From NCBI RefSeq assembly GCF_000353285.1, contig NZ_KB731324.1, forward strand, positions 638,577-702,576: a stretch of DNA of 64,000 bases. Reading direction: 5' to 3'. The position numbers and the translations under genes were made by a program. Under the pieces are notes generated by a model, which did no database searches, had not been told where the DNA came from, and was given only the letters and a program-made list of their open reading frames with translations. Each line of letters starts with the position of its first letter. The stretch's first letter is position 1. Below are positions 1-64,000 of this stretch, piece by piece. The DNA is from Leptolyngbya boryana PCC 6306 (GTDB lineage Bacteria; Cyanobacteriota; Cyanobacteriia; Leptolyngbyales; Leptolyngbyaceae).

Positions 1-149
1 GCGTGAACATTTTGGACATCAAGAATTGGCGAGGTCATAAGAACCGAAATGCGGAAGGATCAATTAGCAACTCTAACATCCTTCGGCATTCGCGGAAGTT
101 TGCAGATGACTTGAGGGCTTGTGGCAGTCCTAAATTGGGTGGGGAGTAG
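1..149 (+). other. Left-edge stretch with short open frame, possible gene remnant
   Basis: Reading frame 3 is open from the window edge to a TAG at 147-149 and would encode about 48 residues ending in RACGSPKLGGE. I do not recognise the peptide. The same DNA contains an imperfect inverted repeat (45-60 with 78-92), so it may be structured non-coding DNA rather than the end of a gene. Without the upstream sequence neither reading can be confirmed. Confidence 0.15.
45..92. repeat. Imperfect inverted repeat near left edge
   Basis: Positions 45-60 and 78-92 are complementary over about 15 bp with one bulged base and one mismatch, around a 17-nt loop. There is no T-run after it, so it is not a clear intrinsic terminator. 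It could be part of a small RNA or a remnant of a repeat. Confidence 0.35.
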
Positions 150-188
150 GGAGTAGGGGGTAATTTTTTCTACTCCCCACTCCCCACT
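139..188. repeat. GGGAGTA-type short tandem repeat forming a long hairpin (copy 1)
   Basis: Degenerate heptamers GGGAGTA run in the left arm (about 140-157) and their complement in the right arm (about 171-188). The arms pair over 18 bp with one mismatch, around a loop containing a T-run. This fits the short tandemly repeated repetitive sequences of cyanobacterial genomes. It lies just downstream of the minus-strand ferredoxin gene and could act as a terminator there. Similar elements occur at about 6574-6645, 25624-25730, 32003-32080 and 57091-57113. Confidence 0.7.
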
Positions 189-233
189 CTTTTAGCCTTT
201 ACAACTCAAACATTGCGCGGTTTGAATTGCCGC

Positions 234-461
234 TTACTGCGGTGTAGATTGCAGATCAGGGCGTTCTTCGGGCAAGATCGCGCCTTCAACCGGACAGACT
301 TGGAGACAGATCCCGCAATCAATACAGGTCGTGAAATCAATCCAGTACCAATCTGTGCCTTTTGTATTTTTGCCAGGCCCTTCATGAATGCAGGCAACTG
401 GACAAGCATCGACGCAATCGGCAACGCCTTCGCAGATATTTGTAACGATCGTATGAGACAC
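234..461 (-). CDS. Two-cluster (8-Cys) ferredoxin
   Basis: A 75-residue ferredoxin, a small soluble electron carrier. It has eight cysteines in two groups: Cys10, 16, 20 and 24 (ending C-P-V-A-C), then Cys46, 49, 52 and 56 in the order CxxCxxCxxxCP. This fits two iron-sulfur clusters, [4Fe-4S] or one 3Fe/4Fe. I chose the GTG at 461, giving (M)SHTIVTN, because cyanobacterial relatives start that way and GAGAGAAG precedes it. An in-frame ATG at 482 would add seven unconserved residues. The gene is monocistronic; a repeat hairpin follows its stop. The redox partner cannot be told from context. Confidence 0.88.
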   Translation of the reverse strand: MSHTIVTNICEGVADCVDACPVACIHEGPGKNTKGTDWYWIDFTTCIDCGICLQVCPVEGAILPEERPDLQSTPQ

Positions 462-864
462 AGTGTTCTTCTCTCTGAGCAAATCGACAGGTAGGACGGT
501 TGTCCCGGATATCTATTCTCGTACACTTGTCACGCTTATGGGGCGAATCTGCATCGGATTCTCAGGCTTAGAAATCATCCGTACTGATAGATTCCGGAAG
601 CTATCAGCGATAATGCAAGAATGTCAGCGATCGGTCAACTGTATGCTTCATCGCATCTTGATAGAAACTGTCTTTCAGATGAATTCAAGATGAACTTGGG
701 TACGTTAGGGTTGACATTGGGACGGTCTGGCACAAACCTCTGGGGAGTGATCGTGCTCCAGCGAGTGGACTGGCTTGATTTAAGTCCGAATCAGGCAGCA
801 AATTGTCCAGTTTGTTAAGCGATCGTATGAAAATTGATGGCGTAGGGTTGGAGAATAACGATTT
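462..864. other. Intergenic region between divergent genes
   Basis: About 400 bp separate the divergent ferredoxin and nucleotidyltransferase genes. Short overlapping frames here lack a convincing start, composition or similarity. A TTGACA at 711-716 could be a -35 box for the plus-strand gene, but I see no good -10 at the expected distance. Promoters for both genes should lie here. Confidence 0.3.
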
Positions 865-2037
865 ATGAAAGCCATGATTCTGGCAGCCGGAAAGGGCACG
901 AGAGTTCGACCGATTACCTATACGACTCCGAAACCCATGATTCCGATCCTGCAAAAGCCTGTAATGGAATTTTTATTGGAGTTGCTCCGGCAACACGGCT
1001 TCGACCAAATCATGGTCAATGTGAGCCACCTTGCCCATGAAATTGAGAATTATTTCCGCGATGGGCAACGCTTCGGCGTCGAGATTGCCTATTCGTTTGA
1101 AGGCAGTATTGTCGATGGTGAATTGATCGGGGAAGCGCTCGGCTCTGCGGGCGGAATGAAGAAGATTCAAGACTTTTCGCCGTTTTTTGATGATACGTTT
1201 GTGGTCTTGTGTGGCGATGCGTTGATTGATCTCGACTTGACTGCGGCAGTGAAGTGGCATCGAGAAAAAGGATCGATCGCAACCATTATCTCCAAGCCTG
1301 TTCCGCGCGAAGAAGTATCGAGCTATGGCGTAGTCGTTACAGATGAATCTGGCAAGATTAAGGCGTTTCAGGAGAAGCCTTCGGTTGAAGAAGCACTGAG
1401 TACGAATATCAATACTGGAATCTATATTTTCGAGCCGGAAATTTTTAACTATATTCCTTCCAATCAGGAATACGACATTGGGGGCGAACTGTTCCCGAAA
1501 CTCGTCGAAATGGATGCGCCGTTCTATGCGCTGCCGATGGAGTTTGAGTGGGTTGATATTGGGAAGGTTCCAGACTACTGGCATGCCATTCGCAGCGTGC
1601 TGCAAGGCGAAGTGAAAAATGTTCCGATTCCGGGCAAGGAAGTTGCACCGGGCGTTTATACGGGTCTGAATGTCTGTGTGAACTGGGACAAAGTGGATAT
1701 TCAAGGTCCCGTTTATATTGGCAGTATGACCTGCATTGAGGACGGGGCAAAGATTGTCGGTCCGGCGATGATTGGACCAAACTGCTGGGTGTGCAGCGGA
1801 GCGACGGTCGATAATAGTGTGATTTTCGATTATTCGCGGTTAGGACCGGGCGTGCGTTTGGTCGATAAATTGGTGTTTGGTCGGTATTGTGTTGATAAGA
1901 CGGGAGCGACGATCGATGTGCAAGCTGCATCGCTCGATTGGCTGATTACGGATGCACGACATCAGTTTCCCAGTCATCCGACCGAGGAGCATCGCGCGAT
2001 CGCGGAACTGCTGAATGTTGGCAAAGGTGCGCTTTGA
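865..2037 (+). CDS. NDP-sugar pyrophosphorylase-like nucleotidyltransferase
   Basis: A 390-residue cytosolic protein that should join a sugar 1-phosphate to a nucleotide, giving an NDP-sugar for polysaccharide or glycolipid synthesis. Residues 1-235 are a nucleotidyltransferase domain starting MKAMILAAGKGTRVRP, with PKPMIPILQKPV for substrate binding and a metal-binding CGDALIDLD. Residues about 255-345 show the hexapeptide pattern of a left-handed beta-helix (VYIGSMTCIEDGAKIVGPAMIGPNC), followed by a short tail. The layout resembles GlmU/ManC/RfbA relatives, so the exact sugar is uncertain; mannose-1-phosphate guanylyltransferase and glucose-1-phosphate enzymes are both possible. GGAG lies 11 nt before the ATG. 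It stands alone in the window. Confidence 0.88.
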   Translation: MKAMILAAGKGTRVRPITYTTPKPMIPILQKPVMEFLLELLRQHGFDQIMVNVSHLAHEIENYFRDGQRFGVEIAYSFEGSIVDGELIGEALGSAGGMKKIQDFSPFFDDTFVVLCGDALIDLDLTAAVKWHREKGSIATIISKPVPREEVSSYGVVVTDESGKIKAFQEKPSVEEALSTNINTGIYIFEPEIFNYIPSNQEYDIGGELFPKLVEMDAPFYALPMEFEWVDIGKVPDYWHAIRSVLQGEVKNVPIPGKEVAPGVYTGLNVCVNWDKVDIQGPVYIGSMTCIEDGAKIVGPAMIGPNCWVCSGATVDNSVIFDYSRLGPGVRLVDKLVFGRYCVDKTGATIDVQAASLDWLITDARHQFPSHPTEEHRAIAELLNVGKGAL

Positions 2038-2225
2038 TCCTTGGTTGATCATTGAAAACCTTGCACGGCTCAATGCTGAAATTTAAGTCACAATGGCTGA
2101 TGTTGAATAATTTTCTCAGGTCACAAATTTGATTCTCCTGCTTCTCTCTGAAATTTGGAAGCTCGGAAGATCTGCGAAAATGTGTAACCGAAAAAAAATA
2201 TTCAGCATCAGTTTCAGCATTTTTG

Positions 2226-3020
2226 ATGACTATGATGCAGTTGCGTGAGAAAGTCGCTTTCTATTTAGAAGATATTGAGACACCTTTAGGGCGAGCCGTC
2301 ACGCTTTTTATTACAGCACTTGTTTTAGTCTCTTCGGGCATTTTCGTCGCTCAGACTTATTCAATTCCGAGCGAAATTCGAGAAGCACTTTCGGAAATTG
2401 AGAACATAATTCTTGCGATCTTTGTGATTGAATACGGCTTAAGAATATGGTGTGCAGAAAAGAAATTAGAATTTATATTTAGTCTTTATTCAATAATTGA
2501 TTTATTGTCGATCGCTCCTTTCTTGATCGGCGCAAATGCAGGTTATTTAAGACTATTTCGCTGGTTCCGAATCTTGAGACTGATTCGGTTTATTCAAGGG
2601 AAAACAATTTTCGGTTATGTCAGCAGTGAAGACAGCGCAATTTACACGCGAATTCTATTTACTGTTTTCTCAATTATTTTTGTTTATTCTGGCTTAATTT
2701 ACCAAGTCGAACACACCTTAAATCCGCAGTTTTCAACTTTCCTGAATGCAGTTTATTTTTCAATCTCGACTATCTCAACTGCAGGACTGGGCGATATTAC
2801 ACCTGTTTCTCAAACTGGGCGGCTTCTCACGATTTCGATGATTCTCACAGGGCTAATTTTAGTGCCTTGGCAGCTTGGGGAGTTGATCAAACGCCTCGTC
2901 AAAACAACGAATCAAATTGAAACAGTTTGCTCAAAGTGTGGGTTAGCGTCTCACGATTCTGATGCAAATTTCTGCAAAAAATGTGGGACTCAATTACAGC
3001 ATAGTCAACGTGCAGAGTAA
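2226..3020 (+). CDS. Voltage-gated-type ion channel with C-terminal zinc ribbon
   Basis: A 264-residue membrane protein with six hydrophobic segments. S4 carries arginines about every third residue ([14 protein letters not shown]), as in a voltage sensor. The pore loop reads [10 protein letters not shown] where potassium channels have T-V-G-Y/F-G-D, so the fold is clear but the selectivity less so. The last 30 residues hold CSKCG and FCKKCG, a CxxC-x(n)-CxxC zinc ribbon on the cytosolic side after S6. The track-style TTG at 2223 is less likely than the ATG at 2226; ATGs at 2232 and 2235 are further options. The 3' end overlaps the convergent cobS gene by 27 bp. Confidence 0.85.
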
Positions 3021-3716
3021 TAGAGCCTCTGTCCATTCGACGATCGCTCCATATGTATCTCCGGTCTGACCGCCTAATTTCCGATTGAGCAAAGCTCCGA
3101 CTGCAACAGCGATCGCGCTACCGATCACCATGCCCGGACGCACCATCAAGCTGAATCCCATCAAAATCAGCAACGTCGGAACCGCTTCCCAAATTGACTC
3201 AATCGCTTCTTTATGAAATGCACCTTTTCCAGTGGGTTTGAGATAGGGATATTTCGCGATCGCGACCAACTGTCCCCAACGTCCCCAGCCTGCAACCGCC
3301 ATTAAAATCCAAACTCGACCCGTTGCAATTTCGCTCAATGCCACAGTTTTGAGCAATAACAAAATCACAGCAGTCATCGCACCAAACGCGCCCGTAGCGC
3401 TATCTGCCATCACTTCTAAACGGCGCTCAGGATTCATCACGGCGAGTCCGTCGGCAGTATCCATTGCGCCATCGAGATGCAATCCGCCTGTAATCGCCAC
3501 CCAAGCTGCAACATCGATCGCGCTGCGGGTCAATACCGGCATCCCGAGCCAAGCCAAACCCCAATCTAAACCGCCGATCAATCCACCAATTGTCAATCCG
3601 ACCAAAGGCGAGAATCTTGCAATCCCCCGAAACTCTAAGTTGGCAGAGACTGGAAGCGGCAAACATGTATAAAAGGTAAGCGCTGCAAGGCATTGACTTA
3701 ATACTTTCGTAAACAT
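2994..3716 (-). CDS. cobS: Adenosylcobinamide-GDP ribazoletransferase (cobalamin synthase)
   Basis: A 240-residue integral membrane enzyme that joins adenosylcobinamide-GDP to alpha-ribazole in the last steps of cobalamin assembly. The family signature [16 protein letters not shown] is present, followed by DSATGAFG. Several hydrophobic segments follow and length is normal (about 240-260). It is divergent from the gene at 3896, and its 3' end overlaps the channel gene by 27 bp. No other cob gene is in the window, and I see no cobalamin riboswitch in the 180 bp upstream. Confidence 0.93.
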
Positions 3717-3895
3717 TGTTCAGAATTAATTTACATAACGTAAACTTCTAATACCTTCTGGCAGGATCGCATTTGCGATTTACAGCCATAATTGCTTTAG
3801 GAAGCATCTAACTGAAGTTACAGATCGAGCCTGGTTTCATTTGCCTGATTTGGTTTGTTGAGTGCGACCCAACCCCCATCGACTATGTTGCTGTC

Positions 3896-4351
3896 ATGAG
3901 TCACGATTCACTTTCCCGCCCATCTCGAATTCCCGCTCCCTGTATTATCGATGACGGCACGATCGTCGATAAGCAAGATATGCAACGGGTGTTGACTGAT
4001 CTTAATCGGGTTCGCTACATCCACATTCAAGACGGCAAAACCAGAAGCGAAGGAGAAGGCTGTGTCCTAGAAGTTTTTGCCGATCCGCATCGCGCGACCA
4101 TGGTTGCGAATCATGCGCTATATCTCAATGTCCATAGTTTTGACTATTTGCAATTGAGCAAGCTTGAAGCGGACTCCTATTTTGATTTAATTCAAGACGA
4201 TCGCCAACTGCGCTTAATTCCTTTGTCGAATCCGATGCAGGAGCAATCGAATCGCGGCATTAATGTGGCAGAACTTGAGGCAATGGTTGCTGAAGTATTG
4301 TCTGCTAGCCTAGATGTGCAGATTGACGACGAAGAAAATTTTTCGCTTTAG
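3896..4351 (+). CDS. Conserved hypothetical protein, first gene of a three-gene operon
   Basis: A 151-residue soluble protein with no signal peptide or membrane segment. It is acidic at the C-terminus (ends DVQIDDEENFSL). I do not recognise a named domain, though the style (RYIHIQDGKTRSEGEG, then a run of mixed alpha/beta) fits a small cyanobacterial conserved family. Only 3 bp separate its stop from the Zn/Mn-binding protein gene, so the two are almost surely co-transcribed. That hints at a link with metal homeostasis, but no metal motif is visible. Confidence 0.75.
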   Translation: MSHDSLSRPSRIPAPCIIDDGTIVDKQDMQRVLTDLNRVRYIHIQDGKTRSEGEGCVLEVFADPHRATMVANHALYLNVHSFDYLQLSKLEADSYFDLIQDDRQLRLIPLSNPMQEQSNRGINVAELEAMVAEVLSASLDVQIDDEENFSL

Positions 4352-4354
4352 TGT

Positions 4355-5299
4355 ATGAGAACTTCCGGTCGGCGGCAGTTTAACGCCTTGTTGGTAAGCA
4401 GTCTTGTAGCAACGTGGCTACATGGGTGTGGTCAATCAGAACGTCCCGCAAATCAAAAACCGCGCGTCGTTTCGACGAGTACAATTTTGACGGATTTGGC
4501 AACAGCGATCGCAACTGAAGCGATTGAGGTCATCGGCATTCTCAAACCCGGAGCCGATCCCCATACGTATGAGCCTGTTCCGGCTGACACCGCAGCAATG
4601 GAGAAGGCGGACTTAATTCTCTACAACGGGTATAACTTAGAGCCGGGCCTAATTCGTTTGATGAAGGCGGCAGGTGCCAATGTCAAACAAGTTGCGATCG
4701 GGGAAGTTGTGCCGCCGTTGCAACTCGAAAAAGAAGGTCAGAAAGTTCCAGATCCCCATGTGTGGGGAGACGTTCAGAATGTGGCAAAAATGGCTGCTGC
4801 AATTCGAGATGCGTTGATTCCACTGGCGCAGAACGATCGAGACAAAATCACTCAAAATGCCGATCGCTTAATTGCTGATCTGAATCGATTAGATACTTGG
4901 ATCAAGCAGCAGGTGCAAACCATTCCGGCGCAGAGTCGGCGGTTGGTGACGACGCATGATGCGTTTCAGTATTATGGCAAAGCTTACAACTTAACGATCA
5001 TGGGCACTTTAATCGGCATCAGTACCGAAGAACAGCCGAGCGCGCAAACTGTGCAAAAACTGGTGCAGGTGATTAAGTCTGCTCGTGTTCCTGCCATTTT
5101 TGCAGAAACTACGATTAATCCTGCCTTGATTCAAACAGTGGCACAAGAAGCGGGCGTGAAACTGGCTCCAAACCAGTTGTATTCTGACTCAATTGGAGCG
5201 CGGGGTAGTGAGGGCGAGACTTATATCAAAATGATGGCAGCGAATACAACGACGATCGTTGAAGCACTGGGCGGGAAAATCACGCCGTTTAAACCATGA
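4355..5299 (+). CDS. Zinc/manganese ABC transporter substrate-binding lipoprotein
   Basis: A 314-residue cluster A-I solute-binding protein (ZnuA/TroA/MntC family) that would capture Zn(II) or Mn(II) outside the membrane. The N-terminus is a lipoprotein signal with lipobox LHGC (Cys25). Likely metal ligands are His70 (GADPHTYEP), His135 (PDPHVWGD), His201 (THDAFQYY) and Asp278 (YSDSIG). Three His plus Asp is the TroA/zinc-type set; Mn-selective MntC/PsaA have Glu in place of the third His. The charged loop is short. No matching ABC ATPase or permease is in the window. It overlaps the next small gene by ATGA. Confidence 0.9.
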   Translation: MRTSGRRQFNALLVSSLVATWLHGCGQSERPANQKPRVVSTSTILTDLATAIATEAIEVIGILKPGADPHTYEPVPADTAAMEKADLILYNGYNLEPGLIRLMKAAGANVKQVAIGEVVPPLQLEKEGQKVPDPHVWGDVQNVAKMAAAIRDALIPLAQNDRDKITQNADRLIADLNRLDTWIKQQVQTIPAQSRRLVTTHDAFQYYGKAYNLTIMGTLIGISTEEQPSAQTVQKLVQVIKSARVPAIFAETTINPALIQTVAQEAGVKLAPNQLYSDSIGARGSEGETYIKMMAANTTTIVEALGGKITPFKP

Positions 5300-5418
5300 A
5301 TGATGAAATCGTTTCGTTTCTGATTGGTGCGGGTGTTCTGATTCTGTATCTTATCTTTTCTGCTTGGACAGAAATGGGGACAAAAAATCCTTGGAAAAAA
5401 GATCAATCTGACAAGTAG
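5296..5418 (+). CDS. Small membrane protein (40 residues) coupled to the metal-binding lipoprotein gene
   Basis: The ATG at 5296 overlaps the stop of the preceding gene as ATGA, which points to translational coupling. The 40-residue product has one strong hydrophobic helix (about residues 6-23: VSFLIGAGVLILYLIF) then a hydrophilic, Lys-rich tail ending WKKDQSDK. It is too short for most gene callers. The pattern, one helix, coupled start, charged tail, is that of a real single-pass microprotein. Function unknown; a role beside metal uptake is only inferred from position. Confidence 0.6.
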   Translation: MNDEIVSFLIGAGVLILYLIFSAWTEMGTKNPWKKDQSDK

Positions 5419-5468
5419 TTGATGGTCTTGCGATATGATACTTTGCGCTACTCCTTTAAACGCGCACT

Positions 5469-6548
5469 ATGACACAGCACTATCGCATCACGCTTCTACC
5501 CGGTGATGGCATCGGCCCTGAGATTATGGCAGTTGCCGTTCGGGTCTTAAAAACGATCTCTGAAAAATTTGATCTCAGCTTTGAGTTTCAAGAGGCACTG
5601 ATTGGTGGAGCAGCGATCGATGCGACTGGAGAACCTTTACCCGCTGCAACTCTAGAAACTTGTAAGAAAAGTGATGCGGTTTTACTCGCTGCGATCGGGG
5701 GCTACAAGTGGGATACTTTACCCCGCCATTTACGCCCTGAAACTGGATTATTAGGATTACGATCGGGCTTACACCTTTTCGCAAATCTACGTCCTGCCAC
5801 GATTTTGCCGCAATTGATTGATGCTTCTACTTTGAAGCGGGAAATCGTTGAAGGCGTTGACATTATGGTTGTGCGCGAATTAACGGGCGGAATTTACTTT
5901 GGTCAACCTAGAGGTATTTTCACAACGGAGACGGGTGAGAAACGAGGCGTGAATACGATGGCGTATACCGAATCGGAAATCGATCGCATTGGTCGAGTGG
6001 CGTTTGAAACGGCGCAAAAGCGATCGAAGCGGTTATGTTCAGTCGATAAAGCAAATGTCTTGGAAGTGTCGCAACTTTGGCGCGATCGCATGACTGCTCT
6101 AGCGATTGAATATCCCGATGTTGAACTGTCGCATTTGTATGTTGACAATGCTGCGATGCAGTTAGTTCGCGCGCCAAAGCAGTTTGATACGATTGTTACT
6201 AGCAATTTATTTGGCGATATTCTCTCTGATGCCGCAGCAATGCTGACGGGCAGTATCGGAATGTTGCCTTCTGCAAGTTTAGGAGCTTCAGCACCAGGGG
6301 TTTATGAGCCTGTGCATGGTTCTGCGCCTGACATTGCTGGACAGGATAAAGCGAACCCACTCGCTCAAGTTTTGAGTGCTGCAATGATGTTGCGCTATAG
6401 CTTTAATCAACCGGATGCGGCAACTCATATTGAGCAAGCTGTGCTGAAGGTGCTAGACCAAGGCTATCGGACTGGCGACATTATGTCTGAAGGAAATACG
6501 CTGGTGGGATGTCAGGCGATCGGGGATGCGCTGGTAGCTGCGCTGTAG
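5469..6548 (+). CDS. leuB: 3-isopropylmalate dehydrogenase
   Basis: A 359-residue NAD-dependent dehydrogenase that oxidises and decarboxylates 3-isopropylmalate in leucine synthesis. The start [13 protein letters not shown] is typical, [21 protein letters not shown] forms the substrate loop, [15 protein letters not shown] carries the active-site Tyr, and [20 protein letters not shown] binds metal. [12 protein letters not shown] is the NAD-site motif. Length is normal. It lies 50 bp after the microprotein gene and is followed by a repeat hairpin that separates it from the convergent lipM-like gene. Confidence 0.96.
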
Positions 6549-6573
6549 TCTGTAGTAAGTTACTGCGATCTGA

Positions 6574-6645
6574 TAGGAAGTAGGGAAATAGGGAGTAGGG
6601 AGATAGGAAGCAATCTGAGCTAAGTTCTCCCCATTCCCCCACTCT
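6574..6645. repeat. GGGAGTA-type short tandem repeat hairpin (copy 2)
   Basis: The left part contains GGAAGTAGGGAAATAGGG and further AGTAGGGAG heptamers; the right part has the complement CTCCCCATTCCCCCACTC. The arms pair imperfectly across a 20-nt loop. The element sits between the convergent leuB and lipM-like genes, where it could end transcription from both sides. Confidence 0.6.
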
Positions 6646-6651
6646 GGCTTC

Positions 6652-7356
6652 TCACGTCGTCAGGATCTCAGACCATTCGGAATCGGTAAGAGGTTGCACT
6701 ACAAAATCGATGTTGAAGTGTTCTCTTGCAGCTTTACTTAGCGTATTTATCAGAGTTTCGATCGTCATTTCCACATCAATCACATCAATCTCTTGTTCAA
6801 ACACTTGAGCAAACAATTTTGCATCCGGTTTAATCCGCATTGAGCCATGCTGCAAGATCGTGTTATCTCTTCTCAGTTGAGCGCTACCAATCAATTTCAC
6901 GCCATTTTTAGTTACTAGATCGGCTCCAGTCGCAGTGCCAAAGCAATTTGGATTGTGAATGTAGCCGCGCCCTGCTTCGCCGTACTGGAGTTCAATTCCT
7001 AGCTGCTTCCATCCTTGGATCAAAAACTCACAAATCGCTTGATATGCCTGCATTCGATTGCTGCCGAGTCCAGACGTAATCACGGCATAAGTTAGATCTC
7101 CCTGATGTAAAACGGCTCTGCCTCCACTAGGACGACGAACTAGCTCGATCGCTTGTCCTTGCCAAGTTAAAGACTTCCAAAATTCAGGAAATTGACGCTG
7201 ATGATAGCCTAAGGAAATCGCAGCAGGCGACCAAGTATAGAAGCGTAGAGTTGGTGGATGATGGTGCGTTCGATGTTGTTCGAGTAACCAGGTATCGATC
7301 GCCATTTGCACTTGTCCCGAAGCCTCGATGCAAGGAATGAGCCGCCATTTATCCAC
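6652..7356 (-). CDS. Lipoate/octanoate protein ligase or transferase (LipM-like)
   Basis: A 234-residue enzyme of the BPL/LplA/LipB fold that should attach an octanoyl or lipoyl group to lipoyl domains. RRPSGGRAVLH (74-84) is the conserved ligand-binding motif. KLIGSAQ with Lys154 follows, and Cys138 in NPNCFG lies where LipM-type octanoyltransferases have their catalytic cysteine, so I favour transfer over ATP-dependent ligation. The start is a GTG with AGAGG five bases before it. It follows treY by 11 bp in the same operon, which has no obvious metabolic link. Confidence 0.8.
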   Translation of the reverse strand: MDKWRLIPCIEASGQVQMAIDTWLLEQHRTHHHPPTLRFYTWSPAAISLGYHQRQFPEFWKSLTWQGQAIELVRRPSGGRAVLHQGDLTYAVITSGLGSNRMQAYQAICEFLIQGWKQLGIELQYGEAGRGYIHNPNCFGTATGADLVTKNGVKLIGSAQLRRDNTILQHGSMRIKPDAKLFAQVFEQEIDVIDVEMTIETLINTLSKAAREHFNIDFVVQPLTDSEWSEILTT

Positions 7357-7367
7357 ACCAACCTCTT

Positions 7368-10127
7368 CTAATCATGTAGTAATGCGATCGAGCAATACTT
7401 CAAGATATCTTTGACGAATACAGCTTCTCCATTATGTTCGATATCGGCGATCGCATCTCGCCAACTTGTTCCCGGAAGTGAGATCGCAGTATCTTCCCAA
7501 ATTTCCGCGATCGGGAGTTGTTCGACTTGAATCAAGTGACTGAAGAATCGAGGAGCAATGGTGACGATCGTTTTTTCTGAATCTTTTCTGGCAAATGCAA
7601 TAATGTGATTTTTGAATTTGCCAGTTACCTCAAGGGGAAGGTAATCGCCGTTGAGAAAAGTCGAAGCATACTGATTCCGAAGTTTGAGAACTTGGGTAAT
7701 GAGAAACTGCTTGATTTGTCCAGTTTGACGGGTTGCGAGTAGTTTCTGAATCAGAGACAAACGATCGGTCGAGGCTTGAATCTCATCGAGAAAAGATGCG
7801 CGTAGCTCAAAGTCAACCGGGCGACGATTGTCTGGATCGACTAAACTTAAATCCCACAGTTCAGCTCCTTGATAAATATCGGGAATCCCTGGTGAAGTCA
7901 GCTTAATCAAGGTTTGAGACAGTGAATTAAACAGTCCGTAGTGCGCGATTTTTTGTTGGAAGGGCAGAAACTCTGTGAGAAAGCGATCGCTGTTCAAAAT
8001 AGCTTTGACAAAATTTGAGCAAGCTTCTTCGTAAGGTTGATTCGGTCGTAGCCAAGCAGTATGGACTTTTGCTTCTCGAATCGATTTGATTGCACATTGT
8101 TCGATGCGATCGACAAATCCAGGCATCTCGCTTTCCTGAAATGGATATGCCCCTAAAATCGTTTGATAGAAAGCATATTCGTCATTTGCAGAAGGCATAT
8201 GACCTCTTTTGCCGCGCACTTTATGCTCTGAATTCAGATCGCGCCATTTCTGTAGTTGAGCTTGCCACTCATCCGGAATTTCGGATAGCACATTGAGGCG
8301 GGCGCGAATGTCTTCACCTCGCTTCGTATCATGGGTCGAACTTGCATTCATGGCAGTATGCCAATGCTGTTGGCGATACTGATTGAACTGATGGAATTCT
8401 GCTGCACTAATGCCAAAGCGACCTGGATCGCCTCCGACTTCGTTGAGTGAAATTAAGCGATTGTAGACATAGAATGCTGTGTCTTCAACACCTTTCGCCA
8501 TCAGTGGCCCAGTGTACTGTTGTACACGCATAGCAAAGTAAAGCCATTTGTCTTTGTCGGTTTGAATCAGTGAGTTGTCATAGTCAAGTAGTAGTACTTT
8601 TTCAAGGAAATCTAGCTCTTTTTGCGAGAAGGGTGCGTTTTCTCTCGCAGTCTCGATCGCTGTTTGAATATACGTGCGATCCGATTCGGATACGCCTGCC
8701 TCGGTTGTATAAGTTCGATAGATTGAAAACTGAGTGAGAACTTCGGCGATCGCTCGTTTTAAGCCGTTAATTGTGAAATCATTTCCATAGCGATCTTTGA
8801 GCGAAATATCTTTCAAAAGTGCTGCTAAATTATCAAGATCTCCAGCTAGATTCTTATCGAGAATTAAATGTTTCTTCTCAAGAGCGACTTGCTCAAAATC
8901 AAGCGATCGCTCTTGAATCATCTGATAAATTTTGTCAAATTCTTTCTCGTTCTCAACATCGCAGAAAACGCTATTGAGATAGTTCAAATAGTCATAGCCT
9001 GAAGTACCTTGAATATTCCAATTCTTCGGGATATCTTCTCCAGGCTGCAAAATTTTCTCTGCGACAATATAAGCTTCTGGATTCTTTTCTTTCAGGCGAT
9101 CTAAATACTCTTTGGGATTATATAATCCGTCAATATGATCAATTCTTAACCCTGTAAATTTGCCCTGTTCTACCATCTGGCTGAGGAAATTATGCGTCTC
9201 GTTAAAGACTTTTAGCTCTTCAACTTTGACAGAAATCAATTCGTTGACTGTGAAGAATCTCCGGTAGTTAATCTCTTCTGCGCCAACTTTCCAATAAGAC
9301 AAGCGGAAGAACTGTTCAGAAAGTAGTTTGTCTAAGAGATCCACGCTTCGAGGATTTCCAGCTTCTCCGTTAAAGAATCGAATATTGTCATCGATAAAAG
9401 CTTTGACTTCTGAATTGCTTTCATACAACTCCCAAAGCATTCCTTTGACAAATTCGGATTGGTCTTGTCGCTGCTTGCCGCCTGATTCAGATGGCAAACT
9501 TCTCAATACAAACAGAACAGCTAGAAGTTTGACAAAATCGGGATGTCTTCGACCTAGAGATTTTGCGAGTTTCCCTAAGTTGCTTGCTATAAAAGTTGAA
9601 TAGGATTCAAGCTTGAGCGGAATCTTTAAGCTGTAGTAATTTACAGTTAAACCGTTTTGATCGTATTGAATTTGAATATCGCCATTTTCTAGACAAGACC
9701 CATAAAAATCTCCAAGCAAAGGCGCTAAGATTGGCTCTTGGCTACTTCCAAACGGCGAATTCCAAGCCAAATCAAAATACTGTACGTAATCTGAATCTGA
9801 GCCATTCTCTAAAACATCCATCAAATAGAGATTGTTAGCATCATACGACATATGATTCGGCACGATATCTTGCAGCCATCCGAGTTGGTAAGACTGAAGC
9901 TTTGAAACTAATTGATCAAAGGCTGCTTGTCCTCCTAGCTCAGGATTAATCTGGGTTGGATCAACGACATCGTATCCGTGAGTGCTACCAGATTTTGCTT
10001 TGAAGATCGGTGAGGCGTATAGCTCAGTAATGCCGAGTTTTGCTAGGTATCCAACAATTTTCTCAGCCGATTTGAATGGAAACTCTGAGCTAAATTGAAT
10101 TCGATAAGTTGAGTTTGGAATTCGCAT
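7368..10127 (-). CDS. treY: Malto-oligosyltrehalose synthase
   Basis: A 919-residue GH13 enzyme that turns the reducing end of maltodextrin into a trehalosyl unit by intramolecular transglucosylation. The start MRIPNSTYRIQF, DIVPNHMSYD, the nucleophile region GLRIDHIDGLYNP, the general acid region IVAEKIL and ASSTHDTKRGEDIR are all family hallmarks. Length is near the usual 700-950 range. AGAGGAT before the ATG overlaps the treZ stop, and the two are 8 bp apart, so they are translated from one message and act in sequence to make trehalose from glycogen. Confidence 0.96.
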   Translation of the reverse strand: MRIPNSTYRIQFSSEFPFKSAEKIVGYLAKLGITELYASPIFKAKSGSTHGYDVVDPTQINPELGGQAAFDQLVSKLQSYQLGWLQDIVPNHMSYDANNLYLMDVLENGSDSDYVQYFDLAWNSPFGSSQEPILAPLLGDFYGSCLENGDIQIQYDQNGLTVNYYSLKIPLKLESYSTFIASNLGKLAKSLGRRHPDFVKLLAVLFVLRSLPSESGGKQRQDQSEFVKGMLWELYESNSEVKAFIDDNIRFFNGEAGNPRSVDLLDKLLSEQFFRLSYWKVGAEEINYRRFFTVNELISVKVEELKVFNETHNFLSQMVEQGKFTGLRIDHIDGLYNPKEYLDRLKEKNPEAYIVAEKILQPGEDIPKNWNIQGTSGYDYLNYLNSVFCDVENEKEFDKIYQMIQERSLDFEQVALEKKHLILDKNLAGDLDNLAALLKDISLKDRYGNDFTINGLKRAIAEVLTQFSIYRTYTTEAGVSESDRTYIQTAIETARENAPFSQKELDFLEKVLLLDYDNSLIQTDKDKWLYFAMRVQQYTGPLMAKGVEDTAFYVYNRLISLNEVGGDPGRFGISAAEFHQFNQYRQQHWHTAMNASSTHDTKRGEDIRARLNVLSEIPDEWQAQLQKWRDLNSEHKVRGKRGHMPSANDEYAFYQTILGAYPFQESEMPGFVDRIEQCAIKSIREAKVHTAWLRPNQPYEEACSNFVKAILNSDRFLTEFLPFQQKIAHYGLFNSLSQTLIKLTSPGIPDIYQGAELWDLSLVDPDNRRPVDFELRASFLDEIQASTDRLSLIQKLLATRQTGQIKQFLITQVLKLRNQYASTFLNGDYLPLEVTGKFKNHIIAFARKDSEKTIVTIAPRFFSHLIQVEQLPIAEIWEDTAISLPGTSWRDAIADIEHNGEAVFVKDILKYCSIALLHD

Positions 10128-10135
10128 ATTATCCT

Positions 10136-11926
10136 CTAGTACCGCTCATACACGACAAAGCTTTGCGATCGCACAGTTCCGCTTTCTCCCTCTTGCCCCT
10201 TCTCTGGTGCAAGCGAACCTGCTCCCATCCACTCTTGATCTGCTGAATTGAGCACAGTTCGCCATTGTCCTACTGGAAACTCAAACACTTGGTCGCTCTG
10301 ATTGAAGTTAAAAACGCAAATCACATCTTGCCGCTCTAGCCAAACCAGCTTTTTATCCTCCTCAGCACAAGCCGAAACTGAAGCGCGATCGCGCTTTACG
10401 AGTGCAGGATGCGATCGCCGCAGTTTCAACAATCTTTGATAGAACGTCCAAAGAACTTTGTGTTTGCCTTGCTGATGTCGCTCCCACTGCAACTTACAAA
10501 CTTGAAATGTTTCGGGAGCTTCTGGATCAGGCGGTTCACCCTCAAGATGAAATGCCGCAAATTCAGCCTTTCTACCACGTCGAACCGCTTGAATTAGCTC
10601 AGGATCAGAATGGCTGACAAAGTAAGTAAACGGAACTTCCTCACCATACTCCTCACCCATAAACAGCAGTGGAATATAAGGCGAAAGTAACACAGCCCCC
10701 GCAGCTAATTTCAAACCTTCAAACGAAATCAACTGAGACAATCGCTCTCCGTGCATTTGATTCCCAATTTGATCATGGTTCTGAATGCAGACTACAAATT
10801 GTGTCATCGGACAATCCAGCGCAGGCGCACCATGAAACCGAAATCGATGAGGTGCATACTTCCAATCGTATACAAACGTGTTGCGATAAGCTTTTGCTAA
10901 GTCCTCGCAAGTTCCAAAATCTTGATAGTAACCAATGTCAGTTCCCGTGAGTAATGCATGTAATGCATGGTGAAAATCATCGCTCCACTGAGCATCTAAG
11001 CCATACCCGTTTGCACTCTTCGATCGAATTAACTTCACATCATTCAAATCGCTCTCAGCGATCAGGTATAGCTTGCGGTTTTGTTGTTGTGAAAGTTCTT
11101 CAACTCGATCAGCTAATTCTGCTAAAAAGTGCCGCGCACCCATATCATAGATAGCTTGGACTGCATCAAGCCTCAAAGCATCAATATGAAACTCTCTCAG
11201 CCAATACAGTGCATTCTCTAAGAAGTAACTCCGCACACAATGGCTGTAAGCATTATCAAAGTTGATTGCGCTTCCCCAAGGTGTTTTGTAAGTCTCCGTA
11301 AAGTAGTCACCAAACTGATTAATGTAAGCTCCTTCAGGACCAAAGTGGTTATAAACAACATCGAGGACGACGGAAATCCCATGCTGATGACAGGCATTGA
11401 CTAGCTTTTTTAAGCTGTTCGCATCACCATACGAATTCTGAATAGCATAAGGATAAGTGCCGTCATAGCCCCAGTTGCGATCGCCCGGAAATTGAGAGAT
11501 CGGCATAATCTCGATCGCGCTCACTCCCAATTCTTTCAAAGTCTGCAATCGTGGAATGATCGCCTCAAAGGTTCCTTCTGGTGTAAAAGCGCCGACATGT
11601 AACTCGTAAATAACAAAATCTTCGAGCTTGATTCCCTGCCATTGCGAATCCTGCCACTCAAAACGGTGATCGACAACTGCCGATGCTCCATGCACGCCAG
11701 AGGGTTGAAATTGCGAAGCCGGGTCAGGAAAGGTTCCACTCTGAAGTCGATAGCGATATTCAGCACCCGGCTTGATTCCCGAAACGATCGTGCTCCAATA
11801 TCCATCATCTTGTCGCTGCATTTCAACAGATCGATCGGATAACTCCAAAGTTACTGTTTTCGATCGAGGACACCAAACTGTGAATTCACAGCGATCGTCG
11901 CCCAAGTACCAAGCGCCTACTTTCAT
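10136..11926 (-). CDS. treZ: Malto-oligosyltrehalose trehalohydrolase
   Basis: A 596-residue GH13 enzyme that cuts trehalose off maltooligosyl trehalose. It has an N-terminal CBM48-like module (starts MKVGAWYLGDDRCEFTVWCP), then the TIM barrel with DVVYNHFG, the nucleophile in LRLDAVQAIYDM, the acid in LIAESDLND and QNHDQIGN. Length is normal. It is the first gene of the treZ-treY-lipM-like operon; trehalose is a common osmolyte and drying protectant in cyanobacteria. No operator is evident upstream. Confidence 0.96.
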   Translation of the reverse strand: MKVGAWYLGDDRCEFTVWCPRSKTVTLELSDRSVEMQRQDDGYWSTIVSGIKPGAEYRYRLQSGTFPDPASQFQPSGVHGASAVVDHRFEWQDSQWQGIKLEDFVIYELHVGAFTPEGTFEAIIPRLQTLKELGVSAIEIMPISQFPGDRNWGYDGTYPYAIQNSYGDANSLKKLVNACHQHGISVVLDVVYNHFGPEGAYINQFGDYFTETYKTPWGSAINFDNAYSHCVRSYFLENALYWLREFHIDALRLDAVQAIYDMGARHFLAELADRVEELSQQQNRKLYLIAESDLNDVKLIRSKSANGYGLDAQWSDDFHHALHALLTGTDIGYYQDFGTCEDLAKAYRNTFVYDWKYAPHRFRFHGAPALDCPMTQFVVCIQNHDQIGNQMHGERLSQLISFEGLKLAAGAVLLSPYIPLLFMGEEYGEEVPFTYFVSHSDPELIQAVRRGRKAEFAAFHLEGEPPDPEAPETFQVCKLQWERHQQGKHKVLWTFYQRLLKLRRSHPALVKRDRASVSACAEEDKKLVWLERQDVICVFNFNQSDQVFEFPVGQWRTVLNSADQEWMGAGSLAPEKGQEGESGTVRSQSFVVYERY

Positions 11927-11991
11927 ATTTCAAAAAAATATTAAACCCGCTTTGCCAACAGTACTCGATTCGCTCTGAGCGCCAATCTATC

Positions 11992-14697
11992 TCAAGTCAG
12001 AGTGCGAGGAAGAGATTGTCGCAAGCAGACTGTAAACGTTGTACAACCTGGAACACTATCAAATGAAATAGTTCCAGAGTGTTTTTCGATCAATTGCTGC
12101 ACGATCGATAACCCTAAGCCATTTCCTTCTCCGATGGGTCTTGTGGTAAAGAATGGCGAGAAGATACGATCGTGAATTTCTAGGGGAATGCCCGCTCCCG
12201 TATCGGTTACGGCAACTTGAATCCCATTCGAGATAGAAGTGACTCTGATCGTTAATGTGCCTTGATAATTCATCGCTTGAATGCCATTGTGGATCAGATT
12301 CATCCAGACCTGATTCAATTCATCCGCATAAGCTTGGATTAAAGTAACTTCTTCATAGTATCGGACAACTTCTACGCCTCGCTTGAGTTGATTGCGGTAG
12401 AGCGTTAATGCAGTTTCGATGCTATCAATGACGTTAACAAGAATAGGCTGGCTATCTGCGTTCTGTCGCGCATAGGTTTTCAGCGCGCGAACAGCAGTTG
12501 CAGCTTGATTTGATGCGATCGCAAGTGTCTGTAAGCTGCGCTTCGCGATCATAAATTGATAAGCAGCATTTAGAATCGCATCGCGATCGCGCTCTTGCAA
12601 AAGAACAATGAACAATTCAATGCGATCGTACACTCCAATATCGATTAACGTATCTGCAATGATATCTGCTGGTTTAATTTGATAGCTCTCAAGTTGTTGG
12701 CTCAGGGCACGTTTTAGCTGACGCTTCTCGCGACTGGATAAGCGAGCAAATGTTGGAGCCGTTTCAGCAGCGTGGTCAAGCAAACTAAAAAAGTCTTGCT
12801 GACGTTGTACTGAAAGCTGCTGTAAAAATGTGGGCAATGCTTCTAACTCAGTTTGCATAAAGCCCGAAAGTGTCTCAATTGAAGATTGGATCGCACTCAA
12901 TGGCGTGTTCATTTCATGTGCAACTCCAGCCACTAATTGTCCCAAAGCAGCAAGCTTTTCAGATTCAATCAGCTTTGCTTGTGTCGATCGCAATTCATCT
13001 AAGGTTTGTTTAAGTTCGTCATGGCTTTGTTGGAGTTGTTGCTCAGCACGCTTGCGATCAGTAACATTTCTCGATATCCAAATCACGGTCTGATGATCAA
13101 TCGGAGAAATGCTCGCATCAGACCAAACTACTTCACCCTCGATCTCTAGCGTGTATTCAATATCGACAGTTTTCTGAGTATCGAGCGCCTGATGAATGTG
13201 CTGGAGAAAGTGATCGGCAATGTCCTGGGGAAAGACTTCATGAAGCGTTCGTCCAATCCGTGATTCGATTGGTTTATAGAAAATCTGCTGTGCGCGTTTT
13301 GCTGGAACTTTGAGATGTCGTCCATCGCGATCGAAGATAAAAATTAGCTGATCCATTGCTGCAAAGACGGCTCGTAATTCTGCATTAATTTTCTGGCGTT
13401 CTTCGACTTCTTGTTCCAGTTGGTGCGTCCGCGCTCGAACTTTCTCTTCCAAAGTGTGCGCATACTCTTCAAGTTGGGATTGCGATCGTTGAATCTCTTG
13501 GCTCATCAAATTAAACGATCGCGCAAGTCCGACGAACTCTCGAGCACCTCGGATTTTAACAATTTGATCAAACTCTCCTTTGGCAATGTTCTGGCTTGCT
13601 TCGCTTAACTGCTGCACTGGACGAGAAAGCCATCGTGCGGTGAGAATGCTCGTCACGATCGCAGTGGCTAACGCAGCTAGGCAAAGCCAGAGCATCATCC
13701 GCTGATTCGCCTCCACTTGCCCCAAAAAACTCGATTGTGGAACCATGATCACAATCAACCAATCCAAACCGTACTGATCCGAAAAAGGAGCGAGATAAAC
13801 GTAATGCAGATCATGGTCGAATTGCAGCGTTAGAAGCTGCGGAGCGTGACTCTTAATCTGCTGCCCATAGCGCTGGCGTAGCATTTCGGCAGTCCTGCGG
13901 ATCAGAGGATCTTGTACTGTGATCGAATCGATTCGTCGGCGTTCTGAGTCGAAAAGTAGCTCGTTTGAAGACGTAGCAATCAGCTTGCTGTTCCGCTCCA
14001 TAATCAGAATTCGGCTCTGTGAATTCGGTTGAATGCTGCTCAAAAATTCATGAATGCCAGCTAGCAAAAAATCGGCTCCTAGCGCGCCTCGAAATTGCTG
14101 AGCCTCATAGACGGGACGTACAAAACTAATGCCGAGCATGGGTGGGGTATCATCAAAGGCATAGATCTCTGTCCAGCCTGTTGTACCGCTCTGCGCGAGT
14201 TGATACCAGGGACGAATTCGCGGATCATAGAGCCGCTTTAGCACAACTTTTTGCGGATTGCCTTGGGCATCGAGTTCAAATGATTTTAACCGTTGTTGGC
14301 GATCGCTATAGCCATATCGAAATTGACGATCGCCATATCGTCGAAGTTCGCTGTACTCGCCTTGGGCTGACCCAAAATAGAGGTAGGCGAGGTTTTGGAA
14401 CAGGTTACTTTGCTGAAAGAGATAACGATTCCAAGTGGAGAGGCGATCGAGCTTCAGAGTTCCATTCTGAATGGCATTCGCATTGAGTTGAGTCGCAAGC
14501 GGTGGTGCTGCTGTATAAGTTGTTAGATAGTCAGCAATGCGATCGCTTCTTTCCTGAACGACCTGCTTTGCGAGTTCCTGGACAGAGGCTTGGCTGTTGC
14601 GAAACGAGAAATAGCTAATTAACCCTACAACACTCAGAATGTGAGCAATCAACGCAAGAATTAAGACATTCTGGAGTGAAGGATGAGGACGGTTCAT
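11992..14697 (-). CDS. Membrane sensor histidine kinase (Cache-HAMP-PAS-HisKA-HATPase)
   Basis: A 901-residue two-component sensor. Residues 11-33 are the first membrane helix, followed by an extracytoplasmic Cache-like domain to about 320, a second helix near 330-350, HAMP (350-405), a coiled coil, a PAS domain (about 440-545), HisKA with GVAHEMNTPLSA (His near 592) and a HATPase with NLIHNGIQAMNY, DTGAGIP and GEGNGLGLSIVQQL. The linker between H-box and ATPase is unusually long, about 200 residues. It overlaps the upstream regulator/kinase gene by ATGA, so the two are coupled. The ligand is not known. Confidence 0.92.
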   Translation of the reverse strand: MNRPHPSLQNVLILALIAHILSVVGLISYFSFRNSQASVQELAKQVVQERSDRIADYLTTYTAAPPLATQLNANAIQNGTLKLDRLSTWNRYLFQQSNLFQNLAYLYFGSAQGEYSELRRYGDRQFRYGYSDRQQRLKSFELDAQGNPQKVVLKRLYDPRIRPWYQLAQSGTTGWTEIYAFDDTPPMLGISFVRPVYEAQQFRGALGADFLLAGIHEFLSSIQPNSQSRILIMERNSKLIATSSNELLFDSERRRIDSITVQDPLIRRTAEMLRQRYGQQIKSHAPQLLTLQFDHDLHYVYLAPFSDQYGLDWLIVIMVPQSSFLGQVEANQRMMLWLCLAALATAIVTSILTARWLSRPVQQLSEASQNIAKGEFDQIVKIRGAREFVGLARSFNLMSQEIQRSQSQLEEYAHTLEEKVRARTHQLEQEVEERQKINAELRAVFAAMDQLIFIFDRDGRHLKVPAKRAQQIFYKPIESRIGRTLHEVFPQDIADHFLQHIHQALDTQKTVDIEYTLEIEGEVVWSDASISPIDHQTVIWISRNVTDRKRAEQQLQQSHDELKQTLDELRSTQAKLIESEKLAALGQLVAGVAHEMNTPLSAIQSSIETLSGFMQTELEALPTFLQQLSVQRQQDFFSLLDHAAETAPTFARLSSREKRQLKRALSQQLESYQIKPADIIADTLIDIGVYDRIELFIVLLQERDRDAILNAAYQFMIAKRSLQTLAIASNQAATAVRALKTYARQNADSQPILVNVIDSIETALTLYRNQLKRGVEVVRYYEEVTLIQAYADELNQVWMNLIHNGIQAMNYQGTLTIRVTSISNGIQVAVTDTGAGIPLEIHDRIFSPFFTTRPIGEGNGLGLSIVQQLIEKHSGTISFDSVPGCTTFTVCLRQSLPRTLT

Positions 14698-15884
14698 GAT
14701 GTGGGTAGAGTGAACCAGAATTTTGCACCTTGGTCAACTGCACTGATGACTCCAATTTCGCCGCCATGTGCCTGAATGATTTGCCGACAGAGGTAAAGCC
14801 CTAACCCAATCCCAAGCGATCGCCGATTGCGACTCCCCTGCTGATAGCGTTCAAACATCAAGTCACAGTCTTGCTGGGGAATGCCAACGCCATTGTCTTC
14901 AATCATACATTTGAGTATATGATTTTCAACAGTCGTAGAGATGCTTAAGGAAATCCCTGGTGCATTGTGTTTCAAAGAATTCGTAATCAGATTCTCGAAC
15001 ACTCGCCGCAGTTGAAATTCGTCAGCATAAACCGTGGATTCGGATGAGATTGTATGCGCGATCGTCACTTGATTTTCAGTCAAAATTGGCTCTAAATCCA
15101 AAATGATCTCATCTACAAAGGCTGCAAGTTTGATGGCTTGACGATCGAGCCTCATGCCATGTTCGCTAAGCTGTACTGCTAATAGAGAGTCAAGCAACTT
15201 GAGTTGACGCTGAGTGCTTTCAACCATGCGATCGAGCATGGATCGGGATAGCTGTACCGGATCATCAAGTTGTTTTTTCAAACGCTGAAAGACTAACATG
15301 CTGCCGATCAGAGGCGTTTTGAGATCATGACTGACCGCATGTAGAAACTCATCTTTGAGCGTGTTGAGTTTTTCTAGTTCCTGCATTTTTTGCTGAAGTT
15401 CTTCCGTGCGCTCTTGAATTTGTTGCTCTAAATAAGAATTGATCGCACGTAATTTTTCAGTCTGTGTTTCTAATTTTCGATCTTGCAAATAAGATTGAAC
15501 TGCTTCGACGATCGTTAAGCTAATATCTTCTGGTGTCCAGGGTTTCGAGATGTAGCGATAGAGTCTAGCACTCCGCAAAGCCTGACTGACTGCTTCTAGA
15601 TCAGCCTGCCCGCTAATCATCACATTGAGAGTTCGAGGCGAGCGATCGTGGATTTGTTTGAGCAGTTGATCGCCGTTCAGCCCTGGCATAATGTAATCTG
15701 CAAGTACTAAAGCGACTTCGTATTCTTTGCTGTTTTGCAGTTCATCAAATAGTTCTAATGCTTCTTCTCCGCCTTCTGCCGTCTCGATTAAGCAGTTCTC
15801 GCCGAGCACCCGTTTTAATTCGATTTTGAGAGTTTCTAGTACTAATGGTTCGTCATCTACACAGATAATTACAGGTTTGCTCAT
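14694..15884 (-). CDS. Response regulator-histidine kinase hybrid
   Basis: A 396-residue cytosolic protein with an N-terminal receiver (acceptor Asp near 61 in VLADYIMPGLNG; CVDDEP at the start), a coiled coil, HisKA (HAVSHDLKTPL, His near 184) and HATPase (NLITNSLKHNAPG, DNGVGIP, LGIGLGLYLCRQ). Receiver before kinase is common in cyanobacteria. I chose the ATG at 15884, preceded by GAGG, over a TTG at 15899. It is first in a two-gene operon; the second gene is the membrane kinase that may phosphorylate its receiver. No DNA-binding output domain is present, so the final target is elsewhere. Confidence 0.92.
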   Translation of the reverse strand: MSKPVIICVDDEPLVLETLKIELKRVLGENCLIETAEGGEEALELFDELQNSKEYEVALVLADYIMPGLNGDQLLKQIHDRSPRTLNVMISGQADLEAVSQALRSARLYRYISKPWTPEDISLTIVEAVQSYLQDRKLETQTEKLRAINSYLEQQIQERTEELQQKMQELEKLNTLKDEFLHAVSHDLKTPLIGSMLVFQRLKKQLDDPVQLSRSMLDRMVESTQRQLKLLDSLLAVQLSEHGMRLDRQAIKLAAFVDEIILDLEPILTENQVTIAHTISSESTVYADEFQLRRVFENLITNSLKHNAPGISLSISTTVENHILKCMIEDNGVGIPQQDCDLMFERYQQGSRNRRSLGIGLGLYLCRQIIQAHGGEIGVISAVDQGAKFWFTLPTS

Positions 15885-16237
15885 GGGGGTCTGCCTCAAT
15901 CGATGTCATGGCTCAATCTGAAATTTTGGGCGACTTGAAATTTTGGGCGACTTGCAGAATTTGATTATAACGGACTGCACGGTCTGACTAAAGTTCAGCA
16001 CAATGACGATCGATAATTGTTTCAGGGAAAATTCGGGCAGCGAGTTGCGACTGCGCTGCACTTGTCAGGCTTAAATTTTGCTCAAATCGTGGAGTTTGAG
16101 TGTTAAGCGTCGTTTAGTGCGATCGCGCGCGATGAGATTTCACGGCAATTCCCTGATTTTTCGATAGAGTTCTGGCTAGGGCGCTATTTCTGTCTCTGCG
16201 AAGCTTCTACAATAGAGAGTTGTAGCTTTCATCATTT
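15885..16237. other. Intergenic region upstream of the kinase operon and mutS2
   Basis: A 350-bp divergent spacer. It holds a perfect 17-bp tandem repeat (15920-15953) close to the kinase operon, described separately. Nearer mutS2 it is unremarkable: a HIP1-like GCGATCGCGCG stretch near 16120 and no recognisable RNA gene or promoter box. Confidence 0.4.
15920..15953. promoter_or_regulatory. Perfect 17-bp tandem direct repeat upstream of the kinase operon
   Basis: GAAATTTTGGGCGACTT occurs twice back to back (15920-15936 and 15937-15953), 36-69 nt upstream of the chosen start of the regulator/kinase gene. Direct repeats at such a spacing suit a dimeric OmpR-type regulator. A simple slippage duplication cannot be excluded. 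Confidence 0.4.
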
Positions 16238-18622
16238 TTGTCCCTAACCTTGATTCAAACTGAGACTCTAGAACTTTTAGAATGGTCACGCCTCTGTCAA
16301 CAGTTGGCAACGTTTGCCTCGACCAAGCTAGGCGCGATCGTTCTGCGTGCGCTGAAAATTCCAACCACTCAATCTGAAACCGAACATCTGCTTGCCCAAA
16401 CCAAAGAAATTTATGATTTAGAAACTCAACTCACGACTGGGCTAAGTTTTGAAGGGATTGAAGACATTGGAGATTCACTGGAACGGGCATCTTTGCAGGG
16501 GATCTTGTCTGGGGTCGAACTCTTGACGATCGCAACGACACTTTCGGGTGCGAGAACGCTCAGACGCACGATCGACAATCAGGATGGCTACCCGATTCTG
16601 AGCGAATTAGTGGCAGAGTTGCGCACCTATCCTGAAATTGAACAGGAAATTTATCGTTGTCTCAATGACGATGGTAAAGTCAGCGAACGCGCGAGTCCAA
16701 AATTGGCAGGAATTCGATCGCAGCAAAAACAAGTTCGCGATCGCGTTTACGAAATGCTGCAACGTACTATGCAGCGCCAATCGACTGCGGTGCAAGAACA
16801 AGTGATTACTCAGCGCGACGGGCGATTTGTCATTCCCGTCAAAGCGACTCACAAAGAGGCAATTCCTGGCATTGTGCATGATGTCTCGATGAGTGGCGCA
16901 ACCTTTTACATTGAGCCGCATCCGACGGTGCAACTCAATAATCAACTGCGTCAATTACTGCGCCAAGAACAAGCCGAAGAAGAAACGGTTCGGAGAGTTC
17001 TGACCGAGCAAGTTGCGATCGCAAAAGATGACTTAGAACGATTACTCGCCATTTGTACAACATTGGATTTGGCAACGGCACGAGCGCGCTATAGCTTCTG
17101 GCTCAAAGCAAATCCACCGCGTTTTACAGAAAATACGATCGTGCTTCGGCAGCTCCGTCATCCGCTCCTAGTTTGGCAAAATCAGCACGAACAAGGTCGC
17201 GATGTCATTCCTGTCGATCTCGTGATTCAACCTCAGATTCGAGTCGTCGCGATTACAGGCCCCAATACAGGCGGTAAAACGGTCACCCTCAAAACGCTAG
17301 GTTTAGCAGTGCTGATGGCAAAAGTTGGGCTATTTGTTCCAGCCCGCGAACCCGTCGAACTGCCTTGGTTTGAGCAAGTTTTAGCAGATATTGGAGACGA
17401 ACAATCTTTAGAGCAAAGTCTTTCGACTTTCTCTGGGCATATTCGCCGCATTAGTCGAATTTTAGAGGCATTGAAGGAGCGATCGCATTCTTTAGTGCTG
17501 CTCGATGAAGTCGGAGCCGGAACTGATCCGACAGAAGGCAGTGCCCTCGCGATCGCGTTGCTCAAATATCTTGCAGATCACGCGCAGCTTTCAATTGCGA
17601 CCACGCACTTTGGCGAACTCAAAGCTTTGAAATATCAAGACGATCGCTTTGAAAATGCGTCAGTCGAGTTTGACGATGTTTCGCTGTCTCCCACCTATCG
17701 ACTGCTTTGGGGAATTCCAGGACGATCCAACGCCTTAGCGATCGCGCGGCGGCTCGGCTTGAACTCGGAAGTGATTGAAAACGCACAAACTCAAGTCGGT
17801 GGCGCGACGGAAGATGTCAACCAAGTGATTGCAGGACTCGAAGCGCAACGTCGGGCGCAAGAAGCGAAAGCGAAAGAAGCCGCAGACCTGCTTCAGCAAG
17901 CAGAACGCTTTTATACAGAAGTATCGGCAAAAGCAGAAAATCTGCGCGATCGCGAACGTGGCTTGCAGCAAGCGCAAGAACGAGCCGTACAAGATGCGAT
18001 CGCGCAAGCCAAAACCGAAATCGCGAAAGTGATTCGCAAACTTCAGCAAGGCAATGCCACGGCTCAAGATGCCCAACAAGCAACCGATGCCCTGAATCGC
18101 CTCTCGGATAAGCATCTACCTTCGCGCCAGCAACCCGCGAAACCCAAACCCGGCTATCGTCCGCAAGTGGGAGATCGCATTCGCATTCCTCGCTTAGGTC
18201 AAACTGCAGAAGTGCTGGAACTTGCAGGAGATGAGGAGCTAATTGTGCGCTTCGGCATCATGAAAATGACCGTTCCCGTGACGGATATTGAGTCTCTCAC
18301 AGGCGAAAAAGTGACGAAGCCTCAACCTGAACCCAAGCCAAAGTCTGCTCCTTCTCCTCAACCTGCGGTTTCCATGCCTGCAGTTCGTACCGATCGCAAT
18401 ACGTTTGACATCCGAGGCAGCCGGGTCGCAGATGCAGAAATTGTGCTTGATAAAGCAATTTCAGAAGCTCGAACGCCGATTTGGATTATTCACGGACATG
18501 GCACAGGTAAGCTCCGTCAAGGGGTTCACGACTTTCTGAAACAGCATCCGCGAGTCCAAAGATTTGAGCTTGCTGATCGTGCAGATGGTGGAACCGGAGT
18601 GACGATCGCTTACCCTGGGTAA
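16238..18622 (+). CDS. mutS2: Endonuclease MutS2
   Basis: A 794-residue MutS family ATPase that suppresses recombination and, in some bacteria, rescues stalled ribosomes. The start runs TLELLEWSRLCQQLA. The clamp/core region leads to the ATPase: Walker A GPNTGGKT near 343-350, then LLDEVGAGTDPTEGSALA and STATTH-like signature IATTHFGELK. A coiled coil (540-640) precedes a linker and the C-terminal Smr nuclease domain (about 712-794) with FDIRGSRVADAE and IIHGHGTGKLR. The N-terminal mismatch domain of MutS is absent, as expected. The start is TTG; a second TTG at 16250 (LIQTETL) would match relatives equally well. Confidence 0.95.
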   Translation: MSLTLIQTETLELLEWSRLCQQLATFASTKLGAIVLRALKIPTTQSETEHLLAQTKEIYDLETQLTTGLSFEGIEDIGDSLERASLQGILSGVELLTIATTLSGARTLRRTIDNQDGYPILSELVAELRTYPEIEQEIYRCLNDDGKVSERASPKLAGIRSQQKQVRDRVYEMLQRTMQRQSTAVQEQVITQRDGRFVIPVKATHKEAIPGIVHDVSMSGATFYIEPHPTVQLNNQLRQLLRQEQAEEETVRRVLTEQVAIAKDDLERLLAICTTLDLATARARYSFWLKANPPRFTENTIVLRQLRHPLLVWQNQHEQGRDVIPVDLVIQPQIRVVAITGPNTGGKTVTLKTLGLAVLMAKVGLFVPAREPVELPWFEQVLADIGDEQSLEQSLSTFSGHIRRISRILEALKERSHSLVLLDEVGAGTDPTEGSALAIALLKYLADHAQLSIATTHFGELKALKYQDDRFENASVEFDDVSLSPTYRLLWGIPGRSNALAIARRLGLNSEVIENAQTQVGGATEDVNQVIAGLEAQRRAQEAKAKEAADLLQQAERFYTEVSAKAENLRDRERGLQQAQERAVQDAIAQAKTEIAKVIRKLQQGNATAQDAQQATDALNRLSDKHLPSRQQPAKPKPGYRPQVGDRIRIPRLGQTAEVLELAGDEELIVRFGIMKMTVPVTDIESLTGEKVTKPQPEPKPKSAPSPQPAVSMPAVRTDRNTFDIRGSRVADAEIVLDKAISEARTPIWIIHGHGTGKLRQGVHDFLKQHPRVQRFELADRADGGTGVTIAYPG

Positions 18623-19269
18623 GTGGATTCCACAGTCAACTTCACTCAGACGAAACGGTAACATCGCCCAGTTTTAGCTTTCTTAGGATCTAACTAATTT
18701 GCGTAAAGATACTGAGCAATAGCTTGGTTTTGCCGATAAATCCTGCTAAAACTGGGCAGTTCCGCATAAAAAAGCCGTGTAAACACAGATGCAGAATTTA
18801 AAATTTCGTTAAAGTTAAGTGAAAGCGCTTACAGTATTCTTTCTGGAATGCTAATGTCAGGAAACGAGCATCATCAGGAATTACCTCACTGTTTTTGCAA
18901 ACTGGTTTTGTAAACAGGTGATAGAAGATTAACCGAGCGCCACCTATCTAGTCGCGTCTCACCATTTGAAGTCAGCACTACTACCCTTTCGTTTCAGAGT
19001 CTTACCCAATCTGAAGCTCATTGATTGTGCGATCTAACCTTCAGGGGCATCCGAACAACGTTTTTCGTTGCTTCGTAAAATGCACGATCGCAGTTTTTAG
19101 CAGAAATTCACCCTGGCTCAGACTAAGAGCATGGATGGTGGAACCACTCAGGATGGCTAAAACTGAGTGAGCTTCCGGCTGTCTAGCTTTAGCTTGTCTA
19201 AACTTCGGGCGATGCGATCGCGGCGTTTCACAAAGCGACTTTTACTATCGTTTTCATGCACGAAACGAA
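18623..19269. other. 650-bp spacer with inverted repeats, no gene recognised
   Basis: No convincing reading frame. It contains a perfect 13-bp inverted repeat (18666-18678 / 18746-18758), a short hairpin ACTCAG/CTGAGT (19146-19168) and a second copy of GCTAAAACTGRG (18746-18757 and 19156-19167). A HIP1 site lies near 19214. A small RNA or a long leader of the adhesin gene is possible but not shown. Confidence 0.4.
18666..18758. repeat. Perfect 13-bp inverted repeat with 67-nt spacer
   Basis: GCCCAGTTTTAGC at 18666-18678 is matched by GCTAAAACTGGGC at 18746-18758. The arms could close a stem-loop over the intervening 67 nt. It lies 44 nt after the mutS2 stop. Related GCTAAAACTGAG occurs at 19156-19167, and AAAACTGGGCA recurs at 32109-32119, so it may be part of a dispersed repeat. 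Confidence 0.5.
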
Positions 19270-22200
19270 ATGCAGAACCTTTTAAATTCCTCAAGTGTGT
19301 TCGATCTCAATTCATCTCCTGTCGGCAGTCGTCCCTGGTTTGACTCGGCTAGTTCCCTCTCTCAATCAAATGCTTCTCGCATCGTCTTCATCGATTCCGC
19401 GATCGCGCAAGCACATACGCTTGCCTCTAGCGTTATAGATGGCACAAAAATTGTCCTGCTCGACTCGCACAAAGACGGCATTGATCAAATTAGCCAAGTG
19501 CTGGCTAGCTATCAAAATGTCGAAAGTGTCTATATCGCCTCACATGGCAGTATCAACAGCCTCAGCCTTGGCAATGCGACCCTTGATCTTGCAACCATCA
19601 CGACCTATCAAGATCGCCTTTCAACTTGGGCAACTTCACTGGCTCCGAATGCAGACATCTTGCTCTATGGCTGTAACGTTGCTCTCGGAGACCCTGCTCT
19701 AATTCAGCAACTGAGTCAGATCACAGGAGCTGATGTCGCTGCTTCTACAGATGCGACTGGAAATCTAGCTAGCGGGGGCAACTGGATACTGGAAGCTCAG
19801 ACTGGAGCGATCGAATCACCGTTGCCGTTTGATCTCGATCGCCTAGCTGGCTACACTAGCTTGCTTGAAACCGGGAATGGGCTATTCGGACAGTACTTCG
19901 ATAACATCGATTTTACAAATCTGCGGCTGACTCGTACCGATGCTACGGTTAATTTCAATTGGGGATCTGGTTCTCCTGATCCCTTGATCGGAGCGGATAC
20001 CTTCTCCATCCGATGGACTGGACAGATTCTCGCACCCGTCACTGGAACTTATACCTTCTTTACGACCACCGATGATGGGAATCGTCTCTTCATCAACGGG
20101 CAGCAAGTGATCAATAACTACCGAGATCAAGCCGCAACCGAACGCAGTGGAACGATCAATCTCGTGGCAGGGCAGCGCTATAACATCGCGATGGACTACT
20201 ACGAAAATGGTGGACTTGCCTCTGCCCGACTACAGTGGTCAGCACCTGGTATTACAAAACAGGTTGTCCCTCAATCACAACTGTTTAGCACCGCTCTACC
20301 TCCGGTTCAACCAGGTACAGGGAATGGACTACAAGGTGAATACTTCGATAACATCGATTTTACGAACTTAAGAGTTACCCGCACAGATGCTACGGTTAAC
20401 TTTAACTGGGGAACGGGGTCTCCTGCTCCGTCGATCGCAGCCGACACCTTCTCAGTCCGATGGACAGGGCAAGTGCAGCCGCTTTATAGCGATACCTACA
20501 CGTTTTTTACGACCACGGATGATGGTGTTCGCCTCTTCGTCAATAATCAATTAGTCATTGATAGTTTCATCGACCAAGCCGCAATTGAGCGCACAGGCAC
20601 GATCGCACTGCAAGCGGGACTGCGATACGATATTCGCATGGAGTACTATGAGCGCGGTGGAAGGGCTTCTGCGCTGCTCGGTTGGTTGAGTCCCAATCAA
20701 GTGCGCCAAATTATCCCGCAGGCTCAGCTTTACAGCGGTCGAGTGACTGTCAATCCAGGGACGATCGTGATTGGAACGAATGCGGTGACAGTGGATGAAA
20801 GTGCAGGTACAGCAGCAATTCGCGTCGATCGCATCAATGGGAGTGACGGGGTTGCTACCGTTCGATACACGACTGCCAACGGGTCAGGAGCCAACGCTGC
20901 GATCGCGGGACAAGATTACACCTTAACTGAAGGAATCTTGACCTTCGCCGCAGGTGAAACCAGCAAAATCGTTACAATTCCCATTCTGAACGATGCGACG
21001 ACTGAAGCAACCGAAGAATTCGGGTTTGGCTTGGGTGAAACAACGGGTGCAGCACTCGGAACAAATCGCACTGCTTTGATCCAAATTATTGATGATGATG
21101 CAGTTGATTCAAGCTATGCCTTTTCTAGTGAAAACTTTAATGTCAACGAGAATGCTGGAGCGGTCACCATTACTGTGCAGCGAAGTGGTAACACGACCGT
21201 AGCAGGTAGCGTGAACTATGCAACCAGTAATGGAACTGCAACGGCAGGTGCAGACTATACGACGAGCATTGGTACACTCAATTTTGCAGCAGGTCAGACC
21301 AACCAGACGTTTACCGTCCCAATCACAGAGGATACAGAAGGAGAACGGAATGAAACGTTTAACATCATTTTGAGCAATCCGTCTGCTGGCATCTTGGGAA
21401 CTCAGCAAACGGCAACGGTGACGATCGCAGATAATGATCCGGGTAGTTTCGCTCGTGAAGCAGTGATCACTGGATTGTCTCAACCGACCGCGTTTGATTG
21501 GACACCGGGTGGTGAGTACCTGTTCATTGCTCAGAAGAATGGGGTAGTGCGAGTCGCTCGCAATGGTGTATTGCAACAAACTCCAGCCGTTGACATTTCT
21601 GCGATCGTCAATAGTCCGCGCGATCGTGGATTACTGGGTCTTGCAGTGCATCCCCAATTCTTTAGCGGTAGTCCATACGTCTACCTGCTTTATTCTTACG
21701 ATCCACCTGAAACGGCTTCACAGACTGATCCAGAAGCAGTTCGAGATGGAGTTGGCAACCGAGCTTCTCGCTTGGGTCGATTTACTGCCACGATTACCAA
21801 TGGCATTGTCTCGATCAATCCAGCCAGTGAAGTGGTGATTCTGGGTAAAAATAGCACCTGGCAGAATATCAGTCGCCCTGATGAGAATAGTACGAACAAC
21901 TTCAACATTCCTGAGTCGGGTCGCAATTCTGATGGAACCTTTGTTCAGGACTTTTTGAACCTCGATAGTGAATCTCATGCGATCGGCACAGTCAAGTTTG
22001 GTACGGATGGGTTCTTGTATGTCAGTAATGGGGATGGTGCGTCTTACAATGCGGTTGATCCAAGAGCGGTCAGAACACTCAACATCGATAGTCTGTCCGG
22101 CAAGATTCTCCGCATTGATCCCATCACTGGCAATGCACCTGCTTCCAATCCGTTCTACGATGGCAATCCCCAAAGTAATCGATCGAAGGTTTGGCAATTG

Positions 22201-22719
22201 GGCTTGAGAAATCCCTTCCGATTTACGATCAATCGCCAGAACGGACAGCCCTATATTGGGGATGTAGGCTGGACGAAGTGGGAAGAAGTCAATACGGGCG
22301 GTCCCGGCGCAAATTTTGGCTGGGTTGCTTATGAAGGAGGCAATGGTACGAGTAATCGAACCGGAGGCTATCAGGATCTCCCAAGTGTCCAAGCCTTCTA
22401 CGCTGGCCCTCAAACTGGATTAACGGCTCCGATTTACGCTTATCAACACTTTGGTAGCGGTGGCAATGCGATCGCAGTTGGAGATTTCTACACTGGAAAT
22501 ACTTTCCCATCGATCTATGACAACAACTTATTCATCACAGACTTGAGTAAAGGAACCGTCGATGCTCTAGTCTTTGATGCGAATGGTGTGGTGGTTGGAC
22601 AGCGACGATTTGCCAGTGGGGTGTTTGGCTTGGCGCAGATTACAACAGGTTCAGATGGCAACTTGTACTATGCAAGTCTTGGATCGGGCGAGATAGGACG
22701 GTGGCGACCGATTGGTTAA
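19270..22719 (+). CDS. Secreted multidomain protein: DUF4347, two PA14, two Calx-beta, sugar dehydrogenase
   Basis: A 1149-residue protein. Residues about 38-185 are DUF4347, with ASHGS (His92) and LLYGCNV (Cys135). Residues 202-340 and 353-490 are two PA14 modules sharing FDNIDFTNLR and FFTTTDDG, carbohydrate-binding in many proteins. Calx-beta modules follow at about 500-610 and 618-722 (calcium-binding; both end I.DDDA or IADNDPG). Residues 728-1149 are a glucose/sorbosone dehydrogenase beta-propeller with RGLLGLAVHPQF, GDGASYNAVDP, ILRIDP and NPFRF, which uses PQQ in characterised members. It has no classical signal peptide. DUF4347 proteins are typically large cyanobacterial surface proteins, so it probably oxidises or binds sugars outside the cell. 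A terminator follows. Confidence 0.9.
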   Translation: MQNLLNSSSVFDLNSSPVGSRPWFDSASSLSQSNASRIVFIDSAIAQAHTLASSVIDGTKIVLLDSHKDGIDQISQVLASYQNVESVYIASHGSINSLSLGNATLDLATITTYQDRLSTWATSLAPNADILLYGCNVALGDPALIQQLSQITGADVAASTDATGNLASGGNWILEAQTGAIESPLPFDLDRLAGYTSLLETGNGLFGQYFDNIDFTNLRLTRTDATVNFNWGSGSPDPLIGADTFSIRWTGQILAPVTGTYTFFTTTDDGNRLFINGQQVINNYRDQAATERSGTINLVAGQRYNIAMDYYENGGLASARLQWSAPGITKQVVPQSQLFSTALPPVQPGTGNGLQGEYFDNIDFTNLRVTRTDATVNFNWGTGSPAPSIAADTFSVRWTGQVQPLYSDTYTFFTTTDDGVRLFVNNQLVIDSFIDQAAIERTGTIALQAGLRYDIRMEYYERGGRASALLGWLSPNQVRQIIPQAQLYSGRVTVNPGTIVIGTNAVTVDESAGTAAIRVDRINGSDGVATVRYTTANGSGANAAIAGQDYTLTEGILTFAAGETSKIVTIPILNDATTEATEEFGFGLGETTGAALGTNRTALIQIIDDDAVDSSYAFSSENFNVNENAGAVTITVQRSGNTTVAGSVNYATSNGTATAGADYTTSIGTLNFAAGQTNQTFTVPITEDTEGERNETFNIILSNPSAGILGTQQTATVTIADNDPGSFAREAVITGLSQPTAFDWTPGGEYLFIAQKNGVVRVARNGVLQQTPAVDISAIVNSPRDRGLLGLAVHPQFFSGSPYVYLLYSYDPPETASQTDPEAVRDGVGNRASRLGRFTATITNGIVSINPASEVVILGKNSTWQNISRPDENSTNNFNIPESGRNSDGTFVQDFLNLDSESHAIGTVKFGTDGFLYVSNGDGASYNAVDPRAVRTLNIDSLSGKILRIDPITGNAPASNPFYDGNPQSNRSKVWQLGLRNPFRFTINRQNGQPYIGDVGWTKWEEVNTGGPGANFGWVAYEGGNGTSNRTGGYQDLPSVQAFYAGPQTGLTAPIYAYQHFGSGGNAIAVGDFYTGNTFPSIYDNNLFITDLSKGTVDALVFDANGVVVGQRRFASGVFGLAQITTGSDGNLYYASLGSGEIGRWRPIG

Positions 22720-22735
22720 CGCTTGATCTGTCCAG

Positions 22736-22768
22736 AAAAAAGGGCTGAAGTAATTTTCAGCCCTTTTT
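22736..22768. terminator. Bidirectional intrinsic terminator
   Basis: AAAAAAGGGCTGAA (22736-22749) pairs with TTCAGCCCTTTTT (22756-22768). The A and T runs flank the GC stem, so it serves both the adhesin-like gene and the convergent ilvH. Confidence 0.9.
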
Positions 22769-22820
22769 CTCTGCAAAGACGACTAAATTTTTGATGTCAT
22801 TGTTCGAGCATCAATGGCGA

Positions 22821-23348
22821 TCAAGGCATCGATACCTTAGCTTCCAACGATTTGAGGAATTCCGTATTCACACCGGATTCACGGCTGAGAGCAATCTTGC
22901 CAGTTCGGGCGATTTCTCGTAACCCAAATTTCTGTAAAACCTGAACGATCGCCACCATTTTCCCTGGATCACCCACGACTTCCAGCGTCAAAGAATCTTC
23001 AGCCACATCGACCACCCGCGCCCGGAAAATCTGCGCTAATTCGACAATCTCCGATCGCGTCGAACTGCCTGCATTGACTTTGAGCAACATCAATTCGCGT
23101 TCAACACAAGGCACTTCTGTAATGTCTTGCACTTTAATGACATTAATCAGCTTATAAAGCTGTTTCGTCAACTGTTCGATAATGCGATCGTCTCCCGGCA
23201 CGACCATCGTAATCCGAGATACTCCCATCTGTTCGGCAGGACCGACTGCCAGACTTTCAATATTAAAGCCACGACGAGCAAACAGACCTGCAATCCGAGT
23301 CAAAACCCCCGCTTCATCTTCTACCAACACCGAGAGCGTGTGCTTCAT
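22821..23348 (-). CDS. ilvH: Acetolactate synthase small (regulatory) subunit
   Basis: A 175-residue regulatory subunit that binds the large subunit IlvB and gives valine feedback control in branched-chain amino acid synthesis. The N-terminal ACT domain has [20 protein letters not shown] and [10 protein letters not shown]; the C-terminal domain contains [16 protein letters not shown] and ends before a variable tail. Length is typical. It stands alone, as is usual in cyanobacteria, where ilvB lies elsewhere. It shares a terminator with the gene at 19270. Confidence 0.96.
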
Positions 23349-23584
23349 TTCTGTGTTCCGAATAACATTCAGTCCTTATTATGGTGCAACGTAGACTCCC
23401 ACTTGTCCACAGCATAGAAAAAGAAATTCTGAAAAAAGTTGAGTTGAGAGAATTTCTTCGCTATGGTGAAAAGCGATCAAATTGCCACTTCAATGTCCTG
23501 CAATCCTTCCCTGGAGCGATGAACATTCTAGTGTTGCGATTGTTCAATCCACTGTGAAAGTCAAAAAAATTAGGAGCCGCTGTT

Positions 23585-23962
23585 ATGGGTTGGTTACAAA
23601 GAATGTTTGGGCTGGAGAAGCCCGCAAATCCTGAGCAGGCAGTCATGGGTCAGCCTGCCCCTGATGCTGCAGCTTCTGCTCCTCCAGACGCAGGAGTGTC
23701 GGCAGGCGATACGATTCCGCCGGAGCGGGTCGGCTTAAATGGCGAATATGACCAGAGCGGTTTGGCGAAGCGCGTCGCGTTAGCTTTCGACCAAGATAGC
23801 CAGCTTGATGATGTGAATACGCTTTGGGTAGCGCAGTTGGGAACAACTGTAGTGCTGAAAGGCAGTGTTCCAAGTCAAGATATCTTGAACAAGATGATCG
23901 AAGTTGCGAATGGGGTCAATGGCGCAAGCGCTGTTGATACGAATCAAGTTCAAGTCGGTTAA
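23585..23962 (+). CDS. Small BON-domain protein
   Basis: A 125-residue protein. The first 45 residues are Ala/Pro-rich and flexible. Residues about 58-125 form a BON domain (LAKRVALAFDQDSQLDDVN, VVLKGSVPSQDIL), a small fold linked with membrane or phospholipid binding and, in LysM proteins, with potassium sensing. No signal peptide is evident. TTAGGAG at 23571-23577 gives a good ribosome site before the ATG. The ligand and partner are unknown. Confidence 0.82.
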   Translation: MGWLQRMFGLEKPANPEQAVMGQPAPDAAASAPPDAGVSAGDTIPPERVGLNGEYDQSGLAKRVALAFDQDSQLDDVNTLWVAQLGTTVVLKGSVPSQDILNKMIEVANGVNGASAVDTNQVQVG

Positions 23963-23970
23963 ATTTGGAG

Positions 23971-24003
23971 AGAAGTCGGAGCTTTTTGAAGACTCCGACT
24001 TCT
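23971..24003. terminator. Hairpin between convergent genes, probable bidirectional terminator
   Basis: AGAAGTCGGAG (23971-23981) pairs perfectly with CTCCGACTTCT (23993-24003) around an 11-nt loop. It lies between the BON-protein stop and the phosphohexomutase stop. The T-run is weak on either side. Confidence 0.7.
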
Positions 24004-24012
24004 GCATTTCAA

Positions 24013-25458
24013 CTAACTTGCCCAGTCTTTTGCCCAGTTCAGAGTTTGGTGAACTTGCTCAAGTGAGGCTGCTTCACAATAAAGTCTCAAGACTGGCTCA
24101 GTTCCACTAAAGCGAATCAGCAGCCAGCTTTGATCTTCCAGTCGGAACTTATAGCCATCATCGGTTTGACAACTGACGACTGCTTTTCCAGCGATCGCTT
24201 GTGGAGGCTGCGTTTGCAACTGCTCTAACAATTTAGCCCGAACCTCCATACTGGCAAGCGGCAGATCAATGCGATCGTATTCTGCGAAAAATCCCGTTTT
24301 CTCTTGCAATTGACGATAAAGCTCGCCGAGATCCGTTCCGGTTTGGACAACCGTTTCCAGCACGTACAGTGCCGAGAGTAAAGCATCGCGTTCCGGAATG
24401 TGATGACCATAGCCAATGCCACCGGATTCTTCACCGCCGAGCAAGACTTGGGTTTCTAACATGCGATCGGCGATGTATTTATACCCGATCGGAGTCTCAT
24501 AGACTGGCAGATCGTAGAGTTTTGCAACGAGTGGCATCAAATCAGAACCGCTGACCGTTTTGACAAATTCGCCTGTGAAGCCTTTCTGAATCAGATGCCC
24601 CAGCAGGATCGGAATGAGAATTTGAGAACTGAGGAAGTTGCCTTTTGCGTCAACGGCTCCGACGCGATCGGCATCGCCATCAAACACCAAGCCAACGGCT
24701 AAACTGTTGCCGTCAAACTCGCGAATTGTTTTCAAAATCTTGGGCAGATATTTCGGCAGAGGTTCAGGGGCGCCCCCTTCAAATAACGGATCGCGATCGC
24801 TGTTAATTTCTTGAATCTCAACGCCTAAGAGTCGTGCGAGTCCAGTTGCCGCTGCGCCATGCATGACATCGGCAAACACAGTCACTTTGCCTTGCTCGAT
24901 CGCAGTTTTAATCGCATCTGTGTCCACCAGCGATCGCAGTCCTTCACAGTAGCTTTCCCAAGGGTCGAAAGTACTGAAACTTCCAGGTTGAGCACTGGGC
25001 AGGGGTTCGCCTTTGGCTAACAGGGCTTCGATTCGCTTGGTCACTTCTGGTGGTACTGATCCCCCATGCGCGCTTTTCACTTTTAGACCGGAATAGTTTC
25101 CGGGATTGTGGCTGGCAGTAATGACGATCGCACCTAAAGCATTCAATTTTTTTGCTGCCCAGCTAAAGGCTGGAGTCGGAGCAAAGCTTTCCGAGAACAG
25201 AATGTCAAATCCTGCTTTGCGAATGGATTCTGCGGCACTGCGAGCAAATTCTTCGGACAGAAAACGGCGATCATATCCCACAATTACGGTATTGCTGCCT
25301 GTCTCTGCACCATACACTTCTGAGAGAACTTGAGCCGCAATCGGAGCGACGCTCATGACGCGATCGAATGTAAAATCGGCAGCAATCACGCCGCGCCAGC
25401 CATCTGTACCAAACTGAATCGGGTTAATCGTTGTAATTGTCATTGGCGCGTGTGCCAT
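24013..25458 (-). CDS. Phosphoglucomutase/phosphomannomutase family protein
   Basis: A 481-residue alpha-D-phosphohexomutase that shifts phosphate between C1 and C6 of glucose, mannose or glucosamine. ITASHNPGNYSG has the catalytic Ser, FDGDADRVGAVD binds Mg, GGEESGGIGYG is the sugar loop and RFSGTEPVLRLY the phosphate loop. I placed the start at the ATG at 25458 because GAGGAG lies 11 nt before it; an upstream start at 25488 adds ten residues. The exact substrate cannot be read from sequence. It supplies sugar 1-phosphates for glycogen, trehalose or nucleotide-sugar pathways. Confidence 0.92.
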   Translation of the reverse strand: MAHAPMTITTINPIQFGTDGWRGVIAADFTFDRVMSVAPIAAQVLSEVYGAETGSNTVIVGYDRRFLSEEFARSAAESIRKAGFDILFSESFAPTPAFSWAAKKLNALGAIVITASHNPGNYSGLKVKSAHGGSVPPEVTKRIEALLAKGEPLPSAQPGSFSTFDPWESYCEGLRSLVDTDAIKTAIEQGKVTVFADVMHGAAATGLARLLGVEIQEINSDRDPLFEGGAPEPLPKYLPKILKTIREFDGNSLAVGLVFDGDADRVGAVDAKGNFLSSQILIPILLGHLIQKGFTGEFVKTVSGSDLMPLVAKLYDLPVYETPIGYKYIADRMLETQVLLGGEESGGIGYGHHIPERDALLSALYVLETVVQTGTDLGELYRQLQEKTGFFAEYDRIDLPLASMEVRAKLLEQLQTQPPQAIAGKAVVSCQTDDGYKFRLEDQSWLLIRFSGTEPVLRLYCEAASLEQVHQTLNWAKDWAS

Positions 25459-25623
25459 GATTGCACTTCTCCTCAACTCACAGAACAAATAAGGGCTTGG
25501 GACAAGACCAGTTTAACGGGGATAGTCTAGACTCAAGCGAGTTTTTCGATCGTTCCCCTGTTTCTTTACAGACGATCACGGAGATTACAGGATGGTTTTG
25601 GTTATTAATGTGACAGGTTGAAG

Positions 25624-25730
25624 GTGGGGAGTGGAGAGTAGGGAGTGGAAAGGCGATTGTGCCCGACAATGCAGAGAAAGCTTTAGCATGTTTTACATCT
25701 CTCTACCCCCTACTCCCCACTCCCCACCTC
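25624..25730. repeat. GGGAGTA-type short tandem repeat hairpin (copy 3)
   Basis: The left arm (25624-25648) reads GTGGGGAGTGGAGAGTAGGG and the right arm (25701-25728) CTCTACCCCCTACTCCCCAC; they pair across a 52-nt loop with a few mismatches. The element lies upstream of both divergent genes (phosphohexomutase and MFS), unlike the other copies, and ends 5 bp before the MFS start. Confidence 0.65.
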
Positions 25731-25734
25731 ATCC

Positions 25735-26892
25735 ATGCACTCTTCCCACGTTTGGCTAATGGCGATCGCATCTGGCGCAACGGTTGCCAATCTCTATTAC
25801 AATCAGCCCCTTTTAGCGATGATTGCGGCTCAGTTTAACGAATCGGCTGAGGCAGTTGGCGCGATTCCGATGTGGACGCAGATTGGCTATGCCATGGGCA
25901 TTTTATTAATCGTGCCCTTGGGCGATCGTCTGGAGCGACGGCGGTTAATTGTGACCATGACAGGAATCACTGCGATCGCGCTTCTAGTTGCGGCGGTTTC
26001 GCCGAATTTAATCGGATTGAATTTGGCAAGTTTCGCGATCGGAGCGAGTGCAGTTTCGGCGCAAATCCTGGTGCCATTTGCTGCACAGTTATGTGAACCT
26101 GCACAACGCGGCAAAGTGATTGGCATGGTGATGAGTGGGTTATTTGTCGGAATTTTGATGGCGCGGATGGTGAGTGGCATTGTTGGAGCGAAATATGGAT
26201 GGCAAGTGATGTATGAATCTGCATCCGGGATGATGGTGTTACTTGCGATCGTGCTTGCGAAAAGCTTGCCGCGCTCTCGATCAACCTTGGCATTAAGCTA
26301 TCCGAACTTACTCCGATCCATGCTCGATTTGCTCATTCATCAGCCGATTTTGCAGAGTTCGGCTTGGATTGGGGCGATGTCATTTGCGGCATTTAGCGCA
26401 TTTTGGAGTACGTTAGTTTTTTTACTGAGAGAGCCACCGTATCAGTTTGGCAGCGATGTTGCAGGATTGTTTGGATTAACTGGCATTTCTGGAGCTTTAG
26501 CCGCACCAGTCGTAGGAAGAATCGCCGATCGTCGCAGTTCAAGTTTTACGTTGACCTTGGGAATTTCCATAACCATTGCTTCATTCTTAGTATTTTGGAG
26601 TTTGCAGGCTCTGTTACTCGGATTAATGCTTGGTGTCGTGTTAATTGAGTTGGGAGTCCAGACGACGCAAATCTCCAATCAAACGACGATTTATCAGCTT
26701 CCTGTAGAATTTCATAGCCGCTTGAACGCCATCTATATCATGCTGTACTTTGTCGGCGGTGCGATCGGGTCAAAACTAGGCACATCTGCCTGGAATGATT
26801 GGCAGTGGAATGGGGTCTGTGCAGTCGGTTTGGGGTTGATGCTAGTCGCATGTGCAGGTGCATTTTGGCGCAAGCGATGCATCAAAGCGTAA
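25735..26892 (+). CDS. MFS transporter (drug/sugar efflux type)
   Basis: A 385-residue integral membrane protein with about 12 hydrophobic segments. The first helix has the family sequence ANLYYNQPLLA, and the loop motif GDRLERRRLI after TM2 is the MFS A-motif (G-x-x-x-D-R-x-G-R-R). GRIADRRSSS follows in the second half. It fits the DHA1 efflux family; the substrate is unknown. The ATG begins directly after the repeat hairpin, so the leader is compressed and no Shine-Dalgarno sequence is apparent. Confidence 0.9.
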   Translation: MHSSHVWLMAIASGATVANLYYNQPLLAMIAAQFNESAEAVGAIPMWTQIGYAMGILLIVPLGDRLERRRLIVTMTGITAIALLVAAVSPNLIGLNLASFAIGASAVSAQILVPFAAQLCEPAQRGKVIGMVMSGLFVGILMARMVSGIVGAKYGWQVMYESASGMMVLLAIVLAKSLPRSRSTLALSYPNLLRSMLDLLIHQPILQSSAWIGAMSFAAFSAFWSTLVFLLREPPYQFGSDVAGLFGLTGISGALAAPVVGRIADRRSSSFTLTLGISITIASFLVFWSLQALLLGLMLGVVLIELGVQTTQISNQTTIYQLPVEFHSRLNAIYIMLYFVGGAIGSKLGTSAWNDWQWNGVCAVGLGLMLVACAGAFWRKRCIKA

Positions 26893-26913
26893 GTCGCCAT
26901 CATCCAAACTCAT

Positions 26914-26937
26914 CCGATAGGGGGTATCGCCCTGTTT
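26914..26937. terminator. Short hairpin after the MFS gene
   Basis: CGATAGGGGGTATCG is a 5-bp inverted repeat, and the overlapping AGGGGGTATCGCCCT allows another fold; TGTTTT follows. It is a weak candidate terminator for the MFS gene. Confidence 0.35.
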
Positions 26938-27006
26938 TGCCTGGGAACACTGAGTGATACATTGTTCTTCGGTTCATCTACGTGCGATCGCACACCCGGT
27001 TAGACT

Positions 27007-27291
27007 ATGACGAGATCTTTTGCAGCGATGGTTGGGCTAATCTGCTTATTCTTAGGTTCGTGTGGTTTCTTAGTAACGGCTTCTGATTGTTCTGGTTCGA
27101 TTCGAGCAGGCGTAACTAGCATTATGATGTCCGCTCTAGCTTGGGGCTATTTGAAGCAAGCCAATGAAAAACCTGTTGGATTTTGGCTGAATTTGTACCG
27201 CACTGGCGTGGTGATTGCCAGTGCGATCGTGCTTTTTGCGATTGGGCGGATCATTGGTGCGCTGCAAGGAGTTGGCTGCGCAGTGGGCTAA
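27007..27291 (+). CDS. Small membrane protein of unknown function
   Basis: A 94-residue protein with about three hydrophobic stretches: residues 6-25 (FAAMVGLICLFLGSCGFLVT), 33-48 and 65-86 (GVVIASAIVLFAIGRIIGAL). Three cysteines are present. I do not recognise a family. The 3' end overlaps the convergent murQ stop by 4 bp. It is compact and well framed, so it is probably real. Confidence 0.6.
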   Translation: MTRSFAAMVGLICLFLGSCGFLVTASDCSGSIRAGVTSIMMSALAWGYLKQANEKPVGFWLNLYRTGVVIASAIVLFAIGRIIGALQGVGCAVG

Positions 27292-28196
27292 GCCAAACTC
27301 TTGACGGCAGCCCTTAAGTTGCCTTGATGTTCTTTTAGTACGCGATCGCTGTCTGTTTTTGAGAGTCCTGTCCAATGCATCATCAGGGCTGTTTTTACAG
27401 AGCGATCGCTTTTTTCTAGTAATTCTGCTGCTTGGTCGCGATCGAGATCGGTTAAATCGCTCAAGATTCTTAAAGCGCGATCGTGCAATTTCGTGTTTGT
27501 CACAGCGACATCAATCATGCGATTTCCGTAGACTTTGCCGAGTCGAACCATCGTTCCAGTGGAAAGAATATTCAGAGCTAGCTTCGTGACTGTTCCAGAT
27601 TTCAATCGAGTTGAACCTGCGAGTACTTCCGCTCCAACGAGCAAGCGAATATCGACATCGACATCAATTTGCACCTGTTCTTTTGGCACACAGGCAATAA
27701 AAATTGTGGTTGCTCCGCGCTTTCGACCTTCTGCAATGGCTCCATGTACATAAGGCGTTGTTCCACCTGCTGCAATTCCGACCACGACATCCAGTGCGCT
27801 GACAGTGCGATCGGCGATCGCCTCTGCACCTTGATCTGCTAAATCTTCTAGTCCTTCTGAACTTCGCACAAGTGCATCGGCTCCTCCTGCAATGATGCCT
27901 TGTACCATTTCTGGCGGGGTACAAAAGGTGGGAGGACATTCTGCTGCATCGAGCACCCCTAAGCGTCCACTGGTTCCAGCCCCGACATAAAAGAGCCGTC
28001 CACCTTGGCGCAGCTTCTCAGCCGTGAGATCGATCGCTTTTGCAAGTTCTGCGCGGGCTTGAGCGATCGCATGAATCGTTTTTGCATCTTCTTGATTAAA
28101 GACATCGACAATCTCGATCGAAGAAAGCTGATCTAAATTGGCACTGGCTGGATTGACTTGCTCAGTGAGTAAGTGTCCTCGTTGTTGAAGCTGCAT
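27288..28196 (-). CDS. murQ: N-acetylmuramic acid 6-phosphate etherase
   Basis: A 302-residue SIS-domain lyase that removes D-lactate from MurNAc-6-phosphate, giving GlcNAc-6-phosphate during peptidoglycan recycling. GAGTSGRLGVLDAAECPPTF, GIAAGGTTPYVHGA and VVTKLALNILSTGTMVRLGKVYGNRM-type motifs are visible, and the C-terminus has a UBA-like helix bundle. Length is normal (about 300). No amgK, anmK or nagZ is adjacent. Confidence 0.96.
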   Translation of the reverse strand: MQLQQRGHLLTEQVNPASANLDQLSSIEIVDVFNQEDAKTIHAIAQARAELAKAIDLTAEKLRQGGRLFYVGAGTSGRLGVLDAAECPPTFCTPPEMVQGIIAGGADALVRSSEGLEDLADQGAEAIADRTVSALDVVVGIAAGGTTPYVHGAIAEGRKRGATTIFIACVPKEQVQIDVDVDIRLLVGAEVLAGSTRLKSGTVTKLALNILSTGTMVRLGKVYGNRMIDVAVTNTKLHDRALRILSDLTDLDRDQAAELLEKSDRSVKTALMMHWTGLSKTDSDRVLKEHQGNLRAAVKSLA

Positions 28197-28364
28197 AGAA
28201 GTTCCGAGAAAAACGCAACCCGTATTTTACCGTTGTGCGGTAGGTGTTTGCGATGCAGATCCAGAACGCCAGCGTTTACTAATCAATCTAGAACGAAAGA
28301 ATTATCAGGATTTTCATGCTGAGAGAGTGAAGTGAGTGATATCTCTTGAGCGACTCAATCCCCT

Positions 28365-28709
28365 ATGCGTTTATCCCGGCTTCGACGATCGCGAGTCTAT
28401 CTTTCTCTTGCTTGCATTCCCATCAATCTCTTGATCTGGCAAAGTTGGGAAACCGTAGATATTGCACTCTGGCAAACTTGGCGCGTGCCAACGCAGGATG
28501 AACGCCTTCGGTGGTTTTTGATCACTCAGGCTTCTCCCCTGCTGTTTGTGTTTCTGGGACTCGCGGGAATTGGGTTTGCTGCCTGGGGTGCAATGACTGA
28601 ACGAGTTTTTCAAAATCGCTGGTGGCTTTCACTGCTCGCAGGACTGAGCAATAGTGCAATTTTTTTAGTTGGTTTAGCGATCGTGCTGTTCAAGTACATC
28701 ATTCACTAA
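28365..28709 (+). CDS. Small membrane protein of unknown function
   Basis: A 114-residue protein with three likely membrane helices at about 12-30, 55-75 and 86-110 and a basic N-terminus (MRLSRLRRSR), which favours cytosolic location of that end. I do not recognise the family. It lies between murQ (divergent) and the secreted protein at 28792 (convergent). Confidence 0.65.
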   Translation: MRLSRLRRSRVYLSLACIPINLLIWQSWETVDIALWQTWRVPTQDERLRWFLITQASPLLFVFLGLAGIGFAAWGAMTERVFQNRWWLSLLAGLSNSAIFLVGLAIVLFKYIIH

Positions 28710-28791
28710 CAACGGGGCTGAAAAGCGAATTTTTAAGCTGCCCCCACTCCGAAAATTTGAAGGTTCAGACTCTAAATCATCACCAAGGCTT

Positions 28792-29199
28792 TTAGCGCTT
28801 CGAGGGGCGATACAGTGCAATCACTTCCTCCACACTGGGATTTCCTTTCCCCTGCCCCCGAACTAAGACGATCGGCGCATCCTGCTGCATGACTTCATTC
28901 AGGCGCATCATGCCAGCAATATCACTGGGATTAGTGAAACCAATTGACTCAGTGCGTCGATGCGGAATTCCAGCTTCAGCTAATTTTGCGGCAAGGGATC
29001 GAGTTCGTTTTCCACGCGCAGTATTACAATCTGGACCAATCACCAAAACCTCATTGAAATCGGCTCCATCCGGCATGACCACAGGCACAAATCCTGACTT
29101 TGAGCTTGCAGCGTACTTGCCTGAAGTGGCATGACTCAAAAGATGCGTTGCACCCAACCCCAAAACACCAACCATCAGCATTAGTTTGAGAAACTGCAT
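28792..29199 (-). CDS. Exported or membrane-anchored protein of unknown function
   Basis: A 135-residue protein. I start it at the ATG at 29199, giving a signal-like hydrophobic N-terminus (FLKLMLMVGVLGLGATHLL); a TTG at 29265 would add 22 residues. The mature part has DCNTARGKRTRSLAAKLAEAGIPHR, with one cysteine, a helix and a strand pattern that recalls thioredoxin or glutaredoxin folds, and ends in a short basic tail. No CxxC motif exists, so a redox role is weak. It follows the transglutaminase gene in the same direction after about 80 bp. Confidence 0.65.
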   Translation of the reverse strand: MQFLKLMLMVGVLGLGATHLLSHATSGKYAASSKSGFVPVVMPDGADFNEVLVIGPDCNTARGKRTRSLAAKLAEAGIPHRRTESIGFTNPSDIAGMMRLNEVMQQDAPIVLVRGQGKGNPSVEEVIALYRPSKR

Positions 29200-29276
29200 A
29201 GGAATTGCATCGGTGAGAATTTCTTCATTCTCGCCAGGAAATCCAGGGTAATGGTGCGATCGCAATCACATCAAAA

Positions 29277-30131
29277 TCACATCAAATCCGCAATTCTCTG
29301 AATTTGCAGCGTATAGTCCATCGTCGATTGCACTCCGCCCGATCGCGTAACTTTTCCTACAATTGGTGCAGCATATTCCGGGATCGCACTTGCCGCGACT
29401 GCGATATGACGATCGCTCACTGCTAGTCCATGCGTGGGATCATACCCTCGCCAACCTGCACCCGGTAAATACACCTCAGCCCAAGCATGGAGATGGCGAT
29501 CAGGATGATCCTCGTCTCCTTCTTGATATCCGCTGACAAATCGTGCGGCTAATCCAATCGATCGACAAACTTCGATAAATAAAACCGTCAAATCTCGACA
29601 TGATCCCTTCTTCTGCGTCCAAGTCAATCCAGGTGGATAAGGATTGCCAGTCTCGCGAATCACATATTCACAATTGGTATAAATCTGCTGAGTCAATTCA
29701 TAAAGAAATTGAGTGACCTGATTGCTAGAACGTTCGGCGATTTCATACGCCAGTTGCAGCGCGATCGCATCAGTCGCTCCTAAGTAAGGCTGAAGCTGCT
29801 TAAACAGTGAAGTTGGATAATCGATTGGCAAACTCATCGCCCAAGGCTCCAATAAATAATTAAAAGGATTTGCTTGATGCGTCTGAGTTTGCGACACGAT
29901 TTGAACTGTCAAAGAACCTGTGAGTTCAGGTGAGAACCAGACTTTGATCAAAGTGTTGCCATCGAGATCGCTTAATTCTGATTGTGCGATCGGGATTGGC
30001 ATAACTTGCATCGAAAACAATTTGAGTGACTGCCATCCATCCGAACGCGGTCGTAACCGAATCAGATGAGGTTGCAAAATGACGGGATCGCTATAGGTAT
30101 AAGTCGTCGAATGTGAAATTTGGTAAAGCAC
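29277..30131 (-). CDS. Transglutaminase-like protease family protein
   Basis: A 284-residue cysteine-type enzyme with the transglutaminase-like core: catalytic Cys in KKGSCRDLTVLF, His in HLHAWAEVYLPG and Asp in GYDPTHGLAV. An N-terminal region starting MLYQISHSTTYTYSDPV is the bacterial transglutaminase-like N domain. Such proteins probably cleave or modify peptides; substrates are mostly unknown. No signal peptide. It is the first gene of a short minus-strand pair with the exported protein. Confidence 0.9.
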   Translation of the reverse strand: MLYQISHSTTYTYSDPVILQPHLIRLRPRSDGWQSLKLFSMQVMPIPIAQSELSDLDGNTLIKVWFSPELTGSLTVQIVSQTQTHQANPFNYLLEPWAMSLPIDYPTSLFKQLQPYLGATDAIALQLAYEIAERSSNQVTQFLYELTQQIYTNCEYVIRETGNPYPPGLTWTQKKGSCRDLTVLFIEVCRSIGLAARFVSGYQEGDEDHPDRHLHAWAEVYLPGAGWRGYDPTHGLAVSDRHIAVAASAIPEYAAPIVGKVTRSGGVQSTMDYTLQIQRIADLM

Positions 30132-30493
30132 AGGCAGCTAGAAATTAAGGGAAAAATTTGCAATTCATTCTGAACTCATCTTCCGGATCAGCGGGGTTTG
30201 AATGGCAACCAGTAGACATCAAAAATATTATCTTCACGATCACGGGAACTTCACGATCGCGAGAGCCGTCTACATTGCTCGAGCCTAATCCTGCTCTAGC
30301 TTAGCGCGATTGAGCGACCCGGAAATTTGTTCAGCGTGTACCGTTTTTTTGTGAAATATCCTTTAAGATCTTAGAGACGATGGCTCCGCAGGTTACGCCT
30401 CTAAAGTCTTGCATAACGCTAGTCTGTTCGTCCCTATCTTTATCTACTAACTGAATCTCACTTTGTTTACCTGTGGCTGTTTGGGGTGTTCCT
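30132..30493. other. Divergent spacer with a structured leader
   Basis: A 360-bp spacer between the transglutaminase gene and the small protein at 30494. It contains the 46-nt imperfect hairpin at 30365-30410. I see no sigma-70 boxes of good quality and no tRNA. Confidence 0.35.
30365..30410 (+). ncRNA. Imperfect hairpin, possible structured leader or small RNA
   Basis: AAGATCTTAGAG (30365-30376) pairs with CTCTAAAGTCTT (30399-30410) in 10 of 12 positions around a 22-nt loop. It lies 84 nt upstream of the small protein at 30494 and may be part of its 5' UTR. I cannot assign it to a known RNA family. Confidence 0.3.
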
Positions 30494-30682
30494 ATGGCAC
30501 TAATTCGTGATGTTGTTCAACAAGCACTATCGACTGGACTCCTTTCGATTGAAGCCGAGAATCAACTGCGGCTTCTGCTCTCATCAAAATACGATCGTGA
30601 AGACTTTCATGCCTTCATGACATTACAAAATGCGACCATGACTGGCTCCGTGAAACAAGAATCTCGCCTGTTTCGAGGTTAA
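30494..30682 (+). CDS. Small conserved cyanobacterial protein (62 residues)
   Basis: A 62-residue soluble helical protein starting MALIRDVVQQALSTG. The opening is like that of a small cyanobacterial family of unknown function. GGGGTGTTCCT precedes the ATG at 30494; an in-frame GTG at 30473 would add seven residues. It is followed by a strong terminator, so it is a single-gene transcript with a structured leader. Confidence 0.8.
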   Translation: MALIRDVVQQALSTGLLSIEAENQLRLLLSSKYDREDFHAFMTLQNATMTGSVKQESRLFRG

Positions 30683-30716
30683 ACTCAGCCAAATGGTTCC
30701 TTTCTATGGCAATCTG

Positions 30717-30756
30717 AAAGACAGAAACTCCCCCAGAGTGAGTTCTGTCTTTTTTG
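30717..30756 (+). terminator. Intrinsic terminator after the small protein
   Basis: AAAGACAGAAACTC (30718-30730) pairs with GAGTTCTGTCTTT (30740-30752) with one bulged A, followed by a run of Ts. It separates the small protein from ispG. Confidence 0.88.
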
Positions 30757-30781
30757 CTGTCGAGCCATTCTTCAGAGCGTT

Positions 30782-32005
30782 ATGCAAACTCTCCCCAACC
30801 CGATCGCGTCAGCGACTCCTACCTCTCAGACTCTAACGGATACCACTATTCATCGGCGCAAAACTCGCTCTGTCCCCGTGGGCAGTATCTCGATCGGCAG
30901 TGATCATCCGGTCGCAGTACAGTCCATGATCAACGAAGACACCCTCGATATTGACGGCTCGGTCGCCGCAATTCGTCGCCTCCACGAAATTGGGTGCGAA
31001 ATTGTTCGGGTGACGGTTCCGAGCATGGCACATGCGAAAGCGATGGAAGAAATTCGCGATCGCCTCTACAAAACCTACCAACCTGTGCCGCTCGTTGCTG
31101 ATGTCCACCACAATGGGATGAAAATTGCGCTCGAAGTCGCGAAATACGTCGATAACGTGCGGATCAATCCAGGACTCTACGTTTTTGAAAAGCCGAAAAC
31201 CAGCGAATATACTCAAGCTGAATTTGATGCGATCGGCGAGAAGATCCGCGAAACGCTCGAACCCCTCGTCATTTCCCTACGAGATCAAAACAAATCGATG
31301 CGAATCGGAGTCAATCACGGTTCGCTAGCAGAAAGAATGCTGTTCACCTATGGCGATACGCCTGAAGGCATGGTCGAATCTGCTCTAGAATTCATTCGGA
31401 TCTGCGAATCGCTGAATTTCTATAACATTGAACTTTCGCTCAAAGCCTCGAAAGTTCCGGTCATGCTTGCCGCAAACCGTCTAATGGTGCAGCGCATGAA
31501 TGCGGAAGGCATGGCGTATCCCTTGCATTTGGGAGTGACCGAAGCAGGTGATGGCGAATACGGGCGCATCAAATCGACCGCAGGTATTGGCACACTACTT
31601 GCTGAAGGTATCGGCGACACGATTCGAGTTTCTCTCACCGAAGCGCCTGAGAAAGAAATTCCAGTCTGCTACGGAATTCTGCAAGCGTTAGGATTGCGGC
31701 GCACGATGGTTGAGTATGTTGCCTGCCCATCTTGCGGGCGTACCCTGTTTAACCTAGAAGAAGTTCTACAAAAAGTCCGCGAAGCAACGAGTCATCTCAC
31801 CGGACTAAATATTGCAGTCATGGGCTGTATTGTGAACGGTCCAGGTGAAATGGCAGATGCGGACTATGGATATGTCGGCAAACAAGCAGGCTATATTTCC
31901 CTATACCGAGGACGCGAGGAAATTAAAAAAGTCCCAGAAGACCAAGGGGTTGCGGAATTGATCAATCTCATCAAATCGGATGGGAAATGGGTGGAACCCA
32001 AGTAG
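30782..32005 (+). CDS. ispG: 4-hydroxy-3-methylbut-2-enyl diphosphate synthase
   Basis: A 407-residue [4Fe-4S] enzyme of the MEP pathway that reduces methylerythritol cyclodiphosphate to HMBPP, the isoprenoid precursor used for chlorophyll, carotenoids and quinones. Cluster cysteines lie in ACPSCGRT and [10 protein letters not shown], the latter with the catalytic Glu. The TIM-barrel part has [10 protein letters not shown] and [17 protein letters not shown]. Cyanobacterial forms draw electrons from ferredoxin. Downstream lie a repeat hairpin and the protease gene. Confidence 0.97.
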
Positions 32006-32080
32006 GGAGCAGGGGGTAGGGAATAGGGGTAAAAAACTTCTCTCACTCCCCACCTCCCCACTCCCCACTTTTCCCTCCCC
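32003..32080. repeat. GGGAGTA-type short tandem repeat (copy 4)
   Basis: The left part (AGTAGGGAGCAGGGGGTAGG from 32003) starts within the ispG stop; the right part (32042-32080) is a run of CTCCCCA heptamers. The arms can pair imperfectly. It fills the space between ispG and the protease and may end the ispG transcript. Confidence 0.6.
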
Positions 32081-32114
32081 CGCGCTTTCTCCGCAAAACT
32101 TAATGACAAAAACT

Positions 32115-32136
32115 GGGCAATTATTACGGATTGCCC
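32115..32136 (+). promoter_or_regulatory. Small hairpin in the protease leader
   Basis: GGGCAA (32115-32120) pairs with TTGCCC (32131-32136) over a 10-nt loop. It lies about 70 nt upstream of the protease start. The 11-mer AAAACTGGGCA across its left edge also occurs at 18749-18759. Confidence 0.3.
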
Positions 32137-32204
32137 CTGAATGCCTGTGTTAAATTGGGCATAACCTTTTTTGTCACTTCTCCAGAATTTAAGCAGGTAT
32201 AGTC

Positions 32205-33488
32205 ATGACGAAACGCGCGCTTGTCTTAGGTGCAACGGCTGCCGCCGTAACAGCAGTGACCATCACCGGAGCCGGAATTCATTTGAACAAAGGACAAGCG
32301 TTCTTCCGGGACAGTCCCAAAGAACTCGTGGATGAGGTCTGGCAGGTCATCGATCGCAACTACGTCGATGCCACCTTCAACCAAGTGGACTGGAAAGCCA
32401 TCCGTAGCCAATATCTCAACCGCAATTACAAAGACAAAGAGGAAGCCTATAAATCGATCCGCGAAATGCTGAAGCGCCTGGGAGATCCCTATACCCGCTT
32501 CATGGACCCGACTGAATTCCGAAATATGCAGATCGACACCTCTGGTGAATTGACCGGAGTCGGAATCCAACTGGCAGCGGACGAGAAAACGAAGAAACTT
32601 ACGGTCATTTCCCCGATCGAAGGGAGTCCCGCCTCGGCTGCCGGAATCGCTGCGAAAGACATCATCACCAAAATTGATGGCAAAAGCACCGAAGGGATGG
32701 ACGTGAACAAGGCAGTGACCTTGATTCGTGGACCTGTCAATACCCAAGTCAAACTCACCGTTCAGCGCGGAACTCAACAACTCGAGTTCAATCTAAAACG
32801 CGCCAAAATCGAAATTCATCCTGTGCGCGCCAGCGTTCAACAAAGTCCGACTGGCAAAGTCGGATACATCCGTCTCGTTCAGTTCAGTGCAAATGCCGCT
32901 CCTGAAATGCGAGCCGCCATTCAAAAACTGGAAAAAGACAATGTGACAGGTTACATTCTCGATTTGAGATCCAATCCGGGGGGTCTGCTGTATGCCAGTG
33001 TTGATATTGCTCGGATGTGGATTCAAGAAGGTGGAATCGTCTCAACCGTCGATCGCAAAGGCATTTCCGATAAAGAAGATGCCAATCGTCGGGCTTTAAC
33101 CGACAAACCGCTGGTTGTCTTAGTCGATGGCGGCTCAGCCAGTGCCAGCGAAATTCTCTCGGGTGCAATCCAAGACAACAAACGCGGTACGATCGTTGGA
33201 ACAAAAACCTTTGGGAAAGGCTTAGTTCAGTCGGTTCGCAGTCTCGGAGATGGCTCTGGAATGGCGGTGACGATCGCAAAATATCTCACTCCGAATGGAC
33301 GAGATATCAACAAACATGGCATCGATCCGGATGTCGTCGTGGAACTGAACGAGCAGCAAAGACAAGCCCTAGTCCGCGATCGCGACAAGATTGGGACAAC
33401 GAGCGATCCGCAATACGTTAAAGCCTTGCAAGTCTTGAATCAAGCGGTGAGCGCCAAACAAGGCACCCGCGCTCAGACCAAGAACTAG
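32205..33488 (+). CDS. C-terminal processing protease (S41, PDZ), CtpB/CtpC-like
   Basis: A 427-residue S41 serine protease. The N-terminus has a hydrophobic signal or anchor (about residues 4-25). A cap region with YVDATFNQVDWKAIR leads to a PDZ domain (residues about 110-200, with GVGIQLAADEKTKKL and GSPASAAGIAAKD), then the protease core. The nucleophile lies in DGGSASASEILSGA and the general-base Lys in GTKTFGKGLVQS. CtpA-type enzymes trim the D1 protein of photosystem II; this one is closer in layout to CtpB/CtpC, so its substrate is uncertain. It works in the periplasm or thylakoid lumen. Confidence 0.92.
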   Translation: MTKRALVLGATAAAVTAVTITGAGIHLNKGQAFFRDSPKELVDEVWQVIDRNYVDATFNQVDWKAIRSQYLNRNYKDKEEAYKSIREMLKRLGDPYTRFMDPTEFRNMQIDTSGELTGVGIQLAADEKTKKLTVISPIEGSPASAAGIAAKDIITKIDGKSTEGMDVNKAVTLIRGPVNTQVKLTVQRGTQQLEFNLKRAKIEIHPVRASVQQSPTGKVGYIRLVQFSANAAPEMRAAIQKLEKDNVTGYILDLRSNPGGLLYASVDIARMWIQEGGIVSTVDRKGISDKEDANRRALTDKPLVVLVDGGSASASEILSGAIQDNKRGTIVGTKTFGKGLVQSVRSLGDGSGMAVTIAKYLTPNGRDINKHGIDPDVVVELNEQQRQALVRDRDKIGTTSDPQYVKALQVLNQAVSAKQGTRAQTKN

Positions 33489-33498
33489 ACCAAGAACG

Positions 33499-33532
33499 AG
33501 TTAAAGGGAGGCTCGCCCGCCCTCTAACTCGG
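33499..33532. terminator. GC-rich hairpin between convergent genes
   Basis: CGAGTTA (33499-33505) pairs with TAACTCG (33526-33532), and the inner GGG/CCC and GG/CC pairs extend the stem. It overlaps the 3' end of the minus-strand small gene. There is no T-run, but the stem is strong. Confidence 0.6.
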
Positions 33533-33721
33533 CTGGCACTTTCCAGATCGAATTAATCCAACGCGACGCGCAATCGCTTCTCCCTCTGAGGCAAACGGAC
33601 CCCACTGTTCTGTGACCTCAGAGGGATTTGTCGTTTGTTGAGTCTCAAACTCATCCTGGGTCAAAATCTCACAATGAGCATTCGATCGCTTCACCACATA
33701 CCAACGCGCAGATTCACTCAT
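33524..33721 (-). CDS. Small conserved protein of unknown function
   Basis: A 65-residue protein starting MSESARWYVVKRSNAHCEI at the ATG at 33721, with GGGGTGG as the ribosome site; a GTG at 33733 would add four residues. It has a compact alpha/beta pattern, WGPFASEGEAIARRVGLIRSG, seen in small cyanobacterial proteins with no known role. It is convergent with the protease gene and shares a hairpin with it. Confidence 0.72.
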   Translation of the reverse strand: MSESARWYVVKRSNAHCEILTQDEFETQQTTNPSEVTEQWGPFASEGEAIARRVGLIRSGKCQPS

Positions 33722-33878
33722 TCGCCACCCCACTTGATACTCGTTTACACCATCTGGGAACGCTTACTCATGTTAGAGGTCTGGCATCGCCGTGAAAAGG
33801 CTAAAACCGTAAAGATTTTATCCAAATCCTGTCGCCTCCAACCTGCTCACCCCTCAGGGATTTTATCAACGTAGGGAT

Positions 33879-35339
33879 ATGTCATCAGAAATTCAGAATC
33901 CGTTCGCAATGCCCACTGAAGTAACTGCACCGCGCCGTGAAGTTGCCCCACCGCCTGCCGCTCCCCGAACTCCCCCTGCGCCGCCCCCTGCGATGCGGAC
34001 GATGCCGAATTTGATGACTGAGGTGACTGAAGCCGCTTCTAGAATCAATAGCACGACTGCAACTCAACCGAGTACGGATGTGACTGAACCGAATGCAGCT
34101 GCCACTCCAACCTTTGCAATGCCTGCGGCGAGCACTTCCACTGCCCCGGCTGCCCCCCAGCCGATTCCAGCAAGCTCGCCTTCTGTTCCTATTTCCGCAG
34201 GGACAACTCCGCCGCCCACATTAGGACACCGTCCGACGACTCCCCCGACCGCACCCAACACCCGCCGCTCTAGCAATGGGTCGCCAACGCTTGAGCACAT
34301 TATTCGTACTGCTTATGACAAGGGCTTTTCAGATATTCACTTAGGTGTGGGTGAAGTGCCTCGCTTTCGTAACCGAGGTGAAATCGATACGACAGATTGG
34401 CCTGAGACAGATAAACCAACGTTTATGAGTTGGTTAGGTGAGGTTTTGACTGAGGCAGAAATCAGTCAGTTTGAAGAAACCTTAGATTTCGACGGTGCAA
34501 CGCAATACGAATTTGCGCGGGTTCGGATTAATATTTTCGACTCGTTACATGGACCTGCGATGGTGCTGCGTTTGATCCCGCTGAAAATCTTGACGATGGA
34601 GCAGTTAAACTTGCCTCCGGTGTTTAAAGATGTTTGTCATTATCACAAAGGGTTGATCTTGATTACGGGTCCGACTGGCTCCGGTAAATCGACCACGATG
34701 GCAGCGATGATCGACTACATCAATAAGGAGATGCCGAAGAACATTATTACGATCGAAGACCCGATCGAGTTTGTTCACAAGAGCCGCAAATCCTTGATCA
34801 AACACCGAGAAGTCGGAATGCACACGCGCAAGTTTGACAACGCGCTCAAAGCTGCACTGCGGGAAGATCCAGATATTATCCTCGTCGGTGAAATGCGTGA
34901 TAAAGAAACCGTCAACACTGCCCTAAAAGCGGCGCAAACGGGTCACTTAGTCATGGGAACCTTGCACACGAATAGTGCGGTGAAAACGATCGAGCGGGTG
35001 CTCAGTCTCTACCAACCGAACGAGCAGCCGACGATGCGGGTGGCACTTGCTGAATCGCTGGTGGCGGTGATTGCTCAAGGCTTGTGTCGGACAACGGATG
35101 GAAAGCGGGCTGCATTCCATGACATTCTGATCAATACGGATGCGATTCGAGACTATATCCGGAAGGGTGAACTGGATGAAATCGAAGCGATTATTCCTCG
35201 CTGCGGATTTGACGGCATGTGTACGATGAATCAATCGTTGTACAAACTTTACGAGAACGGTCAAATTACCGAAGAAGTGGCGCTCGAAATGTCGCCGAAG
35301 CAGAACGAAATGGCACAAATGCTACGTGGTCGCGTGTAG
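33879..35339 (+). CDS. PilT-family type IV pilus ATPase with proline-rich N-terminus
   Basis: A 486-residue secretion ATPase. The first ~130 residues are Pro/Ala/Thr-rich and probably disordered; the PilT core begins near 140 (LEHIIRTAYDKGFSDIHLG). Walker A GPTGSGKSTT is at about 264-273, with TIEDPIEFVHKSRKSLI, Walker B DIILVGEMRD, and the Asp/His boxes with GTLHTNSAVKTIERVLSLY. The short linker and tail fit pilus retraction ATPases (PilT/PilT2) rather than PilB. PilT2-like proteins in cyanobacteria steer phototaxis. It has its own terminator downstream. Confidence 0.92.
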   Translation: MSSEIQNPFAMPTEVTAPRREVAPPPAAPRTPPAPPPAMRTMPNLMTEVTEAASRINSTTATQPSTDVTEPNAAATPTFAMPAASTSTAPAAPQPIPASSPSVPISAGTTPPPTLGHRPTTPPTAPNTRRSSNGSPTLEHIIRTAYDKGFSDIHLGVGEVPRFRNRGEIDTTDWPETDKPTFMSWLGEVLTEAEISQFEETLDFDGATQYEFARVRINIFDSLHGPAMVLRLIPLKILTMEQLNLPPVFKDVCHYHKGLILITGPTGSGKSTTMAAMIDYINKEMPKNIITIEDPIEFVHKSRKSLIKHREVGMHTRKFDNALKAALREDPDIILVGEMRDKETVNTALKAAQTGHLVMGTLHTNSAVKTIERVLSLYQPNEQPTMRVALAESLVAVIAQGLCRTTDGKRAAFHDILINTDAIRDYIRKGELDEIEAIIPRCGFDGMCTMNQSLYKLYENGQITEEVALEMSPKQNEMAQMLRGRV

Positions 35340-35364
35340 AACAGCGCCCCGATTTACACAATCC

Positions 35365-35405
35365 GAAAAGCCCTCTTGTCATTGCCAAGGTACAAGGGGG
35401 CTTCT
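35365..35405 (+). terminator. Intrinsic terminator after the pilT-like gene
   Basis: AAGCCCTCTTGT pairs with ACAAGGGGGCTT, with one G-T pair. A short pyrimidine-rich tail follows. It separates the pilus ATPase from the glycosyltransferase genes. Confidence 0.8.
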
Positions 35406-35482
35406 CGTTTGCCTGAATTTTGGTTGTTTCAGGGGGTCATTCCATGCCAAACTACCGGATGATTTGCTCTCGGACTCGACAC

Positions 35483-37177
35483 ATGAACAATCAGGTTGAT
35501 GCGCCCAAAAAAGAACGATCGCGGTTTTTAATCGGTTCGATCTTGTGGATTCTTGCGTTAGGTGGAATAGCATTTTTCTATCAACTCGGAAGTATTGGGT
35601 TAGTCGATGAAACAGAACCGCTATTTGTCGAAGCCGCTCGGCAAATGACGGTGACAGGCAATTGGATTACGCCATATTTTAATCAGGTAACTCGGTTTGA
35701 TAAGCCGCCTTTAATTTACTGGTGGATGGCGATCGCATTTCAAACGCTCGGAGTCAATGAATGGGCAGCCCGATTGCCGTCCGCGATCGCAGGTACGATT
35801 CTGACCGGATTTTGCTTTTATATTTTGAAACGATTTGTTCCGTCGAAGATTGCGCCATTTTTGGGATCGGGGATCGTTGCGCTGAATCTGATCACGCTAT
35901 TTTTTGGGCGCTTGGGATACTCAGATATGTTGCTGAGTGCCTGTTTTGGTGGATCGCTCTTTGCGTTCTTTCTGGGATACGCCTCGAATCGGCGATGGTA
36001 TTGGGCGTTTTATGCGCTCATGGGGTTTGCTGTGTTGACCAAGGGACCTGTTGGGGTCGTCTTGCCGAGTGCGATCGTGATTCTGTTTCTACTGTGGGTC
36101 GGTCAACTGCGCTCAGTGCTTCGCGAAATGAAGCCTCTGTTGGGGACGGGATTATTTTTATTGGTCAGTATGCCTTGGTATGCGTTGGCATATTGGCAGA
36201 ATGGGAATGCGTTTATTGATTCATTTTTTGGGGTGCATAATGTTGAGCGCTTTACCTCAGTGGTCAATCAGCATTCGGGAGCATGGTATTACCATCTTGT
36301 GATTGTGCTGGTTGGGTTTTTCCCTTGGTCACTGTGTTTGCCCGCTGCGATTATCAATATTCTCAAATCAAAATGGCGAGAAAAGCCGCGCTCAGAACAG
36401 CTTGGATTGTTCGCGCTGGTTTGGTTTTCGGTGGTGCTGATCTTTTTTACGATCGCAGTCACGAAATACATTACTTACACGTTGCCGCTCTATCCTGCAG
36501 CTGCGATTCTCGTGACGTTGTGGTATGTGCATCATTTCTCCCAACCCAAACAATCTTGGGGCTTAAAACTCACGGTCTATCTCAGCGTGATTGTCTCGAT
36601 CTCCTTTGGGATTTGCGCGTTTTATAGTCCCAGTTGGCTCGATGATGATCCATCCATGCCGGATCTGGGATTCAAAATTCAGCAGGCTGGATTACAGCAC
36701 GTTGCTGCCTCGATTTGGATCACTGTCGCGATCGTGGGGTTAATTTTGGCACTCCGTTACCAATTACGCTGGTTTTGGGCGGTGAATTTGATTGGGATGG
36801 CAGCATTTATCTGGTTCTTTGTGACTCCTGCCGTGGGTGTGATTGACTCAGTTCGGCAGTTACCGTTGCGGCAGATTGCTCAAGCGACAGTTGAAGATAA
36901 GCTGCCTAATGAACCGATTGTGATGGCAACAGATGCTTTTGAGAAACCGAGTTTAGTCTTCTATACGCAAAACCCGATTACGTTTATTAATCGTGCCCGG
37001 TTGATTCAACCTTATCTAGAAGAATTGCGCCGAGATGGAAAAACCGAATCGATCGCGATGATTACAACTCCGACAGCATTAAAGGGTAGCGGGATGAAAC
37101 CAAATCAATATCGCTTTCTTCAACAATACAGTAACTATCAACTGGTGCGCGTTCCAATTCGTCCCTCGAAGAAATAA
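35483..37177 (+). CDS. GT39/ArnT-like membrane glycosyltransferase (first of a pair)
   Basis: A 564-residue polytopic membrane protein of the GT-C fold. The first loop has LVDETEPLFVEAARQM with the Asp/Glu pair that binds the lipid-linked sugar donor in ArnT/PMT enzymes, and FDKPPLIYWWM follows as in that family. About 11-13 hydrophobic segments precede a soluble C-terminal part. I start at the ATG at 35483 (MNNQVDAPKK); an ATG at 35444 and a TTG at 35420 extend it. It transfers sugar from a polyprenyl carrier to an outer-face acceptor that cannot be named. The next gene is a related enzyme 3 bp later. Confidence 0.88.
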   Translation: MNNQVDAPKKERSRFLIGSILWILALGGIAFFYQLGSIGLVDETEPLFVEAARQMTVTGNWITPYFNQVTRFDKPPLIYWWMAIAFQTLGVNEWAARLPSAIAGTILTGFCFYILKRFVPSKIAPFLGSGIVALNLITLFFGRLGYSDMLLSACFGGSLFAFFLGYASNRRWYWAFYALMGFAVLTKGPVGVVLPSAIVILFLLWVGQLRSVLREMKPLLGTGLFLLVSMPWYALAYWQNGNAFIDSFFGVHNVERFTSVVNQHSGAWYYHLVIVLVGFFPWSLCLPAAIINILKSKWREKPRSEQLGLFALVWFSVVLIFFTIAVTKYITYTLPLYPAAAILVTLWYVHHFSQPKQSWGLKLTVYLSVIVSISFGICAFYSPSWLDDDPSMPDLGFKIQQAGLQHVAASIWITVAIVGLILALRYQLRWFWAVNLIGMAAFIWFFVTPAVGVIDSVRQLPLRQIAQATVEDKLPNEPIVMATDAFEKPSLVFYTQNPITFINRARLIQPYLEELRRDGKTESIAMITTPTALKGSGMKPNQYRFLQQYSNYQLVRVPIRPSKK

Positions 37178-37180
37178 GTT

Positions 37181-38749
37181 ATGCAAAAGTGGTGGTCAGA
37201 TCAGACTCTCCAGAAAGTCGTTTGGATTTTATTAGCAGGGTTTTTGTTTCGGAGTTTTATTGCGTTTTGGTTGCCGCCAGGATTCGATGAAGCGTATTAC
37301 TATCTATACACTTTGCATCCGGCACTGAGTTATTTTGATCATCCTCCACTGGTTGCTTTGGTAACTGCGATCGGGATTTGGCTGACCGGAGATGTGTCTC
37401 AATTCAGTATTCGCGTCGGCAGTCTCTTATTATTTCCGGCGACTTTGTATTTTTTATATCGCGCAACGGTTCAGTTATTTTCAGTGCGGGTTGGATTGAT
37501 TACGTTAGCGATCGCGTCAGTGATTCCAATTTTTCAACTCGGATTTGGGACGTTTACGCTCCCAGATTCGCCGTTGATGTTTTTCTGGGCATTGACTTTG
37601 TGGGTTGGCGCGATCGAGTTTTTTCCAAAACAGAGTGAATATCAACCGACCTATCGCGTTGCCTTGATCGGACTTTTAGTGGGGCTGGCTTGTCTTGGCA
37701 AATATCATGGCTTTCTATTAGGGTTCGGACTGCTCGGTTTCTGTATCACAAGCCGAAAGCACTGGGTCGTTTTTCGATCGCCTTGGACAATTTTGAGTTT
37801 TGTCTTATTTCTGGCAGCATTCTCACCTGTGCTGTATTGGAATGCTCAACATGACTGGGTATCATTTCGATTCCAAAGCGATCGTAGTATTCCCGATCGC
37901 GCTTACAATCCATTGCAAGCATTGAATGTTGCCATGATGGCAGCGCTATATCTTTTTCCAACGTTTGGACTTCCACTTTGGTTTGTGAGTATTCGAGAAA
38001 TCGTCTCAGTATTAAAGTCAGGATTTACGAAATCAATTCACTCATTTATTCTGTGGAATTCTGCACCTGTATTTTTGATTTTTACTTTTATTGGCGGTTA
38101 TCAGCAGATTTTACCTGGCTGGACAATGCCAGGATTCTTTTCGGTAACGCCGCTGCTCGGAGCATATGCTGCACATTGGCAACCCAAAATACTGAGACGC
38201 TGGCTGAATGGATCGACGATTGCGATCGGCACGCTGTTACTGATTGCTTTATCGCACATTGCGATCGGCACCCTCCAAAAGCCAGGGCAGTTTTCCTTCA
38301 TGGGTGGCGTTGTTCCACCGCAAGAGGATGCTTCCATTCAATTGATTGATGTTGGACAACTCCGCCGCGAATTTTCTAAATCGCCGCAACTCTTAGCGGC
38401 TCTGAAAGACGCTGATTTTATGTTCAGCAATCGCTTCCATTTAGCGGGACACATGGCAATGGCACTGACTCCGATTTATGGAACTCCGATCACGTGTTTC
38501 GATAAACGAGACATGCGCGGATTTGCGTTTTGGTCAACTCCAACGCAATGGATCGGTGGAGATGCGCTTTACCTGACTTCTAACGATTTTCAAACGAAGA
38601 GAGACTCCTCTGTAGAGTTTTCTCCGTATTTCCAGACGTTCACCAAGTTAGGAGAAGTCTCTTTACGGCGTGGGGGCGTGATTGTCGATCGTATTCACGT
38701 CTTTCAAGGGAAAAACCTGCTGAAACCGTTTCCTCGCCCTAAAGAGTAG
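37181..38749 (+). CDS. GT39/ArnT-like membrane glycosyltransferase (second of a pair)
   Basis: A 522-residue GT-C membrane protein. The first loop contains FDEAYYYLYTLHPALSYFDH, the donor-binding Asp-Glu and the conserved HPPL motif; DSPLMFFWALTL follows in the second loop. About 10-11 helices are visible. It is only 3 bp after its neighbour, so the two are one operon and may modify the same polysaccharide or glycolipid with different sugars. The sequences are too different to be a recent duplication. Confidence 0.88.
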   Translation: MQKWWSDQTLQKVVWILLAGFLFRSFIAFWLPPGFDEAYYYLYTLHPALSYFDHPPLVALVTAIGIWLTGDVSQFSIRVGSLLLFPATLYFLYRATVQLFSVRVGLITLAIASVIPIFQLGFGTFTLPDSPLMFFWALTLWVGAIEFFPKQSEYQPTYRVALIGLLVGLACLGKYHGFLLGFGLLGFCITSRKHWVVFRSPWTILSFVLFLAAFSPVLYWNAQHDWVSFRFQSDRSIPDRAYNPLQALNVAMMAALYLFPTFGLPLWFVSIREIVSVLKSGFTKSIHSFILWNSAPVFLIFTFIGGYQQILPGWTMPGFFSVTPLLGAYAAHWQPKILRRWLNGSTIAIGTLLLIALSHIAIGTLQKPGQFSFMGGVVPPQEDASIQLIDVGQLRREFSKSPQLLAALKDADFMFSNRFHLAGHMAMALTPIYGTPITCFDKRDMRGFAFWSTPTQWIGGDALYLTSNDFQTKRDSSVEFSPYFQTFTKLGEVSLRRGGVIVDRIHVFQGKNLLKPFPRPKE

Positions 38750-38764
38750 GTTCACTAGATAAGC

Positions 38765-38785
38765 GAATTTCACACATGTGAATTC
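38765..38785. promoter_or_regulatory. Palindromic site after the second GT39 gene
   Basis: CACATGTG (38773-38780) is a perfect palindrome, and GAATT...AATTC arms extend it with a three-base bulge. It may be a protein-binding site or a weak terminator stem; no T-run follows. Confidence 0.3.
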
Positions 38786-39013
38786 AGCCATTTCGCTTGA
38801 ATTATTCACGATAAGTTTATTTTCACTAAAGTTAAATGATGGAATTAGAAACTTTTTTTTGACAGAATTGACAGACCTCAAACCCCTGCATCACGGGGGG
38901 TATACAATTTCCTACGTAGTTTGTCACATCAAATCGTATCGAAGATTACTTGCGATAATCCCAAATTCGCGTTAGTGTCTTCATCGTGACTTCATACGTA
39001 GGAGAGAGACGTA

Positions 39014-39559
39014 ATGCTGAACTGCACCTCCAGCAAAACCGTACGGAATTTGGTGATGTCGATCGGAATTTTGACAGCATCGTTCAGTCATGGAGGAGTT
39101 CGAGCAGGAACCGTCCCGATTCAAGTTGCCAGCATTCGAGAAGCAGATTTCCAAATCGCGCAGGCAAGTTTGATTGCTGAAATGGAGCAAGAGATTTTGC
39201 GTCGCATCAATCAACATCGTGCCAGGAAAGGGTTGTCCGCATTATCTTGGAGTTCGGATATCGCTCATCAAGCGCGATCGCATAGTCGCAATATGGCGAA
39301 AAAAATTGTCTCATTTGGGCATCAAGGCTTTTCTGAGCGCTCAAAAGCGATTAACAACTCTATTCAGTCTCAACGCACCGCAGAGAATGTCGCTTGGGTC
39401 GCAAGCCGACGTGATCCAGCAGGACAAGCGATCGAAGCTTGGTTGAAAAGCCCGAAACACCTGCAAAATATTGAAGGTAACTTCAGTATGACGGGCATCG
39501 GTATTAGTATTAGTTCGAGTGGCGAGTACTATTTCACCCAAGATTTCGCGCAGAAATGA
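39014..39559 (+). CDS. CAP-domain (SCP/PR1) secreted protein
   Basis: A 181-residue protein with an N-terminal signal-like stretch (VRNLVMSIGILTASFSHGG) and a CAP domain from about 55 to 179. It starts EQEILRRINQHRARKGLSALSWSS and has ARSHSRNMAKK, GHQGFSER and AENVAW, with the conserved His/Glu set of the CAP cavity; the final FTQDFAQ is the usual C-terminal strand. Function of bacterial CAP proteins is mostly unknown. AGGAGAGA lies seven bases before the ATG. Confidence 0.9.
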   Translation: MLNCTSSKTVRNLVMSIGILTASFSHGGVRAGTVPIQVASIREADFQIAQASLIAEMEQEILRRINQHRARKGLSALSWSSDIAHQARSHSRNMAKKIVSFGHQGFSERSKAINNSIQSQRTAENVAWVASRRDPAGQAIEAWLKSPKHLQNIEGNFSMTGIGISISSSGEYYFTQDFAQK

Positions 39560-39612
39560 TGCTGGTTTGCATCGTGGGTCTAGGTTTCAGTTCGGCTGAA
39601 CTCGCCAGCATC
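39558..39612 (+). terminator. Nested hairpin after the CAP-domain gene
   Basis: GATGCTGG (39558-39565) pairs with CCAGCATC (39605-39612), and TTCAG-N5-CTGAA sits inside. There is no T-run. It may end the CAP transcript or be part of a leader for the downstream gene. Confidence 0.45.
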
Positions 39613-39651
39613 GTAGTGTAGAATGAGCGCTTGTGTTTAGTGCTTTAGCTT

Positions 39652-40281
39652 ATGCAGCCGCGTGAATTTCAGATCTGCGATCGTGATCTTTCTTCGGAAC
39701 TTTTACAGCGTTATCGGTCTGCGAGTGCGATCGCAGTGGATACCGAAACGATGGGGCTTCTACCGCACCGCGATCGTCTGTGCTTAGTGCAGATCTGTGA
39801 TGAAAACGATCAGGTTGCAGTGGTGAGAATTGAGCGGGGACAAAAAGAGGCTCCGAATCTCAAACAACTGTTTGAAGCGGCAGAAATTACGAAGATTTTC
39901 CATTTTGCTCGGTTTGATATCACAGCATTGCGATATCACTTAGGAATTGATGTCAATCCGATTTTTTGTACTAAGCTTGCCAGTAAGCTGATTCGCACTT
40001 ATTCGCCTCGTCATGGGCTGAAAGACTTAGTTCAGGAATTGACAGGAGTAGAACTCGACAAAAGCGCTCAGAGTTCGGATTGGGGCAATGCAATGAACTT
40101 ATCAGAAGCTCAGTTGCGATACGCTGCCAATGATGTTCGATATTTGATCGAAGCGCGGCAGAAATTGATTGCCATGTTGGAGCGTGAAGAACGGCTGGAG
40201 CTGGCAGAAGCTTGTTTTCGATGTTTGCCGACATTTGCTCAGCTCGATATTTTGCAGTATCAGAGTGTATTCGACCATTGA
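39652..40281 (+). CDS. Ribonuclease D-family 3'-5' exonuclease
   Basis: A 209-residue DEDDy exonuclease that trims tRNA or other RNA 3' ends. The metal ligands are in AVDTETMGL (Exo I), FHFARFDITAL (Exo II) and YAANDVRYLIE (Exo III, Tyr then Asp). The HRDC domains of E. coli RNase D are absent, as in other short cyanobacterial forms. serS follows after 70 bp on the same strand. Confidence 0.92.
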   Translation: MQPREFQICDRDLSSELLQRYRSASAIAVDTETMGLLPHRDRLCLVQICDENDQVAVVRIERGQKEAPNLKQLFEAAEITKIFHFARFDITALRYHLGIDVNPIFCTKLASKLIRTYSPRHGLKDLVQELTGVELDKSAQSSDWGNAMNLSEAQLRYAANDVRYLIEARQKLIAMLEREERLELAEACFRCLPTFAQLDILQYQSVFDH

Positions 40282-40351
40282 GCAGATGCCGAGGTATCCT
40301 AATGGGGGGCAGATTTGCCTCTAAAAATTCTGTTGTTTTGGATGTGGTGTC

Positions 40352-41623
40352 GTGCTTGACCTAAAGCTAATTCGTGAAAATCCTGATCTCGTGCAGACGA
40401 AGCTCAATCAGCGAGGGGGATCTTATGATCTTTCGACGATCGTGTCGCTGGATCAGCAGCGTCGTGAGTTAGAGGTTGAGCGATCGCAGTTGCAGGCGCG
40501 CAGTAATGAGGTTGGTAAATTAGTCGGACAGAAGATCAAAGCTGACCCGAAAAGTGATGAGGTTCAGGCATTGCGAGAAGAAGGCAATGCACTCAAAGCA
40601 AAACTGAGTGAGTTAGAACCAAGAGAGAAAGCAATTCGAGAACAGATCGAAACTCAATTGTTAGGGTTTCCGAATTTGCCGAGTGACACGACTCCGATCG
40701 GCAAAGATGAAACGGAAAATGTTGAGGTTCGACGTTGGGGCGACGAGTTCAAACCGTCGATCGCAGTTCTGCCTCATTACGAGATTGCTGAAAAGCTCGG
40801 AATTATCAATACTGAACGCGCTACGAAGATTGCTCAGACGCGATTTGTCGTGCTGATGGGTGCAGGTGCGGCATTAGAGCGAGCGTTGATTCAATTTATG
40901 CTGAATCAGCAAATTGCCGCAGGCTATGTGGAGATTTTGCCGCCTGTGTTGATCAATTCGCGATCGATGACTGCGACCGGACAGTTGCCGAAGTTCTCAG
41001 AAGAGAGCTTCAAATGTGCAGACGATGATTTGTGGCTAGCTCCGACAGCGGAAGTTCCCGTGACCAATTTGTATCGGGATGAGATTCTGTCAGCCGAACA
41101 GTTACCGATCTATCACTGTGCTTATACGCCTTGTTTTCGTCGAGAAGCGGGGAGCTATGGTCGAGATACGCGCGGATTGATTCGACTGCATCAATTTAAC
41201 AAAGTCGAGCTAGTAAAACTGGTGCAGCCTGAGACTTCTGAGCAAGAGCATCAAAGCTTAGTACGAAATGCAGAGGCGATTCTGGAAGCCTTAAAGTTGC
41301 CCTATCGCACGATCGAGCTTTGTACAGGAGACTTAGGATTTGGAGCGGCGAAGTGCTTTGATTTAGAGGTTTGGCTGCCGTCTTCGGGCACGTACCGCGA
41401 GATTTCTAGCTGCTCGAATTTCAAAGACTTTCAGGCGCGACGCGGGAATATCCGATTTAAAGAAGCGGGGCAAAAAGGTACTCAGTTTGTGCATACGCTG
41501 AATGGATCAGGACTCGCGATCGGGCGAACGATGGCGGCAGTCTTGGAGAACTATCAGCAGGCGGATGGAACTGTACGAGTGCCGGATGTCTTGCAGCCTT
41601 ATTTGGGACGTGAGGTTTTGTAG
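40352..41623 (+). CDS. serS: Seryl-tRNA synthetase
   Basis: A 423-residue class II aminoacyl-tRNA synthetase. The N-terminal 100 residues form the tRNA-binding coiled coil ([19 protein letters not shown]). The catalytic core has motif 2 ([15 protein letters not shown]) and motif 3 ([18 protein letters not shown]), with [15 protein letters not shown] and [15 protein letters not shown] for serine. The start is GTG, giving (M)[10 protein letters not shown] as in relatives. It is convergent with the GT14 gene 7 bp away. Confidence 0.97.
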
Positions 41624-41630
41624 ATCGGAT

Positions 41631-42566
41631 TTAGATTCTTATAGGTGCGATCGCGGTATCGATTAAATCAAGAACATCGCGATCGACTGCCAGATCAAAT
41701 TTGCGCGCAAAATCAGCCTGACTGTTCATCAACGCTGGAAAATCAGTAGATTGGAGAATCTTAGGATGACCGTTCCGGGTTTGAGAAAAATCAAAATATC
41801 GTCTACTATCGTTGCAAAGTTTGAATTTCTGACTGTTGACTAATATTGTTTGAATAAAGCATTCATCAGGAATTGCTACTCCCTTGTAGTAGTCAACGAT
41901 ATCAGGATTGAGTTGAACGTACTGGTGGAGATATTCCACACATGGTCTAGACAGCGTACAAAGAAATGAGCCGCCATAACATACAAAATGTTGGTTGAAT
42001 GGCGATGAAGTCCTTAAGCCTAACGTAATTCCATAAGAGAAATTTACTCGAAAAAAAGGTTGGAGATAGTTCAGGAGTTTGACGGGCTTAAGAACTTCTT
42101 TCTGCCACTCTGCTAGATCGCGGCTCAAAGTTCGATATTGGTAGTGATAGCGAGAATAGCCTTCATTCCTTTTCCACGGGCTGTGCTTTGAGAAAACCTC
42201 AAAGTGATGGACAAAACCATCGTAATCACTGTGAGATAAAGATTTCTCAACTTCAGCAAGCGGTCGGATCGGATAGTCTTGACCGGATAGATTGATCAAC
42301 CAGCTAAAATCACTTCCAGAAGCGAGTAACCATGAGATCGCATCCAGATAACTCTGGACAATCTCAAAGCTTCCTCTGCCTCCGCGTGATGGAATCACGT
42401 CAACATTCGGTAAATCCTCAAATGTCGATCGCGGCAAATCGCAGTTTGTAAAGTCATGACTGATCAAGATCTGAGCAGTTGGACTCAATGATTTAATGCG
42501 GCGAACCAAGCGTTCAACCTGTTCAGGTGATTTATGGGTTTGGAGAAGGTAGCAAACTCTCATCAT
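41631..42566 (-). CDS. GT14-type beta-1,6-N-acetylglucosaminyltransferase family protein
   Basis: A 311-residue soluble glycosyltransferase of the branching-enzyme fold. It has the N-terminal MRVCYLLQTHKSPEQVERLV, then SRGGRGSFEIVQSYLDAISWLL, the family segment INLSGQDYPIR, and a late VAIPDECFIQTIL. The sugar and acceptor are not certain; bacterial members act in polysaccharide synthesis. The gene starts 2 bp after the WecG/TagA stop, so the two form an operon leaving the central promoter region of the exopolysaccharide locus. Confidence 0.82.
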   Translation of the reverse strand: MMRVCYLLQTHKSPEQVERLVRRIKSLSPTAQILISHDFTNCDLPRSTFEDLPNVDVIPSRGGRGSFEIVQSYLDAISWLLASGSDFSWLINLSGQDYPIRPLAEVEKSLSHSDYDGFVHHFEVFSKHSPWKRNEGYSRYHYQYRTLSRDLAEWQKEVLKPVKLLNYLQPFFRVNFSYGITLGLRTSSPFNQHFVCYGGSFLCTLSRPCVEYLHQYVQLNPDIVDYYKGVAIPDECFIQTILVNSQKFKLCNDSRRYFDFSQTRNGHPKILQSTDFPALMNSQADFARKFDLAVDRDVLDLIDTAIAPIRI

Positions 42567-42568
42567 TT

Positions 42569-43435
42569 CTAATCCAGCGATAAACGAACTGGAACTTCTG
42601 AACTTCCATGAATTGAAGGCTCTCTAGACCGTGTAATTGGCTCCATCGGCTGTACTTTTGGGAAAAACGAATGGGTTTTTGCCAAAGCAATATGGAACAA
42701 AAATGCAGGATTACCCAGTAAATAGCGGGTTGCTAGACGCTTAGGCTCCTGGCAGAGACGATATAGCCATTCCAAGCCTAGATTCGAGATCATCGGTGGA
42801 CAGTTTGGAACAATTCCCGCTAGGCGATCGATGACTGCACCTCCTAGCATCATGACATTTACATTCAACCGCTCCCGATTGAGTTGAATCCAATTCTCTT
42901 GAGTAGGCATTCCCATGCCTACGACTAAAATCTTTGGCTTCACGTGATTGATCTGTCTGATGACTTGTTCGTTTTCTTGGGCGTTCTGCATGTCAAAGTA
43001 GCCGTGATGACCATTGATGATCACATTGGGATATTGCTGTTTGACTTGCGCGATCGCGGCATTTAAGCATTCAGGCTTCGCGCCTAAGAGGAAAATTGAA
43101 AAACCATGTTGGTTGCAGTGAGCTAATACCTTTGGCATCAGAAGACTATAAGAAGCTCGGTATTCCAAAGGCAATTTTACTCCCATCCAGCAAATAGCTT
43201 TGAGAATACCCATACTATCGCAATGGGCGATTTCAGCACTTTGGAGAAAGTGATGAAACCAAGGAAGCTGCATGGATAAATTGAAGCTATGCACATTGTA
43301 GTTTGCGACAGTTAGCTTCCTTCCTTCAATACAAGCAATATGGATCGCATCGACGATCGCGGAAACTGTCATAAACGTAATTCGTCGTCCTAGTAAATCA
43401 ACAGTCAAATTCGGAGGACTTTCTAGCTGATACAT
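42569..43435 (-). CDS. WecG/TagA/CpsF family glycosyltransferase
   Basis: A 288-residue GT26 enzyme that usually adds the second sugar to a polyprenyl-linked intermediate. The family sequences ANYNVHSFNLSMQ, HCDSMGILKAI (with the base Asp), FLLGAKPECLNAA and VGMGMPTQENWIQLNRE and GGAVIDRLAG are visible. It begins the minus-strand arm of the exopolysaccharide locus. Its partner first-step transferase is not in the window. Confidence 0.92.
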   Translation of the reverse strand: MYQLESPPNLTVDLLGRRITFMTVSAIVDAIHIACIEGRKLTVANYNVHSFNLSMQLPWFHHFLQSAEIAHCDSMGILKAICWMGVKLPLEYRASYSLLMPKVLAHCNQHGFSIFLLGAKPECLNAAIAQVKQQYPNVIINGHHGYFDMQNAQENEQVIRQINHVKPKILVVGMGMPTQENWIQLNRERLNVNVMMLGGAVIDRLAGIVPNCPPMISNLGLEWLYRLCQEPKRLATRYLLGNPAFLFHIALAKTHSFFPKVQPMEPITRSREPSIHGSSEVPVRLSLD

Positions 43436-43968
43436 TTTATTTGCCTAGTTGTATAGATGCTTAGATGAATCCGCCCAATTTCGTCCAATAGCGATTGTAG
43501 CTAGCTCAGATTACAAGAGATGCTTCGTCTTCCAAGATGCTCTAGCCGAGTTTAAGTTCCTGAGTTTAAGTTCCTTTGGTAATGAATTCTAATCAGGTGA
43601 TTAATCTCAATCACAGTCGCCAGACTTGCAACGAATGGTAAGAATCTCTAAATTCTAAGTTCATCTCTCAAAAGTAATAGATATCGATTTTCGACTCTGT
43701 GTAGCTGCTTCAGATGCTTGCTTAAGTCATGATTAGCAAGTTGTTCAGCAACTTGCACATAATTTTTCTGTTGTGTAGAGATCAACATAAAACTAAGGTT
43801 AATGTGTGAGCTTAGATGACTCTTTCTACCTTTAGAAAGAGTTACATAACGTTTCTTTTGCTTATACCTATAGGCTGTATTGGTTTACTACCTGGAAAGC
43901 TTTGTTGCGATTTTTACCAATCAATCTGAATGTTCAGGTTGCATGATGCCAAATGTAGGGAGTTTTCC
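43436..43968. other. Divergent control region of the exopolysaccharide locus
   Basis: About 530 bp with no gene I can support. It carries a perfect 14-bp tandem repeat (43548-43575) and A/T-rich stretches. Promoters for both arms of the locus should lie here; I cannot place -10 or -35 boxes with confidence. Confidence 0.4.
43548..43575. repeat. 14-bp tandem direct repeat in the divergent promoter region
   Basis: GAGTTTAAGTTCCT is repeated exactly twice without a gap. It could be a dimeric regulator site or a slippage duplication. Confidence 0.45.
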
Positions 43969-44955
43969 ATGAGTACTTATCCTAGAGTCAGCGTTGTGAT
44001 TCCGGCTTACAATGTTCGCTCTTATCTTGAAGATGCTCTTATTTCCTTGGAGCACCAATCTTTTCAAGCATTTGAAGCGATCGTAGTCGATGATGGTTCA
44101 ACCGATGGAACTGCCGACTTAGTTGAGCAATTTTGCCAGCGTGATCCCCGTTTTCGCTTAGTGACAAAGCCGAATGGGGGACTTTCATCTGCTCGCAATT
44201 ATGGGATTCGTCAGGCGCAAGCAGAGTATATTGCAATGTTGGATGGTGACGATCGCTATGAGCCAGATAAACTAGCAAATCATGTGGCAAGGCTTGATCG
44301 TGATCTCCAGATTGGAGTCGTCTATAGTGCTTCAAAAATCATTCGCGATGATGGACAACAAAGCTGGATGTCTTTGAGCGGAAAGCCGATTTTTTCAGAT
44401 GCTCTCGTCTCACTATTGTGCAAAAATTTCATCGGAAATGGCTCCAATGCGATGTTTCGTCGGGCTTTAGTCGATGAGGTGGGAGAGTTTGATGAAACAT
44501 TGCGGAGTTCTGAGGATCTGGATTTCTGGCTTCGAGTTGCAGCAACACGGCGATGGCGATTTTATCGAGAATCTCAGGCTCTTTGTTGTTACCGGGTACG
44601 TCCTTCTGGATTGTCTTTTAACGTGGCACAGATGCAGCGATCGCATGAGCAAGTTCTTCAAGCTGCTTACCTGCGATCTCCGGAACAGATTGAACCTTGG
44701 TTGCCAACGGCTTATGCCTATATGTATCGCTTGCTGGCTCGATTAGCGCTGACAGGCGGCGATACAAAGCAGGCTCAGCAGTTGATGCAGCAAGCTTGGG
44801 ATTGCGATCGCTCGATCTTTTATCGAGATCCGCGATCGCTGTTGACGTTACTTGCTGTGAAGCTCGCGCCGATTGCGAAACAACTGATTGAGCGATCTCT
44901 GGGTAAGTCACAGCGTTTAGATATTGCAAAATCTATTCAGAGCAGAGAACTATGA
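43969..44955 (+). CDS. GT2 family glycosyltransferase
   Basis: A 328-residue GT-A enzyme starting VSVVIPAYNVRSYLEDAL, with VVDDGSTDGT, the metal-binding AMLDGDDRYEPD and the acceptor-site SSEDLDFWLR. I place the start at the ATG at 43969 (MSTYPRVS), with AGGGAG before it, not at 43930. It overlaps the flippase gene by ATGA. It begins the plus-strand arm of the exopolysaccharide operon. Confidence 0.92.
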   Translation: MSTYPRVSVVIPAYNVRSYLEDALISLEHQSFQAFEAIVVDDGSTDGTADLVEQFCQRDPRFRLVTKPNGGLSSARNYGIRQAQAEYIAMLDGDDRYEPDKLANHVARLDRDLQIGVVYSASKIIRDDGQQSWMSLSGKPIFSDALVSLLCKNFIGNGSNAMFRRALVDEVGEFDETLRSSEDLDFWLRVAATRRWRFYRESQALCCYRVRPSGLSFNVAQMQRSHEQVLQAAYLRSPEQIEPWLPTAYAYMYRLLARLALTGGDTKQAQQLMQQAWDCDRSIFYRDPRSLLTLLAVKLAPIAKQLIERSLGKSQRLDIAKSIQSREL

Positions 44956-46370
44956 AGACAGTCTCATTGCTCAGAGGTGGATTGTGGATTACTTATGCAA
45001 CGTTTGTGACTCGAATTTTTGTCTTTTTGAGTAATTTGGTCTTGGCGCGATTGCTTCAGCCTTCAGACTTTGGTGTGATTGGGATCGCCTATGTTTTTTG
45101 GTCATTTTTCACGCTATTTACTCAAGACACAGCAGGAGCTTTCATTATCTACAAGGGAGTCGATAATCCTAAGTACGTGAATACGACTTACACGATTAGC
45201 TTAGGAGTAGGTCTGGGATTAGGTCTGCTCATGGCGATCAGTTCACCTTGGGTTGCGAGCTTTTTTAATGAACCTGCTTTAGTTGGCATCCTGATTGTCT
45301 TTGCATTCAATTTACTTTTATCTTCTGCGACCTATGTTTATTCGGGCGTAATGACGCGGCGAATGCAGTATCAGGCACTCGCAAATATTAGTCTGGCAAA
45401 CTCAATCACACGACTACTCTGTACGACTGGGGCGGCTCTATTAGGGTTAGGGTACTGGTCTTTCGTGATTGGAGATACGATTTCCTGGATCGTCAATGCG
45501 CTGTTAACGCGGTATTACTCTAGGCATCGATTTCGGCTCCAAATTGATCCTGAAATTCGATCTGAAGTGCTGACGTTTTGCTTCGGTTCAGTGGGCGCAA
45601 GTTTGGGATTCTATCTCAGCTTTAATGCGGATAATTTTACGGTCGGAAAAGTATTAGGTAATGCGAGTTTGGGGTACTACAATCTTGCTTATCAGCTATC
45701 GATGACACTCTCAGGAATTTCCAGCGCGTTGCTGAACCAATTGGGAATGCCTGTTTTTGCTCAATTACCGATCGACAAACAAGAGAATGCTTTGTTTAAG
45801 GTAGTTGAGCAAATTGCTTTTTTGACGGCTCCGATTTATGCGCTGATTTTCTTAATTCTTGATCCCTCAGTTGTGACGCTCATTTTTGGTTCTCAATGGA
45901 TTCCAATATGTACCGTGCTACCGGGGTTACTTTTTTATGCTTACTTTCGTGTCGTGAATTCGCCGCTCTATTCTATGCTCGTTGCTAAAGGTCGTCCGGA
46001 TCTCAATGCTAGAGTCAGCCTTCAAATTGCTCCGCTTGCAGTTCTGAGCTTTATTGCAGGTGCTTATCAAGGGGGGATTATTGGCGTAAGCATAGCTGTG
46101 GCAGCGGTACTTGGAATTCTTTGGACACTTTATTACTGGTGGATTGCTTGCAAGCATCTCCATTGGTCAATGAGTCGCTTTCTTCGCCCTTGCTTTATCC
46201 CGATTCTGCTGAGTATTCCAGGGCTGGCAATTTCATTTCATCTGCCTTTCATAGTTAAGCCATTTACTTTTCTATTTGCGTATCTTGTCTGTATTCAGGT
46301 TGTCGCTCCTCAGCAAATCGTTCAATATCAAGCATTAATTCATAAACTATACGATCGCTTATTTCACTAA
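44952..46370 (+). CDS. Wzx-like polysaccharide flippase (MOP superfamily)
   Basis: A 472-residue polytopic protein with about 12-14 helices and the family start GGLWITYATFVTRIFVFLSN, LARLLQPSDFGVIG. It should flip the lipid-linked repeat unit to the outer face of the cytoplasmic membrane. Its start overlaps the GT2 stop by four bases. The position within a GT cluster supports the role. Confidence 0.9.
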   Translation: MKTVSLLRGGLWITYATFVTRIFVFLSNLVLARLLQPSDFGVIGIAYVFWSFFTLFTQDTAGAFIIYKGVDNPKYVNTTYTISLGVGLGLGLLMAISSPWVASFFNEPALVGILIVFAFNLLLSSATYVYSGVMTRRMQYQALANISLANSITRLLCTTGAALLGLGYWSFVIGDTISWIVNALLTRYYSRHRFRLQIDPEIRSEVLTFCFGSVGASLGFYLSFNADNFTVGKVLGNASLGYYNLAYQLSMTLSGISSALLNQLGMPVFAQLPIDKQENALFKVVEQIAFLTAPIYALIFLILDPSVVTLIFGSQWIPICTVLPGLLFYAYFRVVNSPLYSMLVAKGRPDLNARVSLQIAPLAVLSFIAGAYQGGIIGVSIAVAAVLGILWTLYYWWIACKHLHWSMSRFLRPCFIPILLSIPGLAISFHLPFIVKPFTFLFAYLVCIQVVAPQQIVQYQALIHKLYDRLFH

Positions 46371-46380
46371 CTTAAGCACA

Positions 46381-47295
46381 ATGAAGAAGATTATTTTTCT
46401 GATGCCTTATTTTGGTTGTTTTCCTGAATGGTTTGATTTGTATCTCGAATCATGCCGCTGGAATCCAACGATCGATTGGCTTTTCTTCACAGATTGTGGA
46501 GTTCCCGAAAATGCTCCAGCAAACGTGCGATTTATTCAAATGAGCTTTCAAGCCTATCAACAGCTTGTTTGCGATCGCTTAAATATTAGTTTTCAAACTC
46601 ATTCTGCCTATACCGTGTGTAATCTTCGTCCTGCGTATGGCTTGATTCATCAGGAGCATATTGCTGGATATGATTACTTTGGCTTTGGGGATATTGATGT
46701 CATTTATGGCAATCTCCGAGCTTTTTATACAGATGCAGTGCTTAACTACAATACGATTTCGACGCACAGCGATCGAGTTTCTGGGCATCTATTTTTGATC
46801 AAGAATAATGAGTATTGGGTGAATGCTTTTCGCAGGATACCGGATTGGCAAAACCTGATGAGTCAGCCGATCAATGTGCCGATGGATGAGGGTTACTTTA
46901 CAAAGCAATTGCTTGGGCGCAAACGGCTGCCCAGTTTCTTACGCCGTTTGTGGGGAATTGTTGACCCGGATAAGCGTCACCATCTGTTTCAAGAGCGCTT
47001 TAGTACGGTCTTATCTGATCGACCTTGGATGAATGGAACGTATGATTATCCGACTCAGTGGTTTTGGCATCGAGGCAAATTAACGGTCGAAACGGGTGAA
47101 GAGTTAATGTACTTACATTTTATGAATTGGAAATCCAGCCGATACTTGCGAAAACGGTATGGTGAGCAAGCTGCTTGGGAAGACCTCTCTCAACTGGTTG
47201 ACCCAAACTTAACGGATTTAAGCCAAGGCTTTTGTATTAGCCCGTTGGGATTTACTCCGATTGAATCGACAGCCCCTATTGCGATCGCACTTTAA
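46381..47295 (+). CDS. DUF6625 family protein, probable glycosyltransferase
   Basis: A 304-residue soluble protein starting MKKIIFLMPYFGCFPEWFDL, a hallmark of DUF6625. GYDYFGFGDIDVIYGNLR contains D-I-D, a DxD-like metal and nucleotide-sugar motif, and a WFWHRGKLTVET stretch follows. The fold resembles GT-A enzymes. It starts 10 bp after the flippase, so it is part of the operon. The sugar is not known. Confidence 0.8.
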   Translation: MKKIIFLMPYFGCFPEWFDLYLESCRWNPTIDWLFFTDCGVPENAPANVRFIQMSFQAYQQLVCDRLNISFQTHSAYTVCNLRPAYGLIHQEHIAGYDYFGFGDIDVIYGNLRAFYTDAVLNYNTISTHSDRVSGHLFLIKNNEYWVNAFRRIPDWQNLMSQPINVPMDEGYFTKQLLGRKRLPSFLRRLWGIVDPDKRHHLFQERFSTVLSDRPWMNGTYDYPTQWFWHRGKLTVETGEELMYLHFMNWKSSRYLRKRYGEQAAWEDLSQLVDPNLTDLSQGFCISPLGFTPIESTAPIAIAL

Positions 47296-47299
47296 AACA

Positions 47300-48424
47300 A
47301 TGGTGATACATCATCTTCTCGTCACAGGTGAATCGATATTTCTCGATCGGCATCAATGTCTATTCAAAGCCTTATCGAGTCATTTTGAGCAGCTTAGTTT
47401 TTCTCCGAGACAGAGCGAATGGTATGAAGCCAGACTACCTAGAACACTCTTGAAAAGTCTACTAACACTAAGGACAGGCTCTTTAAGCAAAGCAAATGCA
47501 GTCTTTCAGAAAAACAGCACTGCATTTATTCTCAAATCACGACATACTGAGCGAACGATTCAACGATTACAGCCAAAGCCTGATTTTGTACTCCAGATCT
47601 TCGGAACGTATAGTCCGGTTTGGGATGCTGGCAATATTCCCTATGCCATGTTTCTTGACTACACTGCGGCGCTGGCTGAGCGAAATTGGTCTAGCTGGGC
47701 AACATTTTTAAGCGATCGCACCAGAACTGCTTGGTTTGAGTGCGAACGGTCAGCCTACAGCCGAGCCGAGCATATCTTTAGCATGAGCCAAGTTGTGAAA
47801 ACATCGCTGATTGAAGAGTATGGAATTCCTGAAAACAAAGTCACAGTCGTCGGTTCGTCAGGCGATTTTCAAGTTCCTGATGTTCGAGAAAAAGCGATCG
47901 GAAGTCAGCAAATTCTCTTTAATGGATCAGATTTTGAGCGCAAGGGTGGAGATTTAGTCCTCGCTGCTTTTCGCCAGGTTAGGAAAGCTTTGCCAAACTC
48001 GAAGCTTGTTGTGATTGGTCGAAAACTATCAATTGAGGAACCCGGAGTTGAGAATCCAGGACATATTGCCGATCGTGCAGAAATTCGTCGATTATTTCTG
48101 AACACAGATTTAGTCGTTGCTCCTGCCTACTGTGATCCCTTCCCAACTTTTTTGATGGAAGCCATGAACTATGGTATTCCCTGTGTTGTGTCCAATCGAG
48201 ACGGAATGCCCGAAATTGTCGATCACGAAATCAATGGGATCGTGCTTCAGCATTTGACTTCTGAGCATTTAGCAAAGCATCTGATTGATCTGCTCACAAA
48301 TCCTGCTGTGCTTTTATCAATGTCTCAAGCAGCGCAGATGAAAGTTCGGACTCAATTGAACTGGAATGCGATCGCGAAAACCATAGCGCAGACTCTAAAA
48401 TCTGAGGCATATGATTATGTTTAA
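47300..48424 (+). CDS. GT4 family glycosyltransferase (first of three)
   Basis: A 374-residue GT-B enzyme. The C-terminal donor domain has ILFNGSDFERKGGDLVLAAF and FPTFLMEAMNYGIPCV (with the E-x7-E pattern), ending in NGIVLQHLTSEHLAKHL. I start at the ATG at 47300, 4 bp after the previous stop; a TTG at 47261 overlaps it. It is translated with the neighbouring genes. Confidence 0.9.
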   Translation: MVIHHLLVTGESIFLDRHQCLFKALSSHFEQLSFSPRQSEWYEARLPRTLLKSLLTLRTGSLSKANAVFQKNSTAFILKSRHTERTIQRLQPKPDFVLQIFGTYSPVWDAGNIPYAMFLDYTAALAERNWSSWATFLSDRTRTAWFECERSAYSRAEHIFSMSQVVKTSLIEEYGIPENKVTVVGSSGDFQVPDVREKAIGSQQILFNGSDFERKGGDLVLAAFRQVRKALPNSKLVVIGRKLSIEEPGVENPGHIADRAEIRRLFLNTDLVVAPAYCDPFPTFLMEAMNYGIPCVVSNRDGMPEIVDHEINGIVLQHLTSEHLAKHLIDLLTNPAVLLSMSQAAQMKVRTQLNWNAIAKTIAQTLKSEAYDYV

Positions 48425-49553
48425 CTTTGGCTTTGTCATAGAACACATGCTAGGGCATGTCACACACTATCAGAATCTAAAACACTGGGTCACACAAGAT
48501 AGCACTGTACGTCCGGTTTGGATGCCGATCGAGGCGGGAAAAAATGATCTATGGAAACATCTGCCGATGATTCGTAACAACTGGTCGCTCCAGTCTAGTC
48601 TTCGTGCCCGTGATGCGATTCGAGCGGCTCAGCCTTTAGATGCCCTATTTTTGCATACTCAAACCGTATCTTTATTCGCATCTTCATTTGCACAGCAGAT
48701 TCCAACCATTATTTCTACAGATGCTACACCGCTCAACTATGACACTGTTGCCGCAGGATATCAGCATAAAGTTGGGGGACATTCCTTACTAGAACGTCAG
48801 AAATTTTTGTGGAATCGCCATTCTTATCATGCTGCTACTGCTCTGATTACATTCTGTCACTGGGCAAAAGACTCTCTGATCAAAGATTATGATGTACCTG
48901 CTGAGAAAGTCACCGTGATCTCATCTGGGATCGACTTAGAACAATGGCATTTTCAGCGAAATCAAACGATCGATAGTCCTGTACGTTTGCTATTTGTAGG
49001 AGGAGATTTTACTCGTAAAGGAGGACATACGCTGATTGAAGCTTTTCGCAGTGGGCTGGAGGGTTGCACGCTAGATATTGTCACCCAAGATGCACAAGTT
49101 GCTGAGGATCTATCAGGCGTTGAGCGAGTCAAGGTCTATCAGAATTTGGGGGCGAATAGTTCAAAACTCAAGGAATTGTATGCTAAAGCAGATATGTTTG
49201 TCTTGCCGACTCAGGCTGACTGCTATCCCAATGTAATTATGGAAGCAATGGCGGCAGGCTTACCGATTGTTACCACTGATGTTGGCGCGATCGGTGAACA
49301 GGTAGACAACGGAGTGAATGGACTGCTTGTGCCGATCTCAGATGTCAGTGCTTTGGTGACGGCACTTAAGGTTTTGATTGATGATCCATTGAAACGACGA
49401 GCGATGTCGATCGCGAGTCGTCAGCTAGCAATAGAACGATTTGATGGTCGCCGCAACTATAACCAGATTTTAGCCTTGATGAAAAATTTAACTCAGGAGC
49501 ATCAAGCTTCTAAACGGTTGTCTTCTCCAAAAAATCTCTTGGTGCGTTTCTAA
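48417..49553 (+). CDS. GT4 family glycosyltransferase (second of three)
   Basis: A 378-residue GT-B enzyme starting MFNFGFVIEHMLGHVTHYQ. Donor-domain sequences LLFVGGDFTRKGGHTLIEAF and ADCYPNVIMEAMAAGLPIV with TTDVGAIGEQVDNGVNG are clear. GAGG lies nine bases before the ATG at 48417 and only three before an ATG at 48411, so I prefer the former; either overlaps the preceding gene by 8-14 bp. Confidence 0.9.
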   Translation: MFNFGFVIEHMLGHVTHYQNLKHWVTQDSTVRPVWMPIEAGKNDLWKHLPMIRNNWSLQSSLRARDAIRAAQPLDALFLHTQTVSLFASSFAQQIPTIISTDATPLNYDTVAAGYQHKVGGHSLLERQKFLWNRHSYHAATALITFCHWAKDSLIKDYDVPAEKVTVISSGIDLEQWHFQRNQTIDSPVRLLFVGGDFTRKGGHTLIEAFRSGLEGCTLDIVTQDAQVAEDLSGVERVKVYQNLGANSSKLKELYAKADMFVLPTQADCYPNVIMEAMAAGLPIVTTDVGAIGEQVDNGVNGLLVPISDVSALVTALKVLIDDPLKRRAMSIASRQLAIERFDGRRNYNQILALMKNLTQEHQASKRLSSPKNLLVRF

Positions 49554-49555
49554 TT

Positions 49556-50737
49556 ATGGTGGTCAATCATTTAGCAAGTTCTTCTGAAATTCAGGTTAAG
49601 CAGCGAGTTAGAGTAAAGCCCGATGTTGCAATTTTTTTGCGAGGGCTATATGGTGGCGGTGCTGAAAAAGCAATGCTGAATCTTGCTCGTGGATTTATCG
49701 ATCGTGGATTACAAGTTGATCTCGTGCTTGCTAGAGCCGCGGGAGTGTATTTAGAACAAGTCCAGCCTGAGATTCGAGTTGTGGATCTCAAAGCAGAATG
49801 GATGCCATCAAGTTTGCCAAAACTCACTCGCTATCTCCAGCAGACTCATCCCACGACAATGCTCGCCGCTTTGCATTATCCCTGTGAAATTGCTTTGTGG
49901 GCAAAACGGCTCGCAAGAGTTTCAACGCGCATCATTGTGTCAGAGCATAATCATCTTTCGCTTGAAGCACAGCGCATTCCTCAACGATCGGTGCAATTCA
50001 CTCCGACTGCTGCGAGACTATTTTATCCTTGGGCAGATGGAATCGTTGCCGTTTCGCAAGGCGTTGCAGACGATCTCGCTGAGATTACTCGACTCAATCG
50101 CGATCGCATTCAAGTCGTCTACAATCCGATCGTGTTACCTGAATTGTTCACGCAAGCGCAAGAACCTGTAACACATCCTTGGTTTAAGCCTGATCAACCT
50201 CCTGTCGTTCTAGCGGTAGGTCGGCTCTATCCACAAAAAGATTTTTCGACCTTGATTCATGCCTTCGCTCAAGTTCGACGGATTCGACCGGCTCGGCTTG
50301 TGATTCTGGGGGATGGTCCTGAACGAGAGCGTCTGACCACGTTAGTAGAAGAACTGGGATTAACCGAGGATGTCGCTTTACTGGGGTTTGTACAAAATCC
50401 CTATGCATATATGGCAAAAGCGGCTGTGTTTGTGCTGTCTTCTGCTTGGGAAGGGTTAGGCAATGTTTTAGTAGAAGCGTTGGCAGTTGGAACGCCTGTG
50501 GTTTCGACAAACTGCGAGAGTGGCCCGGCTGAGATTTTAGCGCAAGGAAAGTATGGTGTGCTGACTCCAGTGGGAGACGATTCCGCGATCGCATCAGCAA
50601 TCATTCAGACCCTATCAAGCCCGGCTCGACAGGTTGATCCCCAATGGTTGAAGCAGTTCACATTAGAAACTTGTACGCAACAGTATTTAGACGTTTTGGG
50701 TATTTGTGATTATTCTTCACCCACAAAAACAGTATGA
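49556..50737 (+). CDS. GT4 family glycosyltransferase (third of three)
   Basis: A 393-residue GT-B enzyme. AIFLRGLYGGGAEKAMLNLA is the glycine-rich acceptor-domain loop, VLAVGRLYPQKDFSTLIHAF and VLSSAWEGLGNVLVEALAVG are donor-domain motifs, and SGPAEILAQGKYGVLTPVGD ends it. It is 2 bp after the previous gene and overlaps the GH68-like gene by ATGA. Confidence 0.92.
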   Translation: MVVNHLASSSEIQVKQRVRVKPDVAIFLRGLYGGGAEKAMLNLARGFIDRGLQVDLVLARAAGVYLEQVQPEIRVVDLKAEWMPSSLPKLTRYLQQTHPTTMLAALHYPCEIALWAKRLARVSTRIIVSEHNHLSLEAQRIPQRSVQFTPTAARLFYPWADGIVAVSQGVADDLAEITRLNRDRIQVVYNPIVLPELFTQAQEPVTHPWFKPDQPPVVLAVGRLYPQKDFSTLIHAFAQVRRIRPARLVILGDGPERERLTTLVEELGLTEDVALLGFVQNPYAYMAKAAVFVLSSAWEGLGNVLVEALAVGTPVVSTNCESGPAEILAQGKYGVLTPVGDDSAIASAIIQTLSSPARQVDPQWLKQFTLETCTQQYLDVLGICDYSSPTKTV

Positions 50738-51816
50738 AATTCAATAGTACCTTGTATCAAACCACAGCACAGCTAGTCGGTCAGTTGCCAAAAGGTCGAT
50801 CGAAGGCGTTAGGTGCTTTATTTTCACTTTGGAATAGTCATCCGAGCTGGGATCCTTGGCTGCTCAAAGATGGAGATGTCTATCGACTTTTTTACTTGTT
50901 AGGTTCGAGTAAATCGGGACCTTGGTGGCTAGAAGGCAAAATATGCGGTGCAATTTCAACGGACTTAGAACAATGGCAAGACTTGGGAACTGTGCTAGAA
51001 GTCAGCCCTGAGCATTCCTGGGAAGCTGGAAGAATGCTGGCGGGTTGCGCGCTCAAAGAAAATGGGATCTACTATCTTTTTTATTCAGCCGCCGGAGAGG
51101 GTGCTGAGATTATGAATGAAGGGATTGGGTTAGCGACTTCAAGGGATGGCATACACTGGCAACGTAGCCCTCGCGAATTGGTGAAACCCGATGCGAATCA
51201 TCGTTGGTACGGACAGTATAAGCGAAGCCTAGGAGGTTGTGACTATGATCATTATCAGTGGCGCGATCCCTATGTGGTGAAAGATGAGCAGACTGGGCTT
51301 TACTATATGTTTATCTGTGCTTATCGCAAAGAAGGCGGGAAAGGTGCATATCGAGGATGTGTTGGCTTAGCTGTTGCTGATCGCATTGATGGATCGTATG
51401 AACTGCTGCCGCCTGCGGCAACTCCTACGATCGAAGGAACTCAAGAGTCTCCTTTTTATGAAATGGAGCGCCCGCAAGTCATTTATAGAAATGGTCAGTA
51501 TCATCTGTTTTTCTCTTGCTGGACAACTTGGTTAAATCCTAAGTGGTTGGGCACGGTCGATCGCGCACAAATTACCGATTCTTCGCTGTACTGGTATGTT
51601 GCTGATCAGATTACAGGACCTTATCGCCCTGTTAGCCAGACTCCAGTTGTGAGTGGAAGTTCTCGATCGGGAATTTATGGAACGAACTTTTTTTCGGCTC
51701 CAGATGCGCCGGATGAATTTATTGCTTATGGTTGGTACTGCAAACGCATGACACTAGCCATTTCCCCGTTTGTTCGGGTCATATGGAATCAAGATTCGAT
51801 CCGCTTGTCGATCTAA
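50734..51816 (+). CDS. Clan GH-J beta-propeller protein, GH68-like
   Basis: A 360-residue protein with the layout of five-bladed beta-propeller glycosidases. The three acidic residues expected are there: Asp40 in SWDPW, Asp178 in WRDPYVV and Glu245 in YEMERPQ. The E-x-E-R-P motif resembles GH68 (levansucrase/inulosucrase) more than GH43. It lacks a signal peptide, unusual for a secreted fructan enzyme, so a cytosolic glycosidase or transferase on an exopolysaccharide intermediate is possible. The start overlaps the third GT4 gene by ATGA, and its end overlaps the convergent Wzy-like gene by 4 bp. Confidence 0.75.
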   Translation: MKFNSTLYQTTAQLVGQLPKGRSKALGALFSLWNSHPSWDPWLLKDGDVYRLFYLLGSSKSGPWWLEGKICGAISTDLEQWQDLGTVLEVSPEHSWEAGRMLAGCALKENGIYYLFYSAAGEGAEIMNEGIGLATSRDGIHWQRSPRELVKPDANHRWYGQYKRSLGGCDYDHYQWRDPYVVKDEQTGLYYMFICAYRKEGGKGAYRGCVGLAVADRIDGSYELLPPAATPTIEGTQESPFYEMERPQVIYRNGQYHLFFSCWTTWLNPKWLGTVDRAQITDSSLYWYVADQITGPYRPVSQTPVVSGSSRSGIYGTNFFSAPDAPDEFIAYGWYCKRMTLAISPFVRVIWNQDSIRLSI

Positions 51817-53123
51817 CCTTCTCCAGATATCTGCTCCCAACTCGTCAAATTTGCCTGATGGGGTTGTACTTCATGCAAGACAGCCCCTAACCAAACGAAA
51901 AAGAACCAGAGATTAACTGCCATCCAACTGAGCGGAGTGGCATTACAAGAGATGTAGAGTGCAATCAAACTAGCAAATGCCCATTTACAGCCAAAATGAC
52001 CGTTTACTGCTGGCGTATAAGTTGCGAAAAGCGTCAGAATCATTGCAGCGATCAAAGCAATGAAGCCGAAAATTCCGTTTAGATAAAGCACAGCCGCATA
52101 AGTCGAGAAGGAGCCAAGACCAATATAGCTATCTTCATATAAATGCGCTCTACCTCGAATGACTCCCCAGCCGATCCAGGGCGATTCTTGCCAAGCTTCG
52201 AGTGTTTTGCGAACGACCAAAGCTCGTTCTTGCGAAGAGTTTGCGCGAGCTTGCGTAAATCCTTCCATTGGCTTGCGGAAGAGTTCTTCGATCGTCAGTC
52301 CCCAAATACTAGACATCATTAGCGTCAGAGCCGTACTCCAGAGCGACAACTGGCGAAATAATCCATTTTCAAAGCAGGTTCCGATAAAAAGCGCGATCGG
52401 TAAACACAGCCATGCGCTCCGACTGGCGCTCACAATTAACGCTGCAACTGCACCGAGTAAGGCGACATAGCGAAGTCGACGATCGCGTTCGCCTAAACAA
52501 ATCAAAAAGCATAAAACAGCGCAGAGTCCCAGAATGGGAGGATCAGGCGTATACAGAACTGTTCTGGGTAATGGAATACCTAAAAAGCTTGAAAAATGAG
52601 CAAACATTACTCGCAAACTTCCTTTGTCGCCTGGCAGAATGCGTGCAAGTGGCGGCAGATAACCGTTCCCGCCAATTCTGAGGAACAGCATAGCAATTTG
52701 AATCGCGATCGCAACCAAATAGCCCGAAGACATCCAAGCGATCGCTCTAGTGACAACCTCAACGCGGACTTGGCTAAAAAAGGGTAATGCTAGACAGGCA
52801 AAAATCAAAAAATAGCTTTTGAGAAAGGTGACAACGGCTGCTGCTGCCACTTGTAGGTTAAAGCCCATCTCGTTGATCCCCAAGGCTGCTGTCCAAAGCA
52901 TCACGATCGACATCACGAACCAAGACCAAACATACACCGGAAAAGGTCTTTGAATGAGTTGATCCCAGCTAAAGTGAATTGCGAATAAGGTTAAGACAAC
53001 AGCAGGATAAAAGAGCGGCTGAATTCCCATTAACCACCACAGTGGAGTCAGGATAATTGTCCAATAGATGATGCGCTCTGAACGTGATAAAGCATAAATC
53101 TGATGTTGGAGTTTGAGGAGCAT
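51813..53123 (-). CDS. O-antigen ligase/Wzy-like polymerase
   Basis: A 436-residue membrane protein with about 10-12 helices and the Wzy_C ligase loop, including RALVVRKTLEAWQESPWIGWG and the conserved His region in RGRAHLYEDSYI. It should polymerise or ligate repeat units at the outer face of the inner membrane. It is transcribed against its neighbours: 3' end overlaps the GH68-like gene by 4 bp, and the start faces the Wzc gene 193 bp away. Confidence 0.88.
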   Translation of the reverse strand: MLLKLQHQIYALSRSERIIYWTIILTPLWWLMGIQPLFYPAVVLTLFAIHFSWDQLIQRPFPVYVWSWFVMSIVMLWTAALGINEMGFNLQVAAAAVVTFLKSYFLIFACLALPFFSQVRVEVVTRAIAWMSSGYLVAIAIQIAMLFLRIGGNGYLPPLARILPGDKGSLRVMFAHFSSFLGIPLPRTVLYTPDPPILGLCAVLCFLICLGERDRRLRYVALLGAVAALIVSASRSAWLCLPIALFIGTCFENGLFRQLSLWSTALTLMMSSIWGLTIEELFRKPMEGFTQARANSSQERALVVRKTLEAWQESPWIGWGVIRGRAHLYEDSYIGLGSFSTYAAVLYLNGIFGFIALIAAMILTLFATYTPAVNGHFGCKWAFASLIALYISCNATPLSWMAVNLWFFFVWLGAVLHEVQPHQANLTSWEQISGEG

Positions 53124-53316
53124 CTCTCTCTACTGCACGCAATTTCTGAGGTACGTTAGCTTTAAATTCACTCTCGGACATCAATCGATCGGTAGAGAGA
53201 ACTGACAGGTAACGCTAATTTAGTTCTACCTATTTATGTATTTGCAATTGATCGAAGGTGAATAAAATAATGTAGCTTGAATTCCTCATACCCGCAGTTG
53301 TTTAGGAGCGGTCTGA

Positions 53317-55365
53317 ATGAAAAAAATAGCGCTCATTGCTTCTAGACATTGGAAGGCTTTGCTTGGTCTGAATGCAGTTGTAATATTCGGGACTTTAGGA
53401 GCGATGTTGACCACTCCTAAAGTTTGGACTGCTCAGGCGCAACTGATTCTGCCTTCCTCGAATGGAGGCAACCTTGATGCCAACTTGGGAACTTTAGGGT
53501 CTTACCGTAACAGTGATCCGAGCTTTTCACCTCAAGTCAATCCCCTGAAAATTCAAGAGGCAATTCTCACCAGTGATGCGATTCTTGAAAAGGCTTGGGC
53601 AGCTGATCCTGAGAGAGATGCAGCGAATAAACCTCGCAATTATGGACAATTCTTTGAAGTGACTTCGCTCGAACAAACGAGCGTCATGCTGCTCTCTGTC
53701 ACAGGCTCAAGTCCCGATATCGCCAAGCAGCGCGCAGAAGCAATTCTCAATGCCTATCGGCAGCGTCTGAGCGAGCTTCGTCAGGCGAATAACAATACAC
53801 GCGATGGCTTTAGCCAGAAACAGCTTGAACAAGCTCAACGCAGATTAACTGAAGCGCAGACTGCTCTAGCACAATTCAAACAATCGACAGGATTGGTAAA
53901 TAACGAAGAACAAACGAAAGGGCTAGTTGGAACGATCAATACTTTAGAAGCGGCACAGGCACAGGTTCAGGCGGAATCTCAAGCGACTCGCGATCGCGCA
54001 AATACTCTCGCGACTCGATTAAATCTTTCGCCTACTGACGCAGTTCAAGCCTTAGGATTAGACCAAAACGAAGATTATAAAGAGCTTCGCAGTAAGCTCA
54101 CTGAAGTTGAGTCTACGCTGGGCAAATTGCGATCGACATTCACAGATCGCAGCCCTCAAGTACAAAGAGCGATCGTAGAGCGGGACACTTTGCGGAACCA
54201 GCTTCAGCAGTATGTTGGGCAAGCCGCAGGTCGAATTTCTGCCAATACAGATTTTACAACTGGGGCGGAAGGACGGAATACCTTAATTGAACAATTAGTG
54301 TTAGCTGAAACGAATGCGAATGGACAACAACGACAAGCAGAACAACTCCAGCAACAAATTGATCAGCGGCAAAAAATCCTCAATCAATTGCCTGCAAATC
54401 AAGCAAAACTCAATGCTTTACAGCGACAGGCAGATGTTGCGGAAGGAGTTTATAAAGGGCTAGTTGCACAGACACAACAATCAAATATTGATGCTTTTAA
54501 TGCGTATCCAAATATTCAGGAGTTAAACGCACCCTTTGTTGATGCTAAACCATCGAGTCCAAAGAAATCTCTGATAGCAATTAATGCGCTTCTTGCTTCT
54601 GTCATTGGGAGCATTGCACTAATATTGTTGCTCGAAGCTCGCAATCCATTGCTGACTCCCAAAGATTTGCAGGCTCTAAAATTTTCGCTTGTTGCTCGTA
54701 TTCCCAAACTAAAGCGACTGGCAATAGAGCCGAATTCAAGCTTTGAAGGTGAGATCGAGTTTCAGCGAGTAGCGTCAGCGATTAGTCTTCAACCGCTGAA
54801 AGGGATACGACTGTTAATTGCAAGTGCGATAACGGGTGAGGGAAAAACGACAGTAGCACTGCAACTTGCTCATGCTTTAACCGAACTCGGATTTCGAGTG
54901 CTGCTGGTTGACGGAGATTTTCGTAAAGCTCAGTTAAGTCATCAACTTGGTTACTTGAGCGATCGCTCAGTTGGAGATCAAGTCATTTCGTTGCAACCTA
55001 ATCTCGATTTTGTGCCAACGATGCCTCAGACTGGCAAGATTGTCGATTTAGTCAAACGGGGACGATTTGAACGTTACTTGGCAGTGGCGGAATCTCAGAA
55101 AGACTATGATTATGTATTAGTAGACAGCGCTCCAGTCAGCTCAACCAGTGAAACTGCACTAATGGCTGCGATCGTGCCTTATGTTCTTTTTGTCGTTCGC
55201 CCAGGAATTAGCGCTCGAAATGTTGTGAATAATAGTTTAGAGCAGTTAACGCAACACCATGCTAAACTGCTAGGCTTGGTGATCAATGGTGTCGAAGTTC
55301 AAGGTCATGCCTATTCGTATCACTCTAATCATGATGATCCTCGTCCATATCGATTATCAAATTGA
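53317..55365 (+). CDS. Wzc-type polysaccharide co-polymerase with BY-kinase domain
   Basis: A 682-residue protein joining a Wzz/GumC chain-length domain with a cytosolic tyrosine kinase. Membrane helices lie at about 16-34 and 425-443, flanking a long coiled coil (140-390). The kinase has Walker A ITGEGKTT near 503, A' LLVDGDFR near 530 and Walker B YVLVDSAP near 600. The C-terminal tail has only a few tyrosines (AYSYHSNH, PYRLSN), fewer than the usual cluster. TAGGAG is 10 nt before the ATG. It controls chain length and export in Wzy-dependent synthesis. Confidence 0.93.
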   Translation: MKKIALIASRHWKALLGLNAVVIFGTLGAMLTTPKVWTAQAQLILPSSNGGNLDANLGTLGSYRNSDPSFSPQVNPLKIQEAILTSDAILEKAWAADPERDAANKPRNYGQFFEVTSLEQTSVMLLSVTGSSPDIAKQRAEAILNAYRQRLSELRQANNNTRDGFSQKQLEQAQRRLTEAQTALAQFKQSTGLVNNEEQTKGLVGTINTLEAAQAQVQAESQATRDRANTLATRLNLSPTDAVQALGLDQNEDYKELRSKLTEVESTLGKLRSTFTDRSPQVQRAIVERDTLRNQLQQYVGQAAGRISANTDFTTGAEGRNTLIEQLVLAETNANGQQRQAEQLQQQIDQRQKILNQLPANQAKLNALQRQADVAEGVYKGLVAQTQQSNIDAFNAYPNIQELNAPFVDAKPSSPKKSLIAINALLASVIGSIALILLLEARNPLLTPKDLQALKFSLVARIPKLKRLAIEPNSSFEGEIEFQRVASAISLQPLKGIRLLIASAITGEGKTTVALQLAHALTELGFRVLLVDGDFRKAQLSHQLGYLSDRSVGDQVISLQPNLDFVPTMPQTGKIVDLVKRGRFERYLAVAESQKDYDYVLVDSAPVSSTSETALMAAIVPYVLFVVRPGISARNVVNNSLEQLTQHHAKLLGLVINGVEVQGHAYSYHSNHDDPRPYRLSN

Positions 55366-55399
55366 TTCTTTTCAGCAGTCTACTCAAAGCGTCAGTCTC

Positions 55400-56749
55400 A
55401 TGAGCCAAAACCAGAACATCGCGACTGTCGATTGGAGTAAGAGCCAGGCAGCGAGTACGAATTTGGGGTATGGCTTAAATGCGTATCAAGGTTTTCGACC
55501 TGAGAGTTTTAGCACTTCGGCTTATCAAAGTAATATGTCTGTGATGAATCCGGGTTTGATTCGGTTTCATAATAGCAGCATGTTGCAAGACTCTAGCACA
55601 CCGGATGGGCTGATCGATACGGCTCGTCGAGTTTGGGATGCGAAGAAAGTAAAAGCTGCTTTAGTGGCTTCATTTTCGTCTTTTAAGCGGGAACAACCGC
55701 AACGGATGATTAATATTCCGACTTGGCCAGATTGGATGGATGCGGATCGGGACGGATTTCTCGATCGCAATCAGTTTGATAACTATGCAAAGCTGTGCGC
55801 TGATTTGGTCAAAATTGTCAACCAAGATGCTCAATTGAAAGTACAGTATTGGGAAGTGACGAATGAGAAGGATGATCACTACTTTACTCAGTTCTATACA
55901 GAGAGTGGCTGGGGTGGGTTGAAGGATGCAGCGAAGCCCGATCGCGTCAATGAACTGGTCACGATTTATAACAAAACTGCGATCGCGATGAAACAAGCAG
56001 ACCCGACAATTCAAGTGGGCGGGATCGGTCTAGCACGCCCCGATCTGCAACCGTTTTATGTTCCGTTCATCAAGGGAACTGCAAATCATCTTGATTTTTT
56101 TACTTATCACTTTTACGCAACGGGAAGTGCTTCTACCTCAGACCAAGATGTGTTTCAGACCACTCGCGCGATTGGCGACTACACTCGCACGATTGTACAA
56201 ACGCTGCAAAATGCAAGCCCAAATCGCACGATTCCAGCCATGTTGGGTGAATATAACATTAGCTGGACATGGGAAACTCGCGATCCCCGCATGATCAATC
56301 ATAAAGGGGTTGTGTTTGATGCGTTAACGATGGTCAGTGCCCTCTCAAATGGTGCGACTGCAACCTTGACTTGGAACGAGAAAGATGGCGTTTACGGCAA
56401 AATGGACGATAGCAGTCAGATGCGTCTGGGAGGCAAATTCTTACAATTGTTGAATCAATTCATGATTGGCGATCGCGTCTCGACAAAAACTGCTCCTGAC
56501 AGCGCTATTACGACTTTTGCTGTGAATAATGCTGCTTTGGGATACAAGTCTTACTTGCTGATTAACTCCTCAAATGATTTGCAGCAAGTTCAACTCGATT
56601 TTGCCGGATGGCAGCCCACTCAATCGACGTTAGAGACATATACGATCTCGGCTTCAGGCTATCTCAACAAAACTGTTAACTGGTCGGAACTTAACAGTGG
56701 ATTTGCGATGCCTGCTAGCTCTGTGATGTTATTCACATTTACAAAATAA
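55400..56749 (+). CDS. Clan GH-A glycosidase-like protein (GH39-like)
   Basis: A 449-residue protein with a TIM-barrel glycosidase pattern. The likely acid/base Glu156 is in YWEVTNEKDD, the likely nucleophile Glu284 in AMLGEYNISW, a spacing seen in clan GH-A. DADRDGFLDRNQF (114-126) looks like an EF-hand-type calcium loop. The C-terminal part (380-449) is a beta-sandwich-like tail. I start at the ATG at 55400, 34 bp after the kinase; an upstream frame from 55286 overlaps the kinase and adds a hydrophobic segment. No clear signal peptide. It probably trims or remodels the exopolysaccharide. Confidence 0.75.
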   Translation: MSQNQNIATVDWSKSQAASTNLGYGLNAYQGFRPESFSTSAYQSNMSVMNPGLIRFHNSSMLQDSSTPDGLIDTARRVWDAKKVKAALVASFSSFKREQPQRMINIPTWPDWMDADRDGFLDRNQFDNYAKLCADLVKIVNQDAQLKVQYWEVTNEKDDHYFTQFYTESGWGGLKDAAKPDRVNELVTIYNKTAIAMKQADPTIQVGGIGLARPDLQPFYVPFIKGTANHLDFFTYHFYATGSASTSDQDVFQTTRAIGDYTRTIVQTLQNASPNRTIPAMLGEYNISWTWETRDPRMINHKGVVFDALTMVSALSNGATATLTWNEKDGVYGKMDDSSQMRLGGKFLQLLNQFMIGDRVSTKTAPDSAITTFAVNNAALGYKSYLLINSSNDLQQVQLDFAGWQPTQSTLETYTISASGYLNKTVNWSELNSGFAMPASSVMLFTFTK

Positions 56750-56772
56750 TGCGATCGCATTATTTTGAGTTG

Positions 56773-57039
56773 CTATTTTGATTTGCGCTTTGACTTTGGA
56801 GGCGTGCGATGTTCGCCAAAGTATTTCTCGCTGCGATAGCGTAGCCAGACTCTCAGAACTTGCGGAATTTTCTCTTTCTGCTCTTTCGTCAACGTGTTGT
56901 AAAGTGCCAAGGCACGTTCTCGTTCTCCTCGACAAGCAGCATTATTATGAGCATCCCAATAGCTACGAGCGACCCGAATTCGGCGACAGACTTCTTTGAT
57001 CAATGCCTCGCCAGTTAAAGGTTCTTCTTGCTTTGTCAT
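56773..57039 (-). CDS. Small basic protein of unknown function
   Basis: An 88-residue protein with a helical core (LIKEVCRRIRVARSYWDAHNNAACRG) and a very basic tail ending RTPPKSKRKSK. It resembles conserved cyanobacterial proteins with no known role. Its start lies about 75 bp from the truncated DUF4280 remnant, which is on the same strand upstream. Basic tail and small size would suit nucleic-acid binding, but no motif proves it. Confidence 0.7.
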   Translation of the reverse strand: MTKQEEPLTGEALIKEVCRRIRVARSYWDAHNNAACRGERERALALYNTLTKEQKEKIPQVLRVWLRYRSEKYFGEHRTPPKSKRKSK

Positions 57040-57090
57040 CTTTTTTGATCAGAATGTACTCTAATCATTCTAGTAGGAATGAAGTCGAAT

Positions 57091-57113
57091 CCCCCCACTC
57101 CCCACTCCCCACC
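57091..57113. repeat. GGGAGTA-type heptamer array, single arm (copy 5)
   Basis: CCCCCCACTCCCCACTCCCC is a run of the same heptamers found in copies 1-4, directly at the end of the DUF4280 remnant. The complementary arm is absent, so it cannot form the hairpin seen elsewhere. Confidence 0.6.
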
Positions 57114-57397
57114 TATGCAATATTTACTTTAAACTGCCCAGGAGTATTAATCTTGATAATGCCTCCAAATGCACAGTTACAGATTGCCGTGTTCGGGAGA
57201 GCAGGGATTTTGCCAATTTTTACTTTAATAGCACCAGGTGACCAAGGGCTGACAATTGCAGGGATACAAGGCATGGGTGTCAGGACTCCAAAAGCAGCAG
57301 CAGTTGCAGCAGCTACGGCTGGATTTGCGATCGAACTACACATGGCAAACGGCAAAATATTCGCCATTGGGATATTGTCGAAAATTGTTGCGGCGAG
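57113..57397 (-). pseudogene. N-terminally truncated DUF4280 (PAAR-like) protein
   Basis: The minus strand encodes a peptide with the DUF4280 core: PLAATIFDNIPMANILPF, FAMCSSIANPAVAAATAAA, TPMPCIPAIVSPWSPGA and CNCAFGGIIKINTPGQ. Complete members have about 30 more residues at the N-terminus, including the K-C-S-F segment, but here similarity stops at about 57,397 and a TGA follows in frame. The ATG at 57367 would allow an 84-residue product. DUF4280 proteins are PAAR-like spike tips of contractile injection systems. With its start lost, it is probably non-functional. Confidence 0.8.
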
Positions 57398-58181
57398 CGG
57401 AGTTGCTCACGAGATTAATAATCCAGTTGGTTTTCTCAAAGGCAATATCCAACCTGCCCTAGATTACATCAGTGATTTATTTGGACTCATTGATCTTTAT
57501 CAGGAAAGAACTTCTCCCCCTGATCCAGTCATTCAAGCAGAAATCGATGAGATCGACTTAGAGTATATTCGCGAGGATCTTCCCAAGTTGATTAGCTCAA
57601 TGAGAGAAGGCATAGAACGAATCCGGAATATTAGTACCAGTTTACGAACCTTCTCCCGCGCTGATCAAGATCATAAAGTTCCTTTTGATATTCATTCAGG
57701 GCTTGATAGCACTCTGCTGATTTTGAAACATCGATTAAAAGCAGATGATCGCCGTCCAGAGATCAAAATTATTCAAGAATATGGTCAGTTGCCCGCGGTT
57801 GATTGCTATCCAGGTCAGTTGAATCAGGTGTTTATGAATTTGCTGGCGAACGCGATCGATGCTTTAGAAGATAGCAATAAGGGACGGAGCTACGAAGAAA
57901 TTCAAGCTCATCCGAATCAAATCGGTATTTACACAACAGTTGTGGATGATCAATCAATCAAGATTCGTATCTGTGATAATGGCGTAGGAATGGATGACGC
58001 GACTCAGCAAAAAATCTTTGACCATCTATTCACAACAAAAGAAGTGGGAAGAGGAACAGGTTTAGGGCTGGAAATTGCACGACAGATTATCGTGGAAAAA
58101 CACGGTGGTTCGATCAAGGTTCGTTCAACGGTAGGACAAGGGACAGAATTTACGATCGTACTTCCCATTCACGAGAAGTAG
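57342..58181 (+). pseudogene. N-terminally truncated sensor histidine kinase
   Basis: From about 57,397 the plus strand encodes a kinase core: GVAHEINNPVGFLKGN (H-box), NQVFMNLLANAIDALED (N-box), DNGVGM, FDHLFTTKEVG and GRGTGLGLEIARQII. Normal sequence before the H-box (such as E-K-M-A-x-L-G) and all sensor domains are missing; the frame instead runs on into the antisense of the DUF4280 remnant. The core resembles the C-terminus of giant cyanobacterial trifunctional kinases (Ser/Thr kinase, AAA, histidine kinase). The ATG at 57342 lies in the antisense part and could give a 279-residue product, but more likely it is a remnant. Confidence 0.75.
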
Positions 58182-58216
58182 CCTCTATCAAATCTGTTGG
58201 GGTGAACTTATAAAAG

Positions 58217-58939
58217 CTACAGTATAAATATGTAGCCAACTGTAATCAATAAGCTAAAAATTATACGATTAAACATCGGCTGTGGAATGAGACGATTAAT
58301 TTTGCCACCGACATAGATGCCAATGATAATTCCGGGAATTGACCATAGAAACAAACGCCAAACTTGCGGAGTCCATAGTCCTGCAAATCCGTGACCTGCG
58401 ATCGTAGCAATTCCTGAAAACAGAAAATAGCATTGCATTGTTGCTCTAAAATAGCTGGCTGACCAACGACGCATCACGCCGTAAACCGCGATCGGGAGTC
58501 CATTAATGTTGTAAGCGCCTCCTAAAACGCCCGCAACCAATCCAAAGAAAACGGCATAGCGTTCATGGTGAAGCTGCGGAAACTTAGGAGAAATAAGATT
58601 AAACAGCCCATACAAGATGAGAATGATTCCTAGCCCAAGCTTGACTGTTTTTTCAGGCGCATACTGTAATAGAAGTAATCCAAAGGGAACTCCGATTACT
58701 GTACTAATGATGAGCCTCCAAGCTGATTTGAGATCAATGCTATCCTGATCAAAAATTAGAATCAGTGAACTAATAATAAACCCTGTCAATGCGACAATGG
58801 GAGTTGCTGTTCGCAAACTCATAATCATGCCTAGTAGCGGCATTGCTAAAAGCGCATCACCAAACCCGATCGCAGAACGAATTGAAGTACAGACAAACAG
58901 GATTGATGCTGTTGCGATCGTTAAATCAGTAAGGTTCAT
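58217..58939 (-). CDS. TauE/SafE-family anion exporter
   Basis: A 240-residue membrane protein with about 8 helices of the TauE/SafE family. Members export sulfite, sulfoacetate or related anions. The start has FVCTSIRSAIGFGDALLAMPLLG, with the G-F-G-[DG] motif, and the second half GLVAGVLGGAYNINGLPIAVYG repeats the first (internal pseudo-symmetry). It starts 8 bp after the YeiH-like gene stop, so the pair is co-transcribed. Substrate is inferred from the family and the neighbouring sulfur-type redox genes. Confidence 0.85.
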   Translation of the reverse strand: MNLTDLTIATASILFVCTSIRSAIGFGDALLAMPLLGMIMSLRTATPIVALTGFIISSLILIFDQDSIDLKSAWRLIISTVIGVPFGLLLLQYAPEKTVKLGLGIILILYGLFNLISPKFPQLHHERYAVFFGLVAGVLGGAYNINGLPIAVYGVMRRWSASYFRATMQCYFLFSGIATIAGHGFAGLWTPQVWRLFLWSIPGIIIGIYVGGKINRLIPQPMFNRIIFSLLITVGYIFIL

Positions 58940-58947
58940 GCAAAAGA

Positions 58948-60018
58948 CTAATAAAGGATCTGAATCAATCCATAGCTAGAGATTGAAATGAATAACCAGG
59001 ATAGCGCGCCTAAATACAAAGGTTTTAGTCCAATCTTTTGAATCTGATTTAATCTTGTTTCTAATCCCATTGCTGCCATTGAGATGGTTAAGAGCAACTG
59101 ATTGACTTGTCCTGTCATCGTTTTTATTTGCTGTGGGATTAAGTTCAAGCTATTCAGAAGAATCAAAAGCATAAAATAAACGACAAACCAAGGAATGGCA
59201 ATTCGTGATTTTGATTGAGGAGCTTTAGAAATTGCTCCAAGCATGAGCATCATCGGAACGAGCCAAAGGACTCTTGACAGTTTTGAAATACTAGCAATCT
59301 CGCCACTGACTGAATCTACTTGAAAAGCCGCTGCAAGCACTTGGGCAACTTCATGAATTGAAACTCCACACCATAATCCAAATGCTTCTGGTGTTAAGTT
59401 CAATTGCCCAGAGAGTAATGGATACAAAAGCATCGATATTGTTCCAAACAAGGTGACGATCGCAATTGCATACGTGATATCTTCATCTCCACTCTCGGTC
59501 GTTGTACTTGTCGCAATCACAGCAGAAGCACCACAAATCGAAGTACCAGCAGCAATGAGGCGAGTTAAGCTAGGACTCACGCCTAAGTGTTGTCCAGCCC
59601 AACAGGTAAACCAAAATGTACTCAATAAGGTTGTGATGATGATGAGTAACCCCGTGATGCCCACAGATAAAACCTGCGATAGGCTGAGTTGAACACCGAG
59701 CAGAATGACTGCAAATCGCAGAATTCTTCTCATAGCAAAGTGAATCCCTGCTTGGCGTTTCGGCGCTACGCCAATTGTATTTTGGATGAAAATGCCTAGA
59801 AGAATTGCCAGAATGAGAGGGCTGAAGAGAGTGAAGCCGGGTATCAATCGGATCAGATAAGCGATCGCTGTCAAGCCACAAACGAGCCATACTCCAGATT
59901 GGATCTTTACTAGGCTTATTTTGATTTGAGCAATTGCCTGAGAGAAAACATCACCTTGAAATGCTGTGACGATTTTTATTGCTGCGAACGGTTTAATATT
60001 ATTTGTTTTGTGCCGCAT
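58948..60018 (-). CDS. YeiH/UPF0324-family putative sulfate exporter
   Basis: A 356-residue membrane protein with about 10 helices. GVQLSLSQVLSVG and AAGTSICGASAVIAT are family motifs, and CGVSIHEVAQVLAAAF follows. The YeiH family is annotated as putative sulfate exporter. The first 35 residues are soluble; other starts cannot be excluded. It lies 98 bp after the Mrp ATPase gene, with an intergenic hairpin between, and 8 bp before the TauE/SafE gene. Confidence 0.85.
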   Translation of the reverse strand: MRHKTNNIKPFAAIKIVTAFQGDVFSQAIAQIKISLVKIQSGVWLVCGLTAIAYLIRLIPGFTLFSPLILAILLGIFIQNTIGVAPKRQAGIHFAMRRILRFAVILLGVQLSLSQVLSVGITGLLIIITTLLSTFWFTCWAGQHLGVSPSLTRLIAAGTSICGASAVIATSTTTESGDEDITYAIAIVTLFGTISMLLYPLLSGQLNLTPEAFGLWCGVSIHEVAQVLAAAFQVDSVSGEIASISKLSRVLWLVPMMLMLGAISKAPQSKSRIAIPWFVVYFMLLILLNSLNLIPQQIKTMTGQVNQLLLTISMAAMGLETRLNQIQKIGLKPLYLGALSWLFISISSYGLIQILY

Positions 60019-60058
60019 TACTTTGATTCAATTGACTGATGCAATTCAACAGAAATTC

Positions 60059-60095
60059 GCCTTGCTTTCGGGTAAGATTGCCAACAAAGCAAGGC
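60059..60095. repeat. Perfect 10-bp hairpin between the Mrp and YeiH-like genes
   Basis: GCCTTGCTTT (60059-60068) pairs with AAAGCAAGGC (60086-60095) around a 17-nt loop. There is no T-run on the minus strand after it, so it is more likely an RNA-processing or attenuation site within the operon than a full terminator. Confidence 0.5.
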
Positions 60096-60116
60096 AGTTA
60101 CAGATTGGAAATCAAC

Positions 60117-61214
60117 TCAGCATAGAATTGCGTCTGCTAATTTGTGGATTGAGCAGAATGTTTTGTCAAGTGCTGAAGCGATGTTGAGAAAGACTTGCCC
60201 AACAAATGATGTTGGATCAGTCAAGGTTACGGGTCTTCCAGAGTCACCCGCCGCACAAATTCGAGCCTCAATCGGAACTTGTCCCAGTAGAGGAGTTTGC
60301 AGTTCTTCTGCAAGTTGTTGTCCCCCACCACTGCCGAAAATCGGAGTCGGCTCACCACAATGCCCACAGCGCAAATAGCTCATGTTTTCAATGATGCCGA
60401 GTACTGGAATTCCGACTCGACGAAACATATGAATACTGCGGCGAACATCTGCGATCGCGACTTGCTGCGGTGTGGTGACGAGTAATACGCCACAGATGGG
60501 ACTCTCTTGAACGATCGTGATTTGAGCATCTCCTGTCCCGGGTGGTAAATCAATCAGCAGGTAGTCTAGATCGCCCCATTCCACATCTTGGATAAACTGA
60601 GTGATGACCTTGTGCAGCACAGGTCCGCGCCATGCTAGCGGATGATCGGGTTCTGCTAGAAGCCCAACTGACATGACTTTGATACCGTGGGCTTCTAAAG
60701 GCAGAAATCGCGTTCCTTCAGCAGTTTCGATCGTCTTCACCTCAGAATGTCCCAATCCCAACATCTGTGGAATATTTGGACCATAGATATCTGCATCCAG
60801 CAGCCCGACTTTTGCGCCTTGTAGGCTTAGCGCGATCGCAAGATTGACAGAAGTGGTTGATTTTCCAACTCCACCTTTACCACTCGAAATCGCTAATGTC
60901 GTTCTCACGCCTGGAATCGTGCAGAGTTGAACATAACTCTTCTTACACCAAGTGAGTTGTGAAAGCACAGTCTCAATCTGATGTTTCAAATCGTGCTGAT
61001 GCTTTCCAACATACAGCCGCAGGTAAACATAGTTATCCACCACTCTGAGATTACGAACCATGCCTAAACTCACAATATTGTTGTTGAGAACAGGTTCAAT
61101 AATGGTTTTGAGCAGTTTAGTCACCGCTTGTTGGCGTGCTTCAGCAATCAGATCAGGTGGATCTGTTTCGGGAAGGTCATGAGTCGTCTGGAAGGGAGAA
61201 CGATGATTAGGCAT
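60117..61214 (-). CDS. Mrp/NBP35 (ApbC) P-loop ATPase, iron-sulfur carrier
   Basis: A 365-residue protein with an N-terminal MIP18/DUF59 domain (residues 25-95) and a P-loop ATPase with the deviant Walker A SSGKGGVGKSTT, GLLDADIYGPNIPQMLG, DLPPGTGDAQ and the CxxC in RCGHCGEPTP that binds a bridging Fe-S cluster. I start at the ATG at 61214, which overlaps the HEAT-gene stop by 8 bp; a start at 61277 would lie inside that gene. ApbC proteins load clusters onto target enzymes; the adjacent AprB-like ferredoxin with two clusters is an obvious client. Confidence 0.93.
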   Translation of the reverse strand: MPNHRSPFQTTHDLPETDPPDLIAEARQQAVTKLLKTIIEPVLNNNIVSLGMVRNLRVVDNYVYLRLYVGKHQHDLKHQIETVLSQLTWCKKSYVQLCTIPGVRTTLAISSGKGGVGKSTTSVNLAIALSLQGAKVGLLDADIYGPNIPQMLGLGHSEVKTIETAEGTRFLPLEAHGIKVMSVGLLAEPDHPLAWRGPVLHKVITQFIQDVEWGDLDYLLIDLPPGTGDAQITIVQESPICGVLLVTTPQQVAIADVRRSIHMFRRVGIPVLGIIENMSYLRCGHCGEPTPIFGSGGGQQLAEELQTPLLGQVPIEARICAAGDSGRPVTLTDPTSFVGQVFLNIASALDKTFCSIHKLADAILC

Positions 61215-62175
61215 TAGAGGGTTCTTGTAACGCTTCTTGAATGGTCTGAATGGCGCGTTGAGCAAAGATGCAGACATCGCGATCGGGGTCGTCGAGCGAT
61301 TGCTGCAACGGATTGAGAGCCGCTTTATTTTTCAAAATGCCAAGCGCGATCGCAGCATCTCGTCGGACATCTGAATATTCGTCAGCGAGTGCTTGAATGA
61401 ACAGAGGAAGAGAGCGATCATCTGGAATTTTCTGCAAGGCTTGCAAGCTGAATTTGCGAACTTGCCAATGATCATCTTTTAAGGCAGCTTCTAGAGGCGC
61501 GATCGCGGTTTTGTCTGCATGAATTGCAAGAGATTTTGCTGCATTGCGCCGAACTTCCCAATCTGGATCGTGAGTCAATGCTTCACAGAGACGAGGAACA
61601 ACTTGCTCATCACTGAGATGTCCCAGCGTTAAAGCTGTTGCCCGTCGAACACTTTCATCCGAATCGGACAATAGCGCTAATGCAGGTTGACAGCGTTCGA
61701 CTTGGTTGAGGTAGCGCAATGTTGTCACCGCAGATTCTCGCAAAGCTGGATCGGGAGATTCAAAAAAAGGCAACACATACGGCAAGGATTGAGCGTCATG
61801 AATCTTCCGCAACAGGAAGAGAGTATTCAATTGCAGGTTTAGATCATCTCGCAGTAAAGCATCTAGGAGCAGCAATAAATGATCTGGAGCAATCAGTTCA
61901 CCTAATGCCGATCGCGCTTCGTCTCGGATTTCTTCATCTGGAGACGCGAGACATTCAATCAAGGCTGGAACGGCTGCTGGATTTGCAAGTTCCCAGAGTA
62001 CAGTCACTGCTAACTTTTGGACGAGTAGACTTTCATCTGTTAGGGCTTCGATCAACGGGGTTAGAGCCTCTTCGTCTCCAAGATGCTGTAAGGTTTTGAG
62101 CGCAACTAGTCGATTTTCAACTTGTGGCGATCGCAGCATTTCTAACCAAGGAGCAAGTTCAGAATTCGTGTCCAT
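61207..62175 (-). CDS. HEAT-repeat protein
   Basis: A 322-residue solenoid protein of about ten HEAT repeats, each near 31 residues with patterns such as LVALKTLQHLGDEEALTPLIEAL. PBS-lyase HEAT-like repeats act as scaffolds or protein-binding surfaces, and some relatives are phycobilin lyases. There are few cysteines and no catalytic motif. It lies between the AprB-like ferredoxin (9 bp) and Mrp (8-bp overlap), so it may hold the ferredoxin/flavoprotein complex together. Confidence 0.88.
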   Translation of the reverse strand: MDTNSELAPWLEMLRSPQVENRLVALKTLQHLGDEEALTPLIEALTDESLLVQKLAVTVLWELANPAAVPALIECLASPDEEIRDEARSALGELIAPDHLLLLLDALLRDDLNLQLNTLFLLRKIHDAQSLPYVLPFFESPDPALRESAVTTLRYLNQVERCQPALALLSDSDESVRRATALTLGHLSDEQVVPRLCEALTHDPDWEVRRNAAKSLAIHADKTAIAPLEAALKDDHWQVRKFSLQALQKIPDDRSLPLFIQALADEYSDVRRDAAIALGILKNKAALNPLQQSLDDPDRDVCIFAQRAIQTIQEALQEPSNA

Positions 62176-62184
62176 TACTTTCCT

Positions 62185-62412
62185 CTAGCGCAACAGGAAT
62201 GGAATTTGAACAGTAATCGCGTTGGTCGGGCATTCCTTTTCACAAGGTAAGCAGAACCAGCACTCGTCATACTTCATATAAGCTTTGCCTGTTTCAGGGT
62301 CTTTGGCTAAGACATCAAGCGGACAGACTTCAATGCAGGCGACACATTTTTCAAGGCATTTTGACTCATCGACAATGACTGGAACATCGATTCTTTGAAT
62401 TGCTAAAGCCAT
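62185..62412 (-). CDS. Two-cluster ferredoxin resembling the AprB core
   Basis: A 75-residue protein with Cys19, 23, 26 and 30 and Cys51, 54, 57 and 61, enough for two [4Fe-4S] clusters. The order and flanks (VDESKCLEKC, VCPLDVLAKDPETGKAY, ECWFCLPCEKECPTNAI) are close to the N-terminal domain of AprB, beta subunit of adenylylsulfate reductase, but the AprB C-terminal tail is absent. It should pass electrons to or from the flavoprotein 25 bp upstream. Length and spacing support a two-subunit enzyme. Confidence 0.88.
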   Translation of the reverse strand: MALAIQRIDVPVIVDESKCLEKCVACIEVCPLDVLAKDPETGKAYMKYDECWFCLPCEKECPTNAITVQIPFLLR

Positions 62413-62437
62413 CGCAATTTACACTCTTCTAAATAAC

Positions 62438-64000
62438 TTAACGAACAGCTACGTCGTACACTTCGGTTTCAACATTGACATCTACGATGTAAGGCTCGAT
62501 CGGACGTTTGAATAACACCATGTCACCCGCATCATCTTTTTTCAGATGCACGTGGCAGAACCATTCATCATTGTTCTTGTCTGGATAGTCTGCTCGATAG
62601 TGATACAGTCCCCAGCGACTTTCACGGCGATAGAGGGAAGCTCTTGCTGCCATTTCTGCACAGTCGCGAATAAAGTGAACTTCCATACAGCGCATCAATT
62701 CATGCGGATCACGAGCACCCATTAGCTCTAATGTGTCGTGGTAGCGCACAAAATTGCTGAGTCCAAGCTCCATGCGATTGGCTGATTTAGGCGGCTGGAG
62801 ATAGTCATTGACGAGCCGACGCAGCTTATATTCAACCTGGGTATGTGGTACTCCGTTGGGTCGATCGAGCGGCGCATAGATTCTTGCTTTTTCGGCAGCG
62901 AGAAACTCTGGATCAGGGTCGAGATGATCGAGATTCTGACAATATTCAACGGCATGTTCTCCAGCAATGCGTCCAAAGACAAACGCACCGATCATATAGT
63001 TGTGCGGGACGCTTGCCATGTCGCCTGCTGCATATAGTCCGGGAACTGAAGTTTCAGCCCGCTCATTCACCCAGACTCCAGAAGCACTATGACCGCTACA
63101 CAGTCCAATTTCAGAGATATTCATTTCGACGCCATGAGTGCGATAGTTTTCACCTCGCCCTTGATGGAATCTGCCTCGGCTCGGACGCTCATTTGCCCAG
63201 AGGATTGACTCAATTTCAGAAATTGTATTTTCATCTAAATGAGTCATTTTGAGTTGAATTGGACCTTTGCCAGAGTTTAGCTCTTTCCAAACTTCTAGCA
63301 TCATTTGACCGCTCCAATAGTCGCAGCTAATAAAGCGATGTCCTTGTGCATTAGCTGTGTAAGCTCCAAATGGGCTTGCAACGTAAGCACAAGCAGGACC
63401 ATTGTAGTCTTTCATCAACGGATTGATTTGAAAACATTCAATGTTACTCAGTTCTGCTCCGGCGTGATATGCCATCGAGTAACCGTCGCCTGCATTGGTT
63501 GGATTTTCGTAGGTTCCATACAGATAGCCAGAAGCAGGTAAGCCTAAGCGCCCGCAAGCGCCCGTGCAAAGGATGACAGCTTTTGCTTGAATGACGACAA
63601 AATCTCCATTGCGAACATCAAGACCGACTGCACCGATCGCACGTCCATCGCGAACGAGAACCCGAGTTGCCATGACTCGATTTGTGACTTGGGCTTTGTG
63701 ACGTTTAACTTGACGCGCCAGAATCGTTTTTAAATCTTTTCCTTCTGGCATCGGCAAAACGTATTTACCCACGCGATGCACTTGTTTGAGGTCGTAATCT
63801 CCTTGAGCATCTTTCTGAAATTTTACGCCCCATTTTTCGAGTTCTTGAATGACAGAAAAGCCAAGTTTTCCAGTTTGATAAACAGCGTTCTGATTGAGAA
63901 TGCCATCATTCGCGATCGTAATTTCTCGCACATATTGTTCTGGAGTCGAATTTCCAGGAATGACGGCAGTATTGACTCCATCCATTCCCATTGCAATCGC
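62438..64000 (-). CDS. AprA-like flavoprotein of the fumarate reductase/succinate dehydrogenase family (partial)
   Basis: At least 520 residues, with the N-terminal FAD-binding part beyond the window edge; the frame is still open at 64,000. Visible FAD-family motifs are VILCTGACGRLGLPASG, VPGLYAAGDMASVPHN and FVFGRIAGEHAVEYC, and the helical C-terminal domain has LGLSNFVRYHDTLELMGARD. The paired AprB-like ferredoxin makes an adenylylsulfate-reductase-like or sulfite-oxidising role plausible, but fumarate reductase-like enzymes use many substrates. It is the first visible gene of the minus-strand cluster; more genes may lie to the right. Confidence 0.88.
   Translation of the reverse strand, partial: AIAMGMDGVNTAVIPGNSTPEQYVREITIANDGILNQNAVYQTGKLGFSVIQELEKWGVKFQKDAQGDYDLKQVHRVGKYVLPMPEGKDLKTILARQVKRHKAQVTNRVMATRVLVRDGRAIGAVGLDVRNGDFVVIQAKAVILCTGACGRLGLPASGYLYGTYENPTNAGDGYSMAYHAGAELSNIECFQINPLMKDYNGPACAYVASPFGAYTANAQGHRFISCDYWSGQMMLEVWKELNSGKGPIQLKMTHLDENTISEIESILWANERPSRGRFHQGRGENYRTHGVEMNISEIGLCSGHSASGVWVNERAETSVPGLYAAGDMASVPHNYMIGAFVFGRIAGEHAVEYCQNLDHLDPDPEFLAAEKARIYAPLDRPNGVPHTQVEYKLRRLVNDYLQPPKSANRMELGLSNFVRYHDTLELMGARDPHELMRCMEVHFIRDCAEMAARASLYRRESRWGLYHYRADYPDKNNDEWFCHVHLKKDDAGDMVLFKRPIEPYIVDVNVETEVYDVAVR

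What the first reader, a model, noticed from the sequence alone, without database searches (positions are those of the whole stretch)
57113..58181. Two head-to-head genes share one truncation point
At about 57,397 the DUF4280 similarity on the minus strand and the histidine-kinase similarity on the plus strand end within a few bases of each other. Each gene has lost its 5' part, and the kinase frame reads on through the DUF4280 antisense. The simplest reading is a deletion of a large segment between two divergent genes, or an inversion joining two loci.
Basis: partly seen in the sequence, partly recalled or inferred. Interest (0 to 1): 0.72.

Follow-up and report, generated by a model that had tools for sequence, protein, structure and literature searches.

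The report
Deletion scar of lost injection machine
In a cyanobacterium, the tail end of a gene from a lost phage-tail-like injection machine now abuts, almost base to base, the back half of an unrelated signalling-kinase gene, most likely the scar of a large chance deletion; it is a tidy piece of genome decay rather than a new system.

Summary
DUF4280 similarity (minus strand) ends at 57397 and histidine-kinase similarity (plus strand) begins at 57399. 80 of 80 public DUF4280 loci align from residue 9 or earlier, against residue 37-38 here; 35 of 35 kinase homologues run at least 140 residues further upstream. Both genes lost their 5' ends at one point.

In cyanobacterial relatives DUF4280 is the PAAR-like tip gene that ends a contractile injection system (CIS) operon. 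No sheath, CIS_tube or eCIS_core gene was found in this genome, while 7 of 7 chosen relatives have all three.

Best reading: a deletion with 0-1 base of microhomology removed the operon (13.9-16.6 kb in three relatives) and the kinase's N-terminal half. Former adjacency of the two genes was not found, and no same-genus relative has DUF4280 above cut-off, so rearrangement followed by loss stays open. The open frame through DUF4280 antisense is no evidence of fusion: it is open in 3 of 4 intact relatives. No other genome examined has the junction. Neither stump shows decay, so the event looks recent. Ordinary genome decay.

The parts
57113..57397 (-). 3' part of a DUF4280 (PAAR-like spike tip) gene, 94 codons plus stop; the first 36-37 codons are missing
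   Evidence: Pfam PF14107 67.1 bits from model position 44, 77.7 bits from position 32 in the six-frame search; alignment A3 with four intact relatives
57397..57399 (.). junction: DUF4280 similarity ends 57397, kinase similarity begins 57399; at most one base of shared sequence, judged from relatives
   Evidence: junction 30-mer (up to 3 mismatches) in 1 of 388 genomes, the own one; no BLAST match in 42 family genomes spans it except the own one
57399..58181 (+). 3' part of a histidine-kinase gene: from the phospho-acceptor motif (GVAHEINNP) through HATPase_c to stop, 260 codons, frame intact
   Evidence: PF02518 85.1 bits, PF00512 partial and below its cut-off; 0 of 66 columns conserved at the 94% level changed
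57003..58181 (+). open frame of 392 codons that continues the kinase frame 5' through DUF4280 antisense and into the gene at 56773-57039; in-frame ATGs at 57003, 57054, 57159, 57273, 57342
   Evidence: start list; the same antisense frame is open in 3 of 4 intact DUF4280 relatives
56773..57039 (-). left flank: conserved 88-aa protein of unknown function
   Evidence: 88-93% protein identity in G005, G027, G002, G034, G012
58217..60018 (-). right flank: TauE/SafE-type and PF03601 membrane proteins, followed by an Mrp-like gene; the block is found in G005 and G004 of the same genus

Best explanation
The site is a deletion scar. An ancestor carried a contractile injection system operon on the minus strand, ending in the DUF4280 (PAAR-like tip) gene, with a multidomain histidine-kinase gene somewhere to its right on the plus strand. 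One illegitimate end-joining event with 0-1 base of microhomology removed everything from about codon 37 of the tip gene to just before the phospho-acceptor histidine of the kinase. That took out the rest of the operon and the input part of the kinase. The tip stump is a pseudogene: it has lost a cysteine found in every other member aligned, and its machine is gone. The kinase stump keeps all catalytic sequence but none of the sensor, receiver or upstream dimerisation-helix residues of its family, so most likely it is non-functional too. Shown: both truncations, their common point, the operon context in relatives, and that no sheath, CIS_tube or eCIS_core gene is found in this genome. Inferred: that operon and kinase lay on one stretch, and that a single deletion did it.
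For: Intact DUF4280 in four family relatives starts 36-37 residues earlier; 80 of 80 further loci align from residue 9 or earlier of the 129-residue protein. The Cys at alignment column 12 is in 84 of 84 others and lost here. 35 of 35 kinase homologues run at least 140 residues further 5'. In 9 of 9 loci with cyanobacterial titles, and in G012, G017 and G026 (G026 and L112 are one record), VgrG-like and CIS_tube genes lie upstream on the same strand; in G033 the CIS_tube gene does and the gene between has the size of VgrG but was not identified by a search. Pfam names the genes CIS_tube, Phage_GPD/Phage_base_V, Phage_sheath and T4 gp19 tube. Own genome (99.99% complete): 0 hits to CIS_tube, sheath and eCIS_core, while 7 of 7 relatives in the same calls have them. 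The only DUF4280 in the genome is this stump. No other of 42 family genomes has a match spanning the junction.
Against: No relative was found with the operon and such a kinase side by side, so the ancestral order is hypothetical. No same-genus relative has a DUF4280 match above cut-off (0 of 7; one weak one in G004), so that this type of operon was once here rests on the stump and on other genera. The two flanks are far apart in G005, and on different draft contigs in G004 and G007, which also fits a rearrangement. The kinase stump shows no decay (0 of 66 conserved columns), as a kept gene would; but the DUF4280 stump shows almost none either (0 of 33 columns at the 95% level, 2 of 38 at 90%). 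CIS genes are patchy anyway: 27 of 42 family genomes have CIS_tube, and same-genus G006 lacks it too. Outside cyanobacteria DUF4280 is not tied to this operon: of the other 71 loci, 2 have a CIS_tube match and 27 a VgrG match within the stretch held.
Confidence: 0.72

Rival explanations
1. Two-step rearrangement: an inversion or translocation first joined two distant loci inside the two genes, and the orphaned injection-system half was lost later.
For: In G005 the flanking genes 56773-57039 and 58217 onward lie in the interior of two different long contigs; in G004 and G007 they are on different draft contigs. No relative read shows operon and kinase together.
Against: Needs a second loss event to remove sheath, CIS_tube and eCIS_core genes, none of which was found.
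Confidence: 0.17
2. Assembly error joining two unrelated stretches.
For: Reads were not available; the junction is in no other genome examined.
Against: The junction lies inside a 6.26-Mb contig of a 5-contig, 99.99% complete assembly. A misjoin would leave the other parts of the operon in the assembly, and none of three marker families was found.
Confidence: 0.05
3. The junction made a working gene: the kinase core, started from an ATG inside the DUF4280 antisense (57342 or upstream), is a new soluble, sensorless histidine kinase kept by selection.
For: 260 codons of kinase with 0 of 66 conserved columns changed and an open frame upstream.
Against: The antisense frame is open in 3 of 4 intact relatives too; no Shine-Dalgarno-like stretch was apparent by eye before ATG 57342 (sequence listed); no plus-strand promoter-like match between 56767 and the kinase in a simple consensus scan; the DUF4280 stump is about as undecayed.
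Confidence: 0.06

Closest known systems
PAAR-like DUF4280 proteins (PF14107) of contractile injection systems; compare Cis10 of the Anabaena thylakoid-anchored CIS (PMC8894136, passages read)
   Same: 68-73% identity to intact DUF4280 of four relatives; in cyanobacterial relatives the gene follows VgrG-like and CIS_tube genes
   Different: Here the N-terminal 36-37 residues are missing and no other CIS gene was found in the genome. Whether Cis10 belongs to PF14107 was not tested.
Cyanobacterial histidine kinases with a GVAHEINNP-type H box (receiver-kinase, GAF-kinase, Ser/Thr kinase-AAA-GAF-kinase)
   Same: Up to 67% identity over about 260 residues; HATPase_c intact
   Different: Everything N-terminal of the H box is replaced by antisense of DUF4280
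Deletion pseudogenes and gene-remnant scars in bacterial genomes (general knowledge, recalled)
   Same: Two stumps meeting at one point with almost no shared sequence and no recognised mobile element
   Different: Nothing essential; the removed piece happens to be an injection machine

Membership tests
DUF4280 / PAAR-like spike tip | Match to PF14107 above the gathering score | tested here: met
   67.1 bits against 26.3; 77.7 bits
DUF4280 / PAAR-like spike tip | Complete domain with the conserved cysteines (four, each required for function in IglG; PMC5014421, abstract and passages read) | tested here: not met
   36-37 N-terminal residues missing, with the Cys present in 84 of 84 others. By spacing it is probably the counterpart of IglG Cys64; IglG itself was not aligned here.
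Contractile injection system locus | Sheath, tube, VgrG-like spike and baseplate genes nearby | tested here: not met
   No sheath, CIS_tube or eCIS_core match in the whole genome; a VgrG search was also empty but had no control in that call
Histidine kinase | Phospho-acceptor His box plus HATPase_c domain | tested here: met
   HATPase_c 85.1 bits; the HisKA hit of 23 bits is below its cut-off of 26.9 and covers only model positions 6-25; 0 of 66 conserved columns changed
Histidine kinase | Upstream dimerisation helix and sensor or receiver input domain | tested here: not met
   Similarity starts 3 residues before the His; 35 of 35 homologues continue upstream
Trifunctional Ser/Thr kinase-AAA-GAF-histidine kinase | Pkinase, AAA_16 and GAF domains N-terminal of the kinase core | tested here: inconclusive
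   Absent here by truncation; intact homologues of different architectures are equally close; the tree leaves the window row unresolved

The most novel reading that the evidence does not exclude
Loss of a contractile injection system created, at the same stroke, a new input-free histidine kinase whose N-terminus is encoded by the antisense of the spike-tip gene and which is now expressed and kept.
Probability: 0.06. Interest if true: 0.55.

Novelty: new member of a known kind. Interest (0 to 1): 0.22.

Why it matters
It pins down, in one genome, what looks like the loss of a phage-tail-like injection machine, some form of which is marked by CIS_tube in 6 of the 7 other same-genus genomes held, and gives an exact junction that can be checked by PCR. 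It also shows that an open frame running through antisense of this family is uninformative, since that frame is open in 3 of 4 intact relatives. Beyond that it is ordinary genome decay.

Tried and rejected
Fusion read as real from the open frame: rejected, the same antisense frame is open in 3 of 4 intact relatives. Natural start of either protein at the junction: rejected. Mobile element at the junction: none recognised; the only repeat pair that encloses it is a 13-base, 92% inverted pair (57141-57153 and 57412-57424), not tested against chance. Synteny to recover the ancestral order: uninformative. Kinase beside the CIS locus in relatives: none of this type; weak matches (about 27%) to other kinases in L112/L039 and L141, and two in loci of other phyla, L154 and L186. 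Kinase tree for the parent: 36 rows, no supported sister of the window row. Papers: searches 'contractile injection system / cyanobacteria / DUF4280', 'DUF4280' and 'contractile injection system / gene loss / cyanobacteria / pseudogene'; I saw listings only, except passages of PMC8894136, PMC5014421 and PMC8651086. Nothing seen there describes this locus. Structure prediction was not run.

Limits of counts: the 80 DUF4280 loci are the best 80 by similarity to the window of 564 confirmed in a capped list; L112 and G026 are the same record, so '84 others' (80 plus 4 relatives) is 83 distinct at most. The 35 kinases are those at E 1e-40 or better among loci held, duplicates dropped by identical ends; 15 are cut by the locus edge, so their 5' extents are lower bounds, and extents run from the upstream stop codon, not from a start. 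The relatives in the absence tests (G012, G017, G033, G026, G005, G007, G003) were chosen by me, four because they hold DUF4280; over the family 27 of 42 have CIS_tube. The junction pattern search allows 3 mismatches in 30 bases and would miss a more diverged copy; the BLAST search covers that for the family, scoring at most 15 candidates a genome.

Full report
What is there. The window is G000:C1:638577-702576, in a 6.26-Mb contig of a 7.26-Mb, five-contig assembly rated 99.99% complete. One genome of the same family, G026, has a contig of the same length, with the DUF4280 match at the same place, as a record titled Stenomitos rutilans HA7619-LM2, so the window is cyanobacterial; its own species was not determined. 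On the minus strand 57113-57397 is the 3' part of a DUF4280 gene; on the plus strand 57399-58181 is the 3' part of a histidine-kinase gene.

The breakpoint. Aligned with four intact DUF4280 proteins, the window starts at L-A-A-T-I, after 36-37 missing residues; upstream of that codon (57395-57397) the similarity stops. Aligned with intact kinases, the window matches from GVAHEINNP, codon 57399-57401, and not before. BLAST matches begin at 57399 in four own-genome places and at 57398 or 57399 in many rows from relatives, a few a little later. Only base 57398 could belong to either side, so microhomology is 0-1 base, judged from relatives since the parents themselves are gone.

Both genes really are truncated. 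DUF4280: 80 of 80 loci from public genomes align from residue 9 or earlier, and in the alignment of 85 sequences the cysteine at column 12 is in 84 of 84 others. Work on IglG found each of four conserved cysteines necessary for a DUF4280 protein's function (PMC5014421, abstract and passages read); by spacing the lost one is probably the counterpart of IglG Cys64, which I did not align. Kinase: 35 of 35 homologues continue at least 140 residues upstream, with receiver, GAF, PAS, AAA or Ser/Thr-kinase domains in five of the six scanned; the sixth showed no N-terminal domain at the cut-off of 1e-8.

What the DUF4280 gene belonged to. In G012, G017 and G026, and in 9 of 9 loci with cyanobacterial titles (one is the G026 record), it follows VgrG-like and CIS_tube genes on the same strand. 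In G033 the CIS_tube gene is there and the gene between has the right size but was not identified by a search. Further upstream in G012, G017 and G026 are a very large protein and the sheath; tube proteins were identified in G017. Divergent from the operon are Pvc16_N (G017, G012), AAA (G017, G026) and eCIS_core genes (G017, G012). In Anabaena a machine of this kind has a VgrG-like spike with a density assigned to PAAR-like Cis10 (PMC8894136, passages read). So DUF4280 here was most likely a spike tip, last gene of its operon. Outside cyanobacteria the link is looser: among the other 71 loci, 2 have a CIS_tube match and 27 a VgrG match. From the tip's codon 38 to the start of the sheath frame is about 14.8 kb in G012, 16.6 kb in G017 and 13.9 kb in G026, worked out by hand from coordinates.

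The rest of the machine is gone. The own genome has no match to CIS_tube, Phage_sheath_1 or eCIS_core, where all seven relatives given to the same calls do. A VgrG search was also empty but had no control in that call. In the whole family 27 of 42 genomes have CIS_tube; in the genus 6 of 8 do, the exceptions being this genome and G006. None of the seven other same-genus genomes has DUF4280 above cut-off, so the genus machines may be of other subtypes, and this operon could have been a late arrival in the window's lineage. The missing operon argues against a simple inversion and against a misassembly, both of which would leave it elsewhere.

How it arose. The most economical history is one deletion between divergently oriented genes by end joining with almost no homology. 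I could not show that the two genes were once neighbours: no relative read has such a kinase next to the operon. The flanking genes are far apart in G005 and on different draft contigs in G004 and G007. A two-step history is therefore kept as the main rival.

Is anything still working? The kinase stump changes 0 of 66 columns conserved at the 94% level, leave-one-out; the other rows range from 0 to 8. The DUF4280 stump changes 0 of 33 columns at the 95% level and 2 of 38 at the 90% level, where 20 of 84 others change as many or more. Because the second can hardly work without its machine, lack of decay points to a recent event rather than to function. The 392-codon frame is expected: the same antisense frame has 0 stops in 3 of 4 intact relatives over the same 282 bases. 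No plus-strand promoter-like match lies between 56767 and the kinase, and promoter-like matches in the region are no more than in shuffles (3 against a mean of 3.3).

Verdict. Real, precise, and most likely a deletion scar left by the loss of a contractile injection system, with a decapitated histidine kinase as bystander. Low interest as a system; some value as an exactly placed loss event.

Noticed in passing
window 57089-57114: Short C-rich repeat (CCCCACTCCCC type) between the 88-aa gene and the DUF4280 stump; a 26-base, 96% copy lies at G000:C1:1587622.
   Followed up: no
window 56773-57039: An 88-aa protein without a confident Pfam family, 88-93% identical in five relatives, where its neighbours match none of the window's flanking proteins: a strongly conserved small gene in changing surroundings.
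   Followed up: partly
window 53317-56749: Glycosyl-hydrolase family 39-like protein (55286-56749) beside a chain-length-determinant-like protein (name recalled from its sequence), perhaps an exopolysaccharide locus; the two frames overlap by 80 bases, so the listed start of the second is probably too early.
   Followed up: no
window 58217-61277: TauE-like, PF03601 and Mrp-like genes keep their order in G005 and G004; in G007 and G001 the first two are swapped and the PF03601 homologue is only about 30% identical, suggesting replacement.
   Followed up: partly
L100 (G007:C6:18500-38400): A same-genus CIS locus with VgrG (59%) and CIS_tube (40%) like those of the DUF4280-type operon, in a genome without a DUF4280 match: the tip gene seems to differ within this CIS group.
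   Followed up: no
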